Part shown: positions 1 to 56,618 of the stretch, in pieces | How positions within the stretch are numbered: the first letter of the stretch is position 1 | Layout: the number at the start of each line of letters is the position of its first letter | From: Actinomycetota bacterium | GTDB taxonomy: Bacteria; Actinomycetota; Acidimicrobiia; Acidimicrobiales; Ilumatobacteraceae | NCBI GenBank assembly: GCA_009702045.1 | Contig: WLIV01000022.1 | Location: 1 to 56,618 of the forward strand | Direction of reading: 5' to 3' | Length of the DNA: 56,618 bases | Notes under the pieces: model-generated | Database searches by the model: none | Told to the model about the DNA's origin: nothing | What the model saw: only the letters and a program-made list of their open reading frames with translations | Made by a program: the position numbers and the translations under genes

Positions 1-44
1 AGACGCGCGGCAAGGTCGGATAGGGCAAACTCGTGAGTGGTCAT
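1..44 (-). CDS. N-terminal start of an unidentified protein (partial)
   Basis: Only the first 14 codons lie in the window (M-T-T-H-E-F-A-L-S-D-L-A-A-R). An AAGAAGG Shine-Dalgarno sequence on the minus strand at 58-52 sits 7 nt before the ATG, which is the main reason to call a gene. It is divergent from the histidine kinase gene. Too little sequence is present to name a function. Confidence 0.5.
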   Translation of the reverse strand, partial: MTTHEFALSDLAAR

Positions 45-96
45 CGTGCGGCCTTCTTGTTGGCTTGGTCGCTTACGAGAATCGCACGATGACCAC
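37..96. repeat. 14-bp perfect inverted repeat between divergent genes
   Basis: GTGGTCATCGTGCG at 37-50 is the exact reverse complement of CGCACGATGACCAC at 83-96, with 32 nt between the arms. The left arm contains the ATG of the minus-strand gene; the right arm contains an ATG on the plus strand. It could be an operator for the divergent promoters or a large RNA hairpin. Confidence 0.6.
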
Positions 97-136
97 CATC
101 ACCCCGACGATGGCCGCTGACTCCTACACCACGTGA
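89..136 (+). other. Possible 15-codon leader ORF before the histidine kinase
   Basis: ATG at 89 opens a 15-codon frame (M-T-T-I-T-P-T-M-A-A-D-S-Y-T-T) ending at TGA 134-136, 13 nt before the kinase GTG. A GAGAAT hexamer lies 6 nt upstream of the ATG, loosely like the leaderless promoters elsewhere in the window. A chance frame is quite possible. Confidence 0.2.
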
Positions 137-149
137 TGGGACTCACCCA

Positions 150-3100
150 GTGGGCACTGTTCACGAACGTTCGGCACGTCAGGCTCCAACAGCCCGACGT
201 CTTCTGCTGGGTATCTTCGTGTACGGCGGAGTGTTTGCGCTGGCCGTCGTGTGCGCCGTTGGTGCACTCCTGATGAAGGTGCGTAGCGACACCGAGTCCG
301 AGGTGCGAACCATGTTGTCCGACTCTGCGGCGGCGCAGTTGGCAGCGTCCGCGGCACAACAAGCGGAGTTGTTGTCGCAGGAACTCGGCTCCGCCACCAT
401 GGCGATCGAGTTCGTCGCCCGAGCCGCGGCCACAGCGCTCGCGGCACCGTCCGAGGCATCGGCGGCCGAGGTGGCCCGATACTCCGAGGGTCCCGACGGG
501 TCGTACATCACGTCCGCCGTGGATCACAGCAAGGTCTCGATGTTCTACAGCGGCTATCACCCCGTTGGAGTGGCCCAGCGCGAGAAGGCGGCGCAGCTCA
601 GCGCAATCGACCCGGCGCTGGTTGCTGTGGTCGAGACGAACTCATTGATCGCTCAGGCGTACATCAACACATGGGACTCGCTCAATCGCATCTACCCGGG
701 CGTCGACGTGCTCGGCCAGTTTGTGCCGAAGCTCGACATCACCAAATTCAGCTTCTATTACCTGGCGGACGAGCAGCACGATCCCGAACGCAAGGTGGCC
801 TGGACCAACGCCTACGTCGACCCGGCGGGACAGGGTTGGATGATTTCAGCCATCGCGCCGGTGTATGTCAATAACCACTTGGAGGCTGTGGTGGGGATCG
901 ATGTCACGATCTCACAGCTCGTCGGCCAACTGTTGTCCAACCGGCAGGCGTTCGGTGCCTACTCGATCCTGGTCGATGCCCAGGGCTCGATCATGGCGAT
1001 GCCCGCCGCTGCTGAGCAGACGTTCGGCTTGAAGGAACTGACGAACGTTGATTACGCCACATATGCGAAGGCAGATACGTTCAAACCTGAGCAGTTCGAC
1101 ATCACCAAACGCGCAGACACGGTGGCGCTCAATCATCAGATCGGCAGCGCTGCCGTCGGTCAGGGTGCAACCACCGTCGCCGGTGTCTCGGCGCTGGTCG
1201 CCTGGCAGACGGTGTCGCCGATGAACTGGCGTGTGATCAGCATCGTGCCGACGGCCTCAGTGCACAGCTTGGAGCAACCGATCGATCGGCTCAGCGACGC
1301 TGCGGCCACTGTGTTCTGGATCGTCGGCCTTGCCTTCGCGTTGATGATCGTTGGCCTCACGTGGCGTGCCCGCCGGCTCAGCCTGTCCTTCACCCGACCG
1401 CTCCGGGAGATCGACCTCGCCACCACTCGTATGGCTGCTGGCGACTTCGTGTCCTCGCTGCCGCCCGCACCGGTGGCAGAGCTCGACCGCACCGGCCGGC
1501 AGCTACTCAAGATGGGCTCCAGCCTGCGCGAGGCACAGGAACGCATGCTGGCGGACTCACAACGTCTACGCGACGGCGAGCAGCGCTACCGGGCGATCTT
1601 CGAAAACGTGACGGAACCGGTGATGACCGTGGATGCCCACGGTGCGATCGTCGACGCCAACGATGCCGCGCGCGATGCCTTCGGCGAAGTATTGCCCGGG
1701 CAGCAGGTGCAACGGCTGCTTGGTGAGGATTCGTGGCGCACGGCGGGTCGGCGGATGGTGCAGATCGGGAACGACCTCGAGTCCCGTACGTTTGAACTTG
1801 CGGTGGGTAGCAGCGGTGAGGGTGACGACGCGCTGTATACGTTGACGGCGCACGACGCCACCTCAACGGTGTTGGCCCGCACCCTGCTCGAAGATGCGGC
1901 TGCGACCGCGCTACACACGGCGCGTTTGAAGGATGAGTTTCTCGCATCGATGAGCCACGAGATTCGCACGCCGCTCAACGGTGTGCTGGGTGTGCTGTCC
2001 CTTCTCGCCGCACGGCCACTGCCCGAGGAGGCCCGTCAGGAACTGGCGATTGCGCGCCGCTCGGCCGACGACCTGTTGGTGCTGGTCAACGATGTGCTCG
2101 ACTTCGCCAAGATCGAGGCCGGACAAGTCTCGATCGTCAACAGTCATGTGCAGCTCGATGATCTGCTTGAAAGCATTCGCCAGCTGTATTCCCCGTTTGC
2201 GGAGGAGCTGCACAACGAGTTGAACGTCACTGTCGATCCGAACGTGCCCGAGTGGGTGCAGGTCGATCAGACGCGGCTTCGTCAGGTGCTGATGAACCTG
2301 GTGAGCAATGCGCTGAAGTTCACCGAGGGCGGACACGTAACGGTGGCAGTGCAGCGCGAGGCCGCTCCCACGCAGGATCAGTTCAAACTGCGCTTCACTG
2401 TGACCGACACTGGAGTCGGGATCAGCCCTGACCTACGCGCCCGGTTGTTCACTCGCTTCACACAGGGCGACCCGCTCACCGCGCGGCACTTCCCCGGTAC
2501 CGGGCTGGGGTTGGCGATCGTGAAACGACTGGTTGAGTTGATGGGCGGCGAAGTGGGCGTCGACAGCGAGCTCGGCGCCGGCAGCCGCTTCTGGTTCACC
2601 ATCGAGTCGGCTGCAGGGATTCCATCGACGAGCATCAACGGGCTCCCGCCGGCTGCGGGCACCGGTGCGGTCGGTCACCTGCGGGTGTTGGTCGCTGAGG
2701 ACAACGACGTCAATCGCTTCTTCATGCTTACCGCATTGGAACGTTTGGGCCATTCAACGCAGGTGGCAGTCAATGGCCGCGAGGCGGTCGATGCCGTGCG
2801 GCGCGAGCACTTCGATGTGGTGCTGATGGACGTGCAGATGCCGGTGATGAGTGGCCTCGACGCCACCCGCGCAATCCGTGCGTTGCCGGGAGCCGCTGGC
2901 ATGGTGCCGATCGTTGCCGTCACTGCCAATGTGTTGCCCGCGCAACAGGAGCTCTACCGTCAGACAGGGTTCACCGAGTGGCTGCCCAAGCCGCTCACCC
3001 TCGATCAGGTTGAGGACACACTGCGTCGCATGTTCGGCAATGTCGATGCGGCGCCCGGCGCAGCCCTAGAGGCGGCCGTTGCCGACGACCTGGTGTTGTT

Positions 3101-3419
3101 CGACCACGACCTGGTGGCCAAGCACCGGAAGTTGTTCGGCGCGGCAGGCGTCGACAAGCTGCTTGTCACGTTCGTTTCATCGCTCGCTGAACGGCGTAAC
3201 GAACTCGAGACGTGTAGCGCCGCCGATGATCTCGAGGGCGTGCGCAGGGCAGGGCACACGATCAAGGGGATGGCTGGCGCGATCGGCGCCCGCAGGTTGT
3301 GGGCGGCCGGCGAACGGCTGCAACACGCTGATGACGAGGACCTCCCTGCGATGGTCGCTGCGCTGAATCGTGCAGCGGAGGAAGCACTTGCCGGGCTGGA
3401 ACGAGCTTGGAGAGGTTGA
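150..3419 (+). CDS. Hybrid sensor histidine kinase (Cache-HAMP-PAS-HisKA-HATPase-REC-Hpt)
   Basis: A membrane sensor that autophosphorylates on histidine and relays phosphate through its own receiver and Hpt domains; 1089 aa. The N-terminus has one membrane helix (about 17-42), an extracytoplasmic region of about 340 residues compatible with a double Cache fold, and a second helix (about 386-408). HAMP (410-465), PAS-like (about 478-590), HisKA with SMSHEIRTPLNG (His603), HATPase with NALKF near 720, DTGVGI near 753 and GTGLGL near 784 follow. The receiver (845-960) has Asp894 in LMDVQMPVMSG and a KP pair near 948; the Hpt domain has His1036 in HTIKGMAGA. It starts at GTG; no upstream in-frame start was seen. 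No response regulator is adjacent, so the output partner is unknown. The ligand cannot be inferred. Confidence 0.95.
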   Translation: MGTVHERSARQAPTARRLLLGIFVYGGVFALAVVCAVGALLMKVRSDTESEVRTMLSDSAAAQLAASAAQQAELLSQELGSATMAIEFVARAAATALAAPSEASAAEVARYSEGPDGSYITSAVDHSKVSMFYSGYHPVGVAQREKAAQLSAIDPALVAVVETNSLIAQAYINTWDSLNRIYPGVDVLGQFVPKLDITKFSFYYLADEQHDPERKVAWTNAYVDPAGQGWMISAIAPVYVNNHLEAVVGIDVTISQLVGQLLSNRQAFGAYSILVDAQGSIMAMPAAAEQTFGLKELTNVDYATYAKADTFKPEQFDITKRADTVALNHQIGSAAVGQGATTVAGVSALVAWQTVSPMNWRVISIVPTASVHSLEQPIDRLSDAAATVFWIVGLAFALMIVGLTWRARRLSLSFTRPLREIDLATTRMAAGDFVSSLPPAPVAELDRTGRQLLKMGSSLREAQERMLADSQRLRDGEQRYRAIFENVTEPVMTVDAHGAIVDANDAARDAFGEVLPGQQVQRLLGEDSWRTAGRRMVQIGNDLESRTFELAVGSSGEGDDALYTLTAHDATSTVLARTLLEDAAATALHTARLKDEFLASMSHEIRTPLNGVLGVLSLLAARPLPEEARQELAIARRSADDLLVLVNDVLDFAKIEAGQVSIVNSHVQLDDLLESIRQLYSPFAEELHNELNVTVDPNVPEWVQVDQTRLRQVLMNLVSNALKFTEGGHVTVAVQREAAPTQDQFKLRFTVTDTGVGISPDLRARLFTRFTQGDPLTARHFPGTGLGLAIVKRLVELMGGEVGVDSELGAGSRFWFTIESAAGIPSTSINGLPPAAGTGAVGHLRVLVAEDNDVNRFFMLTALERLGHSTQVAVNGREAVDAVRREHFDVVLMDVQMPVMSGLDATRAIRALPGAAGMVPIVAVTANVLPAQQELYRQTGFTEWLPKPLTLDQVEDTLRRMFGNVDAAPGAALEAAVADDLVLFDHDLVAKHRKLFGAAGVDKLLVTFVSSLAERRNELETCSAADDLEGVRRAGHTIKGMAGAIGARRLWAAGERLQHADDEDLPAMVAALNRAAEEALAGLERAWRG

Positions 3420-3447
3420 CGGCGTAGGGAAACAGCCGTTCGGGGCC

Positions 3448-3453
3448 TACCCT
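3448..3453 (+). promoter_or_regulatory. Likely -10 hexamer for carD
   Basis: TACCCT in the gap between the histidine kinase and the CarD-type gene. A start about 7 nt downstream would give a leader of roughly 30 nt that includes the GAGG Shine-Dalgarno. No convincing -35 was seen. Confidence 0.35.
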
Positions 3454-3491
3454 GAGCGGGTCCGTCGTGGACGACAGAGGTGAGGTTTCGA

Positions 3492-4016
3492 GTGAAGTTC
3501 AAGAAGGGCGACACGGTCATCTACCCCCAGCACGGCGCGTGCATCGTGGTGGGGACGAAGAAGATGGAAGCCTTCGGCAGCGTTCAGGAGTACCTGATCC
3601 TGAAGACGGTCATCAACGAGATGACACTCTCGGTCCCGACGCTGAAGGCCAGCGAGGTCGGCGTTCGTCCTCCGGTCAACCCCGAGGAACTCGAAGACCT
3701 CGTGGCAGTGCTCAGCAAACCCGACCCGCGCGTGCCCTCGAACTGGAGCCGCCGGTTCAAGAACCACCAGGAAAAGCTGAAGAGCGGCGATGTCTACCAG
3801 GTGGCCGAGGTTGTTCGTAACCTTGCGGCCCGCAACCGCGACGCATCGCTGTCGGCCGCTGAGCGCACGATGTACGACCGTGCCCGCATCAACCTCATCA
3901 GCGAGATTGCTCCGGCACTGAAGGTCAGCGCCGAAGAGGCCGAGCACTATCTCGACGAAGCGCTCGCCAAGGGTGTGCTGAAGCCTGCGAAGGAACCGGC
4001 CAAGAAGAAGGCCTGA
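3492..4016 (+). CDS. carD: CarD-family RNA polymerase-binding transcription regulator
   Basis: CarD binds the RNA polymerase beta subunit and stabilises open complexes, mainly at rRNA and housekeeping promoters in actinobacteria. The N-terminus (MKFKKGDTVIYPQHGACIVV) is the family's Tudor-like RNAP-interaction domain, followed by a charged helical DNA-binding C-terminal part; about 174 aa, close to the usual 160-180. I chose GTG 3492 because GAGG at 3482-3485 lies 6 nt upstream and the protein then begins like other CarD proteins. A GTG at 3480 would add four residues and lacks its own ribosome binding site. The C-terminus is lysine-rich (PAKKKA). Confidence 0.93.
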   Translation: MKFKKGDTVIYPQHGACIVVGTKKMEAFGSVQEYLILKTVINEMTLSVPTLKASEVGVRPPVNPEELEDLVAVLSKPDPRVPSNWSRRFKNHQEKLKSGDVYQVAEVVRNLAARNRDASLSAAERTMYDRARINLISEIAPALKVSAEEAEHYLDEALAKGVLKPAKEPAKKKA

Positions 4017-4033
4017 ATCTGCGGGGGTCTAGT

Positions 4034-5425
4034 GTGTACCGCATGTCCGGCACGCATTCCCGTGAGCAACTTGAGCAGCTGATCCGCGAGGGTGCCATCG
4101 ACACCGTGCTGATGGTGTTCCCCGACCTGCAAGGTCGCCTTGTGGGGAAGCGCACGACCGGTCGGTTCTTTCTGCAGAACGTGGCTGACGCAGGCACGGA
4201 GAACTGCGACTATCTGATCGCCTGCGACATCGACAACAACCCGGTGCCGGGGTATCGGTTCACCAGTTACGAGCAGGGGTACGGCGACATGCTGGCCACA
4301 GCCGACTGGAACACCGTGCGCGTCATCCCGTGGGTGGAGAAGACCGCAATGATCATGTGCGATCTGGTCAATGTGAACACCCACGAACTGATCGATGTCG
4401 CTCCGCGTAGCGTGCTGCAGCGTCAGGTGGACGCGGCTGCGGCGATGGGCTTCTTGCCGATGGTGGCCAGTGAGATCGAGTTCTTCCTGTTCAAGGACAC
4501 GTACGACGAAGCGGCCGAAAAGGGCTACCGCGATCTACAGCCGCACTCGCCATGGGTGCAGGACTACCACATCCTGCAGACCACGAAGGACGAGTATGTG
4601 TTGGGCGCGATTCGCCGAAATCTGGAGGCGGCCGGCGTTCCGGTGGAGTTCAGCAAAGGTGAGGCCGGTAAGGGCCAGCACGAGATCAACCTCGACTACA
4701 CGACCGCGGTGGAGATGGCCGACCGCAACAGCATCTACAAGCTGGCAGCCAAAGAAATCGCCCACTTCGCCGGTCGCTCGATCAGTTTCATGGCCAAACC
4801 AGACTTCGCCGACACCGGCTCGTCGTGCCACATTCACTCCAGTCTGTGGTCGCTCGACGGAACGACGGCGGTGTTCGACGGGCATGCGGATGGGCATCAC
4901 GGCCAGTACGGCATGAGCGAGACGTTCCAGCACTACCTCGCCGGGCTCATCGCCACGGCACAGGAGTTCAGCCTGTTGTGGGCCCCCACGATCAACAGTT
5001 ACAAGCGGTTCCAGCCGGGGTCATGGGCGCCCACCGGTATCGGCTGGGGTGTCGACAACCGTACGCTCGGATTCCGCAAGGTCGGTCACGGCCAGGGCAC
5101 CCGCGTGGAGTGCCGCATTCCCGGGGCCGACGCCAACAGCTACTTCGCGTTCGCGGGAACGCTGGCTGGTGGGCTGTACGGCATCAAGAACCAACTCGAA
5201 CTGGGCGCTCCGTTCGTCGGCAACGGCTACGACGCCCCGGAGATTCCGCGCATCCCATGGAGCATCGTCGACGCGATCAACGCGTGGGAGCGCAGCGACG
5301 TCGCCCGCGAGGCATTCGGCGACGACGTACACCACCACATCCTCACGATGGCCAAGGCCGAATGGCAGGCCTTCAACCAGAGCGTCACCGACTGGGAACT
5401 GCGCCGCTACTGGGAGCGCATCTAG
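4034..5425 (+). CDS. Glutamine synthetase family protein (GlnA/PuuA-like gamma-glutamyl ligase)
   Basis: ATP-dependent ligase joining glutamate to ammonia or an amine; 463 aa, the usual size for GSI-type and PuuA-like enzymes. Visible landmarks are GRLVGKR near residue 35, ASEIEFFLF near 145 (metal-binding glutamate), GKGQHEINLDY near 210, SCHIHSSLW near 263 and an arginine-rich ATP region RFQPGSWAPTGIGWG near 328. The family includes gamma-glutamylputrescine and other gamma-glutamylamide synthetases; an amine substrate fits the amine-related genes downstream, but this is inference. Start uncertain: GTG 4034 lies 7 nt after a GGGGG run, while ATG 4043 gives a more typical MSGTHSREQLEQL start. 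It overlaps the convergent EEP gene by 4 nt (CTAG). Confidence 0.88.
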   Translation: MYRMSGTHSREQLEQLIREGAIDTVLMVFPDLQGRLVGKRTTGRFFLQNVADAGTENCDYLIACDIDNNPVPGYRFTSYEQGYGDMLATADWNTVRVIPWVEKTAMIMCDLVNVNTHELIDVAPRSVLQRQVDAAAAMGFLPMVASEIEFFLFKDTYDEAAEKGYRDLQPHSPWVQDYHILQTTKDEYVLGAIRRNLEAAGVPVEFSKGEAGKGQHEINLDYTTAVEMADRNSIYKLAAKEIAHFAGRSISFMAKPDFADTGSSCHIHSSLWSLDGTTAVFDGHADGHHGQYGMSETFQHYLAGLIATAQEFSLLWAPTINSYKRFQPGSWAPTGIGWGVDNRTLGFRKVGHGQGTRVECRIPGADANSYFAFAGTLAGGLYGIKNQLELGAPFVGNGYDAPEIPRIPWSIVDAINAWERSDVAREAFGDDVHHHILTMAKAEWQAFNQSVTDWELRRYWERI

Positions 5426-6138
5426 GGCACCTCGAACTCGACGACCACCGGGAGGTGGTCGCTGAGTTGGTTCCACGTGTCGCCGCCGGTCGGCGTGTCG
5501 GTGCAGAGCACGTGGGCGCCCTCGGGGACGAGCACGTAGTCCAGCCGTTGGTTCGGCGCGATGGACGGGTTGGTGACGGTTCCGCCGTGATCGAACAAGC
5601 CGACGGTTCGGAACTCGCGCACTACCTCGATCTCAGTGTCGTCGCTTCCCTTCGGCGTGACGGTGTTCAGATCGCCAGCGACCACACGCAACGCTGCGGT
5701 ATCGGCTCGCACATGGTCGGCAACTCGGCGAGCCTGAGCGATTCGTTCATCGGCATCATGGCTGGCCAGGTGGGCGACGAACAGTCTCAACGCTCCCTCG
5801 CGGCGAGTGGCCGTCGCCGCCAGTAGCACCCGGTGCTTGTAGATCCAGGTACTGACGCCGGGGGAGATCGTGGTGCGCATGCGGCCGGACAACGCCCATG
5901 GCGAGAGCACCGCCAAACCCTCGGCGCGCCACCACACCAGCGGCGAATACGGGTAGTGCTTGCGCGTCCAGACATGGCGCCAACCGAGGTGCCGGGCCAG
6001 CCGCCGTGCCTGACTGCGGCGCACCTCCTGCAGCGCCACGACATCTGGCTCGCGCTCACTGATCGCGTGGGCCACGGCAGTGAGGTCGGGGTCGTGGGCG
6101 CCGAGGATGTTCCATGTCATGACGCGCCAGGTGCTCAC
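5422..6138 (-). CDS. Endonuclease/exonuclease/phosphatase (EEP) family protein
   Basis: A 238-aa single-domain protein of the DNase I/Mg-dependent phosphodiesterase superfamily, which cleaves phosphodiester or phosphomonoester bonds. Motifs in order are MTWNILG (first beta strand), DVVALQEVR (catalytic Glu), AGDLNT (Asn/Asp metal site), RLDYVLV and SDHLPVVVEF (catalytic His), a complete set. No signal peptide, so cytoplasmic. GTG 6138 was chosen because it directly precedes the conserved MTWN strand; a CAGACT hexamer lies 7 nt upstream, resembling the leaderless promoters here. The real substrate (DNA, lipid or nucleotide) cannot be told. Confidence 0.85.
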   Translation of the reverse strand: MSTWRVMTWNILGAHDPDLTAVAHAISEREPDVVALQEVRRSQARRLARHLGWRHVWTRKHYPYSPLVWWRAEGLAVLSPWALSGRMRTTISPGVSTWIYKHRVLLAATATRREGALRLFVAHLASHDADERIAQARRVADHVRADTAALRVVAGDLNTVTPKGSDDTEIEVVREFRTVGLFDHGGTVTNPSIAPNQRLDYVLVPEGAHVLCTDTPTGGDTWNQLSDHLPVVVEFEVP

Positions 6139-6161
6139 GGCGCTCAGTCTGGCCGATCCGC

Positions 6162-6167
6162 TACCGT
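6162..6167 (+). promoter_or_regulatory. -10 hexamer, leaderless promoter of SDR 6175
   Basis: TACCGT followed by 7 nt and the ATG at 6175; no Shine-Dalgarno is present. Confidence 0.5.
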
Positions 6168-6174
6168 GCTCGCC

Positions 6175-6945
6175 ATGAGTCGTCTCGCGGGCAAGGTCGC
6201 CCTCATCACTGGTGCATCGTCGGGCCTCGGTCGAGTGGGGGCCGAGCGCTTCGCCGCTGAGGGGGCCAAGGTGGTGGTCGCCGACATCGCCGGTGGCGAC
6301 GAGGTCATCGACGCAATCGCTGAGGCTGGCGGAGATGCCAGCTTTGTCGCGTGCGACGTCACCAACCCTGATTCGGTGGAGAACGCAGTTGCCTTCGCCA
6401 TGGAGACCTACGGCGGCCTGCACGTGCTCTACAACAACGCTGGCGTGATGCTCGGCGATGACGACAACCCGGTCACCACCAGTGTCGAGACCTACCAGAA
6501 GACGATGGACATCAATGTCCTGGGCACGATGCTCGGCTGCAAATTCGCGATCCCGGCGATGCTTGCCAGCGGCGGCGGGTCGATCGTCAACGTGGCATCG
6601 TTCGTGGCCCACATGGGAGCCGCCACACCGCAGATCGCGTACACCGCGTCGAAGGGCGCCGTACTGGCGATGACCCGCGAGATCGCCACGATTTACGCCC
6701 GTCAGGGCATTCGCTGCAACGCGCTGTGCCCCGGGCCGATCATGACCCCACTGTTGGCGAAGTTCCTCAGCGACGACGAGAAGCGCAACCGTCGCCTGGT
6801 GCACATCCCGATGGGCCGTTTCGGCGAGCCGATCGAGATCGCCAACGGAGCGCTGTTTCTCGCCAGCAGCGAGTCCAGCTGGATGACCGGGCAGTCGCTG
6901 ATCATCGACGGCGGCATCACCTCTGCGTACGTGACCCCGCAGTGA
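6175..6945 (+). CDS. Short-chain dehydrogenase/reductase
   Basis: NAD(P)-dependent oxidoreductase, 256 aa, classical SDR length. It has the cofactor motif TGASSGLG (12-19), NNAG in strand 4, and the catalytic YTASK (Tyr156, Lys160) with serine in the preceding NVASF strand. The adenosine-binding acid after beta2 (VVVADIAG) favours NAD(H), from family knowledge. The C-terminal DGG(I) motif is present. The PLP decarboxylase begins 4 nt after its stop, so the two are probably co-transcribed. The substrate is unknown; a secondary alcohol or 3-hydroxyacyl compound is typical. Confidence 0.92.
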   Translation: MSRLAGKVALITGASSGLGRVGAERFAAEGAKVVVADIAGGDEVIDAIAEAGGDASFVACDVTNPDSVENAVAFAMETYGGLHVLYNNAGVMLGDDDNPVTTSVETYQKTMDINVLGTMLGCKFAIPAMLASGGGSIVNVASFVAHMGAATPQIAYTASKGAVLAMTREIATIYARQGIRCNALCPGPIMTPLLAKFLSDDEKRNRRLVHIPMGRFGEPIEIANGALFLASSESSWMTGQSLIIDGGITSAYVTPQ

Positions 6946-6949
6946 AGCG

Positions 6950-8284
6950 ATGACACTGCACGGTGCGGGCGCCTCGACAGGCGACCTCGACGCACGCGCA
7001 GTGCACTGGATCCGCGAACGCCTGGCTGGTACCGGTGCCGGTGTGGTGGGCGACAAGGCGACGCTGGAGCGAGCACTGGCAGGAGCGATCACCGATGGCG
7101 GCCTGGGTCTCGACGGCGCATGGCGGATGTTCGCCGATGTCGCCGCGCCGGCGAACATCGGACTCGACAGCGATCGCTTCCTCGCATTCATTCCCACTTC
7201 GCCGTCCGTTGCGAGCGTGTGGATGGACGCCATCGTCGGCACCGCGAACTTCTCTGCCGAGTCGTGGATGGAGGCCGCAGGCGCGGTCGCCGCCGAGAAC
7301 CAGGTGATCGAACTGCTGGCGCGCACCGCTGGCATGCCCACATCTGCAGGCGGCTGTTTCATGAGCGGTGGCAGTATCGGCAACTTGTCGGCGCTGGCCG
7401 TGGCGCGCGAACAGGCGGGAGCGCGGCGAGTGGTGGTCGTGGCCGACACGGCACACGCGTCGGTGCACAACGCGCTGCACCTGCTCGGTATGCAACCGTT
7501 GGTCGTGGCGACTGGGGCCGATTGTCGGCTGACGGCTGCGGCGATCCGCGAGGTGGTGGCTGAACGCACCGACGTCGCAGCCATCGTCGCCTCAGCCGGC
7601 AGTACCAACGCCGGCGTGATCGACGACCTCGCTGGCTGCGCCGACGTCGCCGACGGGTTGGGTGCATGGCTGCACGTCGACGGGGCCTACGGGCTGGCGG
7701 CGATGTTGCTGCCGGAGTTGCGTGATCGCTTCGCCGGAATCGAGCGCGCCGACTCGTTCATCGTCGATCCGCACAAGTGGTTGTTCGCCCCTGTCGGCTC
7801 ATGTGCGCTGATCTACCGGCGGCCGGAGTTGGCGAGCGCAGTACACACGCAACACGGCCCGTACATCGACTCGATTCGCACGGGTGACGATGTGTTCAAC
7901 CCCAGCGACCTCGGGTACCAGCTCACCCGTCGCGCGAGCGGGCTCCCGATTTGGTTCGCCCTGGCGCTGCACGGCGTGGAGGCACACCGTGCGGCAATTC
8001 GGGCAGGCCTCCGGCTCGCGGAAGCGATGGCCGACGCGCTCGACGTCTGCCCGGAGACAGAGTTGGTGATGCGCCCCGAACTGAGCGTCGTGTTGTTCCG
8101 TCGCCACGGGTGGGCTGCGGAAGACTGGCGAGTGTGGGCGGCCAATCTGCTGCAGCGGGGTACTGCCTTCGTGGCGCCCACGACACATCGCGGCGAACCC
8201 GTGGGTCGACTCGTGTTCATGCATCCGCTCACACCGGCGTCACTCGTCGACGACCTGATCGCCAGCCTCACCGCCCGAGGCTGA
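6950..8284 (+). CDS. PLP-dependent group II amino acid decarboxylase family protein
   Basis: 444 aa, fold-type I PLP enzyme of the aromatic-L-amino-acid/glutamate decarboxylase family, which normally removes CO2 from an amino acid to make an amine. The PLP lysine is Lys276 in VDPHKWLFAP; the HVDGAYG motif (Asp binding the pyridine nitrogen) precedes it, and the N-terminal SGGSIGN loop contacts phosphate. ATG lies 4 nt after the SDR stop with weak GAAG as ribosome binding site. Its 3' end overlaps the convergent glyoxalase-like gene by 17 nt. Substrate specificity cannot be read from sequence; some members are aldehyde-forming or aspartate-specific. Confidence 0.9.
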   Translation: MTLHGAGASTGDLDARAVHWIRERLAGTGAGVVGDKATLERALAGAITDGGLGLDGAWRMFADVAAPANIGLDSDRFLAFIPTSPSVASVWMDAIVGTANFSAESWMEAAGAVAAENQVIELLARTAGMPTSAGGCFMSGGSIGNLSALAVAREQAGARRVVVVADTAHASVHNALHLLGMQPLVVATGADCRLTAAAIREVVAERTDVAAIVASAGSTNAGVIDDLAGCADVADGLGAWLHVDGAYGLAAMLLPELRDRFAGIERADSFIVDPHKWLFAPVGSCALIYRRPELASAVHTQHGPYIDSIRTGDDVFNPSDLGYQLTRRASGLPIWFALALHGVEAHRAAIRAGLRLAEAMADALDVCPETELVMRPELSVVLFRRHGWAAEDWRVWAANLLQRGTAFVAPTTHRGEPVGRLVFMHPLTPASLVDDLIASLTARG

Positions 8285-8897
8285 CCACACCCCTGGGGGT
8301 GTCGACGGACGCGTGTAGCGAAGGTGCACCCTGCTCGATGGCGATGGACGTCGACCCTCCGGTCGCGTTCAGCACGGTGCGCACGAGGTCGGGCTGCGGG
8401 TGGGTGATGGTCAAGCGCCGCAGCCTCGCGTCGTGCGGCAATGAGGCGGTCGGGTGCGTGGAGTCCAGCCAATCGATGAGAAACGGCAGCGTGCCCGCAT
8501 GTGGGGGAGCGAGCAGCGGAAACGTCAGTTGCCACTGCAGCAGCGTCCCGTCGGGTCGTGCCCGCGACATGTTGGTGGCCGGTCCGAGGTCGATCCCCTC
8601 GGCGGACAGACGCTCCAACACCTGTGCCAGCGGGCGTGTGGGCCGCGCGCACCATGCCACCAGCGACGCCACCGTGAGGTCGTCGACACCGAACGGACGC
8701 GGGAATCCGGGCGCTGGCTGTGCACTATCGGGTCCGACGATCTCCAGATAGGTCGTGCCGCCGAGGCCGGTCAGCTCGTTGCGCGTGCCCATCCCGACAT
8801 GCGATCCGCCAGCAATCACGGGCACGCCCCAGGTGTCGCGGACGATGGCCGCGGTGGCATCCACGGACGGGGTGGCGAGGACGAGATGGTCAATCAC
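8268..8897 (-). CDS. Glyoxalase-like (VOC-type) domain protein
   Basis: 209 aa. The start IDHLVLATPS and the TYLEIVGPDS strand match the glyoxalase-like family often annotated in actinobacteria, which uses paired beta-alpha-beta-beta-beta units. The metal ligands of true glyoxalases are not clearly conserved: His4 and Glu (TYLEI) are present but the second pair is not obvious. GTG 8897 is preceded 6 nt upstream by CACGCT, possibly a -10 element. Function unknown; a small-molecule binding or lyase role is inferred. Confidence 0.75.
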   Translation of the reverse strand: MIDHLVLATPSVDATAAIVRDTWGVPVIAGGSHVGMGTRNELTGLGGTTYLEIVGPDSAQPAPGFPRPFGVDDLTVASLVAWCARPTRPLAQVLERLSAEGIDLGPATNMSRARPDGTLLQWQLTFPLLAPPHAGTLPFLIDWLDSTHPTASLPHDARLRRLTITHPQPDLVRTVLNATGGSTSIAIEQGAPSLHASVDTPRGVVSLGR

Positions 8898-8966
8898 AGC
8901 ATCAGCGTGACACTTGTCCGAGCCAAGTGTGCAGATCGTGCTCTCGTAACCGGCAAGACTGTGTCA

Positions 8967-9839
8967 ATGAGTTCCGTCGCCTTCATCGGGCTCGGCGTGA
9001 TGGGCACCCCCATGGCCCGTCACCTCGCTGCCAACGGCCATCAGGTCACCGTCTACAACCGCACGCCCGAGAAGGCGCTCGCATGGGTCGCCTTGTACGG
9101 CCATCGCGCGGCTCCCACGCCGCGCGAAGCGGCCGAGGGTGCCGAGTTCGTGTTCCTCTGTGTGGGCAACGACAACGACGTGCGTGATGTCGTGTACGGC
9201 ATGGACGGTGCGCTCGCTGGCGCCGATGCCGGCGCAGTGTTGATCGACCACACCACCGCCTCGGCAGAAGTGGCCAAGGAGCTCGCCGAAGCGGCAGCCG
9301 AGTTTGGGGTGGGCTTCGTCGACGCCCCCGTGTCGGGTGGGCAGGCGGGTGCCGAGAACGGGCAGCTCACGATCATGTGCGGCGCTGATGACGAGGCGTT
9401 CTACGAACTCGCCAAGCCGGTGATGGCGTCGTACGCCAAGGCCAGCGCGCTGATGGGCCACGCCGGTTCCGGGCAGCTCACCAAGATGGTGAACCAGATC
9501 CTCATCGCCGGTGTCGTACAAGGGTTGGCCGAAGGGTTGAACTTCGCGATGAAGGCCGGGCTCGATCCCGAGCAAGTCGCCGAGGTGGTCAAGTACGGCG
9601 CGGCCCAGAGCTGGCAGCTGGAGAATCGCGGTTCCACGATGGTGAAGGGTGAGTTCGATTTCGGCTTCGCCGTCGAATGGATGCGCAAAGACCTTGGCAT
9701 CGTGCTCGACGAGGCGAACCGCAACGGAGCCCGCTTGCCGGTCACCGCGCTGATCGACCAGTTCTACGCACAGGTCATCGCTCGTGGTGGCCGCCGCTGG
9801 GACACCAGCAGCCTGATCCAGTTGCTCGCCAACGACTGA
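8967..9839 (+). CDS. 3-hydroxyisobutyrate dehydrogenase-like NAD(P)-dependent oxidoreductase
   Basis: 290 aa, beta-hydroxyacid dehydrogenase family, oxidising beta-hydroxy acids such as 3-hydroxyisobutyrate or reducing small semialdehydes. The N-terminal Rossmann motif is GLGVMGTPMA (8-17). The substrate motif DAPVSGGQAGAENGQL and the catalytic lysine region GHAGSGQLTKMVNQI are intact. The C-terminal helical DLGIVLDEA dimer region is present. ATG 8967 starts a canonical SSVAFIGLG; AAGACT lies 6 nt upstream. Valine breakdown or glyoxylate/tartronate reduction are the two main alternatives. Confidence 0.9.
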   Translation: MSSVAFIGLGVMGTPMARHLAANGHQVTVYNRTPEKALAWVALYGHRAAPTPREAAEGAEFVFLCVGNDNDVRDVVYGMDGALAGADAGAVLIDHTTASAEVAKELAEAAAEFGVGFVDAPVSGGQAGAENGQLTIMCGADDEAFYELAKPVMASYAKASALMGHAGSGQLTKMVNQILIAGVVQGLAEGLNFAMKAGLDPEQVAEVVKYGAAQSWQLENRGSTMVKGEFDFGFAVEWMRKDLGIVLDEANRNGARLPVTALIDQFYAQVIARGGRRWDTSSLIQLLAND

Positions 9840-9891
9840 CACGGCCATGTGGCCCTAGTGCTCGCGTCCTGATGGGTTCACCATGCGCGTT

Positions 9892-9907
9892 GGAGGGTTC
9901 GCCCTCC
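9892..9907 (+). terminator. UUCG-loop hairpin upstream of secreted-protein gene
   Basis: GGAGGG TTCG CCCTCC forms a 6-bp stem with a UUCG tetraloop, 19 nt before the next ATG. There is no T-tract, so it may be a weak terminator for the dehydrogenase gene or a leader structure for the next gene. Confidence 0.45.
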
Positions 9908-9926
9908 CCGGCGCGAAGGGGGTCTC

Positions 9927-10493
9927 ATGAGACCGACTCGATGGATCTTCGTCGGGTTGCTGTTCGGGCTGCTGGTGGTCGGATCCAGCGGGCCCGCAGC
10001 TGCCCAACTGGGAGGAGAGTGCACCGCCTCTGGTGTCTGGCAGAACAAGGGCCTCACCGTTGACGCAGCGACGATCGGGAACGATCTGGTCACGGTGCCG
10101 CGCAAGGACACAGTGGACTGGACGGGTTCGGTGGGCAGTGCTCCCGGCACGTACCGAGGCTCGGTGTGGCTGGAGTTGCCACCTCCGTTCGGCAAGGTAG
10201 AGATCGACAGCTGGCATGGCACCGGCACGAACACCGCGAACTCGGGCTCGAAGACCTACAGCCTTCCCAAGTTCGTGCCAGCCGGTGTGGAGTTCACCGT
10301 CTCGGGTGAGCACATCGACAGCAACGGTGTGTGCAGCGGTTCGGTGAGGGTGCAGGTGGAAGGCGGACCGTTCGACTCGCCGGTCACCTATGCGGCGCTC
10401 GTGCTGACCATTGCGACCGGTGGGCCGTTGGCCGCGCTGTTGCTCGGGATGGCGAAGGCTGCGATCGCAGCAGGATTCGGGGGAGCGTCATGA
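9927..10493 (+). CDS. Secreted/membrane-anchored protein of unknown function
   Basis: 188 aa, not recognised. Residues 1-26 form a signal peptide (basic MRPTR, hydrophobic core, cleavage likely after GPAAA). The mature part is short, Gly/Ser/Thr-rich with two cysteines (ECTAS near the N-terminus and NGVCSGS near 135) that could form a disulfide. The C-terminus has a hydrophobic segment (about 154-185) that may anchor it. Strong AAGGGGG ribosome binding site 9916-9922. Its stop overlaps the start of the next small membrane gene (ATGA), so the pair is probably translationally coupled. Confidence 0.7.
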   Translation: MRPTRWIFVGLLFGLLVVGSSGPAAAQLGGECTASGVWQNKGLTVDAATIGNDLVTVPRKDTVDWTGSVGSAPGTYRGSVWLELPPPFGKVEIDSWHGTGTNTANSGSKTYSLPKFVPAGVEFTVSGEHIDSNGVCSGSVRVQVEGGPFDSPVTYAALVLTIATGGPLAALLLGMAKAAIAAGFGGAS

Positions 10494-10684
10494 AGGTCTC
10501 ACGACTGATCGGCACTGCGGTGCTCGGGTTCCTCTTCTTCGGCTTCGTCGCCATCGATCTGGTGTTGTTCGGCGTCTTGGCGCTGAACAGCGTGATGGTC
10601 ACAGTGCTGCCGTTCATCGGTCTGCTGCTCTGTGCCGTCCTGGGCGTGCTTGCCTCGCGGCCGCGTACGCGGCCGCTGGCCTGA
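10490..10684 (+). CDS. Small two-helix membrane protein
   Basis: 64 aa: MKVSR followed by two hydrophobic segments (about 6-29 and 33-54) and a short basic tail ending RPRTRPLA. It starts within the stop codon of the preceding secreted protein (ATGA), after a GGGGGAG ribosome binding site. No known family recognised; probably works with the 9927 product at the membrane. Confidence 0.65.
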   Translation: MKVSRLIGTAVLGFLFFGFVAIDLVLFGVLALNSVMVTVLPFIGLLLCAVLGVLASRPRTRPLA

Positions 10685-10689
10685 CCGGT

Positions 10690-11904
10690 TCAGCCCGCCA
10701 CGGCCGCGGCGACTGCATCAACGATGCGATCGATCTGCTCGTCCGTGGTGACGAGCGGCGGGCAGAACAGCAACGAATCGGCATTGAGGGCACGGCAGAC
10801 GACGCCGCCCTCGAACATCGCGTCGCGAATGGTCATCGCGTTCTGATCGGGACGCAGGCCGACGGCCCACATCGCGCCCAGGCCACGAATGTGGTCGACT
10901 GCCCCATCATCGGCCAGTGATCGCAGGCCGGCTTCCAGACGACCACCGACGTGCGTCGCGCGCGCGACGAGCTGCTCGCGCTGGATGATCTCCAGGTTCT
11001 TCAGCGCCGCAGCGCATGCCGTGGTGTGGCCGGAGTAGGTCATGCCGTGGCGCAGAAAGAAGTTCGTGTCGGCTTCGAGTGCGGCCGTCGGCTTGGGACC
11101 GACGAACACGCCACCGAGCGGTTGGTAACCGGAGGTGACTGCCTTGGCGAACGTCACGAAGTCGGGGGTGACGCCGTAGTGGTGGGCCGCGAACCAGCTG
11201 CCCAGGCGACCGAAGCCGGTGATGACCTCGTCGAACACAAGGTAGGCGCCGTGCTGATCGCACAGCTTGCGAACGCCTTCCAGGTAGCCGTCCTGGGCCG
11301 GGTAGATACCGCCAGCGCCCTGCACCGGCTCGACGATGACGGCCGCGACTTCGTTGCTGCGCTGACTCATCAGCGTGGCCAACGCCTCAACGTCGTCGGC
11401 CGGCACTTGCACGACCTCGTCGACGAATGGGCCGAAGTTCTCGCGGTTTGGTGCGATGCCCTGAGCGCTCGTGCCGCCGTAGGTGGTGCCGTGGTAGCCG
11501 CGTGCGCGGGAGATGATCAGCTTGCGCTGACCCTGGCCGGCCTGCACGTGGGCGATACGGGCGAGCTTCATCGCGGTGTCGATGGACTCGCCACCGGAAC
11601 CGGTGAAGAACACACGGGCATCGGGGATCGGGCCGATTTCCCGCAACAACTCGGCGAGCTCCTCGGCAGGTTCGGTGGTGAACGGGTCGAATGCCGAGTA
11701 CGACTCGAGCGTGGTGATCTGCGCGGCAATGGCGTCGGCCATCTCCTTGCGGCCATGGCCGATGGCGCAGTACCAGAGGCTGGCCATTCCGTCGACGAGT
11801 TCGCGGCCGTCGGCGGTGTAGAGCAACGCGCCCTCTCCGCGGACGATACGGATGAACGATTCGCGGGTGGGCTTGGCAAAAGGGTGCAGGAACGCCTTGG
11901 GCAT
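10690..11904 (-). CDS. Class III (omega) aminotransferase
   Basis: 404 aa PLP enzyme moving an amino group from an omega- or primary amine donor to pyruvate or 2-oxoglutarate. Family features are HPFAKP near the start, WYCAIGHG, FTGSGGESIDTAMKLA, RGYHGTTYG, VFDEVITGFGR (Asp holding PLP) and FAKAVTSGY with the Schiff-base Lys254. The N-terminal HPF and YAKP-like motifs resemble beta-alanine/pyruvate and polyamine transaminases. ATG 11904 was selected because it is preceded by TACGGT 7 nt upstream and the protein begins as expected there; longer frames upstream run into the FHA gene. Together with the glutamine-synthetase-like and decarboxylase genes it suggests amine metabolism. Confidence 0.9.
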   Translation of the reverse strand: MPKAFLHPFAKPTRESFIRIVRGEGALLYTADGRELVDGMASLWYCAIGHGRKEMADAIAAQITTLESYSAFDPFTTEPAEELAELLREIGPIPDARVFFTGSGGESIDTAMKLARIAHVQAGQGQRKLIISRARGYHGTTYGGTSAQGIAPNRENFGPFVDEVVQVPADDVEALATLMSQRSNEVAAVIVEPVQGAGGIYPAQDGYLEGVRKLCDQHGAYLVFDEVITGFGRLGSWFAAHHYGVTPDFVTFAKAVTSGYQPLGGVFVGPKPTAALEADTNFFLRHGMTYSGHTTACAAALKNLEIIQREQLVARATHVGGRLEAGLRSLADDGAVDHIRGLGAMWAVGLRPDQNAMTIRDAMFEGGVVCRALNADSLLFCPPLVTTDEQIDRIVDAVAAAVAG

Positions 11905-11911
11905 TCCGATG

Positions 11912-11917
11912 ACCGTA
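11912..11917 (-). promoter_or_regulatory. -10 hexamer, leaderless promoter of aminotransferase
   Basis: On the minus strand this reads TACGGT, 7 nt before ATG 11904. It faces an identical hexamer on the plus strand at 11944, so two leaderless promoters sit back to back in a 52-nt gap. Confidence 0.5.
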
Positions 11918-11943
11918 GTCACTCGCGACCTGCGAGCCAACGC

Positions 11944-11949
11944 TACGGT
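11944..11949 (+). promoter_or_regulatory. -10 hexamer, leaderless promoter of FHA gene
   Basis: TACGGT followed by 7 nt and ATG 11957; no Shine-Dalgarno. Confidence 0.5.
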
Positions 11950-11956
11950 GGCGGAC

Positions 11957-12373
11957 ATGGGTGAGGTGACCTGGAGCGTGGACGTCGCAGTTGATGCTGG
12001 TTGGTACGCGCTGAAGGGCGCACTGGCGGACCAGCCGTGCCCGGCGGAGTCCAGCACGAACATCGTCATCGACGGCCAGACGGCACTCGTCGGTCGCACC
12101 TCGCCGGGTCGCGACATCCTGCCCCAGGTGCCGCTCGACGCCGATACCGGGGTATCGCGCCGACATGCACAACTGGTGGTCGATGGCGACCGACTCACCG
12201 TGGTCGATCTTTCATCCACGAACGGCACCTACGTCGTGGCACCCGATGAAGAACCCGCCGATGCCACGCCCTCGCTCGTGGCCGGTGTGCCGCGCGAGCT
12301 GCACGACGGCGACACGGTGTACGTCGGCGCCTGGAGTCGGCTCACCGTCCGCCGTTCCCCCGCCGGGCACTAG
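11957..12373 (+). CDS. FHA domain protein
   Basis: 138 aa, a single forkhead-associated domain that binds phosphothreonine peptides, usually products of Ser/Thr kinases. The core motifs are all present: VGRTS, SRRHAQLV and LSSTNGTYV. About 45 residues precede the domain; no transmembrane segment or second domain. No Ser/Thr kinase is nearby, so its partner is elsewhere. The start was chosen by the upstream TACGGT and lack of a plausible longer start. Confidence 0.88.
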   Translation: MGEVTWSVDVAVDAGWYALKGALADQPCPAESSTNIVIDGQTALVGRTSPGRDILPQVPLDADTGVSRRHAQLVVDGDRLTVVDLSSTNGTYVVAPDEEPADATPSLVAGVPRELHDGDTVYVGAWSRLTVRRSPAGH

Positions 12374-12504
12374 CGCACGCCCTGGCTCACCCTGCGGTTT
12401 CTGGGAAGGATCCGTCCCAGCTCGGCGTCTGGGAAGGATCAGACCCGGAAACCGAAACTGATCCTGCCCGGAAGCGTCCCTACGGGCGCTTCCCCCGCAA
12501 CGAA
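12374..12504. repeat. Short direct and inverted repeats between convergent genes
   Basis: This gap has no gene. TCTGGGAAGGATC occurs twice in direct orientation about 30 nt apart. GGATCAG (12436-12442) pairs with CTGATCC (12458-12464), and TGGGA/TCCCA flank the first GGATCC. It looks like a small cluster of REP-like inverted repeats between converging genes. Confidence 0.45.
12470..12493. terminator. Bidirectional hairpin terminator
   Basis: GGAAGCG (12470-12476) pairs with CGCTTCC (12487-12493) with a 10-nt loop, between the convergent FHA and WS/DGAT genes. No T-tract, as is common in high-GC genomes. Confidence 0.5.
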
Positions 12505-13860
12505 CTAGTGCAGTTCGTCGAAGCCCTCGCGTAAACAGTCGGCCAGCACATCGGGGTCGGGGATCGCCGCCGCATCCGCGTTCACGCCGATGCAGCACAG
12601 TCCGTCGTACGACATCAGGGTCACGTTCAAGGCTGCCCCGGCGGTGGGTCCGAACGGGTAGAAACGCAGCACCCGGTGCCCCTCCAACCACAGCGGCACC
12701 GGAACGCCGGGTACGTTGCTGGCAAGGAAGTCGACACCCTTGAGAATCGCCCCGATCGCTCCCTTGGGTAGCAGGTTGAGGAAGCCGGCGATGGCGCCGG
12801 TGTGCTCAAGTGAGCGTTCGTGGCGGACTCCATCCAACGCCGCTCGCATCGCGGCGATACGTTCACCGATCGGTGCGGCACCCATCGGCAGCGTGAAGCG
12901 CATCACCGTGATGTGGTTGCCCCCCTCCTGATGGTGCTCCTTGCGCAACGAGATGGGCATCGCCACTCGCAGTTCGTCGATGTCCTCATCGTGATGTACG
13001 TGATACCGGTGCAACCCCGCGGCGATACCGGCCAGGAACGCGTCGTTGATCGTGCCGCCAACCTGCTTGGCTGCGTCGCGCAGATCGTTGATGGGAATGT
13101 CGAGCGTGCGGAGATTCGACATCGCCACCCGACCCACCATGACATGCGACTTGGGGGTGACGCTGGGCGCAATGACCTTGCCGATCGAGCGAGCGGTCTC
13201 GACGATCTCGCCGACGGTCCGCTGCGGATGACGGGCGGCTTCCAGCAGGGTGGGGATCACTGACGTGAGCTGGTGTCGGGCCAGGTCGACTGCGCCTTCG
13301 ACATCGTGGAGGATGACGTCGCGGAGCAACGAAGCAGGGTGGGGGCGTCGTACCACGGGACGTTCGGTGAGCTGCGGCTGTGGGGGATACTGCTCGAGGT
13401 CGAACAGATGGGCCGCTAACTGCACCGCACCGATACCGTCCGTCACCACATGGTGGCCCTTCATCACGAACGCCGCCTGCCGCCCGACCCCCTCGACCAG
13501 CGTGAACTCCCACAGCGGGCGGGAGAGGTCGAAGCCGCCCATCGCCTCAGTGCGCACCCAATCGAGCAACTCGCCCATACCGCTGTGCGCGGGAAGGCTG
13601 ATGTGTCGCAGGTGGAAATCCAGGTCGAAGGTGGGGTCGGGCTCCCAACGCAGCAGTGTCGGATGCAGCGGGACTGGCTGCACCTTCTCGCGCAGGGCTT
13701 GCACATGATGCGTGACTTCCTCCATACGGGCACGCAGGCGTGACCACTCGGGCGCTCCCTCGAGCAGGGCGACGCCGAGGATCGTGCTGCGCAACAACGG
13801 ATCAGCCTCGACCGTCCACATGATCGTGTCGGTCTGGCTCAAGTAGTGGGCCTCGGGCAT
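12505..13860 (-). CDS. Wax ester synthase/diacylglycerol acyltransferase (WS/DGAT)
   Basis: 451 aa. Transfers acyl groups from acyl-CoA to diacylglycerol or fatty alcohol, making storage lipid at the membrane. The catalytic HHxxxDG motif is HHVVTDG with His136, His137 and Asp141. The second family motif region near GTINDAFLAG and the C-terminal domain with SNVPG are present; length matches the actinobacterial family. The start was placed at ATG 13860 because a GGAAGGGG Shine-Dalgarno lies about 8 nt upstream and MPEAHYLSQTDTIMW aligns with the family start. Divergent from the 2-oxoacid oxidoreductase. Confidence 0.92.
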   Translation of the reverse strand: MPEAHYLSQTDTIMWTVEADPLLRSTILGVALLEGAPEWSRLRARMEEVTHHVQALREKVQPVPLHPTLLRWEPDPTFDLDFHLRHISLPAHSGMGELLDWVRTEAMGGFDLSRPLWEFTLVEGVGRQAAFVMKGHHVVTDGIGAVQLAAHLFDLEQYPPQPQLTERPVVRRPHPASLLRDVILHDVEGAVDLARHQLTSVIPTLLEAARHPQRTVGEIVETARSIGKVIAPSVTPKSHVMVGRVAMSNLRTLDIPINDLRDAAKQVGGTINDAFLAGIAAGLHRYHVHHDEDIDELRVAMPISLRKEHHQEGGNHITVMRFTLPMGAAPIGERIAAMRAALDGVRHERSLEHTGAIAGFLNLLPKGAIGAILKGVDFLASNVPGVPVPLWLEGHRVLRFYPFGPTAGAALNVTLMSYDGLCCIGVNADAAAIPDPDVLADCLREGFDELH

Positions 13861-13940
13861 GGAGCTGTCCCCTTCCAGGCGAATCGTGCCGCCGGTTGGG
13901 CGTGGCGGCCAGGGACCTAGGGCCTGATGTGTGCTCGGCG

Positions 13941-13954
13941 GGGTCGAAAGACCC
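13941..13954. promoter_or_regulatory. GAAA-loop inverted repeat in divergent promoter region
   Basis: GGGTC GAAA GACCC lies about 25 nt upstream of the -10 hexamer of the oxidoreductase gene. The rest of 13861-13990 holds the ribosome binding site of the WS/DGAT gene on the minus strand and GC-rich repeats of GGGCC type. It may be a regulator site; no known operator was recognised. Confidence 0.3.
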
Positions 13955-13978
13955 TGGGCCCTCGCATTGGATCGTTCG

Positions 13979-13984
13979 TAGGGT
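13979..13984 (+). promoter_or_regulatory. -10 hexamer, leaderless promoter of nifJ-type gene
   Basis: TAGGGT, 6 nt before the GTG start at 13991; no Shine-Dalgarno. Confidence 0.5.
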
Positions 13985-13990
13985 GCACTC

Positions 13991-16900
13991 GTGTACGACC
14001 AGTCTTCCGCAGCCGAGCTGCGACGTGAGGTAGTCGATGCCAATGAGGCGGTCGCGCGAGTTGCGCATCTGTTCTCCGAGGTGATTGCGATCTACCCGAT
14101 CACTCCCGCTTCGCCAATGGGCGAGCATGCCGATGAATGGAGCGCGAAGGGCCACCCGAACCTGTGGGGCGTCGTCCCCGAGGTGATCGAGATGCAGAGT
14201 GAGGCTGGCGCTGCGGCCACGCTGCACGGTGCCGTGCTTCGTGGGGCGCTGGCCACCACGTTCACCGCCAGCCAGGGCCTGCTGCTGATGTTGCCGGAGA
14301 TGTTCAAGATCGCCGGCGAACTGACCCCCACGGTGATTCACGTCGCCGCTCGCACGGTGGCCACGCATGCCCTCAGCATCTTCGGCGACCACAGCGACGT
14401 GATGGCTGCGCGGAGCACCGGGTTCGCGATGTTGTGTGCGCACAACGTCGCCGAAGCCGCCGACATGGCGGCAGTCGCGCACACGGCCACTCTGGCCACC
14501 CGTGTGCCGTTCCTCAACTTCTTCGACGGGTTCCGCACCAGCCACGAACTGAACACCGTCGTGCTGCCGACGCCCGAGCAACTGCGCCAACTGGTCGACG
14601 AATCGCTCATCAGGGCGCATCGCGAGCGCGGCCTCGATCCTGATCGGCCGGTGCTGCGTGGCAGCGCGCAGAACCCCGACGTCTTCTTCCAGGCCCGCGA
14701 GGCGTGCACCCCGTTCCATGCCGCAGTCCCCGATGTCGTGCAGGCGACCATGGATCGCTTCGCCGAGATCACCGGCCGTCAGTACCACCTCGCTGAATAC
14801 CACGGCGCCCCCGATGCCGAGCGAGTGATCGTGCTGATGGGCTCGGGTGTCGGTGCGGTGCGCGAGGCCGTCGACGTGCTGAACGCGTCAGGTGAGCGTG
14901 TCGGTGTGGTGGCACTACGCCTGTACCGCCCGTTCCCGACGGCGCAGCTGCTTGCGGCGCTGCCGCCCAGCACCCGCACGGTGGTGGTGCTCGATCGCAC
15001 GAAGGAGCCGGGTGCACCGTTCGATCCGCTGCACCTCGACGTGCTGTCGGCGTTGTGGCACAGCGAGACCGCTACCTGGGCCGGTGGCGAGCGGCCGCGG
15101 GTGTTCGGTGGTCGGTACGGACTCAGCAGCAAGGAGTTCACCCCGGCGATGGTGAAGGCCGTATTCGACGAGGCGGCGCTGACGAACCCGAAGAATCCGT
15201 TCACGGTGGGCATCGTCGACGATGTCAGCCACACCAGCCTCGTGTACGACCCGGCGTTCAGCACGGACCGCGCCAAGGTGCGAGCAGTGTTCTACGGCCT
15301 TGGCGCCGACGGCACCGTGGGTGCCAACAAGAACACGGCGAAGATCATCGGCTCGAACACCAACCTGCACGTACAGGCGTACTTCGTATACGACTCGAAG
15401 AAGTCGGGCAGTATGACCATCAGCCACGTGCGCGTCGACGAGCGTCCGCTGCAGGGCAGCTACCTCATCGACGAGGCGACGTTCGTGGGTGTTCATCAGT
15501 GGAACTTCCTGTCGCGCATGGACGTGCTGCGGCTCGCTGCCACTGGCGCGACGGTGCTGATCAACTCGCCGTACGGCCCCGACGACGTGTGGCACCGTCT
15601 CACCGCTGAGGTGCAACAGCAGATCATCGATCGGCAGTTGCAGCTGTACACCATCAACGCTGCCACGGTTGCCCGAGATGCTGGCCTCGCCGGCCGTATC
15701 AACACCGTCATGCAGGCCTGTTTCTTCGGCCTCGCCGGCGTGCTGCCCACCGAAGATGCGCTGCGCGAGCTGAAGAGCGCAATCAAGAAGAGCTACGGCG
15801 CCCGTGGCGATGTCGTGGTGGAACGCAACGTGGCCGCAGTCGACAAATCGCTGGAGAACCTGCACCGGGTGACGATTCCCGCCACCGTGACGGCCACCGA
15901 TCTGCGTCGCCCGGCGGTCAGCGGCGATGCCCCCGATTTCGTGCAGAAGGTGACCGCGATGATGCTCGCCGGTGACGGCGATCTCCTGCCGGTGAGTGCG
16001 TTGCCGCCCGACGGAGCGTTCCCCACCGGCACCTCCAAGTTCGAGAAGCGCACGATCGCCGATCAGATCCCGATCTGGGAGGCCGACCTGTGCATCGACT
16101 GTGGCAAGTGCGCCATTGTCTGCCCGCACGCCGCGATCCGGATGAAGGTGTACACGCCAGCCGACCAGGCGGAGGGTCTGAAGTCGAAGGACTTCCGCAG
16201 CCGTGAGGTGCCGGGGATGAAGCTCACCGTGCAGGTGGCCCCCGACGACTGCACCGGCTGTGGTGTGTGCGTGCAGGCCTGCCCCGCACACGACAAGAGC
16301 CAGGTGAAGCGCAAGAGCATCAACATGCAGCCGATCGGCGAGCACCTCGATGCTGAGCGGATTGCGTGGGATGCGTTCCTTGCTACTCCATCGGCAGACC
16401 CGGCCCAGTGGGACCCCGCGTCGGTGAAGACGAGCCAGCTGCGCGAACCGCTGTTCGAGTTCAGCGGCGCGTGTTCGGGTTGCGGCGAGACGCCGTACCT
16501 CAAGCTGCTGACCCAGCTGTTCGGCGATCACATGCTGGTCGCCAACGCCACTGGCTGCAGCAGCATCTTCGGTGGCAACCTGCCCACCACGCCCTATGCC
16601 AAGAATGCGGAAGGGCGCGGCCCGGCGTGGGCCAACAGTCTGTTCGAGGACAATGCCGAGTTCGGTCTGGGCATCCGCCTCGGGTTCGAAGCGCAACGAC
16701 GTACTGCGTTGGTGATGGTCGAACTGCTGCGTCCGCAGTTGAACGCAGCGCTCGGCGCCGACGCGCTCGACGCCATCGTGGCTGGCCACGACGACGACGG
16801 CGAGCTGGGTATCCGTGCTCAGCGCGAGCGAGTCTCGGCGCTGAAGTCGGCGCTGGTCGCGCTCGGCGGCGCCGATGCCAGGCGGCTACTGGATCTGGCC

Positions 16901-17614
16901 GACACCCTCGTGCGCAAGAGCGTATGGATCGTCGGCGGCGACGGGTGGGCCTACGACATCGGTGCCGGTGGTCTCGACCACGTGCTCGGCAGCGGCCGCA
17001 ACGTCAACATTCTCGTGCTGGATACCGAGGTGTACTCCAATACCGGCGGTCAGGCCTCCAAGGCGACGCCACGCGGCGCGGTGGCCAAGTTCGCCGCTGG
17101 CGGCAAGGGCGGGATGAAGAAGGATCTCGGGCTGGAAGCAATGAGCTTCGGCGACGTCTATGTGGCCAAGATCGCGATGGGGTCCAGCGATGTGCAGACG
17201 GTGAAGGCATTACTGGAGGCCGATGCCTGGCCGGGGGTGTCGCTGGTGATCGCCTACAGCACCTGTATCGCCCACGGGTTCGACATGAAGCACACGATGA
17301 CCCAGCAGAAGCTGGCGGTGCAGAGTGGTCACTGGCCGCTGTACCGCTACCGACCCTCCGGCGACAGCGACACCAAGCCGTTCCAGCTCGACAGTGCCGA
17401 TCCATCGGTGCCGTACAGCGACTTCGCCGCCAGCGAGTCCCGGTTCGCGATGCTCGCCCGTTCGAACCCAGAGCGCTCGCAAGAGCTCATCGGGCTTGCG
17501 CAGCAGGACGTCGACAACCGCTGGCACTATTACCGTCAACTCGCCGACGTACAACGCACATCTCCCGGCCACGCCAGCGAGACCACCATCGCCGATGAGG
17601 AGCAAGAGTCGTGA
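13991..17614 (+). CDS. nifJ: Pyruvate:ferredoxin (flavodoxin) oxidoreductase, single chain
   Basis: 1207 aa, full length for single-chain PFOR, which oxidises pyruvate with CoA to acetyl-CoA, CO2 and reduced ferredoxin or flavodoxin. Domains in order: N-terminal pyrimidine-binding domain (AIYPITPASPMGE near residue 30), transketolase C-like domain (about 250-380), gamma domain (about 415-630, KNTAKIIG), two 4Fe-4S motifs (CIDCGKCAIVCP near 700 and CTGCGVCVQACP near 753), then the TPP domain with GACSGCGETPY near 826 and DTEVYSNTGGQASKATP near 1010. The CoA/proximal cluster cysteines (CSGC, a later Cys and CIAHG region) are present. It overlaps the DHOD-like gene by 4 nt. Other 2-oxoacids are possible substrates. 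Confidence 0.93.
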   Translation: MYDQSSAAELRREVVDANEAVARVAHLFSEVIAIYPITPASPMGEHADEWSAKGHPNLWGVVPEVIEMQSEAGAAATLHGAVLRGALATTFTASQGLLLMLPEMFKIAGELTPTVIHVAARTVATHALSIFGDHSDVMAARSTGFAMLCAHNVAEAADMAAVAHTATLATRVPFLNFFDGFRTSHELNTVVLPTPEQLRQLVDESLIRAHRERGLDPDRPVLRGSAQNPDVFFQAREACTPFHAAVPDVVQATMDRFAEITGRQYHLAEYHGAPDAERVIVLMGSGVGAVREAVDVLNASGERVGVVALRLYRPFPTAQLLAALPPSTRTVVVLDRTKEPGAPFDPLHLDVLSALWHSETATWAGGERPRVFGGRYGLSSKEFTPAMVKAVFDEAALTNPKNPFTVGIVDDVSHTSLVYDPAFSTDRAKVRAVFYGLGADGTVGANKNTAKIIGSNTNLHVQAYFVYDSKKSGSMTISHVRVDERPLQGSYLIDEATFVGVHQWNFLSRMDVLRLAATGATVLINSPYGPDDVWHRLTAEVQQQIIDRQLQLYTINAATVARDAGLAGRINTVMQACFFGLAGVLPTEDALRELKSAIKKSYGARGDVVVERNVAAVDKSLENLHRVTIPATVTATDLRRPAVSGDAPDFVQKVTAMMLAGDGDLLPVSALPPDGAFPTGTSKFEKRTIADQIPIWEADLCIDCGKCAIVCPHAAIRMKVYTPADQAEGLKSKDFRSREVPGMKLTVQVAPDDCTGCGVCVQACPAHDKSQVKRKSINMQPIGEHLDAERIAWDAFLATPSADPAQWDPASVKTSQLREPLFEFSGACSGCGETPYLKLLTQLFGDHMLVANATGCSSIFGGNLPTTPYAKNAEGRGPAWANSLFEDNAEFGLGIRLGFEAQRRTALVMVELLRPQLNAALGADALDAIVAGHDDDGELGIRAQRERVSALKSALVALGGADARRLLDLADTLVRKSVWIVGGDGWAYDIGAGGLDHVLGSGRNVNILVLDTEVYSNTGGQASKATPRGAVAKFAAGGKGGMKKDLGLEAMSFGDVYVAKIAMGSSDVQTVKALLEADAWPGVSLVIAYSTCIAHGFDMKHTMTQQKLAVQSGHWPLYRYRPSGDSDTKPFQLDSADPSVPYSDFAASESRFAMLARSNPERSQELIGLAQQDVDNRWHYYRQLADVQRTSPGHASETTIADEEQES

Positions 17615-18618
17615 CCGACCTGTCCACCACGTATCTGGGCCTCGCGTTGCGCAGCCCACTGGTCGCTTCAGCGGGTCCGGTCACCGGGAACCCGGCGATG
17701 TGGCAGCGGCTGCAGACCGCCGGTGCCGGGGCCATCGTGCTGCCGTCGTTGTTCGAGGAAGAGATCGAGCAGGACGCGTTCGTGATCGGCTTCAACGAGG
17801 AACATGGCGCGGATCAGTTCGGTGAGGCACTCAGCTATCTGCCGTCGATCGACTATCCGCCAGCGGGACCGGCGCGCCATGTCGCTCTCGTCGAGCAAGC
17901 ACGCGAGCAACTCGACATTCCGGTCATCGCCAGCCTCAATGGCACCACTCCCGGCGGGTGGGTGCGTTACGCCAAGCACCTCGCTGATGCCGGCGCACAC
18001 GCGATCGAGCTGAACCTGTACGACATCGTGGCCGACCCGTCGGCCACGGCCGCGCAGCTCGAGCATCGTTATCTCGAACTCGTGGAGGAGGTGAAGGCCG
18101 AGATCGACATTCCCCTTGCAGTCAAGCTCGGCCCATGGTTCACCGCCTTGGCCAACCTGGCAGTCCGGCTGCAGGATGCGGGAGCCGACGGTTTGGTGCT
18201 CTTCAACCGGCTCTATCAACCGGACATCGATCTCGACACGCTGGATGTCGTGCCCAAACTGACGCTCAGTACATCGGCCGAGACCCGCCTGTCGCTGCAC
18301 TGGATCGCCAACTTGTTCGGCACGACTGACTGCTCGCTCGCCGCCAGCTCGGGTGTTCACGACGGTGCCGACGTTCTGAAGCTGCTGCTCGCCGGAGCCG
18401 ATGTGGTGATGACCACCAGCGCACTGCTCCTACATGGTCCCGAGCACCTCGCCGTGATGGAGCGCTACGTCCGGCAGTGGATGGTGGATCGCGACTACGA
18501 CAGCGTGCGTGAGCTGCGAGGCAGCGTGAGCCGCGGCAATGTTCCCGATCCGCAGGTCTACGAGCGGGCCAACTATTACCGCGTCATTCATTCTTGGTCC
18601 AACGGCAGTCCTCGGTAA
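17611..18618 (+). CDS. Dihydroorotate dehydrogenase-like flavoprotein
   Basis: 335 aa FMN TIM-barrel protein of the class 1 DHOD superfamily. It starts TTYLGLALRSPLVASAGPVTG, then has PVIASLNGTTPGGW, ELNLYDI, PLAVKLGPWF and a C-terminal phosphate site GADVVMTTSALLLHG. In true DHODs a Cys or Ser base sits in the active-site loop; here the aligned loop is SLNGTTPGGW, so classical pyrimidine synthesis is doubtful. The GTGA overlap with the PFOR gene and the GAGGAG ribosome binding site inside the PFOR 3' end imply translational coupling. A role as redox partner or substrate oxidase for PFOR is inference. Confidence 0.88.
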   Translation: MTDLSTTYLGLALRSPLVASAGPVTGNPAMWQRLQTAGAGAIVLPSLFEEEIEQDAFVIGFNEEHGADQFGEALSYLPSIDYPPAGPARHVALVEQAREQLDIPVIASLNGTTPGGWVRYAKHLADAGAHAIELNLYDIVADPSATAAQLEHRYLELVEEVKAEIDIPLAVKLGPWFTALANLAVRLQDAGADGLVLFNRLYQPDIDLDTLDVVPKLTLSTSAETRLSLHWIANLFGTTDCSLAASSGVHDGADVLKLLLAGADVVMTTSALLLHGPEHLAVMERYVRQWMVDRDYDSVRELRGSVSRGNVPDPQVYERANYYRVIHSWSNGSPR

Positions 18619-18621
18619 GAT
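18616..18621 (+). promoter_or_regulatory. -10 hexamer overlapping stop codon, promoter of VIT gene
   Basis: TAAGAT, 7 nt before ATG 18629. The first three bases are the TAA stop of the DHOD-like gene. Confidence 0.5.
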
Positions 18622-18628
18622 CACCGAC

Positions 18629-19321
18629 ATGCGGGAGAGCGAAGTCCATTTCGGCCACCGCATCGGTTGGCTACGGGCCATGGTGCTCGGTGCCAACGAC
18701 GGCATCATCTCCATCGCTGCGCTGCTGTTGGGTATGGCGGCCGCCGATTCCGATCGCTCAACGCTGCTGACCGCCGGTATGGCGGGTCTGGTGGCAGGTG
18801 CCGTGTCCATGGCCCTGGGCGAGTACGTGTCGGTCGCGTCGCAACGCGATAGCGAGCACAGCGATATCGCTAAGGAACGCTGGGAGCTCGAACACCAGTC
18901 GGAGATGGAGCTCAGTGAACTTGCCGCGATCTACCGCTCTCGCGGGCTGAGCCCGGCGCTCGCCCATGAGGTGGCGACGCAACTCACCGATCACGACGCG
19001 CTCGGTGCGCACCTGCGCGACGAACTCGGCATCTCGGCCGACGATCTGGCGCGCCCGATGCAGGCAGCCGGCAGTTCCGCAGTGGCGTTCATCATCGGTG
19101 GTGTGATTCCGATGGTCGCCGCCTCGCTGGCATCGATGTCGATGCGCATCAGCATGATCCTCGGCGTCACCGTGGTGGCGCTCATTGGGCTCGGTTTTAC
19201 CGGGGCGAAGGCTGGCGGGGCCAAGCCTGGCCGACCGATCGTGCGGGTGCTGATCGGTGGTGCTGCCGCGATGGGGTTCACGATGCTCGTCGGCAAGTTG
19301 TTCGGCGCAGCCATCGCCTGA
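18629..19321 (+). CDS. VIT1/CCC1-family iron/manganese transporter
   Basis: 230 aa, five predicted membrane helices. Members move Fe2+ or Mn2+ across a membrane, usually for storage or detoxification. The start GHRIGWLRAMVLGANDGIIS is the family signature (WLRAxVLGANDG), and the metal-binding cytosolic segment with Glu-rich ERWELEHQSEMELSEL (about 92-107) follows the second helix. The helix GAVSMALGEYVSVASQRD is also typical. Start fixed by the upstream TAAGAT hexamer and the conserved start. Confidence 0.92.
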   Translation: MRESEVHFGHRIGWLRAMVLGANDGIISIAALLLGMAAADSDRSTLLTAGMAGLVAGAVSMALGEYVSVASQRDSEHSDIAKERWELEHQSEMELSELAAIYRSRGLSPALAHEVATQLTDHDALGAHLRDELGISADDLARPMQAAGSSAVAFIIGGVIPMVAASLASMSMRISMILGVTVVALIGLGFTGAKAGGAKPGRPIVRVLIGGAAAMGFTMLVGKLFGAAIA

Positions 19322-19329
19322 AGCGTGGC

Positions 19330-19335
19330 TATCAT
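19330..19335 (+). promoter_or_regulatory. Likely -10 hexamer for P450 19365
   Basis: TATCAT, about 30 nt before the P450 start codon, leaving room for a short leader with the GGGGAGGG ribosome binding site. Confidence 0.4.
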
Positions 19336-19364
19336 CTCAAGTTCACTACCCCTGGGGAGGGAAC

Positions 19365-20591
19365 ATGGACTTCGACATGATGTCGCTGCCGCCGGCTGTG
19401 CGCGTCTCGGTTTTCACTCGCGTCGGTCTCGCCGAAGTGCCGATGGAGTGCCCCCAGGCTGGATACGTCGCGATGCAGCAGCAGCACGAGGGTGGCCTGC
19501 TGTGCCCGATGGACGGCATCGCCGTGTCCTTCGGCCGCGAGATCACGGATTACGTGCTGCGGCATCACGAACTGTTCTCGTCGGCCGTTGATCTACCGCT
19601 CGGCAACGTGCGACCGCTGATTCCGTTGAACGTGGATCCGCCGAAGCACTCGAAGTACCGCAAGATCCTCGATCCACTGTTCGCCCCGAAGCGAATGGAC
19701 GCGATGGAGGCCGATATCGCCGAGCGTGCCAACAAGTTCATCGACGAGTTCATCGAGCGGGGCGAATGCAACTTCACGGAGCAGTTCGCGGAGTTGTTCC
19801 CGTCAGCGGTGTTTCTCGGCCTGATGGGTCTGCCGTGGGAGGAACTGCACACGATGCTCCACCTGCGCGATGGCATCCTTCACCCGGAGAAGATCGACCC
19901 CGCCGCGGTCACCGACCCACTGGTGTCGTTCGCAGTGATGAACGCCACCGGCCAGGAGATCTACGCCTTCTTCAACGAGCACCTCGACGCTCGTGAGGCG
20001 AACCCGACGAGCGACATGCTCACCCACTTCATCACCGCCGAGGTGGACGGCGAATCGATGACGCGTGAAGAGGTGCTCGACCTGTGCTACCTGTTCCTCA
20101 TCGCCGGGCTCGACACGGTGAGCGATTCGCTCACCTGCCTGTTTGCCTTTCTCGCTCAGCACCCGGAGCACCGTCAGCAGATCATCGATGATCCGGCGCT
20201 GATCCCGGGAGCGGTCGAGGAGTTACTGCGGTGGGAGACGCCGGTGGCATACGGCGTGCCACGCGAAGCCACTCAGGACGTCACCCTGCCCAACGGGGTG
20301 CAGGTGCCCAAGGGCATGGTGATCACCGTCGCCTACGGGGCCTCGAACGTGGATCCCGGCGAGTACCCCGATGGCTTCGACGTGCGCTTCGATCGCGAGA
20401 ACAACCGACATATCGCCTTCGGCGGCGGTGTGCATCGCTGCCTCGGCTCGCACCTCGCCCGTCGCGAACTCCGCATCGCGCTCGCCGAATGGCACAAGCG
20501 CATCCCGCAATACGCCCTGAAGCCAGGGCACGAGCAGCTCGAGTTCCCGCAGGGTTTGCGCCACGTGAAGGATCTCACGCTCAGCTGGTGA
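19365..20591 (+). CDS. Cytochrome P450 (soluble, bacterial class I)
   Basis: 408 aa haem monooxygenase. The I-helix is LFLIAGLDTVSDSL (oxygen-activating AGxDT), the K-helix ExxR is EELLRW, and the haem loop is FGGGVHRCLGSHLA with the thiolate Cys359. The N-terminus has no membrane anchor. Ribosome binding site GGGGAGGG immediately before ATG. It is followed by an FAD oxidoreductase and a 3Fe-4S ferredoxin that may supply electrons. The substrate is unknown; sterol, fatty acid or terpenoid hydroxylation are typical of actinobacterial relatives. Confidence 0.94.
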   Translation: MDFDMMSLPPAVRVSVFTRVGLAEVPMECPQAGYVAMQQQHEGGLLCPMDGIAVSFGREITDYVLRHHELFSSAVDLPLGNVRPLIPLNVDPPKHSKYRKILDPLFAPKRMDAMEADIAERANKFIDEFIERGECNFTEQFAELFPSAVFLGLMGLPWEELHTMLHLRDGILHPEKIDPAAVTDPLVSFAVMNATGQEIYAFFNEHLDAREANPTSDMLTHFITAEVDGESMTREEVLDLCYLFLIAGLDTVSDSLTCLFAFLAQHPEHRQQIIDDPALIPGAVEELLRWETPVAYGVPREATQDVTLPNGVQVPKGMVITVAYGASNVDPGEYPDGFDVRFDRENNRHIAFGGGVHRCLGSHLARRELRIALAEWHKRIPQYALKPGHEQLEFPQGLRHVKDLTLSW

Positions 20592-20662
20592 GGTCACTCG
20601 GCAGGTAAAAGTTGGGACCAAGGTCCATACTGGAACACCTGTACCGGGAATGAACGCGGAAG

Positions 20663-20668
20663 TAGCGT
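20663..20668 (+). promoter_or_regulatory. -10 hexamer, leaderless promoter of DAO-type gene
   Basis: TAGCGT, 6 nt before ATG 20675. The 83-nt gap upstream otherwise shows no hairpin or operator. Confidence 0.5.
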
Positions 20669-20674
20669 GACCGC

Positions 20675-21976
20675 ATGAGTGAACGTGCGGACGCCGTCGT
20701 CATCGGCGCAGGTGTGATCGGATCTTCAGTTGCCCTCGAGCTGGCTCGTGGCGGTCGCAAGGTCATCGTGGTCGACAAGGGCCCGTCGGCCGGAGCGGGT
20801 TCGACGAGTTCGTCGTCGGCGATCATCCGCTTCTGCTACTCGACCCCCGATGCGGTGCTCACGGCGTGGGAATCAGCGGCGGCATGGGCCGACTTCGCCG
20901 GGTATCTCGGCCACACCGACCCCGACGGTATGGGGCACTTCGTGCGCACCGGTCATCTCATCTTCCGCATCCCGGGCGCGAATACACAGCGGTTCGAATC
21001 TGTCTGGAACGAAGTCGGCATCGTCTACGAGGATCTGGACACTCAGGAGATTGCCCGCAGGTGGCCGGGCTTCGACGTCGGTGCCTACTTCCCACCCAAG
21101 CGCATCGACGACCCGGCCTTCGGCGATGATGCCACCAGCACGTTGACCGCCATCTTCGAGTCGCAGTCGGGGTTCATGGACGACCCGATGTTGTGCGCGC
21201 AGAACTTCGCCTATGCGGCCAAGCAACACGGTGCCGAGTACCGCTTCCACCAGGAGGTCGTCAGCATCGATCGTGAGGGTGGGCACGTGTCCGGCGTGTC
21301 GTTGGCCGGCGGTGAGCGCATCGTGGCGCCTGTCGTGGTGAACGTCGGCGGCCCGCATGCGAGCGTGCTCAATCGTATGGCCGATGTCGTGAGCGGTATG
21401 AGAATCAGCCACCGGCCGTTGCGCTCCGAGGTGTTCACGGTGGAGGCGCCCAAGGGGATGACCCTCGAGGACGGCTTCCCGACTCTCGCCGACCTCGACG
21501 TCGGTCAGTACATCAAACCTCACTTCGGTGGTACCTGGGATGTGGGTTGCACCGAGCCCGACTGCGACGAACTGCACTGGATCGACGACCCCGAGCAGTA
21601 CGACCCGTACCCCACGGTCGAGCAGTTCGAGGTGTCCACGATGCGCGTCGCCCGGCGGGTGCCCGAGTTCGGCATCCCTCACCGCCCCACCGGGTTGGCT
21701 GCGTTGTACGACGTGACGACCGACTGGGTGCCGCTGTACGACAAGAGCGATTTGCCCGGCTTCTTCATGGCCTGCGGCACCAGCGGTAACCAGTTCAAGA
21801 ATGCACCGCTTGCCGGTCAGTTCCTGAAGCTGATCATTGATGCCGAGGCAGCTGGCATCGACCACGACGAGCAACCCGTGCAGTACGTCGGTCCTCGCAC
21901 CGGCCGTTCGATCAACATCGGTTCGTTCTCGCGCCGTCGCGATCCATGGGCCACTTCGAACGGGGTGATGGGCTAG
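20675..21976 (+). CDS. DAO-type FAD-dependent amine oxidoreductase
   Basis: 433 aa, D-amino-acid oxidase/sarcosine-dimethylglycine oxidoreductase superfamily: oxidation of a C-N bond with FAD. The dinucleotide motif is VIGAGVIGSSVALELARGG (8-26), followed by a Glu/Asp-type ribose contact VVDKG and a GSTSSSSAIIRFCY segment typical of sarcosine oxidase beta/DMGDH-like enzymes. The C-terminal FAD strand has FFMACGTSGNQFKNAP. It could act on a methylated amine. It is followed by ferredoxin 21987, an arrangement in which the ferredoxin may be the electron acceptor, but this is inference. Confidence 0.9.
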   Translation: MSERADAVVIGAGVIGSSVALELARGGRKVIVVDKGPSAGAGSTSSSSAIIRFCYSTPDAVLTAWESAAAWADFAGYLGHTDPDGMGHFVRTGHLIFRIPGANTQRFESVWNEVGIVYEDLDTQEIARRWPGFDVGAYFPPKRIDDPAFGDDATSTLTAIFESQSGFMDDPMLCAQNFAYAAKQHGAEYRFHQEVVSIDREGGHVSGVSLAGGERIVAPVVVNVGGPHASVLNRMADVVSGMRISHRPLRSEVFTVEAPKGMTLEDGFPTLADLDVGQYIKPHFGGTWDVGCTEPDCDELHWIDDPEQYDPYPTVEQFEVSTMRVARRVPEFGIPHRPTGLAALYDVTTDWVPLYDKSDLPGFFMACGTSGNQFKNAPLAGQFLKLIIDAEAAGIDHDEQPVQYVGPRTGRSINIGSFSRRRDPWATSNGVMG

Positions 21977-21979
21977 CTT
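21974..21979 (+). promoter_or_regulatory. -10 hexamer overlapping stop codon, promoter of ferredoxin gene
   Basis: TAGCTT, 7 nt before ATG 21987; its TAG is the stop codon of the flavoprotein gene. Confidence 0.5.
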
Positions 21980-21986
21980 CCCGCGT

Positions 21987-22178
21987 ATGAAGGTGCGCGT
22001 CGACGAATCCTTGTGTCATGGCCATCAGGCGTGTGCAGTAGCCGCGCCCCGGGTGTTCGGTGCAGATGAATACGGCAACGCCGTGGTGCTGATCGACGGT
22101 GAGCTCCCGATGGAGCTGGAAGCCAGCACACGGCGAGCGCAGGGAAACTGCCCCGAGCACGCCATCATTCTCGAATGA
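21987..22178 (+). CDS. 3Fe-4S P450-type ferredoxin
   Basis: 63 aa electron carrier. Cluster ligands are Cys10, Cys16 and Cys55 (Cys-Pro); His13 sits where a fourth cysteine would be, which is the usual signature of actinobacterial [3Fe-4S] ferredoxins serving P450s. The start MKVRVDESLCHGHQACA is typical. It is flanked by two P450 genes and a flavoprotein, so it probably reduces one or both P450s. Confidence 0.93.
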   Translation: MKVRVDESLCHGHQACAVAAPRVFGADEYGNAVVLIDGELPMELEASTRRAQGNCPEHAIILE

Positions 22179-22203
22179 CCGACGTGGCGACCCTGACTTC
22201 GTC

Positions 22204-22731
22204 GTGCGCCTGATCCCACTGAGCGATGCGCAGCGAGAACCGTGGCGCAATGGTGGTGGGTGGACGCGCGAGATCACGCGCTTCCCGGCCGACTCGGCGG
22301 AGTTCGACTGGCGGCTGTCGGTGGCTGAGGTGGAGGCGGATGGTCCGTTCTCTCGCTTTGATGGCTGCGATCGGATCCTGGTGTTACTCGGTGGGAACGG
22401 GATGGAGTTGCACACAGTGGGTCCGCCGGTCACGTTGCGGGCGCCGCACGACCACCTGCGTTTTCCCGGCGAGTTGGCGATCTCAGCGCGCTTGATCGCC
22501 GGACCGACCACTGACCTCAACCTGATCTGGCGGCGTGATCGCTGCACGGTGGTGCTGCACCAGATCGATCCGCGAGCGCCGATGCACATCGGCGGGCTCC
22601 CCGGCGAGGTGGTGGTGGCCTTCACCGTGGCGACTGGAGCCGCACGCGTGAGCGAGCCTGGGGAGGGTCTGCTGGTGGGTAGCGACGAGTACGCGATCGC
22701 GTTCGTCATCGCGCCGCCGGCGACGCGCTGA
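22204..22731 (+). CDS. HutD/Ves family protein
   Basis: 175 aa cupin-like protein. RLIPLSDAQREPWRNGGGWTREI is the family N-terminus (W-x-N-G-G-x-T-R-E), followed by DWRLSVAEVEADGPFSRFDGCDR and a double-stranded beta-helix. HutD accompanies histidine use in some proteobacteria; its biochemical role is unsettled. No other hut gene is in the window. The start GTG 22204 was chosen because the conserved family sequence begins there; the frame stays open further upstream but overlaps the ferredoxin gene. Within this cluster it may act as a small-molecule binding accessory protein. Confidence 0.85.
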   Translation: MRLIPLSDAQREPWRNGGGWTREITRFPADSAEFDWRLSVAEVEADGPFSRFDGCDRILVLLGGNGMELHTVGPPVTLRAPHDHLRFPGELAISARLIAGPTTDLNLIWRRDRCTVVLHQIDPRAPMHIGGLPGEVVVAFTVATGAARVSEPGEGLLVGSDEYAIAFVIAPPATR

Positions 22732-22733
22732 GA

Positions 22734-22739
22734 TACCAT
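22734..22739 (+). promoter_or_regulatory. -10 hexamer, leaderless promoter of BBOX-like gene
   Basis: TACCAT, 7 nt before ATG 22747. Confidence 0.5.
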
Positions 22740-22746
22740 CCCGCGA

Positions 22747-23847
22747 ATGGCCGAGATCGCAACGCTGCAGCATCACGAGGATTCGCTGGAGGTTGTGTGG
22801 AGCGACGGAGTGGTCAGCCGCTATCCATGGCTCTGGCTGCGCGACCACGCGCACGACGCCGACACGATGCACCCGCTCACCGGGCAGCGCCAACTCTTCA
22901 CCGCCCGCGTACCGCGTGCCCTGCGCGGCCTCAGCACCGACGTCAGCGACGGTGCGCTGCATGTCACGTGGGACATGCTCGAACCAACCACGGTGCTCCC
23001 GATTGAGTTCCTGGCCACGTATCGCCATCCACGAGTTGCCCGTGTAGCGGTCGATGTGCCGGTCACGCTGTGGAAGGCGGCCTCGATCACCACACCCACC
23101 GTCGCTCACGATCTGGTGATGAACACCGACGCGGGCCTTGCTCACTGGTTGACCACGACCCTGCAGTACGGATTCTGCATCGTGACCGGCACCCCGCCGA
23201 CGGTGGAGTCCACAGCCGCCTTGCTGCGGCGGGTGGGTTACGTCCGTGAGACGATCTTCGGGGGCGTATGGGAGTTCCAAGCTGATCTGGCGAAGGCCGA
23301 CACCGCGTACACAACGCTGGAACTACGCGGCCACACGGATGGCACGTACAGCAACGATGCGCCCGGGTGTCAGTTGCTGCACTGCTTGGAGTTCAACGGC
23401 GACGGCGGCGACAGCACCCTGGTCGACGGGTTCGCCATCGCTCGCCGGATGGAGGCGGAGCACCCCGACGAGTTCGAGACGCTGTCGACGGTGACCGTGC
23501 CCGGGCACTACATCGGCGACGGAAGCCATCTGCTGGCGACACGTCCGGTGTTCCGCCACGATCACACCGGGCGACTTGCACAGGTGTCGTTCAACAACTA
23601 CGACCGGGCGCCGTTCATGTTGGAAGAGTCCGACATGCTCGCGTTCTACGACGCGCTGAGGGTGTTCGAGGAGTTGGCCAACGACCCGTCGATGCAGTGG
23701 CGTCATGTGCTGCAGCCAGGTGAAGCGTTGTTACTGGACAACTGGCGTGTGCTGCACGGTCGCGCGGCGTATAGCGGGCTTCGGCGGATGTGCGGCGGGT
23801 ATCTCAATCGTGAGGACGTCGAGAGCCGCCTACGCTCGTGCAGGTGA
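22747..23847 (+). CDS. Gamma-butyrobetaine/trimethyllysine dioxygenase-like enzyme
   Basis: 366 aa, Fe(II)/2-oxoglutarate dioxygenase with an N-terminal DUF971-type domain (about 8-90) and a TauD-type catalytic domain. The facial triad is His196 and Asp198 (GHTDGTYS) and His337 (VLHGRAAYSG). The N-terminal domain normally binds zinc through cysteines in a WLRDxCxCxxC-like segment; here it reads WLRDHAHDADTMHP with no cysteine, so the zinc site looks lost or changed to His/Asp. Family members hydroxylate gamma-butyrobetaine or trimethyllysine in carnitine synthesis. It overlaps the second P450 gene by 4 nt (GTGA). Confidence 0.88.
   Translation: MAEIATLQHHEDSLEVVWSDGVVSRYPWLWLRDHAHDADTMHPLTGQRQLFTARVPRALRGLSTDVSDGALHVTWDMLEPTTVLPIEFLATYRHPRVARVAVDVPVTLWKAASITTPTVAHDLVMNTDAGLAHWLTTTLQYGFCIVTGTPPTVESTAALLRRVGYVRETIFGGVWEFQADLAKADTAYTTLELRGHTDGTYSNDAPGCQLLHCLEFNGDGGDSTLVDGFAIARRMEAEHPDEFETLSTVTVPGHYIGDGSHLLATRPVFRHDHTGRLAQVSFNNYDRAPFMLEESDMLAFYDALRVFEELANDPSMQWRHVLQPGEALLLDNWRVLHGRAAYSGLRRMCGGYLNREDVESRLRSCR
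23831..23836 (+). promoter_or_regulatory. -10 hexamer for P450 23844
   Basis: TACGCT inside the 3' end of the dioxygenase gene, 7 nt before GTG 23844. The P450 could thus be made both from the operon message and from its own leaderless message. Confidence 0.4.
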
Positions 23848-25067
23848 GCCTTGCCGAGCTGATCTCCCGTTTCAATGTCGACGACCCGGCGTTCATCGCC
23901 GATCCGTATCCGGTACTCAACGAACTCCGCGAAGCGACACCGATCTTCTGGAACGAGCAGACCGCACAGTGGACCCTCACTCGCTTCTCTGATGTGTTCG
24001 AGACCTTGCGCGATCGTCGGCTGGGGCGTAGCTACAGCCACCTGTATTCGCACGCAGCAGTCGGCCGCGCTGAACCCGATTCGCGTTGGGCAGCATTCCA
24101 ACAGCACGAACGCTGGTCGTTGTTGTGCCTGGAACCGCCCGACCACACTCGCATCCGCCGCCTGGTGGCCAAGGTGTTCACTCCCAAGGCGGTCGCCGCA
24201 ATGCGACCGGCCGTGCAGGGTTTCGGTGACGAACTGCTCGATGTGTGTCGCGAGAAGGGCACGTTCGAACTGCTCACCGACTACGCCCAGCCGTATTCCG
24301 TCGCCGTGATTTGCTCGATGCTCGGGGTACCGCGCACCGACACACAACTGCTGCTCGACTGGTCGCACGCGATCGTGAAGATGTACGAACTCAGCACCAC
24401 CGACGCCGTGCGCGAAGCGGCGAACACCGCAGCTGCCGAGTACATCGAGTACACGAAGGCGCTGATCGCCGAGAAGCGACGCAGCCCCGATGGACTGCTC
24501 GTCAGCGAGTTGGCGCAGGTGGAGGACGACGGCGACACGCTCACCGTGGACGAAATCATCAGCACCACGATGGTGTTGCTCGAGGCGGGCCACGAGGCCA
24601 CGGTGAACACACTGGGCAACGGTATGCGCGCGATGCTGCGCCACCCGGGTGAGTGGCAGCGTGTGGTCTCGGGTGCGGTGCCGGCGCGATCCGCGGTGGA
24701 GGAGATGTTGCGCTGGGACCCGCCGCTGCATCTGTTCGAGCGCTGGGTGCTGGAAGAGGGCGTCGAGATCGCCGGACAGCGGATGGAGGTCGGCCAGGAG
24801 GTGGCGATGCTGTTCGGCGCCGCGCAACGCGATGGGCGGCGCTTCCCCGAACCTGACCGCTTCGACGCGGGTCGTGGCGACACTGCGCACATCGGCTTCG
24901 GCGGTGGCATCCACTTCTGCGTCGGCGCCCCGCTGGCCCGTCAGGAGATCGAGGTCTCCGTCGCCGGTCTGGCTGCGCGCTTCCCAAATCTGGCAGTACT
25001 CGTCGAACCCGAGTATCACCCCAACTTCGTCATCCGTGGCCTCACTGCGCTGCACCTGACGGCGTGA
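23844..25067 (+). CDS. Cytochrome P450 (second of the cluster)
   Basis: 407 aa. The I-helix is VLLEAGHEATVNTL (AGxEAT variant), ExxR lies in EEMLRWDPP, and the haem loop is FGGGIHFCVGAPLARQE with Cys359. The Glu replacing Asp in the I-helix is common in actinobacterial P450s. GTG 23844 is preferred over GTG 23838 because it overlaps the upstream stop and lies 7 nt after TACGCT. The stop is followed 28 nt later by the end of a convergent gene. Substrate unknown. Confidence 0.93.
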   Translation: MSLAELISRFNVDDPAFIADPYPVLNELREATPIFWNEQTAQWTLTRFSDVFETLRDRRLGRSYSHLYSHAAVGRAEPDSRWAAFQQHERWSLLCLEPPDHTRIRRLVAKVFTPKAVAAMRPAVQGFGDELLDVCREKGTFELLTDYAQPYSVAVICSMLGVPRTDTQLLLDWSHAIVKMYELSTTDAVREAANTAAAEYIEYTKALIAEKRRSPDGLLVSELAQVEDDGDTLTVDEIISTTMVLLEAGHEATVNTLGNGMRAMLRHPGEWQRVVSGAVPARSAVEEMLRWDPPLHLFERWVLEEGVEIAGQRMEVGQEVAMLFGAAQRDGRRFPEPDRFDAGRGDTAHIGFGGGIHFCVGAPLARQEIEVSVAGLAARFPNLAVLVEPEYHPNFVIRGLTALHLTA

Positions 25068-25095
25068 CACCGCAGCACCGAGGAGACCGGGGGGT

Positions 25096-26136
25096 TTAGC
25101 TCGCAGTGAGGACTGGTGCCGCTCGGCGCAGGATCTCGGCGACGTCGGCATCGGTGGTCTGGAAGCTGGTGACCAGGCGGATGACCCCGGGGCTCATCTC
25201 GTAGAACAGCAGACCGGCGGCGGCCAAGGACCCAGCCGCGTGCTGTTCGACGTTCGCGAACAACATGTTCGCCTCGGGCTCGACCACGAAGGTGACACCC
25301 ATCTCGCGTAGTCCGGCCGCCAGGGCCGCCATCGCCTGGTTGGCACGGGCGGCGAGGCGCAGCCACAGGCCGTCGGTCAGGTATGCATGCAGCTGAGCGC
25401 TTTGGAAGCGCATCTTGCTGGCGACATGCCCGGCCCGTTTCACCCGGTACACGAGTTGCGCACTGACGGCGGGGTCGAAGCACACAATGGCATCGGTGCT
25501 GAGCGACCCGTTCTTCATCGCCCCGAGCGAGAACAGGTCGACGCCGGCACTGGCAGTGAGTGCAGCCGGTGAACACCCAAGGGCAACGAGTGCATTGGCG
25601 AGACGGGCACCGTCGAGGTGCATGCGCAGACCCCGCTCGTGGGCGATCGTCGCCAATGCCGCAACTTCGTCGACCCGGTACACGGTGCCCATGTCGGTGG
25701 GGCAGGTGAGCGACACGACGGACGGCTGCGAGTGGTGCGGGTCGCCCCAGTTGGTGCTGGCAAACGCAGCGTGGAGTGATGTCGGCTGCAGCGTGAACCG
25801 TTCGCCTTGGAGGCCGCGCATCACGGCGCCGGCGCCGAACATTGAGGTCGCCCCGCCCTCACTGCGCAGGATATGCGCTGTTTCGTGGCACAAGATGCTG
25901 CCCCACGGCGGGCACACCGCCGAGAGCGCGAGTGAGTTCGCGGCGGTGCCGCTGATGACGGGGAAGACCTCGGCCTCGGGGTGTTGGAAGACCTCGCGCA
26001 CGAGTTCCCGCAGTTGGGCGGTGTGGTCGTCGCCGCCATAGGCGAGCGCCGAGCCGACATTCGCCGCAGCGACGGCCGCGATGATCTCGGGGGCCACGCC
26101 GGCAGCGTTGTCGCTGCGCAGTTCGATGGGATGCAT
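25096..26136 (-). CDS. Low-specificity threonine aldolase / beta-eliminating lyase
   Basis: 346 aa, fold-type I PLP enzyme cleaving beta-hydroxy-alpha-amino acids to glycine and an aldehyde. Landmarks: LRSDNAAG near the start, YGGDDHT, GTAANSLAL, HLDGARLANA (Asp contacting PLP) and the Schiff-base Lys208 in SLGAMKNGSLSTDA. The AMKNG form is found in phenylserine/threonine aldolases of actinobacteria. ATG 26136 has GAGG about 6 nt upstream, the GAGG overlapping the stop of the SDR gene. It could equally split 3-hydroxy-trimethyllysine, the second step of carnitine synthesis, given the dioxygenase nearby; this is inference. Confidence 0.9.
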   Translation of the reverse strand: MHPIELRSDNAAGVAPEIIAAVAAANVGSALAYGGDDHTAQLRELVREVFQHPEAEVFPVISGTAANSLALSAVCPPWGSILCHETAHILRSEGGATSMFGAGAVMRGLQGERFTLQPTSLHAAFASTNWGDPHHSQPSVVSLTCPTDMGTVYRVDEVAALATIAHERGLRMHLDGARLANALVALGCSPAALTASAGVDLFSLGAMKNGSLSTDAIVCFDPAVSAQLVYRVKRAGHVASKMRFQSAQLHAYLTDGLWLRLAARANQAMAALAAGLREMGVTFVVEPEANMLFANVEQHAAGSLAAAGLLFYEMSPGVIRLVTSFQTTDADVAEILRRAAPVLTAS

Positions 26137-26144
26137 GGTTGTCC

Positions 26145-26843
26145 TCACCACTCGATCGATTGACGGTTGCAGAACATGCCACCGGTCGGGCCGTCATCGG
26201 GTAGGTCGGCCAACCACACCGGGGTGTCGGCGCCCTCTTCCACTGACAGTTCAGCCTCGTCGCCACCCATCCGGGTGCGCACCCACCCGGGGCAGCAGGC
26301 GTTGATCAGCACACCGGTGCCCGCGAGTTCCTTCGACAACTGGAACGTGAGCATGTTCAGCGCTGCTTTGGACACGCCGTACGCCGGAGCGTTGGCCCAC
26401 GTGGACGAGAACGTGCCCGAGCGACTGGACACGTTGACGATGCGCGGGCTGTCGGCCTGCAGTAGATGGGGGAGCGCCGCGCGAATGACCCGCAACGGGC
26501 CGATGGTGTTGATCTCCAACGCGTCGCGCAGGTCGGAGTCGGAGACTTGTGTGGCGAGCACACCTTCGTCGAAGTGGCCGCCAGCGTTGTTGATCAGCAC
26601 ATGCAGGCCGCCAGCGTGCTGCGCCACCGCAGCGAGTGCGGTCTGCACTGATGTCGTGTCGGTGACGTCGAGTTGCACCGCAAACGCGCCGTTTCCGATC
26701 GCCGCAGCGGCCTCGACGGCGTCGTCCCACACACGCGCGGCCACGGCTACGAGGTACCCCTCAGATGCCAGTCGGTCGGCAATCGCCCGCCCAACGCCGC
26801 GGTTGGCTCCGGTGACGAGGGCAACGCGGCGCGAGGTGCTCAT
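26145..26843 (-). CDS. Short-chain dehydrogenase/reductase (carbonyl reductase-like)
   Basis: 232 aa. NADPH-type cofactor motif TGANRGVG (10-17), NNAG near 87, NVSSRSG with the catalytic Ser and YGVSKAALN with Tyr/Lys. The TGANRGIG form and size resemble eukaryote-type carbonyl reductases. A TAGGGT hexamer lies 8 nt before ATG 26843. Its end is next to the threonine aldolase start, so the two probably share a transcript. Confidence 0.9.
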   Translation of the reverse strand: MSTSRRVALVTGANRGVGRAIADRLASEGYLVAVAARVWDDAVEAAAAIGNGAFAVQLDVTDTTSVQTALAAVAQHAGGLHVLINNAGGHFDEGVLATQVSDSDLRDALEINTIGPLRVIRAALPHLLQADSPRIVNVSSRSGTFSSTWANAPAYGVSKAALNMLTFQLSKELAGTGVLINACCPGWVRTRMGGDEAELSVEEGADTPVWLADLPDDGPTGGMFCNRQSIEW

Positions 26844-26851
26844 GGCGCTCG

Positions 26852-26857
26852 ACCCTA
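26852..26857 (-). promoter_or_regulatory. -10 hexamer overlapping stop codon, promoter of SDR 26843
   Basis: Minus strand TAGGGT, 8 nt before the ATG; its TAG is the stop codon of the upstream membrane protein gene. Confidence 0.45.
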
Positions 26858-27445
26858 GACCGCCACGTGGGGGTGATACCCCAAACGGCGCAGACCGAAT
26901 TTCACCATTGGCCCCATCCCGAACGCGAACGCGACGGTGCCCACGCCGACGGATCCGCCGAGTGCAGCGCCCACCACGAGCGGTACTCCGTCACTGATCC
27001 ACCGGGCGGGTGCGACGCCGAGGCCGCGGTTGACGAGGCCCAGCATCACGACCTCCGACGGGCCCGGGCCGAGGTTGGTACTCACCACCAGACAGATTGC
27101 GGCGGCGATGATGAGGGTGCCGACCACCAGGTAGCCACCGCGGGGGAGCAGTCGCCGTTGATCGGGTAGGACCGCGAGCACTCGGTTCACCAGCACGCCG
27201 ATGGTCAGCGTGCCCCCGAGGCAGGCCCAGCCCAACTTCGCGCCGAGCAAGTATCCCGTCCCGAAGAACACTGCCGAGGTGACGATGAAGCAGATTCCGA
27301 GCGACCACGCCGTGCTCTGGTGGAGGCCGGTATTCAGCACGTCGTAGGGAGCCACGCCGAGTTTCGCCTTGACCAGGAGCGGGACCGCGACGCCGATACC
27401 CACCCAGGAGATCAACAAGCGGAACAGGCGGGTGGCGCGCGACAT
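26855..27445 (-). CDS. YczE/YitT-like integral membrane protein
   Basis: 196 aa with about five membrane helices. LVKAKLGVAPYDVLNTGL and a second, internally repeated LGPGPSEVVMLGL segment are characteristic of the YczE group, which contains two similar halves. Function is not established; YczE in Bacillus affects surfactin production. ATG 27445 was chosen because the membrane part begins immediately and TACCGT lies 9 nt upstream; a longer frame to 27514 adds a very basic, atypical extension. Confidence 0.8.
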   Translation of the reverse strand: MSRATRLFRLLISWVGIGVAVPLLVKAKLGVAPYDVLNTGLHQSTAWSLGICFIVTSAVFFGTGYLLGAKLGWACLGGTLTIGVLVNRVLAVLPDQRRLLPRGGYLVVGTLIIAAAICLVVSTNLGPGPSEVVMLGLVNRGLGVAPARWISDGVPLVVGAALGGSVGVGTVAFAFGMGPMVKFGLRRLGYHPHVAV

Positions 27446-27596
27446 GCGCTGAGGACGGTATCCGCGTACGTGATGGATCGAACTCCGCAGACTTGGACGC
27501 CGAGCCTGCAACATGGAAGCAGCTGCGATACTGAGTCAGCTATGCGAGTCGGGTTCTGTCCGGAGTGACCCGTTGCCGTCAGGAAGGAACCCTGCA
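27446..27596. promoter_or_regulatory. Divergent intergenic region
   Basis: Holds a minus-strand TACCGT hexamer (27455-27460) for the YczE-like gene and an AGGAAGGA ribosome binding site (27581-27588) for the TauD gene. Plus-strand candidates such as GATACT near 27525 are weak. No inverted repeat operator was seen. Confidence 0.35.
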
Positions 27597-28490
27597 ATGA
27601 CGCACCAATGGATCGTCACGCCGATCACCGGAACCATCGGTGCCGAACTCTCCGGAGGGCGCATCGGCGAGCCCGGTTTCGAAGGGGCCTCGTTGCTGTC
27701 GCTGGTGGAGGAGCACCTGCTGTTGGTGCTGCGCGATCAGCACCTGACCCACGCCGAACAGGTCGAGGTGGCCAGGGCCATCGGCGAGCCGACACCGGCC
27801 CACCCGGTGGTGCCCGGTCACCCCGACCACCCAGAGATCCTCGTGCTCGACAGCGCCACCTACGGTCGCAACGCCCGCTGGCACACCGACGTGACGTTCG
27901 TGCCCGCGCCACCGGCAGCGTCGGTGCTGGTGGGCGACTCGTTCCCCGTCGCTGGTGGCGACACGATCTGGGCTGATCTGCGCACCGCCTACGACCGGCT
28001 CTCTCCGGCGCTGCAGGGTGCGATCGACCAACTCGACGCAGTGCATCGCATCGCCCCGCTGGCCTACTGGGGCGAGCCGTTCGACACGGCACTCAAGTTC
28101 GACCTTGCCCAGCAGTTGTTCGACGACGCGGCCAAGGTGCCACCGGTGGTGCACCCGATGGTGCGCGTGCACCCCAGCACCGGTCGCAAGAGCCTGTTCA
28201 TCAACCCGGGCTTCACCTCACACGTTGTCGGCCTGTCGCGCATCGAGAGCGACAACCTGCTGCGCCTGCTCTACGAGCACTCCGCGCAGCCTGAGTTCCA
28301 GGTGCGCCATCGTTGGCGCAAGGGCGATGTGTTGATCTGGGACAACCGCGCCACAGCGCACTATGCGGTGGACGACTACGGCGATACGGAGCGCAAGATG
28401 CGTCGCGTCACCATCCGCGGCACGAAGGCGGTTGGCCCCAACGGCACCGAGAGCCACATCGTCAGCGATCCGCTCGTCTGGGTGCGCTGA
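27597..28490 (+). CDS. TauD/TfdA-family Fe(II)/2-oxoglutarate dioxygenase
   Basis: 297 aa. Iron ligands are His96 and Asp98 (WHTDVTFVPAPP) and His255 (NRATAHYAVDDYG), with the 2-oxoglutarate arginine downstream in KMRRVTIRG. The start PITGTIGAELSGG is typical of taurine and 2,4-D dioxygenases. The strong ribosome binding site fixes ATG 27597. Likely acts on a sulfonate, aryloxyalkanoate or alkyl sulfate; no sulfonate transporter is nearby, so the substrate is open. Confidence 0.92.
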   Translation: MTHQWIVTPITGTIGAELSGGRIGEPGFEGASLLSLVEEHLLLVLRDQHLTHAEQVEVARAIGEPTPAHPVVPGHPDHPEILVLDSATYGRNARWHTDVTFVPAPPAASVLVGDSFPVAGGDTIWADLRTAYDRLSPALQGAIDQLDAVHRIAPLAYWGEPFDTALKFDLAQQLFDDAAKVPPVVHPMVRVHPSTGRKSLFINPGFTSHVVGLSRIESDNLLRLLYEHSAQPEFQVRHRWRKGDVLIWDNRATAHYAVDDYGDTERKMRRVTIRGTKAVGPNGTESHIVSDPLVWVR

Positions 28491-28513
28491 GGTCCTCACT
28501 ACTGGGCCGGTCG

Positions 28514-28519
28514 TACGAT
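28514..28519 (+). promoter_or_regulatory. -10 hexamer, leaderless promoter of CaiB-like gene
   Basis: TACGAT, 7 nt before GTG 28527. It argues for GTG 28527 rather than the ATG at 28518, which lies inside the hexamer. Confidence 0.5.
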
Positions 28520-28526
28520 GGGCGCC

Positions 28527-29684
28527 GTGCAGTGGTCAGGTGCGTCCGAATCGGCTGAGCGGCTCACCGCTGCAATGGCTGGCGACCATGAACGTGCGGT
28601 GCATCGGTGGGCTGAATCCGGAGGACTGAAACTGACCGGACGTACTGCCGGGCCTGCACTTGATGGTCCGGCACGCGTCGCGTTGGCCTTCGACGACTGG
28701 GCGCGGCAGGTGTGCGAACTCTCCGCTGTGGTCGTGGATGGCGCTTCGCTGATCGGTGAACGGGCAGCGATTGCTGGCTTGACGCGTCAGGGTGCCGTGA
28801 GCGCTGGTGGCGGTTGCCGGCTGCTGCGATGTGCCGACGGCCATGTCGCGTTGTCGCTGGTACGCGACGACGATGTACACGCGATCGACGCGTGGCTCGG
28901 TGAGCCGGTGGGGCTCGACCTGTCGCTGCCGGTGAACGATGATGGATGGTCGCGGGTCGGGGCCGCAGTGGCAACACGCTTGGGTGCGGAACTCATCGAG
29001 CGGTCGGTGTTGTTGGGGCTGCCGTGTTCGCAGCTGGGCGAGCGTTCGCCCGATGCGGAACTGTTCACCGTCACCCGAGCGGAGGCGATGGCATCCCGGT
29101 CGCTGATCGGCGCGCGGGTGGTTGATCTCTCCGGTCTGTGGGCCGGGCCGTTGTGTGCGCGTGTGCTGGGGCTCGCCGGTGCACACGTGACGAAGGTGGA
29201 GAGCGTGGAGCGACCGGATGGTGCCCGTCGAGGGCCGGCAGCGTTCTACGAGCTGATGCATTCCGGCCACGATGAGGTGCAACTAGATCTGCGCACGGTG
29301 GACGGCCGTGCTGCACTGCGTTCGCTGCTGCGGAATGCCGATGTCGTGATCGAGGCCAGCCGTCCGCGAGCGCTCGTTGCGATGGGCCTCTCGTTCGCCG
29401 ACCTCCATGACGACGGTTGGCGGGGTGCGTGGCTGTCGATCACCGGTCACGGTGCCGACGGCGATCAGGCAGCGCGTGTGGCCTTTGGTGACGATGCGGC
29501 GGTAGCCGGAGGCCTGGTGGCTCACGACGAATTCGGCCCGGTGTTCTGCGCTGACGCGATCGCCGATCCGGCCACAGGGTTGCTCGCCGCGACCGCTGTG
29601 TTGCGCTCGGTGGCAGACGGCGTGTCCGGCCACCTCGGGTTGTCACTGGCAAACACCGCGGCGCATCTGGTGGCTCGGTGGTGA
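28527..29684 (+). CDS. CaiB/BaiF-family CoA-transferase with rearranged domain order
   Basis: 385 aa. The standard family N-terminus (LIGARVVDLSGLWAGPLCA...HVTKVE) appears only at about residue 193, and the likely catalytic Asp lies at 322 or 323 in VAFGDDAAVAGGL. Residues 1-190 have LTGRTAGPALDGP, ERAAIAGLTRQG and GGCRLLRCADGHVALSL, which resemble the middle/small domain normally C-terminal to the catalytic half. The protein ends where a usual family member would begin that domain, so it looks circularly permuted or trimmed from a two-copy protein. Reaction expected: CoA transfer between carboxylic acids. It overlaps the amidohydrolase start (GTGA). Confidence 0.8.
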   Translation: MQWSGASESAERLTAAMAGDHERAVHRWAESGGLKLTGRTAGPALDGPARVALAFDDWARQVCELSAVVVDGASLIGERAAIAGLTRQGAVSAGGGCRLLRCADGHVALSLVRDDDVHAIDAWLGEPVGLDLSLPVNDDGWSRVGAAVATRLGAELIERSVLLGLPCSQLGERSPDAELFTVTRAEAMASRSLIGARVVDLSGLWAGPLCARVLGLAGAHVTKVESVERPDGARRGPAAFYELMHSGHDEVQLDLRTVDGRAALRSLLRNADVVIEASRPRALVAMGLSFADLHDDGWRGAWLSITGHGADGDQAARVAFGDDAAVAGGLVAHDEFGPVFCADAIADPATGLLAATAVLRSVADGVSGHLGLSLANTAAHLVARW

Positions 29685-31051
29685 ACGACGTGCTGACCGT
29701 ACGTGATGCCGAGGTCGACGGCGTTCGAGTGGACGTGACGCTGGCCGACGGTGTGGTGCGCCGCATCGTCATCGCTGGCAGCGAGCGGCCGGTGTCGGAT
29801 GCGGTGCTGGAGGCGCACGGCGGTGCGCTGCTGCCAGGGTTGCACGACCACCACGTGCACCTGCTGGCGATGGCGGCGGCGATCGACTCGGTGCCGGTTG
29901 GGCCTGGGGATGTGCAGGACGCTGCCGGGTTCGGCGCAGCGCTGCGCTCAGCCGCGGCCGGTGCGGCGAGTGACGAGTGGATTCGCGCGGTGGGTTACCA
30001 CGAGTCGGTGGCGGGCGAACTCGATCGGTATGCACTCGACGCTGTGGCCCCAGGAACACCGCTCCGTGTTCAGCACCGCTCGGGGGCGCTGTGGGTGCTG
30101 AACTCGGCGGCACTCGCCGCCGTCGGTGCCGACCCCGGGCACGACGGCAGGTTCCTCCGGGCCGATGAGTGGTTGCGCGGCCGAATGCCTTCACGGCGGC
30201 TCGACCTCGCTGCAGTGGGTCGTCGGCTCGCCAGCTGTGGCATCACCGGAGTCACCGACCTCACGCCCACCAGCGATGAGAGCGAAGTGGCGCTGCTCGC
30301 GGCAGCGGTTGCATCCGGCGAGCTGCAGATCGGAGTCACCATCACGGGTTCGGCAGATCTGCCGGCGGCCGCGTCTCCTGAGCTCCGGCGCGGTCCGGTG
30401 AAGGTGGTGGTGGGCGACCACGCGCTGCCCTCGCTCGATGATCTCCTGGCCCGTTTCCGTGCTGCTCGTTCGCTCGGGCGCGCGGTTGCCGTCCATTGCG
30501 TCACCCGTGAGGCGCTCGTCCTGGCATTGGTTGCGTGGCACGAGGTCGGGTCGGCGCCGGGCGATCGGATCGAGCATGGCGCCGTCGTGCCGCCGGAGGT
30601 GTTCGCCGACATTGCCGCATTGGGGCTCACGGTGGTCACTCAGCCGTCATTCGTGCGCGAACGCGGCGATCAGTACCTCACCGATGTCGACGTTGCCGAC
30701 CGTCCGCACCTGTGGCGCTGTCGGTCGCTCGCCGAGGCGGGGATCGGTGTGGCCTTCGGCAGCGATGCACCGTACGGCTCGATCGACCCCTGGTCGGTGC
30801 TGCGCACCGCCGTCGACCGCCGAACACTCGCCGGGGGTGTGCTGGGCGCAGGCGAGTCGTTGGCGGCTGGTGACGCGCTGACGAGAATGCTCGGTGCAGC
30901 CGATGCGCCGACAGTGCCGCGCTCAATCGTCGTCGGGGTGCGCGCGGATCTGTGCCTGCTCGATCGCCCGCTCGCTGAGATGCTCGCTGCGCCCGATGTC
31001 GGCGCGGTGGCTGCCACGCTGGTGGGCGGCGCCGAGGTCTATCGGCGCTGA
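29681..31051 (+). CDS. YtcJ-like metal-dependent amidohydrolase
   Basis: 456 aa. Hydrolase of the amidohydrolase superfamily, subgroup YtcJ/exoenzyme regulator-like. The first metal site is LLPGLHDHHVHLL near 55, the beta-strand histidine AVHC near 270, IEHGAVV near 298, and the conserved aspartate is FGSDAPYGSIDPW. The GTGA overlap with the CaiB-like gene indicates coupling. It overlaps the convergent transporter gene end by 13 nt. The substrate (amide, lactone or imide) is unknown. Confidence 0.88.
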   Translation: MNDVLTVRDAEVDGVRVDVTLADGVVRRIVIAGSERPVSDAVLEAHGGALLPGLHDHHVHLLAMAAAIDSVPVGPGDVQDAAGFGAALRSAAAGAASDEWIRAVGYHESVAGELDRYALDAVAPGTPLRVQHRSGALWVLNSAALAAVGADPGHDGRFLRADEWLRGRMPSRRLDLAAVGRRLASCGITGVTDLTPTSDESEVALLAAAVASGELQIGVTITGSADLPAAASPELRRGPVKVVVGDHALPSLDDLLARFRAARSLGRAVAVHCVTREALVLALVAWHEVGSAPGDRIEHGAVVPPEVFADIAALGLTVVTQPSFVRERGDQYLTDVDVADRPHLWRCRSLAEAGIGVAFGSDAPYGSIDPWSVLRTAVDRRTLAGGVLGAGESLAAGDALTRMLGAADAPTVPRSIVVGVRADLCLLDRPLAEMLAAPDVGAVAATLVGGAEVYRR

Positions 31052-32448
31052 TCGAGGATGCTGGGTGTGAGCGGCAGGCTGAATGCCAGGGCTGCTGCGG
31101 CAAGCGCCAGGACTGCCGACATCCCGAACGCGATTTGGAAGGCGATCAGTCGTGCCACCTGTTCGCCGTCGTGCAGCGTGGTCAGCGAACTGAGCAGCGC
31201 GGCAAAGGCTGCGCTGCTGATGGAGGCTCCGGTCGAGCGGGTGAGTGTGCCGAGCGCATTCGCCGAACCGGCTTCGTTTGCTGGCACATACGACATCACC
31301 ACTGCTGGCATCGCTCCGTAGGCGATGCCCACGCCGCAGTTGACCATCGCCACGCCGAGCCCGATCTGCCAGATCGAGCCGACCATGAACGGCCGGGCGA
31401 TGAAGCTGGTGCCGATGGCCAATGCTCCAATCCACAGCGCAGTTCGGCCGCCGTAGCGGGTGGAGATGCGTGCCGACACGGGTGACATGAACATCATCGC
31501 CAGCGCAGCCGGCAGCAGGACCAGTCCGGCCATCATCACGCTCGTGTCGAAACCGTGTGAGACCGCCTTCGGTGCTTGGAGGAGGAAGATGCTCACGTAG
31601 TTGTTGTTGAACATGCCGAACCCCAGCAACACCCCGACGATGTTGGTGACGAGCAGCGGCCGCTGGCGCATGAGATCGATGTTCACCAGTGGCACGGCCG
31701 GATGCTGCTCCCAGCGGAACCACGCGAAGAGACCGATGAACCCGACGGCGTAGAGCGCTAGTGGCAATGGCTGGGCGAAACCCCACTTGGATGATTTCGA
31801 CAGCGGCAGCAGTAGCGACACGAGCGCGACCGACAACAAGACTGCACCGGTGACGTCGAACGGTTCCCGGGCACCTCGTTCGGTTCGGGGCAGCACGATT
31901 GCCGCCAGCACGATGCCGGCCAGGGCCATGACGGCTGACGCCCAGAACACGCTCTGCCAGCCCCACAGGTCGAGCATCACGCCGGCCATCGGGAGTGCGA
32001 TGCCGCCACCGATGCCGAGCATCGCGCTGATCATCGCCACCGCGCCGATCACCTTCTGCGGGGCAAGCAGATCCTTGGCGAGAGCCATGGAGATGGGGAG
32101 GACAGCGATGCTGACGCCCTGCAATGCACGGCCGATCACCAGTGGCCACACCGAAGGAGAGACGGCGGCGATCACCGAGCCGACGAGCAACGCCGCTAGT
32201 GCCCCGAGCATCACGGAGCGCTTGCCGTACATGTCGCCCAACTTGCCGAGCACTGGGTTGGCGACGGCGCCCCCGAGCAGTGCTGCGGTGGAGACCCAAC
32301 TGACATCGCCGACCGACGCATGCAGAAGATCGGGCAGATCGTGCAGCAGCGGCAGGGCCACTGACTGGGTGAGCGATACGAGGCCGCCGCAATACGCGAG
32401 GACCAAGACCACAGCCCGGGCGGTGGGCTGCGGTCGGCTCGTTTCCAT
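31039..32448 (-). CDS. MFS transporter, DHA2 (drug:H+ antiporter) type
   Basis: 469 aa with about 14 hydrophobic segments, as in the EmrB/QacA branch. The loop 2-3 motif GKLGDMYGKRSVML (motif A) and the antiporter motif around GIGGGIALPMAGVMLD are visible. It likely exports a hydrophobic small molecule. ATG 32448 is preceded by TACCCT 7 nt upstream; the frame is open further upstream but without promoter support. Confidence 0.9.
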   Translation of the reverse strand: METSRPQPTARAVVLVLAYCGGLVSLTQSVALPLLHDLPDLLHASVGDVSWVSTAALLGGAVANPVLGKLGDMYGKRSVMLGALAALLVGSVIAAVSPSVWPLVIGRALQGVSIAVLPISMALAKDLLAPQKVIGAVAMISAMLGIGGGIALPMAGVMLDLWGWQSVFWASAVMALAGIVLAAIVLPRTERGAREPFDVTGAVLLSVALVSLLLPLSKSSKWGFAQPLPLALYAVGFIGLFAWFRWEQHPAVPLVNIDLMRQRPLLVTNIVGVLLGFGMFNNNYVSIFLLQAPKAVSHGFDTSVMMAGLVLLPAALAMMFMSPVSARISTRYGGRTALWIGALAIGTSFIARPFMVGSIWQIGLGVAMVNCGVGIAYGAMPAVVMSYVPANEAGSANALGTLTRSTGASISSAAFAALLSSLTTLHDGEQVARLIAFQIAFGMSAVLALAAAALAFSLPLTPSILDQRR

Positions 32449-32455
32449 TGCCGAC

Positions 32456-32461
32456 AGGGTA
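32456..32461 (-). promoter_or_regulatory. -10 hexamer, leaderless promoter of MFS gene
   Basis: Minus strand TACCCT, 7 nt before ATG 32448. Confidence 0.5.
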
Positions 32462-32492
32462 CGGCCGGTGTCAGATGTCCATGTTGCCACGC

Positions 32493-33323
32493 TTAGAAGC
32501 CGCGCATGACCTTCAGCTCGGCGTCGTAGCCACTGAAATGTGGAAGGCGCTTCTCCTGGAAGCTCTTGACCCCTTCGCTGAAATCGTCGGAGACGCTGTG
32601 GTCGGCCATCAGCACGAGCCCTTGCATGCGGGCCTCTTCGCTGCTGCGTTCGAGATCATCGATGAGCTGACCCTTGATGTGCGCCAGCGAGATCGGTGCG
32701 CAGTTGTTGGCGATGTCGCGGGCGTACGCCAATGCCGCTGGCAGTAGTTCGTCGGGCGGTAGTACCCGGTTCACCAAGCCCATTGCCAGTGCCTCGTCGG
32801 CCAGCACCACACGTGCGGACAACATCAGATCGGCGGCATTGGCGTAGCCGACGATGCGCTCGACGACCCACGTAATGCCGTGTTCGGCGGGCAACCCGCG
32901 GCGAGCGAACGAGGTGGTGAACTTCGCCGTGCTGGCGGCGAAGCGGATGTCGGCGCAGCATGCCTGGATGAAGCCGATGCCGGCGGCTGCGCCGTTGACG
33001 GCGGCGATGATCGGCTTGTGCACGCGGCGGGCCAGCGTCATCGGGTACCGGCGGCTGCCGATGCGCTTGCCGGTGGCGGCGGACTCGGCGAGGGCGATCA
33101 TGTCGAGGCCAGGGCAGAACGCGCGGCCAGCACCCGTAACGACGATGACCTTGACGGCCGGATCGTTGGCTGCGTCGATGAGGGCGCCGAAGTAGGCCTC
33201 CTCCATCTCCACTGTCCAGCCGTTGTTGCGCTCGGGCCGGTTCAGCGTGAGCAGCAGCACGCCGTGCTCGTCGAGCTCGCTCAGTACGACTGCTTCGGAG
33301 GGGGACAGTTCTGTTGACGTCAT
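32493..33323 (-). CDS. Enoyl-CoA hydratase/isomerase (crotonase) family protein
   Basis: 276 aa. LTLNRPERNNGW, the oxyanion strand GAGRAFCPGLDM and NGAAAGIGF are the crotonase signatures. The second catalytic position is in ARRGLPAEHGITWVV (Glu present), so hydratase activity is plausible. The start ATG 33323 lies within a palindromic operator; a TTG at 33329 is an alternative. Divergent from the MDR oxidoreductase and probably co-regulated with it. Confidence 0.92.
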   Translation of the reverse strand: MTSTELSPSEAVVLSELDEHGVLLLTLNRPERNNGWTVEMEEAYFGALIDAANDPAVKVIVVTGAGRAFCPGLDMIALAESAATGKRIGSRRYPMTLARRVHKPIIAAVNGAAAGIGFIQACCADIRFAASTAKFTTSFARRGLPAEHGITWVVERIVGYANAADLMLSARVVLADEALAMGLVNRVLPPDELLPAALAYARDIANNCAPISLAHIKGQLIDDLERSSEEARMQGLVLMADHSVSDDFSEGVKSFQEKRLPHFSGYDAELKVMRGF

Positions 33324-33330
33324 CGTCAAC
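33313..33330. promoter_or_regulatory. Palindromic operator, site 1 of 3
   Basis: Core TTGACGTCATCGTCAA at 33314-33329, flanked by matching G and C. Related sites occur at 37979 and 42563. It covers the start codon of the enoyl-CoA hydratase gene (minus) and abuts TATGTT (33331-33336), a -10 candidate for the MDR gene (plus). Probably bound by a dimeric repressor encoded elsewhere. Confidence 0.65.
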
Positions 33331-33388
33331 TATGTTGGCAGCTGCGCGGGTCGGGTCACGACCCCACGGGGAACATCATGGGGAATGT

Positions 33389-34360
33389 ATGCGAGCAGTC
33401 GTGTGTGAAACGTACGGGCCGCCCGAAGGTCTGCGCGTGCAGGAGCTGCCGCTGCGCCCCGCCAAGCACGGCCAGGTGCAGGTCAAGGTCGCTGCTGCTG
33501 CGGTGAACTTCCCCGATGTGCTGATCTGCGCGAACAAGTATCAGGTCTCGCTTCCCACACCGTTCACACCGGGCAGCGAGTTCGCCGGTGTCGTCACCGA
33601 AGTGGGCGAAGGTGTGACGGGTCTGGTCGTCGGTGACCGGGTGTTCGGCAGCACGATCACCGGCGCATTCTCCGAGTACGTCACGGTGGCTGCCGAGGCG
33701 CTGCGGCCCGTACCCGAGGGCGTCGCCCTCACTGCTGCGGCGGGGTTCTGGGTGGCGCACGCGACCGCCTACCACGCGTTGCGCTCGGTGGCCGAGGTGC
33801 AGCCGGGCGACAAAGTCGTGGTGCTCGGCGCTGCCGGCGGTGTCGGTCTGGCCGCGGTCGAGTTGGCCGTGGCCCTCGGCGCCGAAGTGATCGCCGCCGC
33901 GTCCAGCCCCGAGAAGCTCGCCCTGTGTCGCGAGCGCGGTGCCACGCACACCATCGACTACAGCGTCACCGATCTGCGCGACGGCATTCGTGAGTGCGCA
34001 CCCGACGGTGCCGATGTGGTGCTCGATCCCGTGGGCGGCCCACTTGCGGAACGGGCACTGCGTGCAACGAAGTGGGGCGGCCGGTTCATCACCCTCGGGT
34101 TCGCCTCCGGTGAGATCCCGCGCATCCCGCTGAACCTGGTGCTGCTGAAGGGTCCGATCATCAAGGGTTTCGAGATCCGCACGTTCGCCCAGTACGCGCC
34201 GCAGGAAGCGGCGCGCGATGAACGTGAGTTGCTCGAGCTGCTGGCCTCGGGAAAGGTCGCTCCGCACATCTCAGCCGAGTATCCGCTCGAGCGAGCCGCC
34301 GAGGCACTGCGGTTCGTCGCCGACCGCAAGGCCACCGGCAAGGTGTTGATCATCGCGTGA
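33389..34360 (+). CDS. Quinone oxidoreductase-like MDR enzyme (NADPH:quinone reductase type)
   Basis: 323 aa, zinc-free medium-chain reductase. N-terminal GroES-like domain (VNFPDVLICANKY, TPFTPGSEFAGVV), Rossmann motif LGAAGGVGLAAVELA near 150, and C-terminal GKVAPHISAEYPLERAAEA. No zinc cysteines. ATG 33389 has GGGGA just upstream. Family members reduce quinones or enoyl-CoA/alkenal double bonds; the divergent enoyl-CoA hydratase suggests an acyl-CoA context. Confidence 0.92.
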   Translation: MRAVVCETYGPPEGLRVQELPLRPAKHGQVQVKVAAAAVNFPDVLICANKYQVSLPTPFTPGSEFAGVVTEVGEGVTGLVVGDRVFGSTITGAFSEYVTVAAEALRPVPEGVALTAAAGFWVAHATAYHALRSVAEVQPGDKVVVLGAAGGVGLAAVELAVALGAEVIAAASSPEKLALCRERGATHTIDYSVTDLRDGIRECAPDGADVVLDPVGGPLAERALRATKWGGRFITLGFASGEIPRIPLNLVLLKGPIIKGFEIRTFAQYAPQEAARDERELLELLASGKVAPHISAEYPLERAAEALRFVADRKATGKVLIIA

Positions 34361-34370
34361 GGTTCCTGTC

Positions 34371-34871
34371 GTGACGACGGTGCTGTTCCTGTGCACGGGG
34401 AATGCGGCGCGCTCAGTGATGGCCGGTGTGGCCTTGAGCGAACGCCGACCCGACCTGCGTGTGGAGACCGCCGGCACCCTCACCGTCGACGGTATGCCGA
34501 TCAGTTGGCGCACACGTGCCGCGCTGTCGGCACACGCGCTGCCGTTCCCGCGACACAAGAGCAAACAGGCCACGCGCACGCACCTCGACGGCGCCGACCT
34601 GATCATCGCGCTCGCCCCCGAGCACGTGGAATGGGTTCGCCGTCAGTATCCGCATGTCGCTGAGCGCACCGCCACGTTGGGCTTCCTGGCCGAGCACCTG
34701 TCACCGAGTGAGGCTGCGCTGCATGAGCGACTGGGCGTACTCGATCTCGCCCGGCGGCCGTTGGAGCCGTGGGAAGAAGTCGTCGACCCCGGCGGTGGGG
34801 AAGTGGAAGCCTTCGTTGAAGCCGCCCGCCATGTCGTCGAACTGGTCGACAAGTTGGCGGGGAAGCTGTGA
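34371..34871 (+). CDS. Low-molecular-weight protein-tyrosine phosphatase/arsenate reductase-like
   Basis: 166 aa. The P-loop C-x5-R is CTGNAAR (Cys8 to Arg14) directly after the first strand; an Asp-Pro acid loop (VVDPGG) lies near 138. Family reactions are dephosphorylation of phosphotyrosine or thiol-coupled arsenate reduction; no ars genes flank it, so phosphatase is preferred. GTG 34371 is 10 nt after the MDR stop, with GAGG about 8 nt upstream. Confidence 0.88.
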   Translation: MTTVLFLCTGNAARSVMAGVALSERRPDLRVETAGTLTVDGMPISWRTRAALSAHALPFPRHKSKQATRTHLDGADLIIALAPEHVEWVRRQYPHVAERTATLGFLAEHLSPSEAALHERLGVLDLARRPLEPWEEVVDPGGGEVEAFVEAARHVVELVDKLAGKL

Positions 34872-34872
34872 A

Positions 34873-35256
34873 TCAGCCTCGAAGGGGCTTGGTCTGTGCC
34901 GTGTCGAGGTACTCGTCGATGCGGCTGATCTTGCCGTCGTCGTTCAACGTGGCGACGATGCACGAATGGCAGTGCAGCGGGCCACCGGGTGCTGTGCCGC
35001 CCAGCACCGACTGCCACACGAAGCCGGCGCTGGTGGCCGTCAACGCGAGCGTGGTCCAGGCGATGTCAGGCACCGTGCGATGGATCCAGCCCATGGCTTT
35101 CGCCGACTGGGCGGGGCCGACTTCGACCTCGTCGAAGTTGTGCCACGTGATGCTGTCGGCGCTGCACACTGCGGCCAGCGCTGCGGGATCGTTCGTGCGA
35201 CTGGCGGCGATGTACGCCTCGGCAATCTGCAACTTCTCGGTGTCTGACAAAGCCAT
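34873..35256 (-). CDS. NTF2-like (SnoaL-type) protein
   Basis: 127 aa cone-shaped alpha+beta domain. The start TEKLQIAEAYIAASRTNDPAALAAVCSADSITWHN and the end CIVATLNDDGKISRIDEYLDTAQ match the SnoaL/limonene-epoxide-hydrolase-like fold used for cyclases, isomerases and small-molecule binding. Its stop is 1 nt from the convergent phosphatase stop; its start is 30 nt from the divergent LLM gene. Function unknown. Confidence 0.85.
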   Translation of the reverse strand: MALSDTEKLQIAEAYIAASRTNDPAALAAVCSADSITWHNFDEVEVGPAQSAKAMGWIHRTVPDIAWTTLALTATSAGFVWQSVLGGTAPGGPLHCHSCIVATLNDDGKISRIDEYLDTAQTKPLRG

Positions 35257-35286
35257 GCCACATCATCCAACCTGGGGGCTCCAACA

Positions 35287-36201
35287 ATGAAATTCGGCGT
35301 ACAGCACGGCATCGGCGACAGTCGGTGGACACCTGCGATCCTCACACCTACTGAGGTGAAGCGTTTCGCGCAAACTGCTGAGCGGGTGGGCTACGACGCG
35401 ATTGCGTTCACCGACCATCCGGCGCCGTCGAACCGCTGGGTCGACAGCGGGGGAGAGGGTGTCGCCGACCTGTTCACTTCGCTGGCGTTCTGTGCAGCGG
35501 TCACTGAACGTGTGCGGCTGATGTCGTTCGTACTCATGCCGAACTATCGCAATCCGTTCCTGATGGCACATGCTGTCGCCACGCTGGATCACCTCAGCGC
35601 CGGCCGTGTGACGCTCGGTCTTGGAACGGGCTACTTGAAGAGCGAGTACTTCGCGTTGGGCACCGATCCGGCGCTCAAGCGCGCAGACTTCGAGGAGGCG
35701 CTGGAGGTTGCCCGTCAGGTGTGGGCGGGGCAGGACGTCACCTACGAGGGCCGCCAGTTCTCCGCGCGTGGCGTGCGTTCGGTTCCGGCCTCGTTGCAGA
35801 CCCCGCATCCGCCGCTCTACCTGCACGGCAACACCGACTGGGGCCTGAAGTACGCAGTGCAGCACTGCCAGGGATGGATGGGAATGGTGATCGGGCCCGA
35901 GCGCACGAACACGTTGAAGACCAAGCCAATCCCTGATCTCGAATCCATGGCCCGCCGCATCGACGATGTGCGTGCCGAGTGCGACCGCGTCGGCCGCGAC
36001 ATCGCCACGCTGGAAATTGTCGTCAACGGCAACTGGGGTCTGATGGACATCCGCAAGAACCCCAGTGCCGAGCAGATGCGCGACGAGATCGGTCAACTCG
36101 ACGCGATGGGCGTCACGTGGCAGTGCTTCAACATCTGTGGCGACGACCCCGACGCATCCATCGACACGCTGGAGTGGGTCGCCGACGCCGTCATCGCCTG
36201 A
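35287..36201 (+). CDS. LLM-class F420/FMN-dependent oxidoreductase
   Basis: 304 aa luciferase-like TIM barrel. YDAIAFTDHPAPSNRW, the LDHLSAGRVTLGLGTGYLKSEY motif and a DFEEALEVARQVW helix are typical of the F420-dependent branch common in actinobacteria. Closely divergent from the NTF2-like gene. A strong hairpin terminator follows. Probably oxidises or reduces a small organic molecule with F420; substrate unknown. Confidence 0.9.
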   Translation: MKFGVQHGIGDSRWTPAILTPTEVKRFAQTAERVGYDAIAFTDHPAPSNRWVDSGGEGVADLFTSLAFCAAVTERVRLMSFVLMPNYRNPFLMAHAVATLDHLSAGRVTLGLGTGYLKSEYFALGTDPALKRADFEEALEVARQVWAGQDVTYEGRQFSARGVRSVPASLQTPHPPLYLHGNTDWGLKYAVQHCQGWMGMVIGPERTNTLKTKPIPDLESMARRIDDVRAECDRVGRDIATLEIVVNGNWGLMDIRKNPSAEQMRDEIGQLDAMGVTWQCFNICGDDPDASIDTLEWVADAVIA

Positions 36202-36235
36202 CGGTCTTCGCCGCCACCTAGGCGCCTCTGTCGCT

Positions 36236-36263
36236 CGTCGGCCACGGGAGCCCGTGGCCGACG
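36236..36263. terminator. Strong hairpin terminator after LLM gene
   Basis: CGTCGGCCACGGG (36236-36248) pairs perfectly with CCCGTGGCCGACG (36251-36263) around a 2-nt loop, 34 nt after the LLM stop. It can act in both directions. Confidence 0.75.
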
Positions 36264-36281
36264 TGGGACACAAACGGGATC

Positions 36282-36310
36282 GGGTGCCTCAGCGGCCGGA
36301 GAGGAACTTC
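36282..36310. repeat. Left copy of 29-bp direct repeat (putative att)
   Basis: Identical over 29 bp to 36728-36756, which is the 3' end of the amidohydrolase gene with its stop codon and 7 nt beyond. The identity ends sharply at both sides. Confidence 0.8.
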
Positions 36311-36323
36311 GCGACAGGAAGCG

Positions 36324-36497
36324 CTAGGCCGGCTGGACGTGGAACGAGTCGAGCGCGTCGGCGGGGATGCCGAGCGTTCCGTCTTCGAGCTTCACTCGCG
36401 GTAGTCGCCGCTCGTACATCGCATGTACGACGACACGGGTAGCGACGCCGAGCCGTTGTGCGGCTTCGGCGGGGAGCAGCACTTCATGCTCGGTCAT
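36324..36497 (-). CDS. Small excisionase-like helix-turn-helix protein
   Basis: 57 aa. LLPAEAAQRLGVATR (helix-turn-helix) followed by VVVHAMYERRLPRVKLEDG (wing with Arg-Leu-Pro) and LGIPADALDSF matches the MerR-like excisionase domain family. Such proteins bend DNA at att sites or act as small regulators. The strong AAGGAGG ribosome binding site about 7 nt before ATG 36497 supports expression. Start overlaps the stop of the preceding small ORF (ATGA). Its stop lies 13 nt from the direct repeat. Confidence 0.75.
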   Translation of the reverse strand: MTEHEVLLPAEAAQRLGVATRVVVHAMYERRLPRVKLEDGTLGIPADALDSFHVQPA

Positions 36498-36658
36498 TGC
36501 ACGCCTCCTTCGTCGAAGCCCAACTTACCGTGGAGCATGCGGATGACGGTCGCAGGGTCGTCGAATGGAGTGCGATCGCTCATGCAGGTCAGCTTGAAGG
36601 GCGGGTGTGACGGAGTTTCCAGGTAACGCCGAATGCCCATTCCGGATCGGTCACTCAC
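36494..36658 (-). CDS. Short ORF upstream of the excisionase-like gene, unknown
   Basis: 54 aa if started at GTG 36658 (MSDRSGMGIRRYLETPSH...), or 29 aa from the internal ATG 36581 region (MSDRTPFDDPATVIRML). It ends in an ATGA overlap with the excisionase-like gene, the best evidence that it is translated. No family recognised. It may be the tail of a larger gene lost by deletion. Confidence 0.4.
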   Translation of the reverse strand: MSDRSGMGIRRYLETPSHPPFKLTCMSDRTPFDDPATVIRMLHGKLGFDEGGVQ

Positions 36659-36703
36659 GCTTGAAAACTGAATGAGGCGGAATGGGGCACACACGTACCC
36701 CGA

Positions 36704-36723
36704 GGCGGTTCCTGGGAACCGCC
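36704..36723. terminator. Hairpin terminator after amidohydrolase gene
   Basis: GGCGGTTCC (36704-36712) pairs with GGAACCGCC (36715-36723) around TG, 11 nt after the amidohydrolase stop on the minus strand. It lies just inside the inserted segment. Confidence 0.6.
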
Positions 36724-36727
36724 CCCA

Positions 36728-36756
36728 GGGTGCCTCAGCGGCCGGAGAGGAACTTC
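36728..36756. repeat. Right copy of 29-bp direct repeat (putative att)
   Basis: Contains the last codons (LKFLSGR, stop) of the amidohydrolase gene and 7 nt beyond; identical to 36282-36310. Confidence 0.8.
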
Positions 36757-37937
36757 AGGTTGTCGCGCAGCGCGAGGCGACGCTCGGCATCGGTGAGGCC
36801 CATGAAGTCGCCGACCCACGCGCGGGGCTCGGAGAGACCTTCCGGGTGCGGCCAGTCGCTGCCGAGCAGGATGCGGTCGGCACCGTGGTCGTCGCGGACT
36901 TTGGTGACGAGATCTTCGTAGAACGGGGCGACCCACACGTGCTCGCGGAACGACTCGGACGGGTCGCTACCGAACAGCTGCGGCGACTTGCCATAGGTGA
37001 TGCGCAGGCGGCGGTGCAGTTCGCCCACCCATGCGGCACCGAGTTCCAGCGTGGCCACCTTCAGTGTCGGGTGACGATCGAACACACCGTGGCAGATCAT
37101 CGCCGCCATCATGTCGAAGATCGGGCGCTCGATGGCGATCGACAGCACCTCGGTGAGCGGCGTGCTCTTCAGGCCGGTGTAGGCGGTGCTTTCGCCCCAG
37201 TCGCCCAGGTACTTGTTGTACCCCGAGTCGGCAGCGTGGATGGAGCAGACGATGCCGGCCTCGGCGATCATCGCCCACACCCGATCGTGTGCGAGATCGC
37301 CCGGTGAGCGGTGCTTACCGGGAGTTGCGACAGGGGCCGGCCGCATGGTGATGAACTTGGCACCCAGATTGAGGACGCGAGCAAGTTCCTTCTCGGCCTC
37401 GGCAGGGTCGAGCAGCGAGATCAGCGGGCCGGTCTGGATACGCCCGTCGCGGTCGTAGCCCCAATCCTCGTCGAGCCAGCGGTTGTAGGCGGTGAAGATC
37501 GCATGCGCGGACTTCGGGTCGTCGCAGAGCATCTCCTCGATGCCGAGGCCGAGGCTGGGCAGCAGCCAGGCCAACTCGACACCCTGCTGATCCAGGCGGC
37601 GCACGCGGGCGTCGCGGTCGCGGTACTCGGGTTGAATGGCCTGCATCGAGATGATGTCGCGAATTGCGAGGCCCTCGGTGTTCTCGGCGCGGAAGTACTT
37701 TTCCAGCGAGCCGGGAACGCCGACGGGGTCGTACGTCGGGTTGGGGACGACCGTCAGCAGCTTGTTGTTGATGATCAACGTTCGGCGGCCTTGGATGTCG
37801 GCCCAGCGGACCGCGTTCTTGAACTCCTTGTCGAGGTGACGCGTCAGCGCGTCCTCGGCTTCGTAATAGTGCTGGTCGGCGTCGTAGAGCTGATAGTCGA
37901 TCAGCGCGTCGATTTTGGGGCGGTCCAGAATGGTCAC
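36735..37937 (-). CDS. Amidohydrolase family 2 (PF04909-type) protein
   Basis: 400 aa TIM-barrel hydrolase or decarboxylase. The N-terminal metal motif is YDADQHYYE (Asp19, Asp21, His23), a D-x-D-x-H variant of the usual HxH; LGSDWPHPEG near the C-terminus supplies the conserved Asp. Family members include ACMSD-like decarboxylases and lactonases. GTG 37937 has AGGAGG about 9 nt upstream, making the longer frame to 37994 unlikely. Divergent from an LLM oxidoreductase across a palindromic operator. Its 3' end is duplicated as a 29-bp repeat. Confidence 0.9.
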   Translation of the reverse strand: MTILDRPKIDALIDYQLYDADQHYYEAEDALTRHLDKEFKNAVRWADIQGRRTLIINNKLLTVVPNPTYDPVGVPGSLEKYFRAENTEGLAIRDIISMQAIQPEYRDRDARVRRLDQQGVELAWLLPSLGLGIEEMLCDDPKSAHAIFTAYNRWLDEDWGYDRDGRIQTGPLISLLDPAEAEKELARVLNLGAKFITMRPAPVATPGKHRSPGDLAHDRVWAMIAEAGIVCSIHAADSGYNKYLGDWGESTAYTGLKSTPLTEVLSIAIERPIFDMMAAMICHGVFDRHPTLKVATLELGAAWVGELHRRLRITYGKSPQLFGSDPSESFREHVWVAPFYEDLVTKVRDDHGADRILLGSDWPHPEGLSEPRAWVGDFMGLTDAERRLALRDNLKFLSGR

Positions 37938-37978
37938 GAGCAACGCCTCCTGGGGCGGGATTCGAATGGAGTGCAGAC

Positions 37979-37994
37979 TTGACACTATCGTCAA
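37979..37994. promoter_or_regulatory. Palindromic operator, site 2 of 3
   Basis: TTGACACTATCGTCAA, between the divergent amidohydrolase and LLM genes. On the plus strand TATCGT (37986-37991), a -10 candidate for the LLM gene, lies inside the palindrome. A half-site (CGTCAA) recurs at 38021-38026. Confidence 0.65.
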
Positions 37995-38041
37995 ATAGCG
38001 GGGCTGTCCAGAGCGGTTGTCGTCAAAAGTAAGGGGAACCT

Positions 38042-38896
38042 GTGGTGGGAATGAAGTACTGGATCAATGCTGGCTTTCTCGCGCTCGACCAACTCGTGCC
38101 GATCGCGCAGGCGGCAGAGTCGTTGGGGTTCGCCGGGGTCACCCTTCCCGACCATCTGTTCTTCCCCGAGGACTTCTCGTCGAAGTACCCGTACTCGGCC
38201 GACGGTGGCATCAACTGGCCGGCCGACGCCCCGTGGCCCGACTCCTGGGTGGCGATTGCCGCGATGACGCAGGCCACCACCACGCTCGAGTTCTCCACGG
38301 GTGTCTACGTTGCTCCGTTACGCGAGGTCTTCAACCTGGCCAAGAGCATCGGCACCGTGGCGGGCCTCGCCGGTGGCCGTGTGTCGTGCGGTTTCGGCGC
38401 CGGCTGGTTGGAGGAGGAGTTCATCTCGGTGGGCCTCGACTTCGCCACCCGCGGGTCGCGGCTCGACGAGATGTTGCAGGTGCTGCCGCTGTTGTTCAGC
38501 GGCGAGTTCGTCGAGTTTCACGGTGAGCACATCGACTTTCCCCGTCTGCGGATGTTGCCGGCCGCGCCGAAGGTGCCGTTGCTGATCGGCGGTAACACCA
38601 GGCCCGCGCTCCGTCGCGCCGCACGCACCGATGGCTGGATCGCGACGTTCACCGATGTCGACGACGTTGGCCGGATGCTCGCCGAGCTGCGTGGATTCCG
38701 CGCCGCCGGCGAGTTGGCGGATGTGCCGTTGACGGTGCAGGTGGTCGGTAGCCCGAAGGTGGCGCGCGACAGTGATTCACTTGCGGCGATTGGCGTACAG
38801 TCCGTCGTCGTGCCAGCGGTCGCGTTGAGTGCAGAGTGGTCCACGGCCGGCGTGATCGCCGGTCTCGAGAAGTTCGCAGAAAGGTGGATGCGTTGA
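38042..38896 (+). CDS. LLM-class F420-dependent oxidoreductase (second)
   Basis: 284 aa. WINAGFLALDQLVPIAQAAESLGF and AGGRVSCGFGAGWLEEEF are family motifs; the C-terminal part has LIGGNTRPALRRAARTDGWI, typical of the TIGR03619-like branch. GTG 38042 is 5 nt after AAGGGG; ATG 38051 is the alternative. Coupled to the following SDR by a TTGA overlap. Probably acts with the divergent amidohydrolase on the same substrate under one repressor. Confidence 0.9.
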   Translation: MVGMKYWINAGFLALDQLVPIAQAAESLGFAGVTLPDHLFFPEDFSSKYPYSADGGINWPADAPWPDSWVAIAAMTQATTTLEFSTGVYVAPLREVFNLAKSIGTVAGLAGGRVSCGFGAGWLEEEFISVGLDFATRGSRLDEMLQVLPLLFSGEFVEFHGEHIDFPRLRMLPAAPKVPLLIGGNTRPALRRAARTDGWIATFTDVDDVGRMLAELRGFRAAGELADVPLTVQVVGSPKVARDSDSLAAIGVQSVVVPAVALSAEWSTAGVIAGLEKFAERWMR

Positions 38897-39723
38897 GCGC
38901 TCCCGTCGTCCTCATCACCGGCTGTTCCAGTGGGATCGGCTTGGCGTCCGCCGTGGAGTTCGCTCGTCACGGGTTCACCACCGTTGCCACGATGCGCAAT
39001 CTCGGCAAGGCCGATGAGCTGCGTGCCGCGCTGACGATGAACGGGTTGACCGCCGAAATCCGCGCACTCGACGTCGACGACCTGGCGTCGGTGACCGCCG
39101 CGGTCGCAGGGGTCGTGGCCGACCACGGCCGCATCGACGTGGTCGTCAGCAACGCCGGGGTGGCTGCCGATGGAACGCTCGAGGAGCTCTCGCTCGACGA
39201 TATTCGTGGCGTGTTCGAGACGAACTTCTTCGGCACGGTGTCGCTGTTCAAGGCGGTGCTGCCCGCGATGCGCGAGCGTGGCGAAGGTCGGCTGATCGCG
39301 GTCAGCAGTCTGGCGGGTGCCTTGGGTCAGCCGTTCAACGATGCGTACTGCGCATCGAAGCAGGCGTTGGAGGGGTTACTCGAATCGCTCCACCCGGTGG
39401 CAGCGCAGGTGGGTGTGCACGTGTCGGTCGTGGAGCCGGGCCCGGTGCTGGGTCAGTTCGTACAGCACGGCAATGCTCCTAGCGAGCGTGCTGCTGATGG
39501 GCCGTACGCCGCCTCGCGTGCCCGCTTCCAGGTGATCCAGGAGGGTGGCTACCAGGCGGCGCAACCTGCGCAGGAGATCGCTGCCGTGTTGGTGGAGGTC
39601 GCGACGGCCGAGACGCCGGTGTTCCGCTATCAAACATCCGAGAGCGTGTCGAAGTTGGTCGGTGTGAAGTTGAAAGACCTCACCGGCGAACGGCTCACCG
39701 GTCTGACGGCGCGGTGGGTCTGA
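38893..39723 (+). CDS. Short-chain dehydrogenase (17-beta-HSD/oxidoreductase-like)
   Basis: 276 aa from TTG 38893, chosen because it overlaps the LLM stop (TTGA) after AAAGGTGG; GTG 38884 is the alternative. Cofactor motif TGCSSGIG (9-16), NAGV, and the active site SSLAGALGQPFNDAYCASKQALEG. The length and long C-terminal region resemble hydroxysteroid or ketone reductases. It is the second gene of the operator-controlled unit. Confidence 0.9.
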   Translation: MSAPVVLITGCSSGIGLASAVEFARHGFTTVATMRNLGKADELRAALTMNGLTAEIRALDVDDLASVTAAVAGVVADHGRIDVVVSNAGVAADGTLEELSLDDIRGVFETNFFGTVSLFKAVLPAMRERGEGRLIAVSSLAGALGQPFNDAYCASKQALEGLLESLHPVAAQVGVHVSVVEPGPVLGQFVQHGNAPSERAADGPYAASRARFQVIQEGGYQAAQPAQEIAAVLVEVATAETPVFRYQTSESVSKLVGVKLKDLTGERLTGLTARWV

Positions 39724-39725
39724 AC

Positions 39726-40454
39726 ATGGGTGAGCGCATCGCACTCGTCACGGGCGGCAACAAGGGCATCGGCTTCGAGGTGGTGCGCGGGCTGGGTGCA
39801 GCCGGGGTCACGGTGTACCTCGGTGCGCGCCAGACAGCGTTAGGCGATGCCGCCACCGCGCAATTGCGCGCGGAGGGGCACGACGTGAGGTTTGTGCACC
39901 TCGACGTCACCGCTGCCAACGACATCGCCCGCGCTGCTGTGCTGATGCAACGGCAACATGGTCGCCTCGACATCCTGGTGAACAACGCGGCGATCGGTCT
40001 CGACTTCACCTCGCCCAGCCTGGTGACGATGGAGTCGATGCGCTCGATCTTTGAGACGAACACATTCGCCCCGGTGGCGATGATCAACGCCTTGCTGCCG
40101 TTGTTGCGCAACTCGCCCGCCGGGCGCATCGTCAACGTGTCCAGCGACTTCGGTTCGCTGACGCTGAACACCACGCCGAAGATGCCGCACCGCAAGGCGA
40201 TCTCGTTGGCCTACCCATCGTCGAAGGCGGCGCTGAACATGATCACCGTGCAGTTCGCGAAGGAACTACGCGAGTCACCGATTCGCATCAACGCGGTCGA
40301 CCCCGGCTTCACGGACACGGACATGACATCCGGTATGGGCAACGCCACCCGTTCGGCTGCACAGGCCGCCGTGGCGATCGTTCGGCTGGCGCTCGCGGGC
40401 GACGATTGCCCGCACGGCACCTACAGCAACGAGGGCGGCCCCGTGCCGTGGTGA
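39726..40454 (+). CDS. Short-chain dehydrogenase (carbonyl reductase-like)
   Basis: 242 aa. TGGNKGIGFEVVRGL, NNAAIGLD, NVSSDFGS and SLAYPSSKAALN give the NADPH motif and catalytic Ser-Tyr-Lys. The TGGNKGIG form matches eukaryote-type carbonyl reductases. It begins 2 nt after the previous SDR stop, continuing the operon. Confidence 0.92.
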   Translation: MGERIALVTGGNKGIGFEVVRGLGAAGVTVYLGARQTALGDAATAQLRAEGHDVRFVHLDVTAANDIARAAVLMQRQHGRLDILVNNAAIGLDFTSPSLVTMESMRSIFETNTFAPVAMINALLPLLRNSPAGRIVNVSSDFGSLTLNTTPKMPHRKAISLAYPSSKAALNMITVQFAKELRESPIRINAVDPGFTDTDMTSGMGNATRSAAQAAVAIVRLALAGDDCPHGTYSNEGGPVPW

Positions 40455-40476
40455 CGTCAGGGGCTAGACAAGGGGG

Positions 40477-40809
40477 ATGGATTCCACCACGGCTTGCCCG
40501 ATCTGCACGATGACCGACATTCTCACCATGGATGCCGGGCGCCACGAGTGTGCGACGTGTGGTCACGAGTGGCAGGGCGAGGTCGCCGATTCGGACGGAT
40601 TGGGTGAAATCCGCGATGCCAACGGCGTGGTGTTGCAGAACGGTGATTCGGTGGTGCTGATCAAGGGTTTGCCGCTGAAAGGCACCGAGCCACTGAAGAT
40701 CGGCACCAAGGTCAGCAACATCCGACTGATCTCGGGTGATCACGAGATCGACTGCAAGATCAACGGCCGCGGCGTCCTGCTGAAGGCCAAGTTCGTGAAG
40801 AAGGCCTAG
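40477..40809 (+). CDS. PhnA/YjdM-like zinc-ribbon protein
   Basis: 110 aa. An N-terminal zinc ribbon (Cys7, Cys10, Cys25, Cys28) precedes a compact SH3-like C-terminal domain (NGVVLQNGDSVVLIKGLPLKG). The family was named for the phosphonate operon but its function is unsettled; no phn genes are here. AGGGGG ribosome binding site directly upstream. Convergent overlap of 4 nt with the deacylase gene. Confidence 0.9.
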   Translation: MDSTTACPICTMTDILTMDAGRHECATCGHEWQGEVADSDGLGEIRDANGVVLQNGDSVVLIKGLPLKGTEPLKIGTKVSNIRLISGDHEIDCKINGRGVLLKAKFVKKA

Positions 40810-42536
40810 CTGCGGATCAGTCGCCCGGGGCGAGCACCCGTGTCGACTCCGTAACGGCGGGTAACCCGGCCGTGCACGATGGTGGCGTCGTAGCCGGTCG
40901 CCTTCTGCAGTAGCCGAGTGCCACCCATCGGCAGGTCGTCGACGGCGAACGGTGCCTGCAGTTCGAGTTCATCGAAGTTGATCACGTTCAGATCCGCGCG
41001 CAGGCCGACTGCGAGGCGGCCGCGGTCGGACAGGCCGTACAGGTCGGCCGGCTGCGACGACAGACGGCGGACGATCTCCGGCAACGGCAATCGTGGCCCA
41101 CGGGTTCGGTCGCGTCCCCAGTGCGTGAGCATGAACGTCGGGATCGATGCATCGCAGATGAACGCACAGTGCGCACCACCGTCGGCAAGACCCACCACGG
41201 TGTCGGGGTCGAGCAGTTGCTCGTACAGCGCGCTGTGATCCATGTTGACGTAGTTGTAGAGCGCATAGAGCAGCATCGCGTCGTCGGCTGCGACCAGTCC
41301 GTCGTAGGTGACCTGCTCGAGCGACACGCCGAGCGCTTCGGCGACCGCGCCGATTGAGGCTTCGCGCGGCTGCTCATAGTCGGGCGCGCCGCTGATGATG
41401 TGGCAGTCGCCGAGCACAGTGCGGATGTACCCGAGTTGACGCTTGACGGCGATGTCGTCGGTGTCGTCGGCCTCGCCGAGGATCGCGATACGGACCTCGG
41501 GTGTGCGCAGTTCCACCAGCCGCTCGTCGAGCGGGAGATGGGCGATGCTGCGGTAGGTGGGGCGAGCGACGAACGGATGGCGGACGTCCCAGCCCCACAG
41601 CACGCCGAACGGGCGACCGGCCACCAGTGGGGTGACCATCACGCCGTCCTTGCGCCACTGGCGGGCCTGTTCCATCTCGTGTCGCCAGCGATCGGGATCG
41701 GAGTGGCACTGCAGCAGGATGAACGTGGCGCTGAGCCCGGTCTCGGCGGCGAGACGGCCGACCCATTCGAACTCGTCGATGACCTGTTGTTGTGGGTCGC
41801 TACGCGCGAGTCCGGCCGCGGCGAACTCGATGTTGCTCCCGCCGCCCGCCTTCACTGCGTGGCCGATGGACGACAGTTCGTCCCAACTCGCATAGGTTCC
41901 GGGAACGGGGGTTCCGTCGAGCGCTCGGTGGCCCAGCGTTCGTGACGTCGTGAAACCGAACGCGCCGGCCGCCATGGCCTCTCGGGCGAGACGAGCCATC
42001 TCGGCAATTTGTTCGGGTGTCGCCTCCAACTTCTCGGCGGCGCTCGCGCCCATCACATACGTGCGCAACGGACCGTGGGCGAGCTGTGCTCCCACGTCCA
42101 GGCTCCACTTGCGCCGAGCGAGCACGTTCAGGTACTCGGCGAACGACTCCCACCCCCACGTCAGCCCTTCGGTGAGGGCTGCGCCGGGAATGTCTTCCAC
42201 ACCCTCCATCAACTCGATGAGCGCAGCGTGCGCGTCGGGACGTACGGGGGCGAAACCGACACCGCAGTTGCCCATCATCACCGTCGTGACGCCGTGCGGG
42301 CTGGACGGCTCGAGCAGTTCGTCCCACGTGGCCTGACCGTCGAAGTGCGTGTGTACATCGACGAATCCTGGGGTGATGATTCGACCGGTGGCGTCGATGA
42401 TCTCCTTCGCTTCAGCGTCGCCGAGCGAGGGTTCGATGGCGACGATCACTCCATCGGTGATGGCGATGTCGGCGATGAACTCGGGAGCGCCGGTGCCATC
42501 GACGACGCTGCCTCCCGTGATGAGCAGATCGAACAT
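40806..42536 (-). CDS. N-acyl-D-amino-acid deacylase-like amidohydrolase
   Basis: 576 aa. GFVDVHTHFDGQATWDELL gives His62 and His64 of the first metal site; MMGNCGVGFAPVRP is the family signature with the conserved Cys; C-terminal GLRADLNVINFDEL completes the beta-sandwich domain. The enzyme removes acyl groups from N-acyl-D-amino acids or related amides. ATG 42536 is 6 nt after TACGTT; the longer frame upstream is arginine-rich shadow coding. Divergent from an alpha/beta hydrolase across an operator. Confidence 0.9.
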   Translation of the reverse strand: MFDLLITGGSVVDGTGAPEFIADIAITDGVIVAIEPSLGDAEAKEIIDATGRIITPGFVDVHTHFDGQATWDELLEPSSPHGVTTVMMGNCGVGFAPVRPDAHAALIELMEGVEDIPGAALTEGLTWGWESFAEYLNVLARRKWSLDVGAQLAHGPLRTYVMGASAAEKLEATPEQIAEMARLAREAMAAGAFGFTTSRTLGHRALDGTPVPGTYASWDELSSIGHAVKAGGGSNIEFAAAGLARSDPQQQVIDEFEWVGRLAAETGLSATFILLQCHSDPDRWRHEMEQARQWRKDGVMVTPLVAGRPFGVLWGWDVRHPFVARPTYRSIAHLPLDERLVELRTPEVRIAILGEADDTDDIAVKRQLGYIRTVLGDCHIISGAPDYEQPREASIGAVAEALGVSLEQVTYDGLVAADDAMLLYALYNYVNMDHSALYEQLLDPDTVVGLADGGAHCAFICDASIPTFMLTHWGRDRTRGPRLPLPEIVRRLSSQPADLYGLSDRGRLAVGLRADLNVINFDELELQAPFAVDDLPMGGTRLLQKATGYDATIVHGRVTRRYGVDTGARPGRLIRS

Positions 42537-42542
42537 CGCCGT

Positions 42543-42548
42543 AACGTA
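42543..42548 (-). promoter_or_regulatory. -10 hexamer, leaderless promoter of deacylase gene
   Basis: Minus strand TACGTT, 6 nt before ATG 42536; the operator at 42563 lies in its upstream promoter region. Confidence 0.5.
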
Positions 42549-42562
42549 GCCCGGCCGTCGTC

Positions 42563-42578
42563 GTGACGATACTGTCAA
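42563..42578. promoter_or_regulatory. Palindromic operator, site 3 of 3
   Basis: GTGACGATACTGTCAA, 14 of 16 matching the reverse complement of site 2. It contains TACTGT (42570-42575), the -10 hexamer for the alpha/beta hydrolase gene. Confidence 0.6.
42570..42575 (+). promoter_or_regulatory. -10 hexamer within operator, promoter of hydrolase 42584
   Basis: TACTGT, 8 nt before GTG 42584. Confidence 0.4.
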
Positions 42579-42583
42579 GCGAC

Positions 42584-43390
42584 GTGGCCACCTTCGACGT
42601 CTTGCATCCCTCCACCGGGCTGGTGCTGCCAGTGGCAGAGCCCGACGGTGCCGTGCGTGGCACGATCTATGCGTTGCACGGCGGTGGCCTGTCGAGCGCC
42701 TACTGGGACTGCCCCTTCGAGTCTGCATTGTCGCTGGCGCGCCTCGCCACCGCGGCCGGGTTCCGCGTGGCCTACCCGGATCGGCCAGGTCACCGGACGA
42801 ACGAGGAGCGTTGGCCCGGTGGCATGCCGGCCGACGAAGAGGCCCGGCTGCACGTGGCCACGATCGGCGAAGTCCTGTCCGAAGGTCCGCTATTCCTCCT
42901 CGGCCAGTCGGCGGGTTCGATGATCAGCCTGTGCGCGGCGGCTACCGGTGCCATCGCCAACCTCGCCGGTATCGAGTACTCGGGTATCGGCCTGCACCTC
43001 GATCACGACCGAGAGCACGACGGCCCGATCATGGAGCGCTACTGGGGGCCGATGGCGCTGTACCCGCCCGAGGTGTTCGCGCCCGAGGGCCGTGCGGTGA
43101 CCACGCCGATCGTCGGTGAGGACGGCACCAGCGCGTTCGGTTGGTGGAAGGTGTTCCCGAGCGTGGCGGCGAAGGTCACCGTGCCGGTGCGGATCACGAT
43201 GGTGGACCACGAGTTGTGGTGGGGACCGATTCCGCAGGCGTTGGCAGAGATGTCTGCCGGCCTCTCCGCGTCGTCGCGCGTCGAGACCAACGTCGAACCT
43301 GGCGCGGGGCACAACCTCAGCATCGGTTGGGCAGCGCGGGCATACCACATGGGCGTGCTCGCCTTCTTCGAACGCTGCCTGCGGGTCTAG
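42584..43390 (+). CDS. Alpha/beta hydrolase
   Basis: 268 aa. Oxyanion region YALHGGGLSSAYWD, nucleophile elbow GQSAGSM with Ser109 and a late His in GAGHNLSIGW. The start GTG 42584 is inferred from the promoter; GTG 42563 lies inside the operator and would add seven residues. Esterase, lactonase or amidase activity expected. It shares a regulated divergent promoter with the N-acyl deacylase. Overlaps the next convergent hydrolase end by 4 nt. Confidence 0.88.
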   Translation: MATFDVLHPSTGLVLPVAEPDGAVRGTIYALHGGGLSSAYWDCPFESALSLARLATAAGFRVAYPDRPGHRTNEERWPGGMPADEEARLHVATIGEVLSEGPLFLLGQSAGSMISLCAAATGAIANLAGIEYSGIGLHLDHDREHDGPIMERYWGPMALYPPEVFAPEGRAVTTPIVGEDGTSAFGWWKVFPSVAAKVTVPVRITMVDHELWWGPIPQALAEMSAGLSASSRVETNVEPGAGHNLSIGWAARAYHMGVLAFFERCLRV

Positions 43391-44124
43391 AGCCCAGGGC
43401 AGTCGTTGGCGATGAACGTCAGCACCGCTCGCGGGTACGCGTGGCGATCGAGGCGGAACAGGTCGTGCGCCGCGCCGTGGATCGTGACCACCTCGATATC
43501 GGGCCGTGCGGCGCGGTACTCGGCAATACCCGCGTCGTCCACCAGTCGCCCCTCCTCGGTGCCGTGGGCCAGCAGCACGGGGCAGGGCATCGCAGCCAGA
43601 TGGCTGGAGAACTCACGCTCGATCGATTCGCGGAACACGCTGAGCAGTACGTGCTCGGGGATGCGCTCGGGCACAGGCTTGCCGCGGAACCGGGTGGCCA
43701 GCATCCCGCGGGCCAGGTCTTCCGAGACCCCGTGTTCCTTGGCCCAGTAGTCGCCGATGGAGATGCTGGCCACTCGGTCGCGCAGGCCGAACGCCATCTC
43801 CAGGCCCCACGTCGTCCCGCGGGAGAATGTCATCACGTGGAACCGATCGAACCCGGCGTCCTCCACGACGGCACGCAGGTCGGCGGCATGCTGCGGCGCG
43901 GAGTAGTCGAGGTCTTCACCGGCGTCGCTGCCGCCGCGACCGCGCACCTCGACCACCACGACACGGCGGGGTGACATGAACTCCAGCATCTCGATGTAGT
44001 CATCGGCGAAGTCGGAGAAGCCGGGCGAGAACAGGATCGGCAGACCTTCCGGTGCGGCGGGCGAGTTGTCGAGCCAGCGCAGCCGGACTCCGTCGTTAAG
44101 GGTGAAGCGTTCGGTGATCGGCAT
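43387..44124 (-). CDS. Alpha/beta hydrolase (haloperoxidase/epoxide-hydrolase-like)
   Basis: 245 aa. Oxyanion loop FSPGFSDFADDY, strand VVVVEVRGRGGSD, nucleophile elbow TFSRGTTWG (Ser, with Thr rather than Gly at the usual first elbow position), and a late HGAAHDLFRLD histidine. AGGA lies about 8 nt before ATG. Function uncertain; small soluble esterase-like enzyme. Confidence 0.86.
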   Translation of the reverse strand: MPITERFTLNDGVRLRWLDNSPAAPEGLPILFSPGFSDFADDYIEMLEFMSPRRVVVVEVRGRGGSDAGEDLDYSAPQHAADLRAVVEDAGFDRFHVMTFSRGTTWGLEMAFGLRDRVASISIGDYWAKEHGVSEDLARGMLATRFRGKPVPERIPEHVLLSVFRESIEREFSSHLAAMPCPVLLAHGTEEGRLVDDAGIAEYRAARPDIEVVTIHGAAHDLFRLDRHAYPRAVLTFIANDCPGL

Positions 44125-44148
44125 GGAGAGTTCCTGTGGGTCGTGGGC

Positions 44149-44154
44149 TACGGT
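44149..44154 (+). promoter_or_regulatory. -10 hexamer, leaderless promoter of LLM gene 44163
   Basis: TACGGT, 8 nt before ATG 44163. The palindromic operator is absent here. Confidence 0.45.
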
Positions 44155-44162
44155 GACCGTCC

Positions 44163-45017
44163 ATGCGACTCGGCTTCTCGACGATGAACGGCCCCAGCGA
44201 CGTGCGCCCCGATGTGCTGGGACGAGCGCTCGAAGAGCGAGGCTACGACTCGCTGTGGATGGGCGAGCATTCGCACATTCCGGCCTCGCGCACGACGCCC
44301 TACCCGTCGGGTGGCGAACTTCCGCAGAACTACATCGAGATGATGGATCCGTTCGTCAGCCTGACGATGGCAGCGATGGCGACGAAGGAACTCAAGATCG
44401 GCACCGGCGTGTGTCTGGCGCTCGAGCACGACATCCTCGACCTAGCCAAGACCGTTGCCACGCTCGACGTGTTGTCAGGCGGACGTGTGCTGTTCGGCGT
44501 CGGCGTGGGCTGGAACGAAGAGGAACTGGCCAACCACCGGCCGATCCCGTGGAGGGCCCGCTACCGCGGGCTGGAGGAGTGCGTCACCGCGTTGCGGTCG
44601 TTGTGGACCGAGCACGACAGCGAGTTCCACGGCGAGTTCTACAACTTCGACGCAGCCTGGAGCTACCCCAAGCCACTGCAGCAGCCCACGCCGCCGGTGA
44701 TGTTGGGTGTGGGCGGCAAGCTGGGCACGCAGCACGCCGTACGCTGGGCCGACGAGTGGATGCCGATGGACGTCTCGCTGGGCAACGTGGCCAAGAATGT
44801 TGGCAAGTTCCGCGAGGCGGCTGCGGCTGCCGGGCGCGGCGAGATCCCGATCACGATGATGGCGTTCGGCAACCCCACGCTCGACACCCTGAAGCTGTAC
44901 CGCGACCTCGGCGTGCAGCGCACCATCATCGGCGCGGCTCGGGATGGCTGGCAGGATCCGGCCACGGCGATGCCGATGATCGACGAGTACGTACCGTTCG
45001 TCGAGCAACTGCTCTAG
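44163..45017 (+). CDS. LLM-class F420-dependent oxidoreductase (third)
   Basis: 284 aa. MRLGFSTMNGPSD start, SLWMGEHSHIPASR, LDVLSGGRVLFGVGVGWNEEEL and a C-terminal TIIGAARDGWQDPATA are family features of the TIGR03619-like F420 branch. Its end overlaps the acyl-CoA dehydrogenase gene by 4 nt in convergent orientation. Substrate unknown. Confidence 0.92.
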   Translation: MRLGFSTMNGPSDVRPDVLGRALEERGYDSLWMGEHSHIPASRTTPYPSGGELPQNYIEMMDPFVSLTMAAMATKELKIGTGVCLALEHDILDLAKTVATLDVLSGGRVLFGVGVGWNEEELANHRPIPWRARYRGLEECVTALRSLWTEHDSEFHGEFYNFDAAWSYPKPLQQPTPPVMLGVGGKLGTQHAVRWADEWMPMDVSLGNVAKNVGKFREAAAAAGRGEIPITMMAFGNPTLDTLKLYRDLGVQRTIIGAARDGWQDPATAMPMIDEYVPFVEQLL

Positions 45018-46132
45018 CGGGGTTCGCGGGGGAGACCCAGGTTGCGCTCGCCGATGAGGTTCTTCATGACCTCGCTGGTGCCACCGGCGATCTTCGATGA
45101 GCGACTGGTCAGCAACTCGTTCGCCGCATCCGGCTCCAGGCCGGCGATCAGGCCGATGCCGACGACGTCGGCATTCACCTCGGCGAACTCGGCTCCGAGG
45201 TGCGACCAGAACAACTTGATCAACGACGACACGGCGCCGGGCCCGTCGGTTGTCTCGGCCAGCGCACGCTGACCCATCCATTCAAGGATCAGCGCCTTGG
45301 AGTACGTGTGGAGTGCGCGGTCGCGTAACGCGGCGGGGGCATCTGCGAGATGTTGCGAGTGCATCATCGCCGTCACCTTGCCCACCAGGTTGCCGGCGAC
45401 TGACAGGACTCCAGCGCGTTCGAAGCCGAGCGTTGTCATGGTGACCCGCCAGCCTTCGTGCAGCGGACCGAGCAGCGCAGTGCGGGGCACGAACATGTTG
45501 TCGAAGAACAGTTCGGCAAACTCGGCCTCACCATTGATTTGCTTGATCGCTCGGCGGGTGAGGCCAGGCGTGTCCATCGGGACGAGAAGGGCGGAGATTC
45601 CCTTGTGCTTCATCGCGTCGGGATCGGTGCGGCACAGCAGCATGCAGTGCGTCGCGTTGAGACCGATCGACGTCCACACCTTCTGACCGTTGACGATGAA
45701 GCCATCATCGGTGACGTCGGCCTTCGTTCGCAGACCGGCAAGGTCGCTCCCTGCGTCGGGTTCGCTGAATCCCTGGCACCAGATCTCGTCGCCCATCAGG
45801 ATCGCCTGCAGGCTCTTCTTCTGCTCGGTCGTGCCGACCGCAGCAATCGTGGGACCAACGTTGTTCGTACCGAACACGGCGACCCGCCGTGGTGCCTTGG
45901 CGCGGGCGAACTCCTCGTCGCACGCGAGTTGGTCCGGAACGTCGAGCCCCTTGCCGCCGATCTCCACCGGCCACGACGAGGCACCCCAACCGGCCGTGCC
46001 GAGTTCGCGTTGGAAGTCGGTGAGCGCTTCCCACTCGTCGCTGTCGCCCCACTTGGCGTGGTGTGCAGGCATGATGCGCTCGAGCACGGAACGGAGTTCG
46101 GCGGCGGCGAGGGACAGGTGTTCGGTGCTCAT
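45014..46132 (-). CDS. Acyl-CoA dehydrogenase family protein
   Basis: 372 aa flavoprotein, alpha,beta-dehydrogenation of an acyl-CoA. WCQGFSEPDAGSDLAGL is the FAD/substrate motif; the C-terminus has SRSSKIAGGTSEVMKNLIGE. The catalytic Glu of classical enzymes is not evident in the usual position, as in the FadE-like subunits that work as alpha2beta2 heteromers in steroid and bile acid breakdown. It starts in an ATGA overlap with the HAD gene. The other acyl-CoA dehydrogenase at 50490 may be its partner (inference). Confidence 0.9.
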   Translation of the reverse strand: MSTEHLSLAAAELRSVLERIMPAHHAKWGDSDEWEALTDFQRELGTAGWGASSWPVEIGGKGLDVPDQLACDEEFARAKAPRRVAVFGTNNVGPTIAAVGTTEQKKSLQAILMGDEIWCQGFSEPDAGSDLAGLRTKADVTDDGFIVNGQKVWTSIGLNATHCMLLCRTDPDAMKHKGISALLVPMDTPGLTRRAIKQINGEAEFAELFFDNMFVPRTALLGPLHEGWRVTMTTLGFERAGVLSVAGNLVGKVTAMMHSQHLADAPAALRDRALHTYSKALILEWMGQRALAETTDGPGAVSSLIKLFWSHLGAEFAEVNADVVGIGLIAGLEPDAANELLTSRSSKIAGGTSEVMKNLIGERNLGLPREPR

Positions 46133-46554
46133 TCGGGGACTTCCTTGAGGACGGCGGCGAGGTCGCGGTCGTGCGGGTTGGCGTGCAGATACGGGAACAC
46201 CCGGACATGACGACTGGCGGTTGGCAGGCGATCAGGCTGATCGTCCACACAGACGACGTCGCCGTGATCGCTCAACTCGGCCGGCATCTCCCAACGACCG
46301 TCAGGTCCGGGGTTCTTGTCGTGGAAACCGGCCACGTGATGTGTCAGCCCGTGGCGCTCGATGACCGTGCGGGCGTGCGCCACGCCACCGGCGCTCCAGA
46401 TGTGGATCACCGATCCGGATTGGCGCAGTGCATGGAACAACTCGGCGGCATATGGCCGCAGGTGCTGTGCGTCGAAGGAGTCGACGATCGTGCCATCCAC
46501 ATCGAAGCACCATGCCGGCGAGCCGGGGCGCACGACGCTGCGGGTGTGTGGCAC
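46129..46554 (-). CDS. HAD-superfamily phosphatase-like protein
   Basis: 141 aa. FDVDGTIVD contains the nucleophile Asp18 and Asp20; motif II Ser is in IWSAGGV, and the acidic motif is VCVDDQPDRL. Short, capless HAD, perhaps a polynucleotide phosphatase-like or CoA-pathway repair enzyme. GTG start 4 nt after the aldo/keto reductase stop. Confidence 0.82.
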   Translation of the reverse strand: MPHTRSVVRPGSPAWCFDVDGTIVDSFDAQHLRPYAAELFHALRQSGSVIHIWSAGGVAHARTVIERHGLTHHVAGFHDKNPGPDGRWEMPAELSDHGDVVCVDDQPDRLPTASRHVRVFPYLHANPHDRDLAAVLKEVPE

Positions 46555-46558
46555 GTGC

Positions 46559-47437
46559 TCAGACTCCGGTGACCTGATTGATGCTCGCCAGCTCGTCGCT
46601 GCTCAACTCGAGCCACGCGGCATCGATGTTCTCGTCGGCGTGCGCCACCTGCGACGTTCCGGGGATCGGCAGCATCATCGGTGAGCGCTGCAGTAGCCAT
46701 TGCAGTGAGACCTGTTGCGCAGTTGCGCCGTGGGCCGCCGCAATGTGGTCGACGACCTCGGCCACCTTCGGCGAGCCGAGGATGATCGGTGCCCACGGCA
46801 TGAACGCGATCCCGCGTGCCTCGCACTCGGCCAGCACCGCATCGCTGTCGCGGTCGGCCGCGTTGTAGCGGTTCTCGACGCTGGCGACTGGGAACATCTC
46901 CAACGCCAACTTCAACTGCATCACGGAGACGTTAGAGACGCCGATGTGGCGCACCTTGCCCTGTTGTTGCAATTGCACGAAGGCGCCAAGGGTTTCCTCG
47001 TACGCGTAGTTCGGGTCGGGCACGTGCATCTGATAGAGGTCGATACAGTCCACGCGCAGGCGACGCAGACTCTTCTCGCACTCCTCGATGATGTGCGCCG
47101 GATCGCCCTTGGCAGGCAACGTTGCATGTCCCTTGAGGATCTTGGCCGGCTTGAATCCAGCCTTGGTGGTGATCACCAGATCCTTCGGATAGGGGTAGAG
47201 CGCTTCAGCGATGATTTCCTCGGACTCGCCGTACCCGTAGATGTTGGCGGTGTCGATCAGGTTCACTCCGCGGGCGACGACGCGGCGCACCAGTTGGCGC
47301 GCTGTGTCGCGATCGCGGACACCGTCGGCGTTGCGGGCGCCCGAGATGCGCATCGAGCCGAAGCCCAAGCGGCGCACCGTGATATCACCGATGGTGACGG
47401 TTCCCACCGCCGCATCATCGAGTGCCCGCTCGCCCAT
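46559..47437 (-). CDS. Aldo/keto reductase
   Basis: 292 aa NADPH-dependent carbonyl reductase. Catalytic Asp/Tyr in NLIDTANIYGYGESE, Lys in VITTKAGF and His in DLYQMHVPD. The C-terminal cofactor loop is PIPGTSQVAHADENI. ATG 47437 was chosen, 1 nt after the upstream stop; the longer frame overlaps the hotdog gene and is arginine-rich. Member of the catabolic operon. Confidence 0.92.
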   Translation of the reverse strand: MGERALDDAAVGTVTIGDITVRRLGFGSMRISGARNADGVRDRDTARQLVRRVVARGVNLIDTANIYGYGESEEIIAEALYPYPKDLVITTKAGFKPAKILKGHATLPAKGDPAHIIEECEKSLRRLRVDCIDLYQMHVPDPNYAYEETLGAFVQLQQQGKVRHIGVSNVSVMQLKLALEMFPVASVENRYNAADRDSDAVLAECEARGIAFMPWAPIILGSPKVAEVVDHIAAAHGATAQQVSLQWLLQRSPMMLPIPGTSQVAHADENIDAAWLELSSDELASINQVTGV

Positions 47438-47438
47438 G

Positions 47439-48764
47439 TCAGCCGCGCTTCTTGGCCGACAGTTCGTTGTGACGGGCGTACATCTTGGCCGCTTCCTGGC
47501 GGATCTCGTCCGGCACGGACGGGTAGATCGGCAGGCCACGATCCTTGGACGGCAGAGCGACGGTGGCGCTGCCGTAGGCGGTCTCGGTGTCGCGTTGGTT
47601 CACCATACGCATGCGCACGTCGACGACGGTCTGACCGTTGGGCTCGACGCGCTTGTCGATGACCTCGCCGGACAGGAACGTGGTATCGCCCATGTAGTTG
47701 AACTTGCGAATCGAGTCGTCCATCTTCAACACGATCGCGTCGTCGCCGGCCCAGTCCGACAGGTAGTGCCAGAACCAGCACTGACGCTGCACGCCGTAGT
47801 CGTAGGCCATCGGGTTACCGATCGCCTTGGCCCACTCGCTGTCCCAGTGCAGCCGCTGGGCGACATCCCAGATGCCCTGGGCGTTCTTCACATAGAACGG
47901 GGCGATGCGCTTGCGGTTCTGGTAGCCGACGCGGCCGGCGCGCAGACCGTAGGGAACGAAGCCGTAGCCGCCCGCGTGGAACGCGATCTGCTCGGTCACC
48001 GTCAGCGGCCCCTTCACCATCGGGTCGAACTGATCGCCGGCGTTGACGTCGTCCCACCAGCGCTTGTCGGCACCACGTGGCTGCTCCTGCGCGTAGATCG
48101 CGTCGATGCGCTCGTAGTCCTCGTCGGTGTAGGTGGCCGGCTCGATCTCGGCGTACTTGCCCTTCTTGCGAGCAGTGTCGCGCTCGGTGAGGATGCTGAG
48201 GATGCGGTAGATGCCCACCACGTCGCCGTGCTGGTTCATCGCCACATCGCGGCGCACCTTGACGACCGAGCGGTTGGCGAACTCGCTCTGCTTGACCTGC
48301 AGGCTTTCCTCACCGGAGTAGGTGAAGATGCGATCGCCGGGGTACATCGGGCGGAACCATTCCCACGAGCCGCCGGAGACGAACACGTGGATGCCGCGGA
48401 ACACGCTCTTGGTGGCCTTCTTGACCTCATCGGGCATCGGGTCGCCGAGCATCGGTGTCTTGATGTGGCCGACCTGAGTGGCGTGGGCGATCTGCGAACC
48501 CCAGCGGGTGCCGGCGCCATAACCATTCTCTTCGGTGTACAGCGGGTTGTCGTCGCCGACGCCGAGTGCCCAGTTGCGGATCGCGTCCGGGCTGGCGACG
48601 GAGTTGAGCTCCTGGTAGCGGTTGGCAGTGTTGTGGCCGATGAGTAGGCGTGCGCGCTCGATGTCTTCGTCGGTCAACTTGTAGGCGGTGGCCTTGTCGA
48701 ACTCGGCGGCGACGGCGTCGTCGACTCGCAGACCCTTCGGTGTTCCGGATTGGTCGGTGCTCAT
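47439..48764 (-). CDS. Double-hotdog (MaoC-like) acyl-CoA dehydratase/thioesterase protein
   Basis: 441 aa, two hotdog halves. The N-terminal half (about 25-215) resembles the FAS1-type dehydratase N-terminal domain (WALGVGDDNPLYTEENG, substrate Asp), the C-terminal half (about 235-430) a second hotdog with QRQCWFWHYLSDWAGDDA. Fused hotdogs of this kind hydrate enoyl-CoA in steroid or fatty acid breakdown. AGGAGC ribosome binding site before ATG. Co-directional with the ligase and reductase genes. Confidence 0.85.
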   Translation of the reverse strand: MSTDQSGTPKGLRVDDAVAAEFDKATAYKLTDEDIERARLLIGHNTANRYQELNSVASPDAIRNWALGVGDDNPLYTEENGYGAGTRWGSQIAHATQVGHIKTPMLGDPMPDEVKKATKSVFRGIHVFVSGGSWEWFRPMYPGDRIFTYSGEESLQVKQSEFANRSVVKVRRDVAMNQHGDVVGIYRILSILTERDTARKKGKYAEIEPATYTDEDYERIDAIYAQEQPRGADKRWWDDVNAGDQFDPMVKGPLTVTEQIAFHAGGYGFVPYGLRAGRVGYQNRKRIAPFYVKNAQGIWDVAQRLHWDSEWAKAIGNPMAYDYGVQRQCWFWHYLSDWAGDDAIVLKMDDSIRKFNYMGDTTFLSGEVIDKRVEPNGQTVVDVRMRMVNQRDTETAYGSATVALPSKDRGLPIYPSVPDEIRQEAAKMYARHNELSAKKRG

Positions 48765-48803
48765 GTGCTGCTCCTGTTTTCGATCGTCGTTCGCTTGTGT
48801 GAC

Positions 48804-50366
48804 CTAGACCTGACGGTCCTGGTCCTTCCAGTACTCGGCGCGGATCTGGCGCTTGTACAACTTGCCAGCCTCGGTGCGGGGCAGGTCGGTGCGGAACTCC
48901 AGGTGCCGCGGCCGCTTGTAGGCGGCAAGGTGGTCGGCGCAATGTTGCATGAGCTCGGCGCTGAGCGCATCGGTGGGTTCAATACCGTCGCGCAGTTCCA
49001 CGAGGGCCAGCACCGACTCGCCCCAATCGGCGTCGGGGATGCCGATCACACCTGCGTCGTGGACGGCAGGGTGATTGAGCAGTACGCCCTCGATCTCGGC
49101 GGGAAAGATGTTGACGCCGCCGCTGATGATCATGTCCTTGGCGCGGTCCTGGATGAACAGGTAGCCGTCGTCATCGACGTAGCCGATGTCGCCGATGCTG
49201 AAACGATTGCCCTTGTAGGTGCTCTTCGTCAGCTCGTCATCCTTGTGATAACGGAAACCGGCCTCGGTCTCGTAGTAGATGTGACCGGTCTCGTTCGGGC
49301 CGAGCTCGTTGCCGTCGTCGTCGAGGATCGCCAGTCGAACTCCCTTGATCGCTCGGCCGACGGTTCCCGGCTTCTCCAGCCAGCGTTGTGGCTTGGCGAT
49401 CGTGGCCGCGCCCTCCATGCCACCGTAGGTCTCCCAGATGACCGGGCCCCACCAGTCGAACATGCGCTGCTTCATCGTGCGCGGGCACGGGGCGGCACTG
49501 TGCACCACTGAGTGCAGGCTGGACATGTCGTACTTGGCGCGCACCTCGTCGGGGAGTTGCAGCATGCGGTGGAACTGGGTGGGCACCATGTATGCGGTGC
49601 GCACTTTGAACTGATCGATCAGCTGGAGCGCACCCTCTGCGTCGAACTTGCGCATGATCACGAGGGCGTGGCCGACGTTCAGCGCTGCCATGTAGTAGCT
49701 GTGCGAGCCGCCGTGGTACATGCCGGTGGAGACCAGGTGCGGTCCGTCGAACGGGCGGTAGTCGAACGCTCGGCCGAACACGGCGGCCTTGTTGGCCACC
49801 TCGCTGGGGTCAGCGCCCGAACCGGAACGGGAGATGCCCTTGGGCTTGCCGGTGGTGCCGCTGGAGTAGGCGAGGAAACCGCCTTCGCTGCGGTCGTCGG
49901 GGACGGTCGTGGGCTGATCCTTGGTGAGGTCGGCCAGGTTCAGCACACCGGGTACCTCGCCGACGCCGACGACTTGCGTGACGGCCTTCACGCGATCGCC
50001 GAACTCGCCTTCGATCGCGCTCTTGTGGGCCTCGTGTACGACCAGCAACGCAGTGCCGGCGTGTTCGAGCATCGCCGTCAGCTCTTCGGGCGTGAGATAG
50101 GCGTTCACCAACAGCAAGAACCAGCCAGCCTCTTGGCAGGCCATCGACACCTGGACGGGCAACACGCCGTTGGGGGCAATGACCCCGATGATGCCGCCCT
50201 TGGGCACACCGAGTGCGCGGAACGTGTGCACCAGTTGGTGCGCACTCGCAGCCAGTTCTCCGTAGGTGAAGGCACCCTCGGGGGAGTGAGCGATGGCAAC
50301 GGTGTCCGGGTGGTCCTCGGCGATGTACCAGACCCCGAGTCGTTGCTCCCAGTTGCTCGACACCAC
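48804..50366 (-). CDS. AMP-dependent acyl-CoA synthetase/ligase
   Basis: 520 aa ANL-superfamily enzyme activating a carboxylic acid to its CoA ester through an acyl-adenylate. The P-loop is LAYSSGTTGKPKG near 168, the adenylate motif ETYGGMEGA, the hinge FSIGDIGYVDDDGY and C-terminal Lys in PRTEAGKLYKRQI. The GGAGG Shine-Dalgarno 6 nt before GTG 50366 fixes the start. First gene of the minus-strand operon, so it likely supplies the CoA thioester for the downstream enzymes. Confidence 0.93.
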   Translation of the reverse strand: MVSSNWEQRLGVWYIAEDHPDTVAIAHSPEGAFTYGELAASAHQLVHTFRALGVPKGGIIGVIAPNGVLPVQVSMACQEAGWFLLLVNAYLTPEELTAMLEHAGTALLVVHEAHKSAIEGEFGDRVKAVTQVVGVGEVPGVLNLADLTKDQPTTVPDDRSEGGFLAYSSGTTGKPKGISRSGSGADPSEVANKAAVFGRAFDYRPFDGPHLVSTGMYHGGSHSYYMAALNVGHALVIMRKFDAEGALQLIDQFKVRTAYMVPTQFHRMLQLPDEVRAKYDMSSLHSVVHSAAPCPRTMKQRMFDWWGPVIWETYGGMEGAATIAKPQRWLEKPGTVGRAIKGVRLAILDDDGNELGPNETGHIYYETEAGFRYHKDDELTKSTYKGNRFSIGDIGYVDDDGYLFIQDRAKDMIISGGVNIFPAEIEGVLLNHPAVHDAGVIGIPDADWGESVLALVELRDGIEPTDALSAELMQHCADHLAAYKRPRHLEFRTDLPRTEAGKLYKRQIRAEYWKDQDRQV

Positions 50367-50489
50367 TTGCTACCTCCGTGCTCGCGCCCGCTCGCTCCGG
50401 GTTGGAGCCGACGAACCAATAAAGAGTAACCTATTTAAGGGTGCATCGGGAAGCCGAGGCCATGATCGACGAAGCACGAGGGGTGTCGG
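50367..50489. promoter_or_regulatory. Divergent promoter region with AT-rich core
   Basis: An AT-rich stretch (about 50417-50438) stands out in GC-rich surroundings: TAACCT (50427-50432) is a plus-strand -10 candidate; the minus strand reads TAGGTT at 50434-50429. AGGGG precedes ATG 50490. The TTGACGATRNYGTCAA operator is absent. Confidence 0.4.
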
Positions 50490-51671
50490 ATGGACGACCT
50501 GATTGAGTTCAGGGCACGGGTGCGGGCGTGGCTCGCCGAGCGCTACCCCGAGATCGGCCCACAGAAGGACGATGAGCGCGGCGACACGATCGCTCGTGCG
50601 CCCGAGGGTCACGTGGCAATGGTGCAGGGTGCGATCACACTGCAGAAGGCGCTGTATGCCGCTGGCTTCTGGGCCACACGTCTGCCGCAGGAGTACGGCG
50701 GTCAGGGACTCACCCGTGCCCACGACGACATCGTCGCCGAAGAACTGATGCGCTTCGACTGCCCATCGCTGCGTCCGCTGGGAATCGGTATGGGCCTCGC
50801 GATGCCCACGATCCTCGGCGCGGCCGGTGAGGAGCAGAAGCGTCGGTTCCTGCCCAAGCTGGTGGCTGCCGACGAGGTGTGGTGTCAGCTGTTCAGCGAA
50901 CCCGACGCCGGTAGCGACCTGGTCTCACTGCGATGCAAGGCCATGCGCGACGGCGACACCTGGGTGATCACCGGTCAGAAGGTCTGGTCGTCCTTCGCCA
51001 GCGACGCGCACTACGGAATGTTGCTGGCTCGCACCGATCCGAACTCCGACAAGCCGCACTCCGGTATCACGATGTTCATCCTGCCGATGGACCGCAAGGG
51101 CGTCACCGTTGTCCCGCTCGTCGACATCGCCGGTGGCCACCACTTCAACGAGGTGTTCCTCGAAGAGGTCGTACTGCGCGACGACGAGATCATCGGCGAG
51201 GTCAACCGTGGCTGGCAGGTTGCCAACGGCACGCTGTCCGGCGAGCGATCCGGTTATCTCGGGGGCTCGGGGAAGGGACGTCGTCGTCGCCAGGCGCTCG
51301 CCGCTGCTGCCGATGCGGGCAAGCTCCACGACGCCGTCGTGCGCGACCGCATTGTCGACGTGGCGGCGCGCGAGCGCATCCTCGAACTGCTCGCCGAGCG
51401 CATCCACGCCGGTGCCGCACTCGGCGGCAATCCTGCTGCTGGCTCGCTGGTAAAGGTGTACGCGGGCAACCTCGAGCAGCAATCGTCGGAACTGGTCATC
51501 GACCTACGTGGTGCCTCGGGTATCGCGTGGGAAGCCGGTCATCCCGACGCTGACTACGCTGCCCACGCACTCAACGGTTCGCGCCAGTCGCGCATCGCCG
51601 GTGGCACCCACGAGATCCAACGAAACCTGATGGGCGAGCGCATCCTCGGCCTGCCCCGCGAACCGAAGTGA
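50490..51671 (+). CDS. Acyl-CoA dehydrogenase family protein (second)
   Basis: 393 aa. WCQLFSEPDAGSDLVSL FAD motif, HHFNEVFLEEVVL and the C-terminal SRQSRIAGGTHEIQRNLMGE are typical. GAGGGG lies about 7 nt before ATG. It overlaps the enoyl-CoA hydratase frame at its stop. Together with the ligase and hydratase it makes a beta-oxidation-like pathway. It could pair with the 45014 enzyme as a heteromer (inference). Confidence 0.92.
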   Translation: MDDLIEFRARVRAWLAERYPEIGPQKDDERGDTIARAPEGHVAMVQGAITLQKALYAAGFWATRLPQEYGGQGLTRAHDDIVAEELMRFDCPSLRPLGIGMGLAMPTILGAAGEEQKRRFLPKLVAADEVWCQLFSEPDAGSDLVSLRCKAMRDGDTWVITGQKVWSSFASDAHYGMLLARTDPNSDKPHSGITMFILPMDRKGVTVVPLVDIAGGHHFNEVFLEEVVLRDDEIIGEVNRGWQVANGTLSGERSGYLGGSGKGRRRRQALAAAADAGKLHDAVVRDRIVDVAARERILELLAERIHAGAALGGNPAAGSLVKVYAGNLEQQSSELVIDLRGASGIAWEAGHPDADYAAHALNGSRQSRIAGGTHEIQRNLMGERILGLPREPK

Positions 51672-51676
51672 GCGAC

Positions 51677-52453
51677 ATGAGCACCTACGAAACCGTCGAG
51701 TTCGAGATCGCCGATCACATCGCCACGATCACGCTCAACCGCCCGGACAAGATGAACTCGTTCACCGAGACGATGGCGAAGGAGATGACCGAGATCTGGG
51801 AACGTGTCCGCGACGACAAGGACATCCATGTCGCCGTCCTGCGTGCCAACGGCGACCGGTCGTTCTGCACCGGTATCGACGTGACCCGCGGTGCCTGGTG
51901 GACCGACAAGGACGTCTGGAACCACGAGGATCCGGGCGCGCTGCTCGGGCCGAAGCACCACAAGGTGTGGAAGCCGGTGGTTGCTGCCGTGCAAGGCATG
52001 TGCGCCGGTGGCGGCATGTACTTCATCAACGAATCGGACATCATCATCTGTTCGGAGAACGCAACGTTCTTCGACCCGCATGCCAATGGCGGCATCGTGT
52101 CGGCGCTCGAGCCGATGGGCATGCTGCACCGCGGTATCCCGCTGGGCGAAGTGCTGCGCTGGGCGCTGATGGGCAACGAGGAGCGCATCGGCGCCGAGAC
52201 AGCGCTCCGCATTGGCCTCGTCAGCGAGGTCGTTCCGTTCGACCAGCTGCGGGCGCGAGCCCACGACATCGCGTCGCAGATCGCGGCTCGCCGTCCCGAA
52301 GCCATCCAGGGCACCATCCGGGCCATCTGGGAGAGCATCGAGATGCCGCGCCACATTGCGCTGCAGAACGGCATGGCCTACACCCACATCGGCAACCCGA
52401 AGCCGGGGGAGCGCCCCGAGCGCGTGCCCGGCCCCAAGCCTGTGGTGCGCTAA
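51677..52453 (+). CDS. Enoyl-CoA hydratase/isomerase family protein
   Basis: 258 aa. ITLNRPDKMNSF, FCTGIDVTRG (oxyanion) and QGMCAGGGMYF are crotonase motifs. The usual first catalytic Glu region reads DPHANGGIVSALEPMG, lacking Glu at that site, so isomerase, hydrolase or another crotonase reaction is possible. Start at ATG 51677 with GAAGTGAG upstream; GTG 51668 (GTGA overlap) is an alternative. Confidence 0.9.
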   Translation: MSTYETVEFEIADHIATITLNRPDKMNSFTETMAKEMTEIWERVRDDKDIHVAVLRANGDRSFCTGIDVTRGAWWTDKDVWNHEDPGALLGPKHHKVWKPVVAAVQGMCAGGGMYFINESDIIICSENATFFDPHANGGIVSALEPMGMLHRGIPLGEVLRWALMGNEERIGAETALRIGLVSEVVPFDQLRARAHDIASQIAARRPEAIQGTIRAIWESIEMPRHIALQNGMAYTHIGNPKPGERPERVPGPKPVVR

Positions 52454-52686
52454 GCCGGTCGATTCCTGGGCATTGGCTGGCCCGGTGCCTTCGGTCGCCC
52501 CGTAGTAAACCCTCAACCTCTACCTGAGGCTTGTGGTTTCTGAGCTGGTTGACTCGTCTGTTTCGGTCTGATTCCGTCACGTCGTGCGGCGGCTGGCTGC
52601 TGGCGGTGGCCCGGAGGCGGGCTGCATGCCCCTCAGCCACACCGACAGCTGCGCCCGGTACTCCTGCGTCGGGACTCTCCCGCGAA

Positions 52687-52766
52687 CCTATAGGCCGTAT
52701 GGACTACGTGGTGTGGGTTCGGGTCGCTGGCGTATAGGCAATTTGGCCTATTTGTGAGGGTTAGGC
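52687..52766. repeat. Cluster of TAGGC sites, two in a 6-bp inverted repeat
   Basis: TAGGC at 52691-52695, 52735-52739 and 52762-52766, and inverted (GCCTA) at 52746-52750. ATAGGC (52734-52739) and GCCTAT (52746-52751) form an inverted repeat with a 6-nt spacer; CCTATAGG (52687-52694) is itself palindromic. Candidate regulator binding sites. Confidence 0.4.
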
Positions 52767-52787
52767 GTGCTTTGTGTATTTCTGTGG

Positions 52788-52897
52788 GCTTCACTACCGG
52801 TCACTGGGCAGCACGCCCGGCAGGTGAAGCAAAGAAGTCCCGACTGCATATTGGTCGCCCTGGTCGGGACGGAGCGAGTGGCGAACCCGACGCCTGC
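52788..52897 (+). ncRNA. Candidate structured 5' leader (possible riboswitch-like element)
   Basis: Hairpin 1: GCTTCAC (52788-52794) with GTGAAGC (52824-52830), containing an inner GGGC/GCCC pairing. Hairpin 2: GTCCCGAC (52837-52844) with GTCGGGAC (52863-52870). GCAGG (52820-52824) can alternatively pair with CCTGC (52893-52897), enclosing hairpin 2 and competing with hairpin 1. No match to a riboswitch class that I can recall. Confidence 0.4.
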
Positions 52898-52934
52898 GAA
52901 CTACCCCACACCTACAAAGGAAGCAGGACTCAAA

Positions 52935-53399
52935 ATGAAGATCACCCACAAGAAGCTTGCCGTTGTCGGCGCTGTCGTAGTCGCCTCGTTGGGCGCCACG
53001 GCCGCATTCGCCTACTGGAGCACTGGTGGCTCCGGTACGGGTACGGCAGATGCCGGCTCAACGGCTACTGCGTTGACGCTGCACACCTCATTCGATGCAG
53101 GTCTGCTGCTCGGCGGTTCGAAGACCGTCACGGTCACCGCTGACGGCAATGGCTCCAGCGATGTGTCGCTCGGCGGCAAGACCCTCTACTTCGCAGTCTC
53201 GACGAACAACGTCGGTTGCACGGTGGCCGACTTCACGTTGCCGAATGCAACTGCCACTGCCGGCACTGTCGTCCACGCTGCGGATGCGGGCGTCGCCATC
53301 GGCTCCGGCACGTTGACGATGATCTCGCGTGACTTGGTGAACCAGGACGGCTGCAAGGGCGCGACGATCACCGTCGACGTCACCACCACGGCCCCCTGA
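52935..53399 (+). CDS. Exported SipW/TasA-like protein (FAYW signal type)
   Basis: 154 aa. Basic start MKITHKK, hydrophobic core (8-25) and a junction ATAAFAYWSTGGSGTGTA, the signal type seen in CalY/TasA-like and other exported fibre proteins. The mature part is Thr/Gly-rich beta-structure with a cysteine pair (NVGCTVADF and QDGCKGATITV). The same C-x-n-GC-KGA pattern occurs in the next two genes. Probably a secreted surface or fibre subunit. A hairpin follows the gene. Confidence 0.8.
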   Translation: MKITHKKLAVVGAVVVASLGATAAFAYWSTGGSGTGTADAGSTATALTLHTSFDAGLLLGGSKTVTVTADGNGSSDVSLGGKTLYFAVSTNNVGCTVADFTLPNATATAGTVVHAADAGVAIGSGTLTMISRDLVNQDGCKGATITVDVTTTAP

Positions 53400-53414
53400 T
53401 CTCGTTGTGTGCGT

Positions 53415-53445
53415 GATGGGGGGGCAGGGCTGCCTGCCCCCCATC
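53415..53445 (+). terminator. Strong G/C hairpin between exported-protein genes
   Basis: GATGGGGGGGCAGG pairs with CCTGCCCCCCATC (one bulge), loop GCTG. No T-tract. It may cap the first gene's message at high level and let only a fraction continue into the following genes. Confidence 0.6.
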
Positions 53446-53497
53446 GCAGAAGTTGTAGTCAAGTTGGAACGACCCAAGAACGTCAGGAGGTGACACT

Positions 53498-54235
53498 GTG
53501 AAGCACATCGATGAAGCCCGGAACGCTGCGGCGCGTGTGATGAAATTTGTTGCGGTGTTGGTTCCTGTCGGTCTGGCTGGTGCATTGACGTTCGCGTTCT
53601 TGTCCACGCATTCGAGCGAGGATGGGTCGTCGCCCACCACATCGTCCGCCACTCCCACCACGCAGGTGATCGGCGGCACGGGTACCGGCACTGGCACCGA
53701 TGCTGGCACCACTGTTGGTACCGATGCTGGCGCTGGTTCCACCACCACGGTCGTGGGTGCTCGCCCGACACGCACCACGATCAGTTCTGATGTCGCAGGC
53801 CAGACCACCACCACGGTTGGCCAGCAATCCGAAGCGCCGGTCCCCTGTGTCCTCGACCAGGGTCAGACCCCGTGCGGCTTCACGATCAGCGGCAACCCGT
53901 CCGGTGCATTCTCGCCTGGTGCGCTGGCCCGCCATATCGATCTCCAGATCACGAACACCAACTCGTTCGCGATCACCGTCACCGAAATCACCATCACCAT
54001 CGCACATGCGACCAGCCGGGTCGGCTGTGACGGCGCCGAAAATCTGATCGTGTCTCGCCCGTTCTCGGGCACTGCGGTCATCCCGGCCAACAGCTCTGTG
54101 CATCTCTTTGATCTGGCACCGGACGTCACGTTCGCCCAGTGGCCGATGTTGCAGATGCCGAACCTGCCGTCGAACCAGGACGCCTGTAAGGGCGCCTCGT
54201 TCGCCATCAACTACACCGGGACGGCGACATCATGA
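53498..54235 (+). CDS. Exported protein with Thr/Gly-rich linker and TasA-like C-terminal domain
   Basis: 245 aa. N-terminal membrane segment (about 16-34, FVAVLVPVGLAGALTFAFL) followed by a low-complexity Ser/Thr/Gly linker (about 45-105) and a C-terminal beta domain (about 115-240) with cysteines (PCVLD, PCGFT, RVGCDGA, QDACKGASF). The KGA(S/T)F-type end resembles the 52935 product. AGGAGG at 53485-53490, 7 nt before GTG. Likely a cell-surface tether or fibre base. Confidence 0.75.
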   Translation: MKHIDEARNAAARVMKFVAVLVPVGLAGALTFAFLSTHSSEDGSSPTTSSATPTTQVIGGTGTGTGTDAGTTVGTDAGAGSTTTVVGARPTRTTISSDVAGQTTTTVGQQSEAPVPCVLDQGQTPCGFTISGNPSGAFSPGALARHIDLQITNTNSFAITVTEITITIAHATSRVGCDGAENLIVSRPFSGTAVIPANSSVHLFDLAPDVTFAQWPMLQMPNLPSNQDACKGASFAINYTGTATS

Positions 54236-54711
54236 TCCGCCGGTCGCAGGCTCTGGTTCTGGCGTGTGTCGTTGGCGCCCTCGTCCTTCTGGCAGGGACA
54301 GCGTTCGCGTATTGGAAGACAAGTGGCGCGGGCACCGGTTCAGCCATCAGCGGCCAGAATGTCAACATCACTGCGCAGCCGATCGTTGCCGGTCCGGCCA
54401 CCGTGAGTAGCCGGTTGGCGCCGGGTGGTTCGGCCGATCTGGTGGTCTCGCTGACCAACCCGAACCCGTTTGCGGTGACGATCACCGGCATCTCGCAGAA
54501 CGGGGCCATCACCGTCACCGACGGCGGCGCGTGCAATGCTGGCATCGCTGGTGTAAGCGTGCCGACTTCCAGCACTCTGTCTGTCGCGGTCGCGGCGAAC
54601 AGTACCGGCCTCGTCCATCTGGCCGGGGCCGTTGTGATGAGCGATTCGTCCGACAACGGTTGTCAGGGCAAATTCTTCGCGATCCCAGTGACCCTCAAGG
54701 TGAGTAAGTGA
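54232..54711 (+). CDS. Exported SipW/TasA-like protein (FAYW signal type, second)
   Basis: 159 aa. Start MIRRSQ, hydrophobic core, then GTAFAYWKTSGAGTGSA. The mature part has a beta-sandwich DUF11-like stretch (SADLVVSLTNPNPFAVTITGIS) and cysteines (GGACNAG, DNGCQGKFFAIPVT) in the family pattern. ATGA overlap with the previous gene and GTGA-type overlap with the next indicate one coupled operon. Confidence 0.8.
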   Translation: MIRRSQALVLACVVGALVLLAGTAFAYWKTSGAGTGSAISGQNVNITAQPIVAGPATVSSRLAPGGSADLVVSLTNPNPFAVTITGISQNGAITVTDGGACNAGIAGVSVPTSSTLSVAVAANSTGLVHLAGAVVMSDSSDNGCQGKFFAIPVTLKVSK

Positions 54712-56618
54712 ACACGATCCATCGCAACGCCCGCCGTACCGCCATCATTGCTGTGATTGCGTTCGCAGTTGCGTGTGCTGGTGCCGCCTTCGCGTACTGG
54801 GCCATCGATGTTTCCTACAACTGCACGAACTGTGCAGTGGCCGAGGCGGGCACGATGCCGACGCCTTCGGTGACGGTGACCTCTACTGGGGCAACCACGG
54901 TAGTTATCAGCTGGTCGACCCCCACCCCGCTGCCGGCTGGCGCGGCCTACGAAGTCACTCGTACCGGTGGTGCCACCGCACCGTTGGTGGTGCGTACCTC
55001 GTCAGCGAGCTACAGCGATTCCGGTCTGGAGTTGGGGACTGCGTACCAGTACTCGGTTACTTCTGTTGTTGGTAGTAAGTGGCGTTCTGTCGCGGGTACG
55101 GCGTCGACGACGACGTTGTCGCCCGCGTTCACCATCGCCCTCGGGTCCTCGTCGGTCAACGCTGGCTCCAACCTCTCGGTCACGAGCGTGACGGCAACGC
55201 TTTCCGGTGTCACCGATACCGGTTTCACTGGTTCGCACACCATCACCTGGAGCGGCCTCACCAGCAGCCCTTCAGGTACGGCTCCCAAGTACCCGGGCAC
55301 GTCGGGTGCAGCGTCACAAACGTTGACGTTCGCGAATGGCGTCGCCACAGTGGGCACCAACCTCACCGCCTATTCCGCTGGCACGGCCACGATCACCGCC
55401 ACCGAGGGTGTGACCACCGGTTCTAAGACATTCACGGTCAGCGCACTGAGCGCGAACAAGATTCTGCTCACCCCGGCGTCGCCGACGGTTGTGTCGGCAA
55501 CCACCCAGGTGATGACCGCGACGGTTGCTGACACGTATGGCAACCCGGTCACCACGGCGACGAACTCGATTACGTTCGCCGCTGCTGGTGGTACCTCGAC
55601 GGTCACTGGCACCGGCAGTTCGACGGCGGCAAGTGGTGTCGCCACCAAGACGTTGACCGGTGTGGTTGCTGGTACGGCCACCACGATCACTGCCTCGGCC
55701 TCAGGTCTCACCAGTGGTACTGCGACGTTGACGGTCACCCCCGGTACGGCGAGCAAGATTGTGCTCACCCCGTCCACGCCGAGCATCGCTGCTGGCGCCA
55801 CTCAGGTGATGACCGCAACGGTTCAAGACGCGAACAGCAACACGGTCACCACGGCGACCAACTCGATCACGCTCGCAGCCTCAGGTGGTACGTCGACGGT
55901 GTCGGGTACCGGTAGTGCAACCGCTTCCAGCGGTGTCGCCACGATCACGTTGACCGGCAACAAGGCCGGCACCGCGACCACGATCACCGCCTCGGCGTCG
56001 GGTCTCACCAGTGGTACCGCAAGCCTCACGGTCACCGGTTACAGCACCGCCACCCAGATTGTGCTCACCCCGGCGACCCCGAGTGTTGCTGCGGCAGCGA
56101 CTCAGGTGATGACCGCCACGATCACTGATGCCTACGGCAACACGGTCACCACCGCAACCGACACGGTCACCTTCGCCGCAGCGGGTGGCACCTCCACCGT
56201 GTCCGGCACCGGAACCAGAACGGCTTCGGCTGGTGTCGCTACCAAGACGTTGACCGGTAACTTCGCTGGCACGGCCACCACGATCACTGCCTCGGCGTCC
56301 GGGTTGACCAGTGATACCGCCTCGTTGACGGTCACCGGGTTCACGACGGCCACCAAGATTGTGCTCACCCCGGCGACACCGAGTGTTGCGTCGGCAACCA
56401 CTCAGGTGATGACCGCTTCGGTTGCCGACACGTATGGCAACACGGTCACCACGGCGACGAACTCGATCACGTTCGCCGCTGCTGGTGGTACCTCGACGGT
56501 CACTGGCACCGGCAGCAGAACGGCGACCGCTGGTGTTGCGGCCAGGACGTTGACTGGCAACGTGGCCGGCACCGCGACGACGATCACCGCGTCGGCGACC
56601 GGGCTCACCAGTGGCACT
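54708..56618 (+). CDS. Large exported Ig-repeat adhesin-like protein (partial, 3' end outside)
   Basis: At least 637 aa, open to the window edge. GTG 54708 overlaps the previous stop. Signal region AGAAFAYWAIDVS, then CTNCAVAEAG; a fibronectin-III-like domain (about 50-145: VVISWSTPTPLPAG, AYQYSVTSV), an Ig-like segment (about 150-250), and from residue 251 four Big_1/invasin-like units of 99-100 aa beginning KILLTP, KIVLTP, QIVLTP, KIVLTP. Typical of cell-surface adhesins or filament proteins. The stop lies outside the window. Confidence 0.85.
   Translation, partial: MNTIHRNARRTAIIAVIAFAVACAGAAFAYWAIDVSYNCTNCAVAEAGTMPTPSVTVTSTGATTVVISWSTPTPLPAGAAYEVTRTGGATAPLVVRTSSASYSDSGLELGTAYQYSVTSVVGSKWRSVAGTASTTTLSPAFTIALGSSSVNAGSNLSVTSVTATLSGVTDTGFTGSHTITWSGLTSSPSGTAPKYPGTSGAASQTLTFANGVATVGTNLTAYSAGTATITATEGVTTGSKTFTVSALSANKILLTPASPTVVSATTQVMTATVADTYGNPVTTATNSITFAAAGGTSTVTGTGSSTAASGVATKTLTGVVAGTATTITASASGLTSGTATLTVTPGTASKIVLTPSTPSIAAGATQVMTATVQDANSNTVTTATNSITLAASGGTSTVSGTGSATASSGVATITLTGNKAGTATTITASASGLTSGTASLTVTGYSTATQIVLTPATPSVAAAATQVMTATITDAYGNTVTTATDTVTFAAAGGTSTVSGTGTRTASAGVATKTLTGNFAGTATTITASASGLTSDTASLTVTGFTTATKIVLTPATPSVASATTQVMTASVADTYGNTVTTATNSITFAAAGGTSTVTGTGSRTATAGVAARTLTGNVAGTATTITASATGLTSGT
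55458..56618 (+). repeat. Tandem Ig-like repeats, four units of 297-300 bp
   Basis: Units start at 55458, 55755, 56055 and 56355; the fourth is cut by the window end. Each has TQVMTA, NxVTTAT, GGTSTV and AGTATTITASA at constant spacing. Units 1 and 4 share an identical 47-bp stretch (55572-55618 and 56469-56515) not shared by units 2 and 3. Confidence 0.85.

Follow-up and report, generated by a model that had tools for sequence, protein, structure and literature searches.

The window analysed here, a stretch of 56,618 nucleotides, is contig C15 of genome G000 (Ilumatobacteraceae; 99.45% complete). A 29-bp sequence, GGGTGCCTCAGCGGCCGGAGAGGAACTTC, occurs in it as an exact repeat at positions 36282-36310 (R1) and 36728-36756 (R2), with a start-to-start distance of 446 bp. 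R2 is the original 3' end of an amidohydrolase gene (PF04909, E 6.8e-23) and comprises, on the minus strand, the last 19 sense nucleotides, the stop codon TGA (36735-36737) and 7 downstream nucleotides; R1 is an extra copy of this gene end and adjoins a terminator-like inverted repeat (about 36229-36271) of the convergent luciferase-like gene. The copies enclose a gene for a 57-amino-acid helix-turn-helix (HTH) protein (gene B) with an AGGAGG ribosome binding site, and a coupled short open reading frame (gene A). Repeat, distance and enclosed genes had been described in an earlier sequence-only reading, and are confirmed with the same positions. The complete order is flank, R1, the unit formed by genes A and B (A+B), one end of a MITE-like repeat, a hairpin, R2, and the amidohydrolase gene. 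As a control, related amidohydrolase loci were searched for the gene-end 29-mer over 1.5 kb beyond the gene (52 of 80 loci tried, four of which were dropped for too little downstream DNA); the best match at the 48 tested loci was 20/29, compared with 29/29 in the window.

Genes and repeats at the locus

Gene B (36324-36497, minus strand) was tentatively assigned as an excisionase-type HTH protein by family profiles and alignment with relatives; its ribosome binding site (36504-36509, minus strand) lies six nucleotides before the ATG. The window protein alone gave weak matches to HTH_17 (E 0.041) and to the excisionase family TIGR01764 (E 0.036), both below the curated cut-offs, and all eight aligned gene B members match HTH families at E ≤ 1, with best values of 1.2e-5 and 2e-6 (the latter for TIGR01764). 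The earlier designation as excisionase-like is weakly supported for the family, but not above cut-off for the window protein itself. Compared with its orthologue in G004, gene B shows 16 synonymous differences and three in amino-acid-changing codons, which indicates past selection on the protein. A single-sequence structure model reached a pLDDT of 65, too poor for a fold search, and a profile search against solved structures gave no relevant match (best E 0.38). An origin of gene B from a phage or plasmid was considered and rejected, since no relative was found in the viral, phage and plasmid collections searched, one of these searches reaching close relatives only. The HTH protein is probably cargo, with at most a putative action on this locus.

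Gene A (36494-36583, minus strand; 29 amino acids from its ATG) overlaps the start of gene B (ATGA) and is shortened in comparison with relatives; 39 codons of the 68-amino-acid version in G005 are missing in frame. A longer reading frame (36494-36694) is possible from an in-frame GTG start.

Three hairpin-forming stretches are present at the locus (36229-36271, z -4.7; 36636-36691, z -3.1; 36695-36735, z -3.2); a single hairpin had been described between the copies, but the count at the locus is three. The hairpin beside R2, GGCGGTTCCTGGGAACCGCC (36704-36723), is terminator-like, with near-identical copies on contigs C55, C23, C26 and C12 of G000, and most likely represents either a widespread terminator or a short repeat. 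The sequence GCCCGTGGCCGACGTGGGACACAAACGGG (36250-36278), which follows the luciferase-like gene, is closely matched at C3:27832 and C4:15357.

The MITE-like end occupies 36643-36692, with its terminal repeat at 36668-36689. As in MITEs, the terminal inverted repeat (TGCCC.ATTCC.CCTC.TTCAG) occurs in several copies and is paired in G014; unlike in MITEs, the window shows one recognisable end only, and the A+B unit lies outside the MITE-like repeat. The terminal-repeat pattern was found in three of 15 genomes of the genus, and the reversed-pattern control gave none. A further MITE-like terminal repeat, on contig C42 of G000 (about 1618-1660 of that locus), is closely followed by CTGCCGCTCG, which is similar to a cassette junction.

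The locus and the A+B unit in relatives

The window locus was compared with 100 relatives. In G009, both flanks are 95-96% identical and the block (about 36283-36703) is absent; in G014, both flanks match at 84-87% with different DNA between them. R2 is kept with 27/29 identities in G009 and 24/29 in G014. The sequence-only reading would have been contradicted by two copies and an HTH gene in all relatives; G009 and G014 have neither, with no second gene-end copy (best 15/29 within 600 bp on that side; R1 is absent from the same place) and no match to the gene B HTH at E ≤ 0.1. The order in G009 is flank, hairpin and a single gene-end copy, and the hairpin is the same as that beside R2 in the window. 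Since the hairpin adjoins the single copy in G009, it is R2 that has long stood next to the hairpin, and R1 belongs to the extra DNA. The empty site expected of an integrative element, one repeat copy joined to both outer flanks, is not what G009 shows: it lacks the block and has one gene-end copy, but the hairpin separates this copy from the outer flank. Recombining R1 with R2 would remove the hairpin, so that neither excision nor a naive site of a repeat-bounded element gives the arrangement of G009. The comparison supports the block as an insertion/deletion polymorphism that is absent from G009.

In G014, the corresponding intergenic position is occupied by a complete MITE-like repeat, with 217 bp between its two ends; the one end kept in the window matches it in a core of 28 out of 30 positions. 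This suggests that the MITE-like repeat may be ancestral and that G009 may have lost DNA, a suggestion weakened by the matched core being the mobile repeat's own terminal sequence.

A gene B match at E < 1e-15 was returned for G000 itself and for seven of the other 99 genomes, and the A+B orthologues (69-95% identity) are those of G004, G005, G006, G013, G031, G065 and G035; partial or distant gene B matches include G003, G001 and G097, and the remaining matches up to E 0.1 are weak. The surroundings of A+B differ among the relatives. In the window, the unit aligned with the seven relatives' loci (36311-36638, minus strand) has GGGCATTCGG as its 5' end and CTGTCG as its 3' end (CTGCCG in relatives); homology runs from 36638 to CTGTCG at 36312-36317, with R1 directly after. 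It spans GGGCATTCGG to CTGCCG in G004, G005, G006 and G013, and is less exact in G031. Exact flanking repeats of at least 16 nucleotides were absent around the unit at the seven other loci. Strong junction sites of the kind described below adjoin the unit at four of these seven loci (46.6-54.8 bits) and a weak, partial site (17 bits) at one; none was found at the units of G065 and G035. In G004 (contig C182, 7382-7750 of the locus), a tRNA-Pro gene precedes the unit and its junction site by about 240 bp. Integration at tRNA genes was discarded, with this one tRNA-Pro near the G004 unit and none in the window.

Rows of cassettes with a common junction site

In G005, the A+B unit is followed by a site of about 58 bp that is repeated between short open reading frames. 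A sequence model built from eight such sites gave best E-values below 1e-7 in 11 of 15 genomes of the genus and, family-wide under stricter filters (E ≤ 1e-6), in six of 61 genomes, representing two of 27 genera. At E ≤ 0.01, 111 sites were found in 38 loci, which were chosen because they hold sites. All 12 of these preselected loci with at least three sites (74 sites) show a single site orientation and thus form one-orientation arrays of short genes with a recurrent site, an integron-like feature. The gaps between sites have a median of 535 bp (62 gaps); the longest reading frame has the site's orientation in 46 gaps and the opposite orientation in 16, and a same-strand reading frame of at least 60 amino acids starts within 60 nucleotides of the site in 37 of the 62. 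At the other end, 29 of 43 site-oriented longest reading frames of at least 60 amino acids end between 9 nucleotides inside and 25 nucleotides before the next site. Of the 78 near-full sites, 48 contain the motif TGGACA-17-CANT, and a start codon follows at a short distance; together these features would fit a leaderless promoter. The conserved stretch 5' of gene A in the window (36590-36640; GTCACACCC, then CANGCT) resembles a promoter of another type.

No full junction site was found in the window (no model match at E ≤ 0.1). Six cassette ends were aligned with their homologues. In four of them, similarity is lost within the site close to CTGCCG, where the window unit also ends: three stop at CTGCCG or a variant within the site and one begins at the half-site CAGAnCTGCCGAT; another stops 18 nucleotides before the site, and the remaining end gave an unclear break point. 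G000 itself carries a small row on contig C23, in which one site is full and the others are half-sites; it shares a 3,031-bp flank with G009 at 96% identity, after which the content differs, the G009 contig ending about 0.8 kb later. The row (4050-4230 of that locus) begins right after a reading frame ending RLVYLVDGDDVVVLQARYHYG, a putative gene for a toxin resembling the YoeB/RelE type. A search of three array loci against Rfam gave no family over threshold. A dif/Xer reading of the junction sites seems unlikely on inspection, the conserved halves lying at distances that differ by one base.

Two papers on integrons (PMC8618304, PMC9024848) describe features that are matched here: short genes lined up in similar orientation, with a sequence that recurs at their junctions, as in integron arrays and clusters lacking an integrase (CALIN); cassettes found again in other surroundings; and a single cassette away from any row, comparable to off-target cassettes. 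Unlike in integrons, the junction site here contains the promoter-like motif TGGACA-17-CANT (in the 48 of 78 sites given above). The integron integrase IntI (TIGR02249) was not found over the 265-bit cut-off in any of 41 genomes; weak matches, as general tyrosine recombinases, occur in all 41, and 14 of 14 control genomes were likewise below cut-off.

The ends of attC sites are RYYYAAC and GTTRRRY. In the 78 near-full sites, GTTRRRY was found in none, RYYYAAC in one, and both together in none. Hairpin folding of the same sites gave mean z-values of -0.44 (top strand) and -0.35 (bottom strand), with z < -2 in four and eight of 78, respectively. The outer arms of the site consensus look complementary, yet RNAalifold predicted four pairs with no two-sided change. 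Complementarity of a cassette's start to its own end (53 consecutive pairs) was 5.28/12, compared with 5.46 within the same site (85 sites) and 5.34 at random; in a paired comparison (n=50), own-end complementarity was higher in 20, lower in 21 and equal in nine (p 0.72). Junction sites as attC-like hairpins, as the consensus arms had suggested, find no support in these complementarity, end-motif and folding tests. For all their resemblance to integron arrays, the rows fail the IntI, attC-end, folding and complementarity tests. In the titles and abstract openings of literature on integrons in Acidimicrobiia and their kin, no such arrays are described. One large survey reports complete integrons as lacking in the Actinobacteria phylum (PMC9024848), and another source lists Actinobacteriota among the phyla with integrons (PMC8618304).

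Tyrosine recombinases (PF00589) are encoded at two loci in G000, on contigs C13 and C12, which are read as the housekeeping XerC and XerD; the genome contains no PF00239 recombinase, for which the only match across six genomes was in G014. G014 has five PF00589 loci, none on the row-holding contigs (C24, C33, C30, C3 and C20), and one of them, on C29, is 92 kb from a single site. No recombinase tied to the cassette rows was found in these genomes, and no integrase within the block of the window.

Possible origins of the extra block

The A+B unit is read here as a passenger gene cassette that came to lie alone and off-target beside a MITE-like end, with 29 bp copied during insertion or repair, a reading to which we give about an even chance. 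A+B would belong to the kind of cassette kept by relatives in one-orientation rows, would have arrived by the process that moves such cassettes, and would have been placed off-target, downstream of the amidohydrolase gene and beside the end of the MITE-like repeat; R1 would have been copied from the adjacent gene end in the course of insertion or repair, and would not be an att site, and gene A would have been shortened at this locus. The same two unit ends are found in different contexts, rows exist in the genus and in G000, and the block is absent from G009. Cassette movement does not explain the exact 29-bp copy, and the origin of R1 is the weakest part of this reading; also against it are the lack of a full junction site in the window and of any site at the G065 and G035 units, and the lack of a recombinase tied to the rows. 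A strong rival, which we regard as possible though not probable, is a multi-step rearrangement without a cassette enzyme, in which template switching during break repair joined the MITE end, a copied A+B and a copy of the 29-bp gene end. Three abutting segments of different origin, the exact coincidence of the end of R1 with the end of the DNA absent from G009, and a short shared GGGCA at the join of MITE and cassette (by inspection) are all consistent with such a course; it is weakened by both ends of the copied segment being unit ends in other genomes.

A tandem duplication of the gene end, after which the hairpin next to the first copy was lost and A+B entered between the copies, would explain why the sequence left of R1 resembles the flank of G009 fused to the gene end minus the hairpin; however, three separate events are required and the duplicated part is just 29 bp. 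No supporting relative, carrying either one copy that lacks the hairpin or R1 in the absence of a cassette, was found among three syntenic genomes. We consider this course improbable. The sequence-only reading had proposed a minimal integrative element, with R1 and R2 as att sites, gene B as excisionase and a tyrosine integrase acting in trans. An exact repeat located at the 3' end of a gene is indeed a feature of tyrosine-recombinase integrative elements with xis, and the putative excisionase-type HTH may be another; unlike in these elements, no integrase lies beside the block, the order in G009 does not fit, and the unit elsewhere has no exact repeats around it. The att assignment is not upheld, since G009 keeps the hairpin and gene end together without R1 and the seven other A+B loci have no exact flanking repeats; nor is an integrase in trans, since no dedicated candidate was found in G000 (its PF00589 loci, two in number, are both interpreted as housekeeping Xer, with no PF00239 match and no IntI over cut-off). 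The element would moreover have had to bring a hairpin while another was lost beside R1, and we judge it very unlikely.

Returning to the cassette reading, its wider form is put forward tentatively. The genus and a sister genus may possess a non-integron capture system in which single-gene cassettes are gained and shuffled by a putative recombinase. Each cassette would begin with a leaderless promoter and end in GCnCAGAnCTGCCG, and could also insert off-target where intergenic DNA is rich in hairpins, as at the MITE end in the window. Since the window offers a single cassette whose ends are defined, and a close to identical relative lacks it, the junction is testable. If the rows are real mobile cassettes, actinobacteria of the Acidimicrobiia type would collect small genes in an integron-like way.
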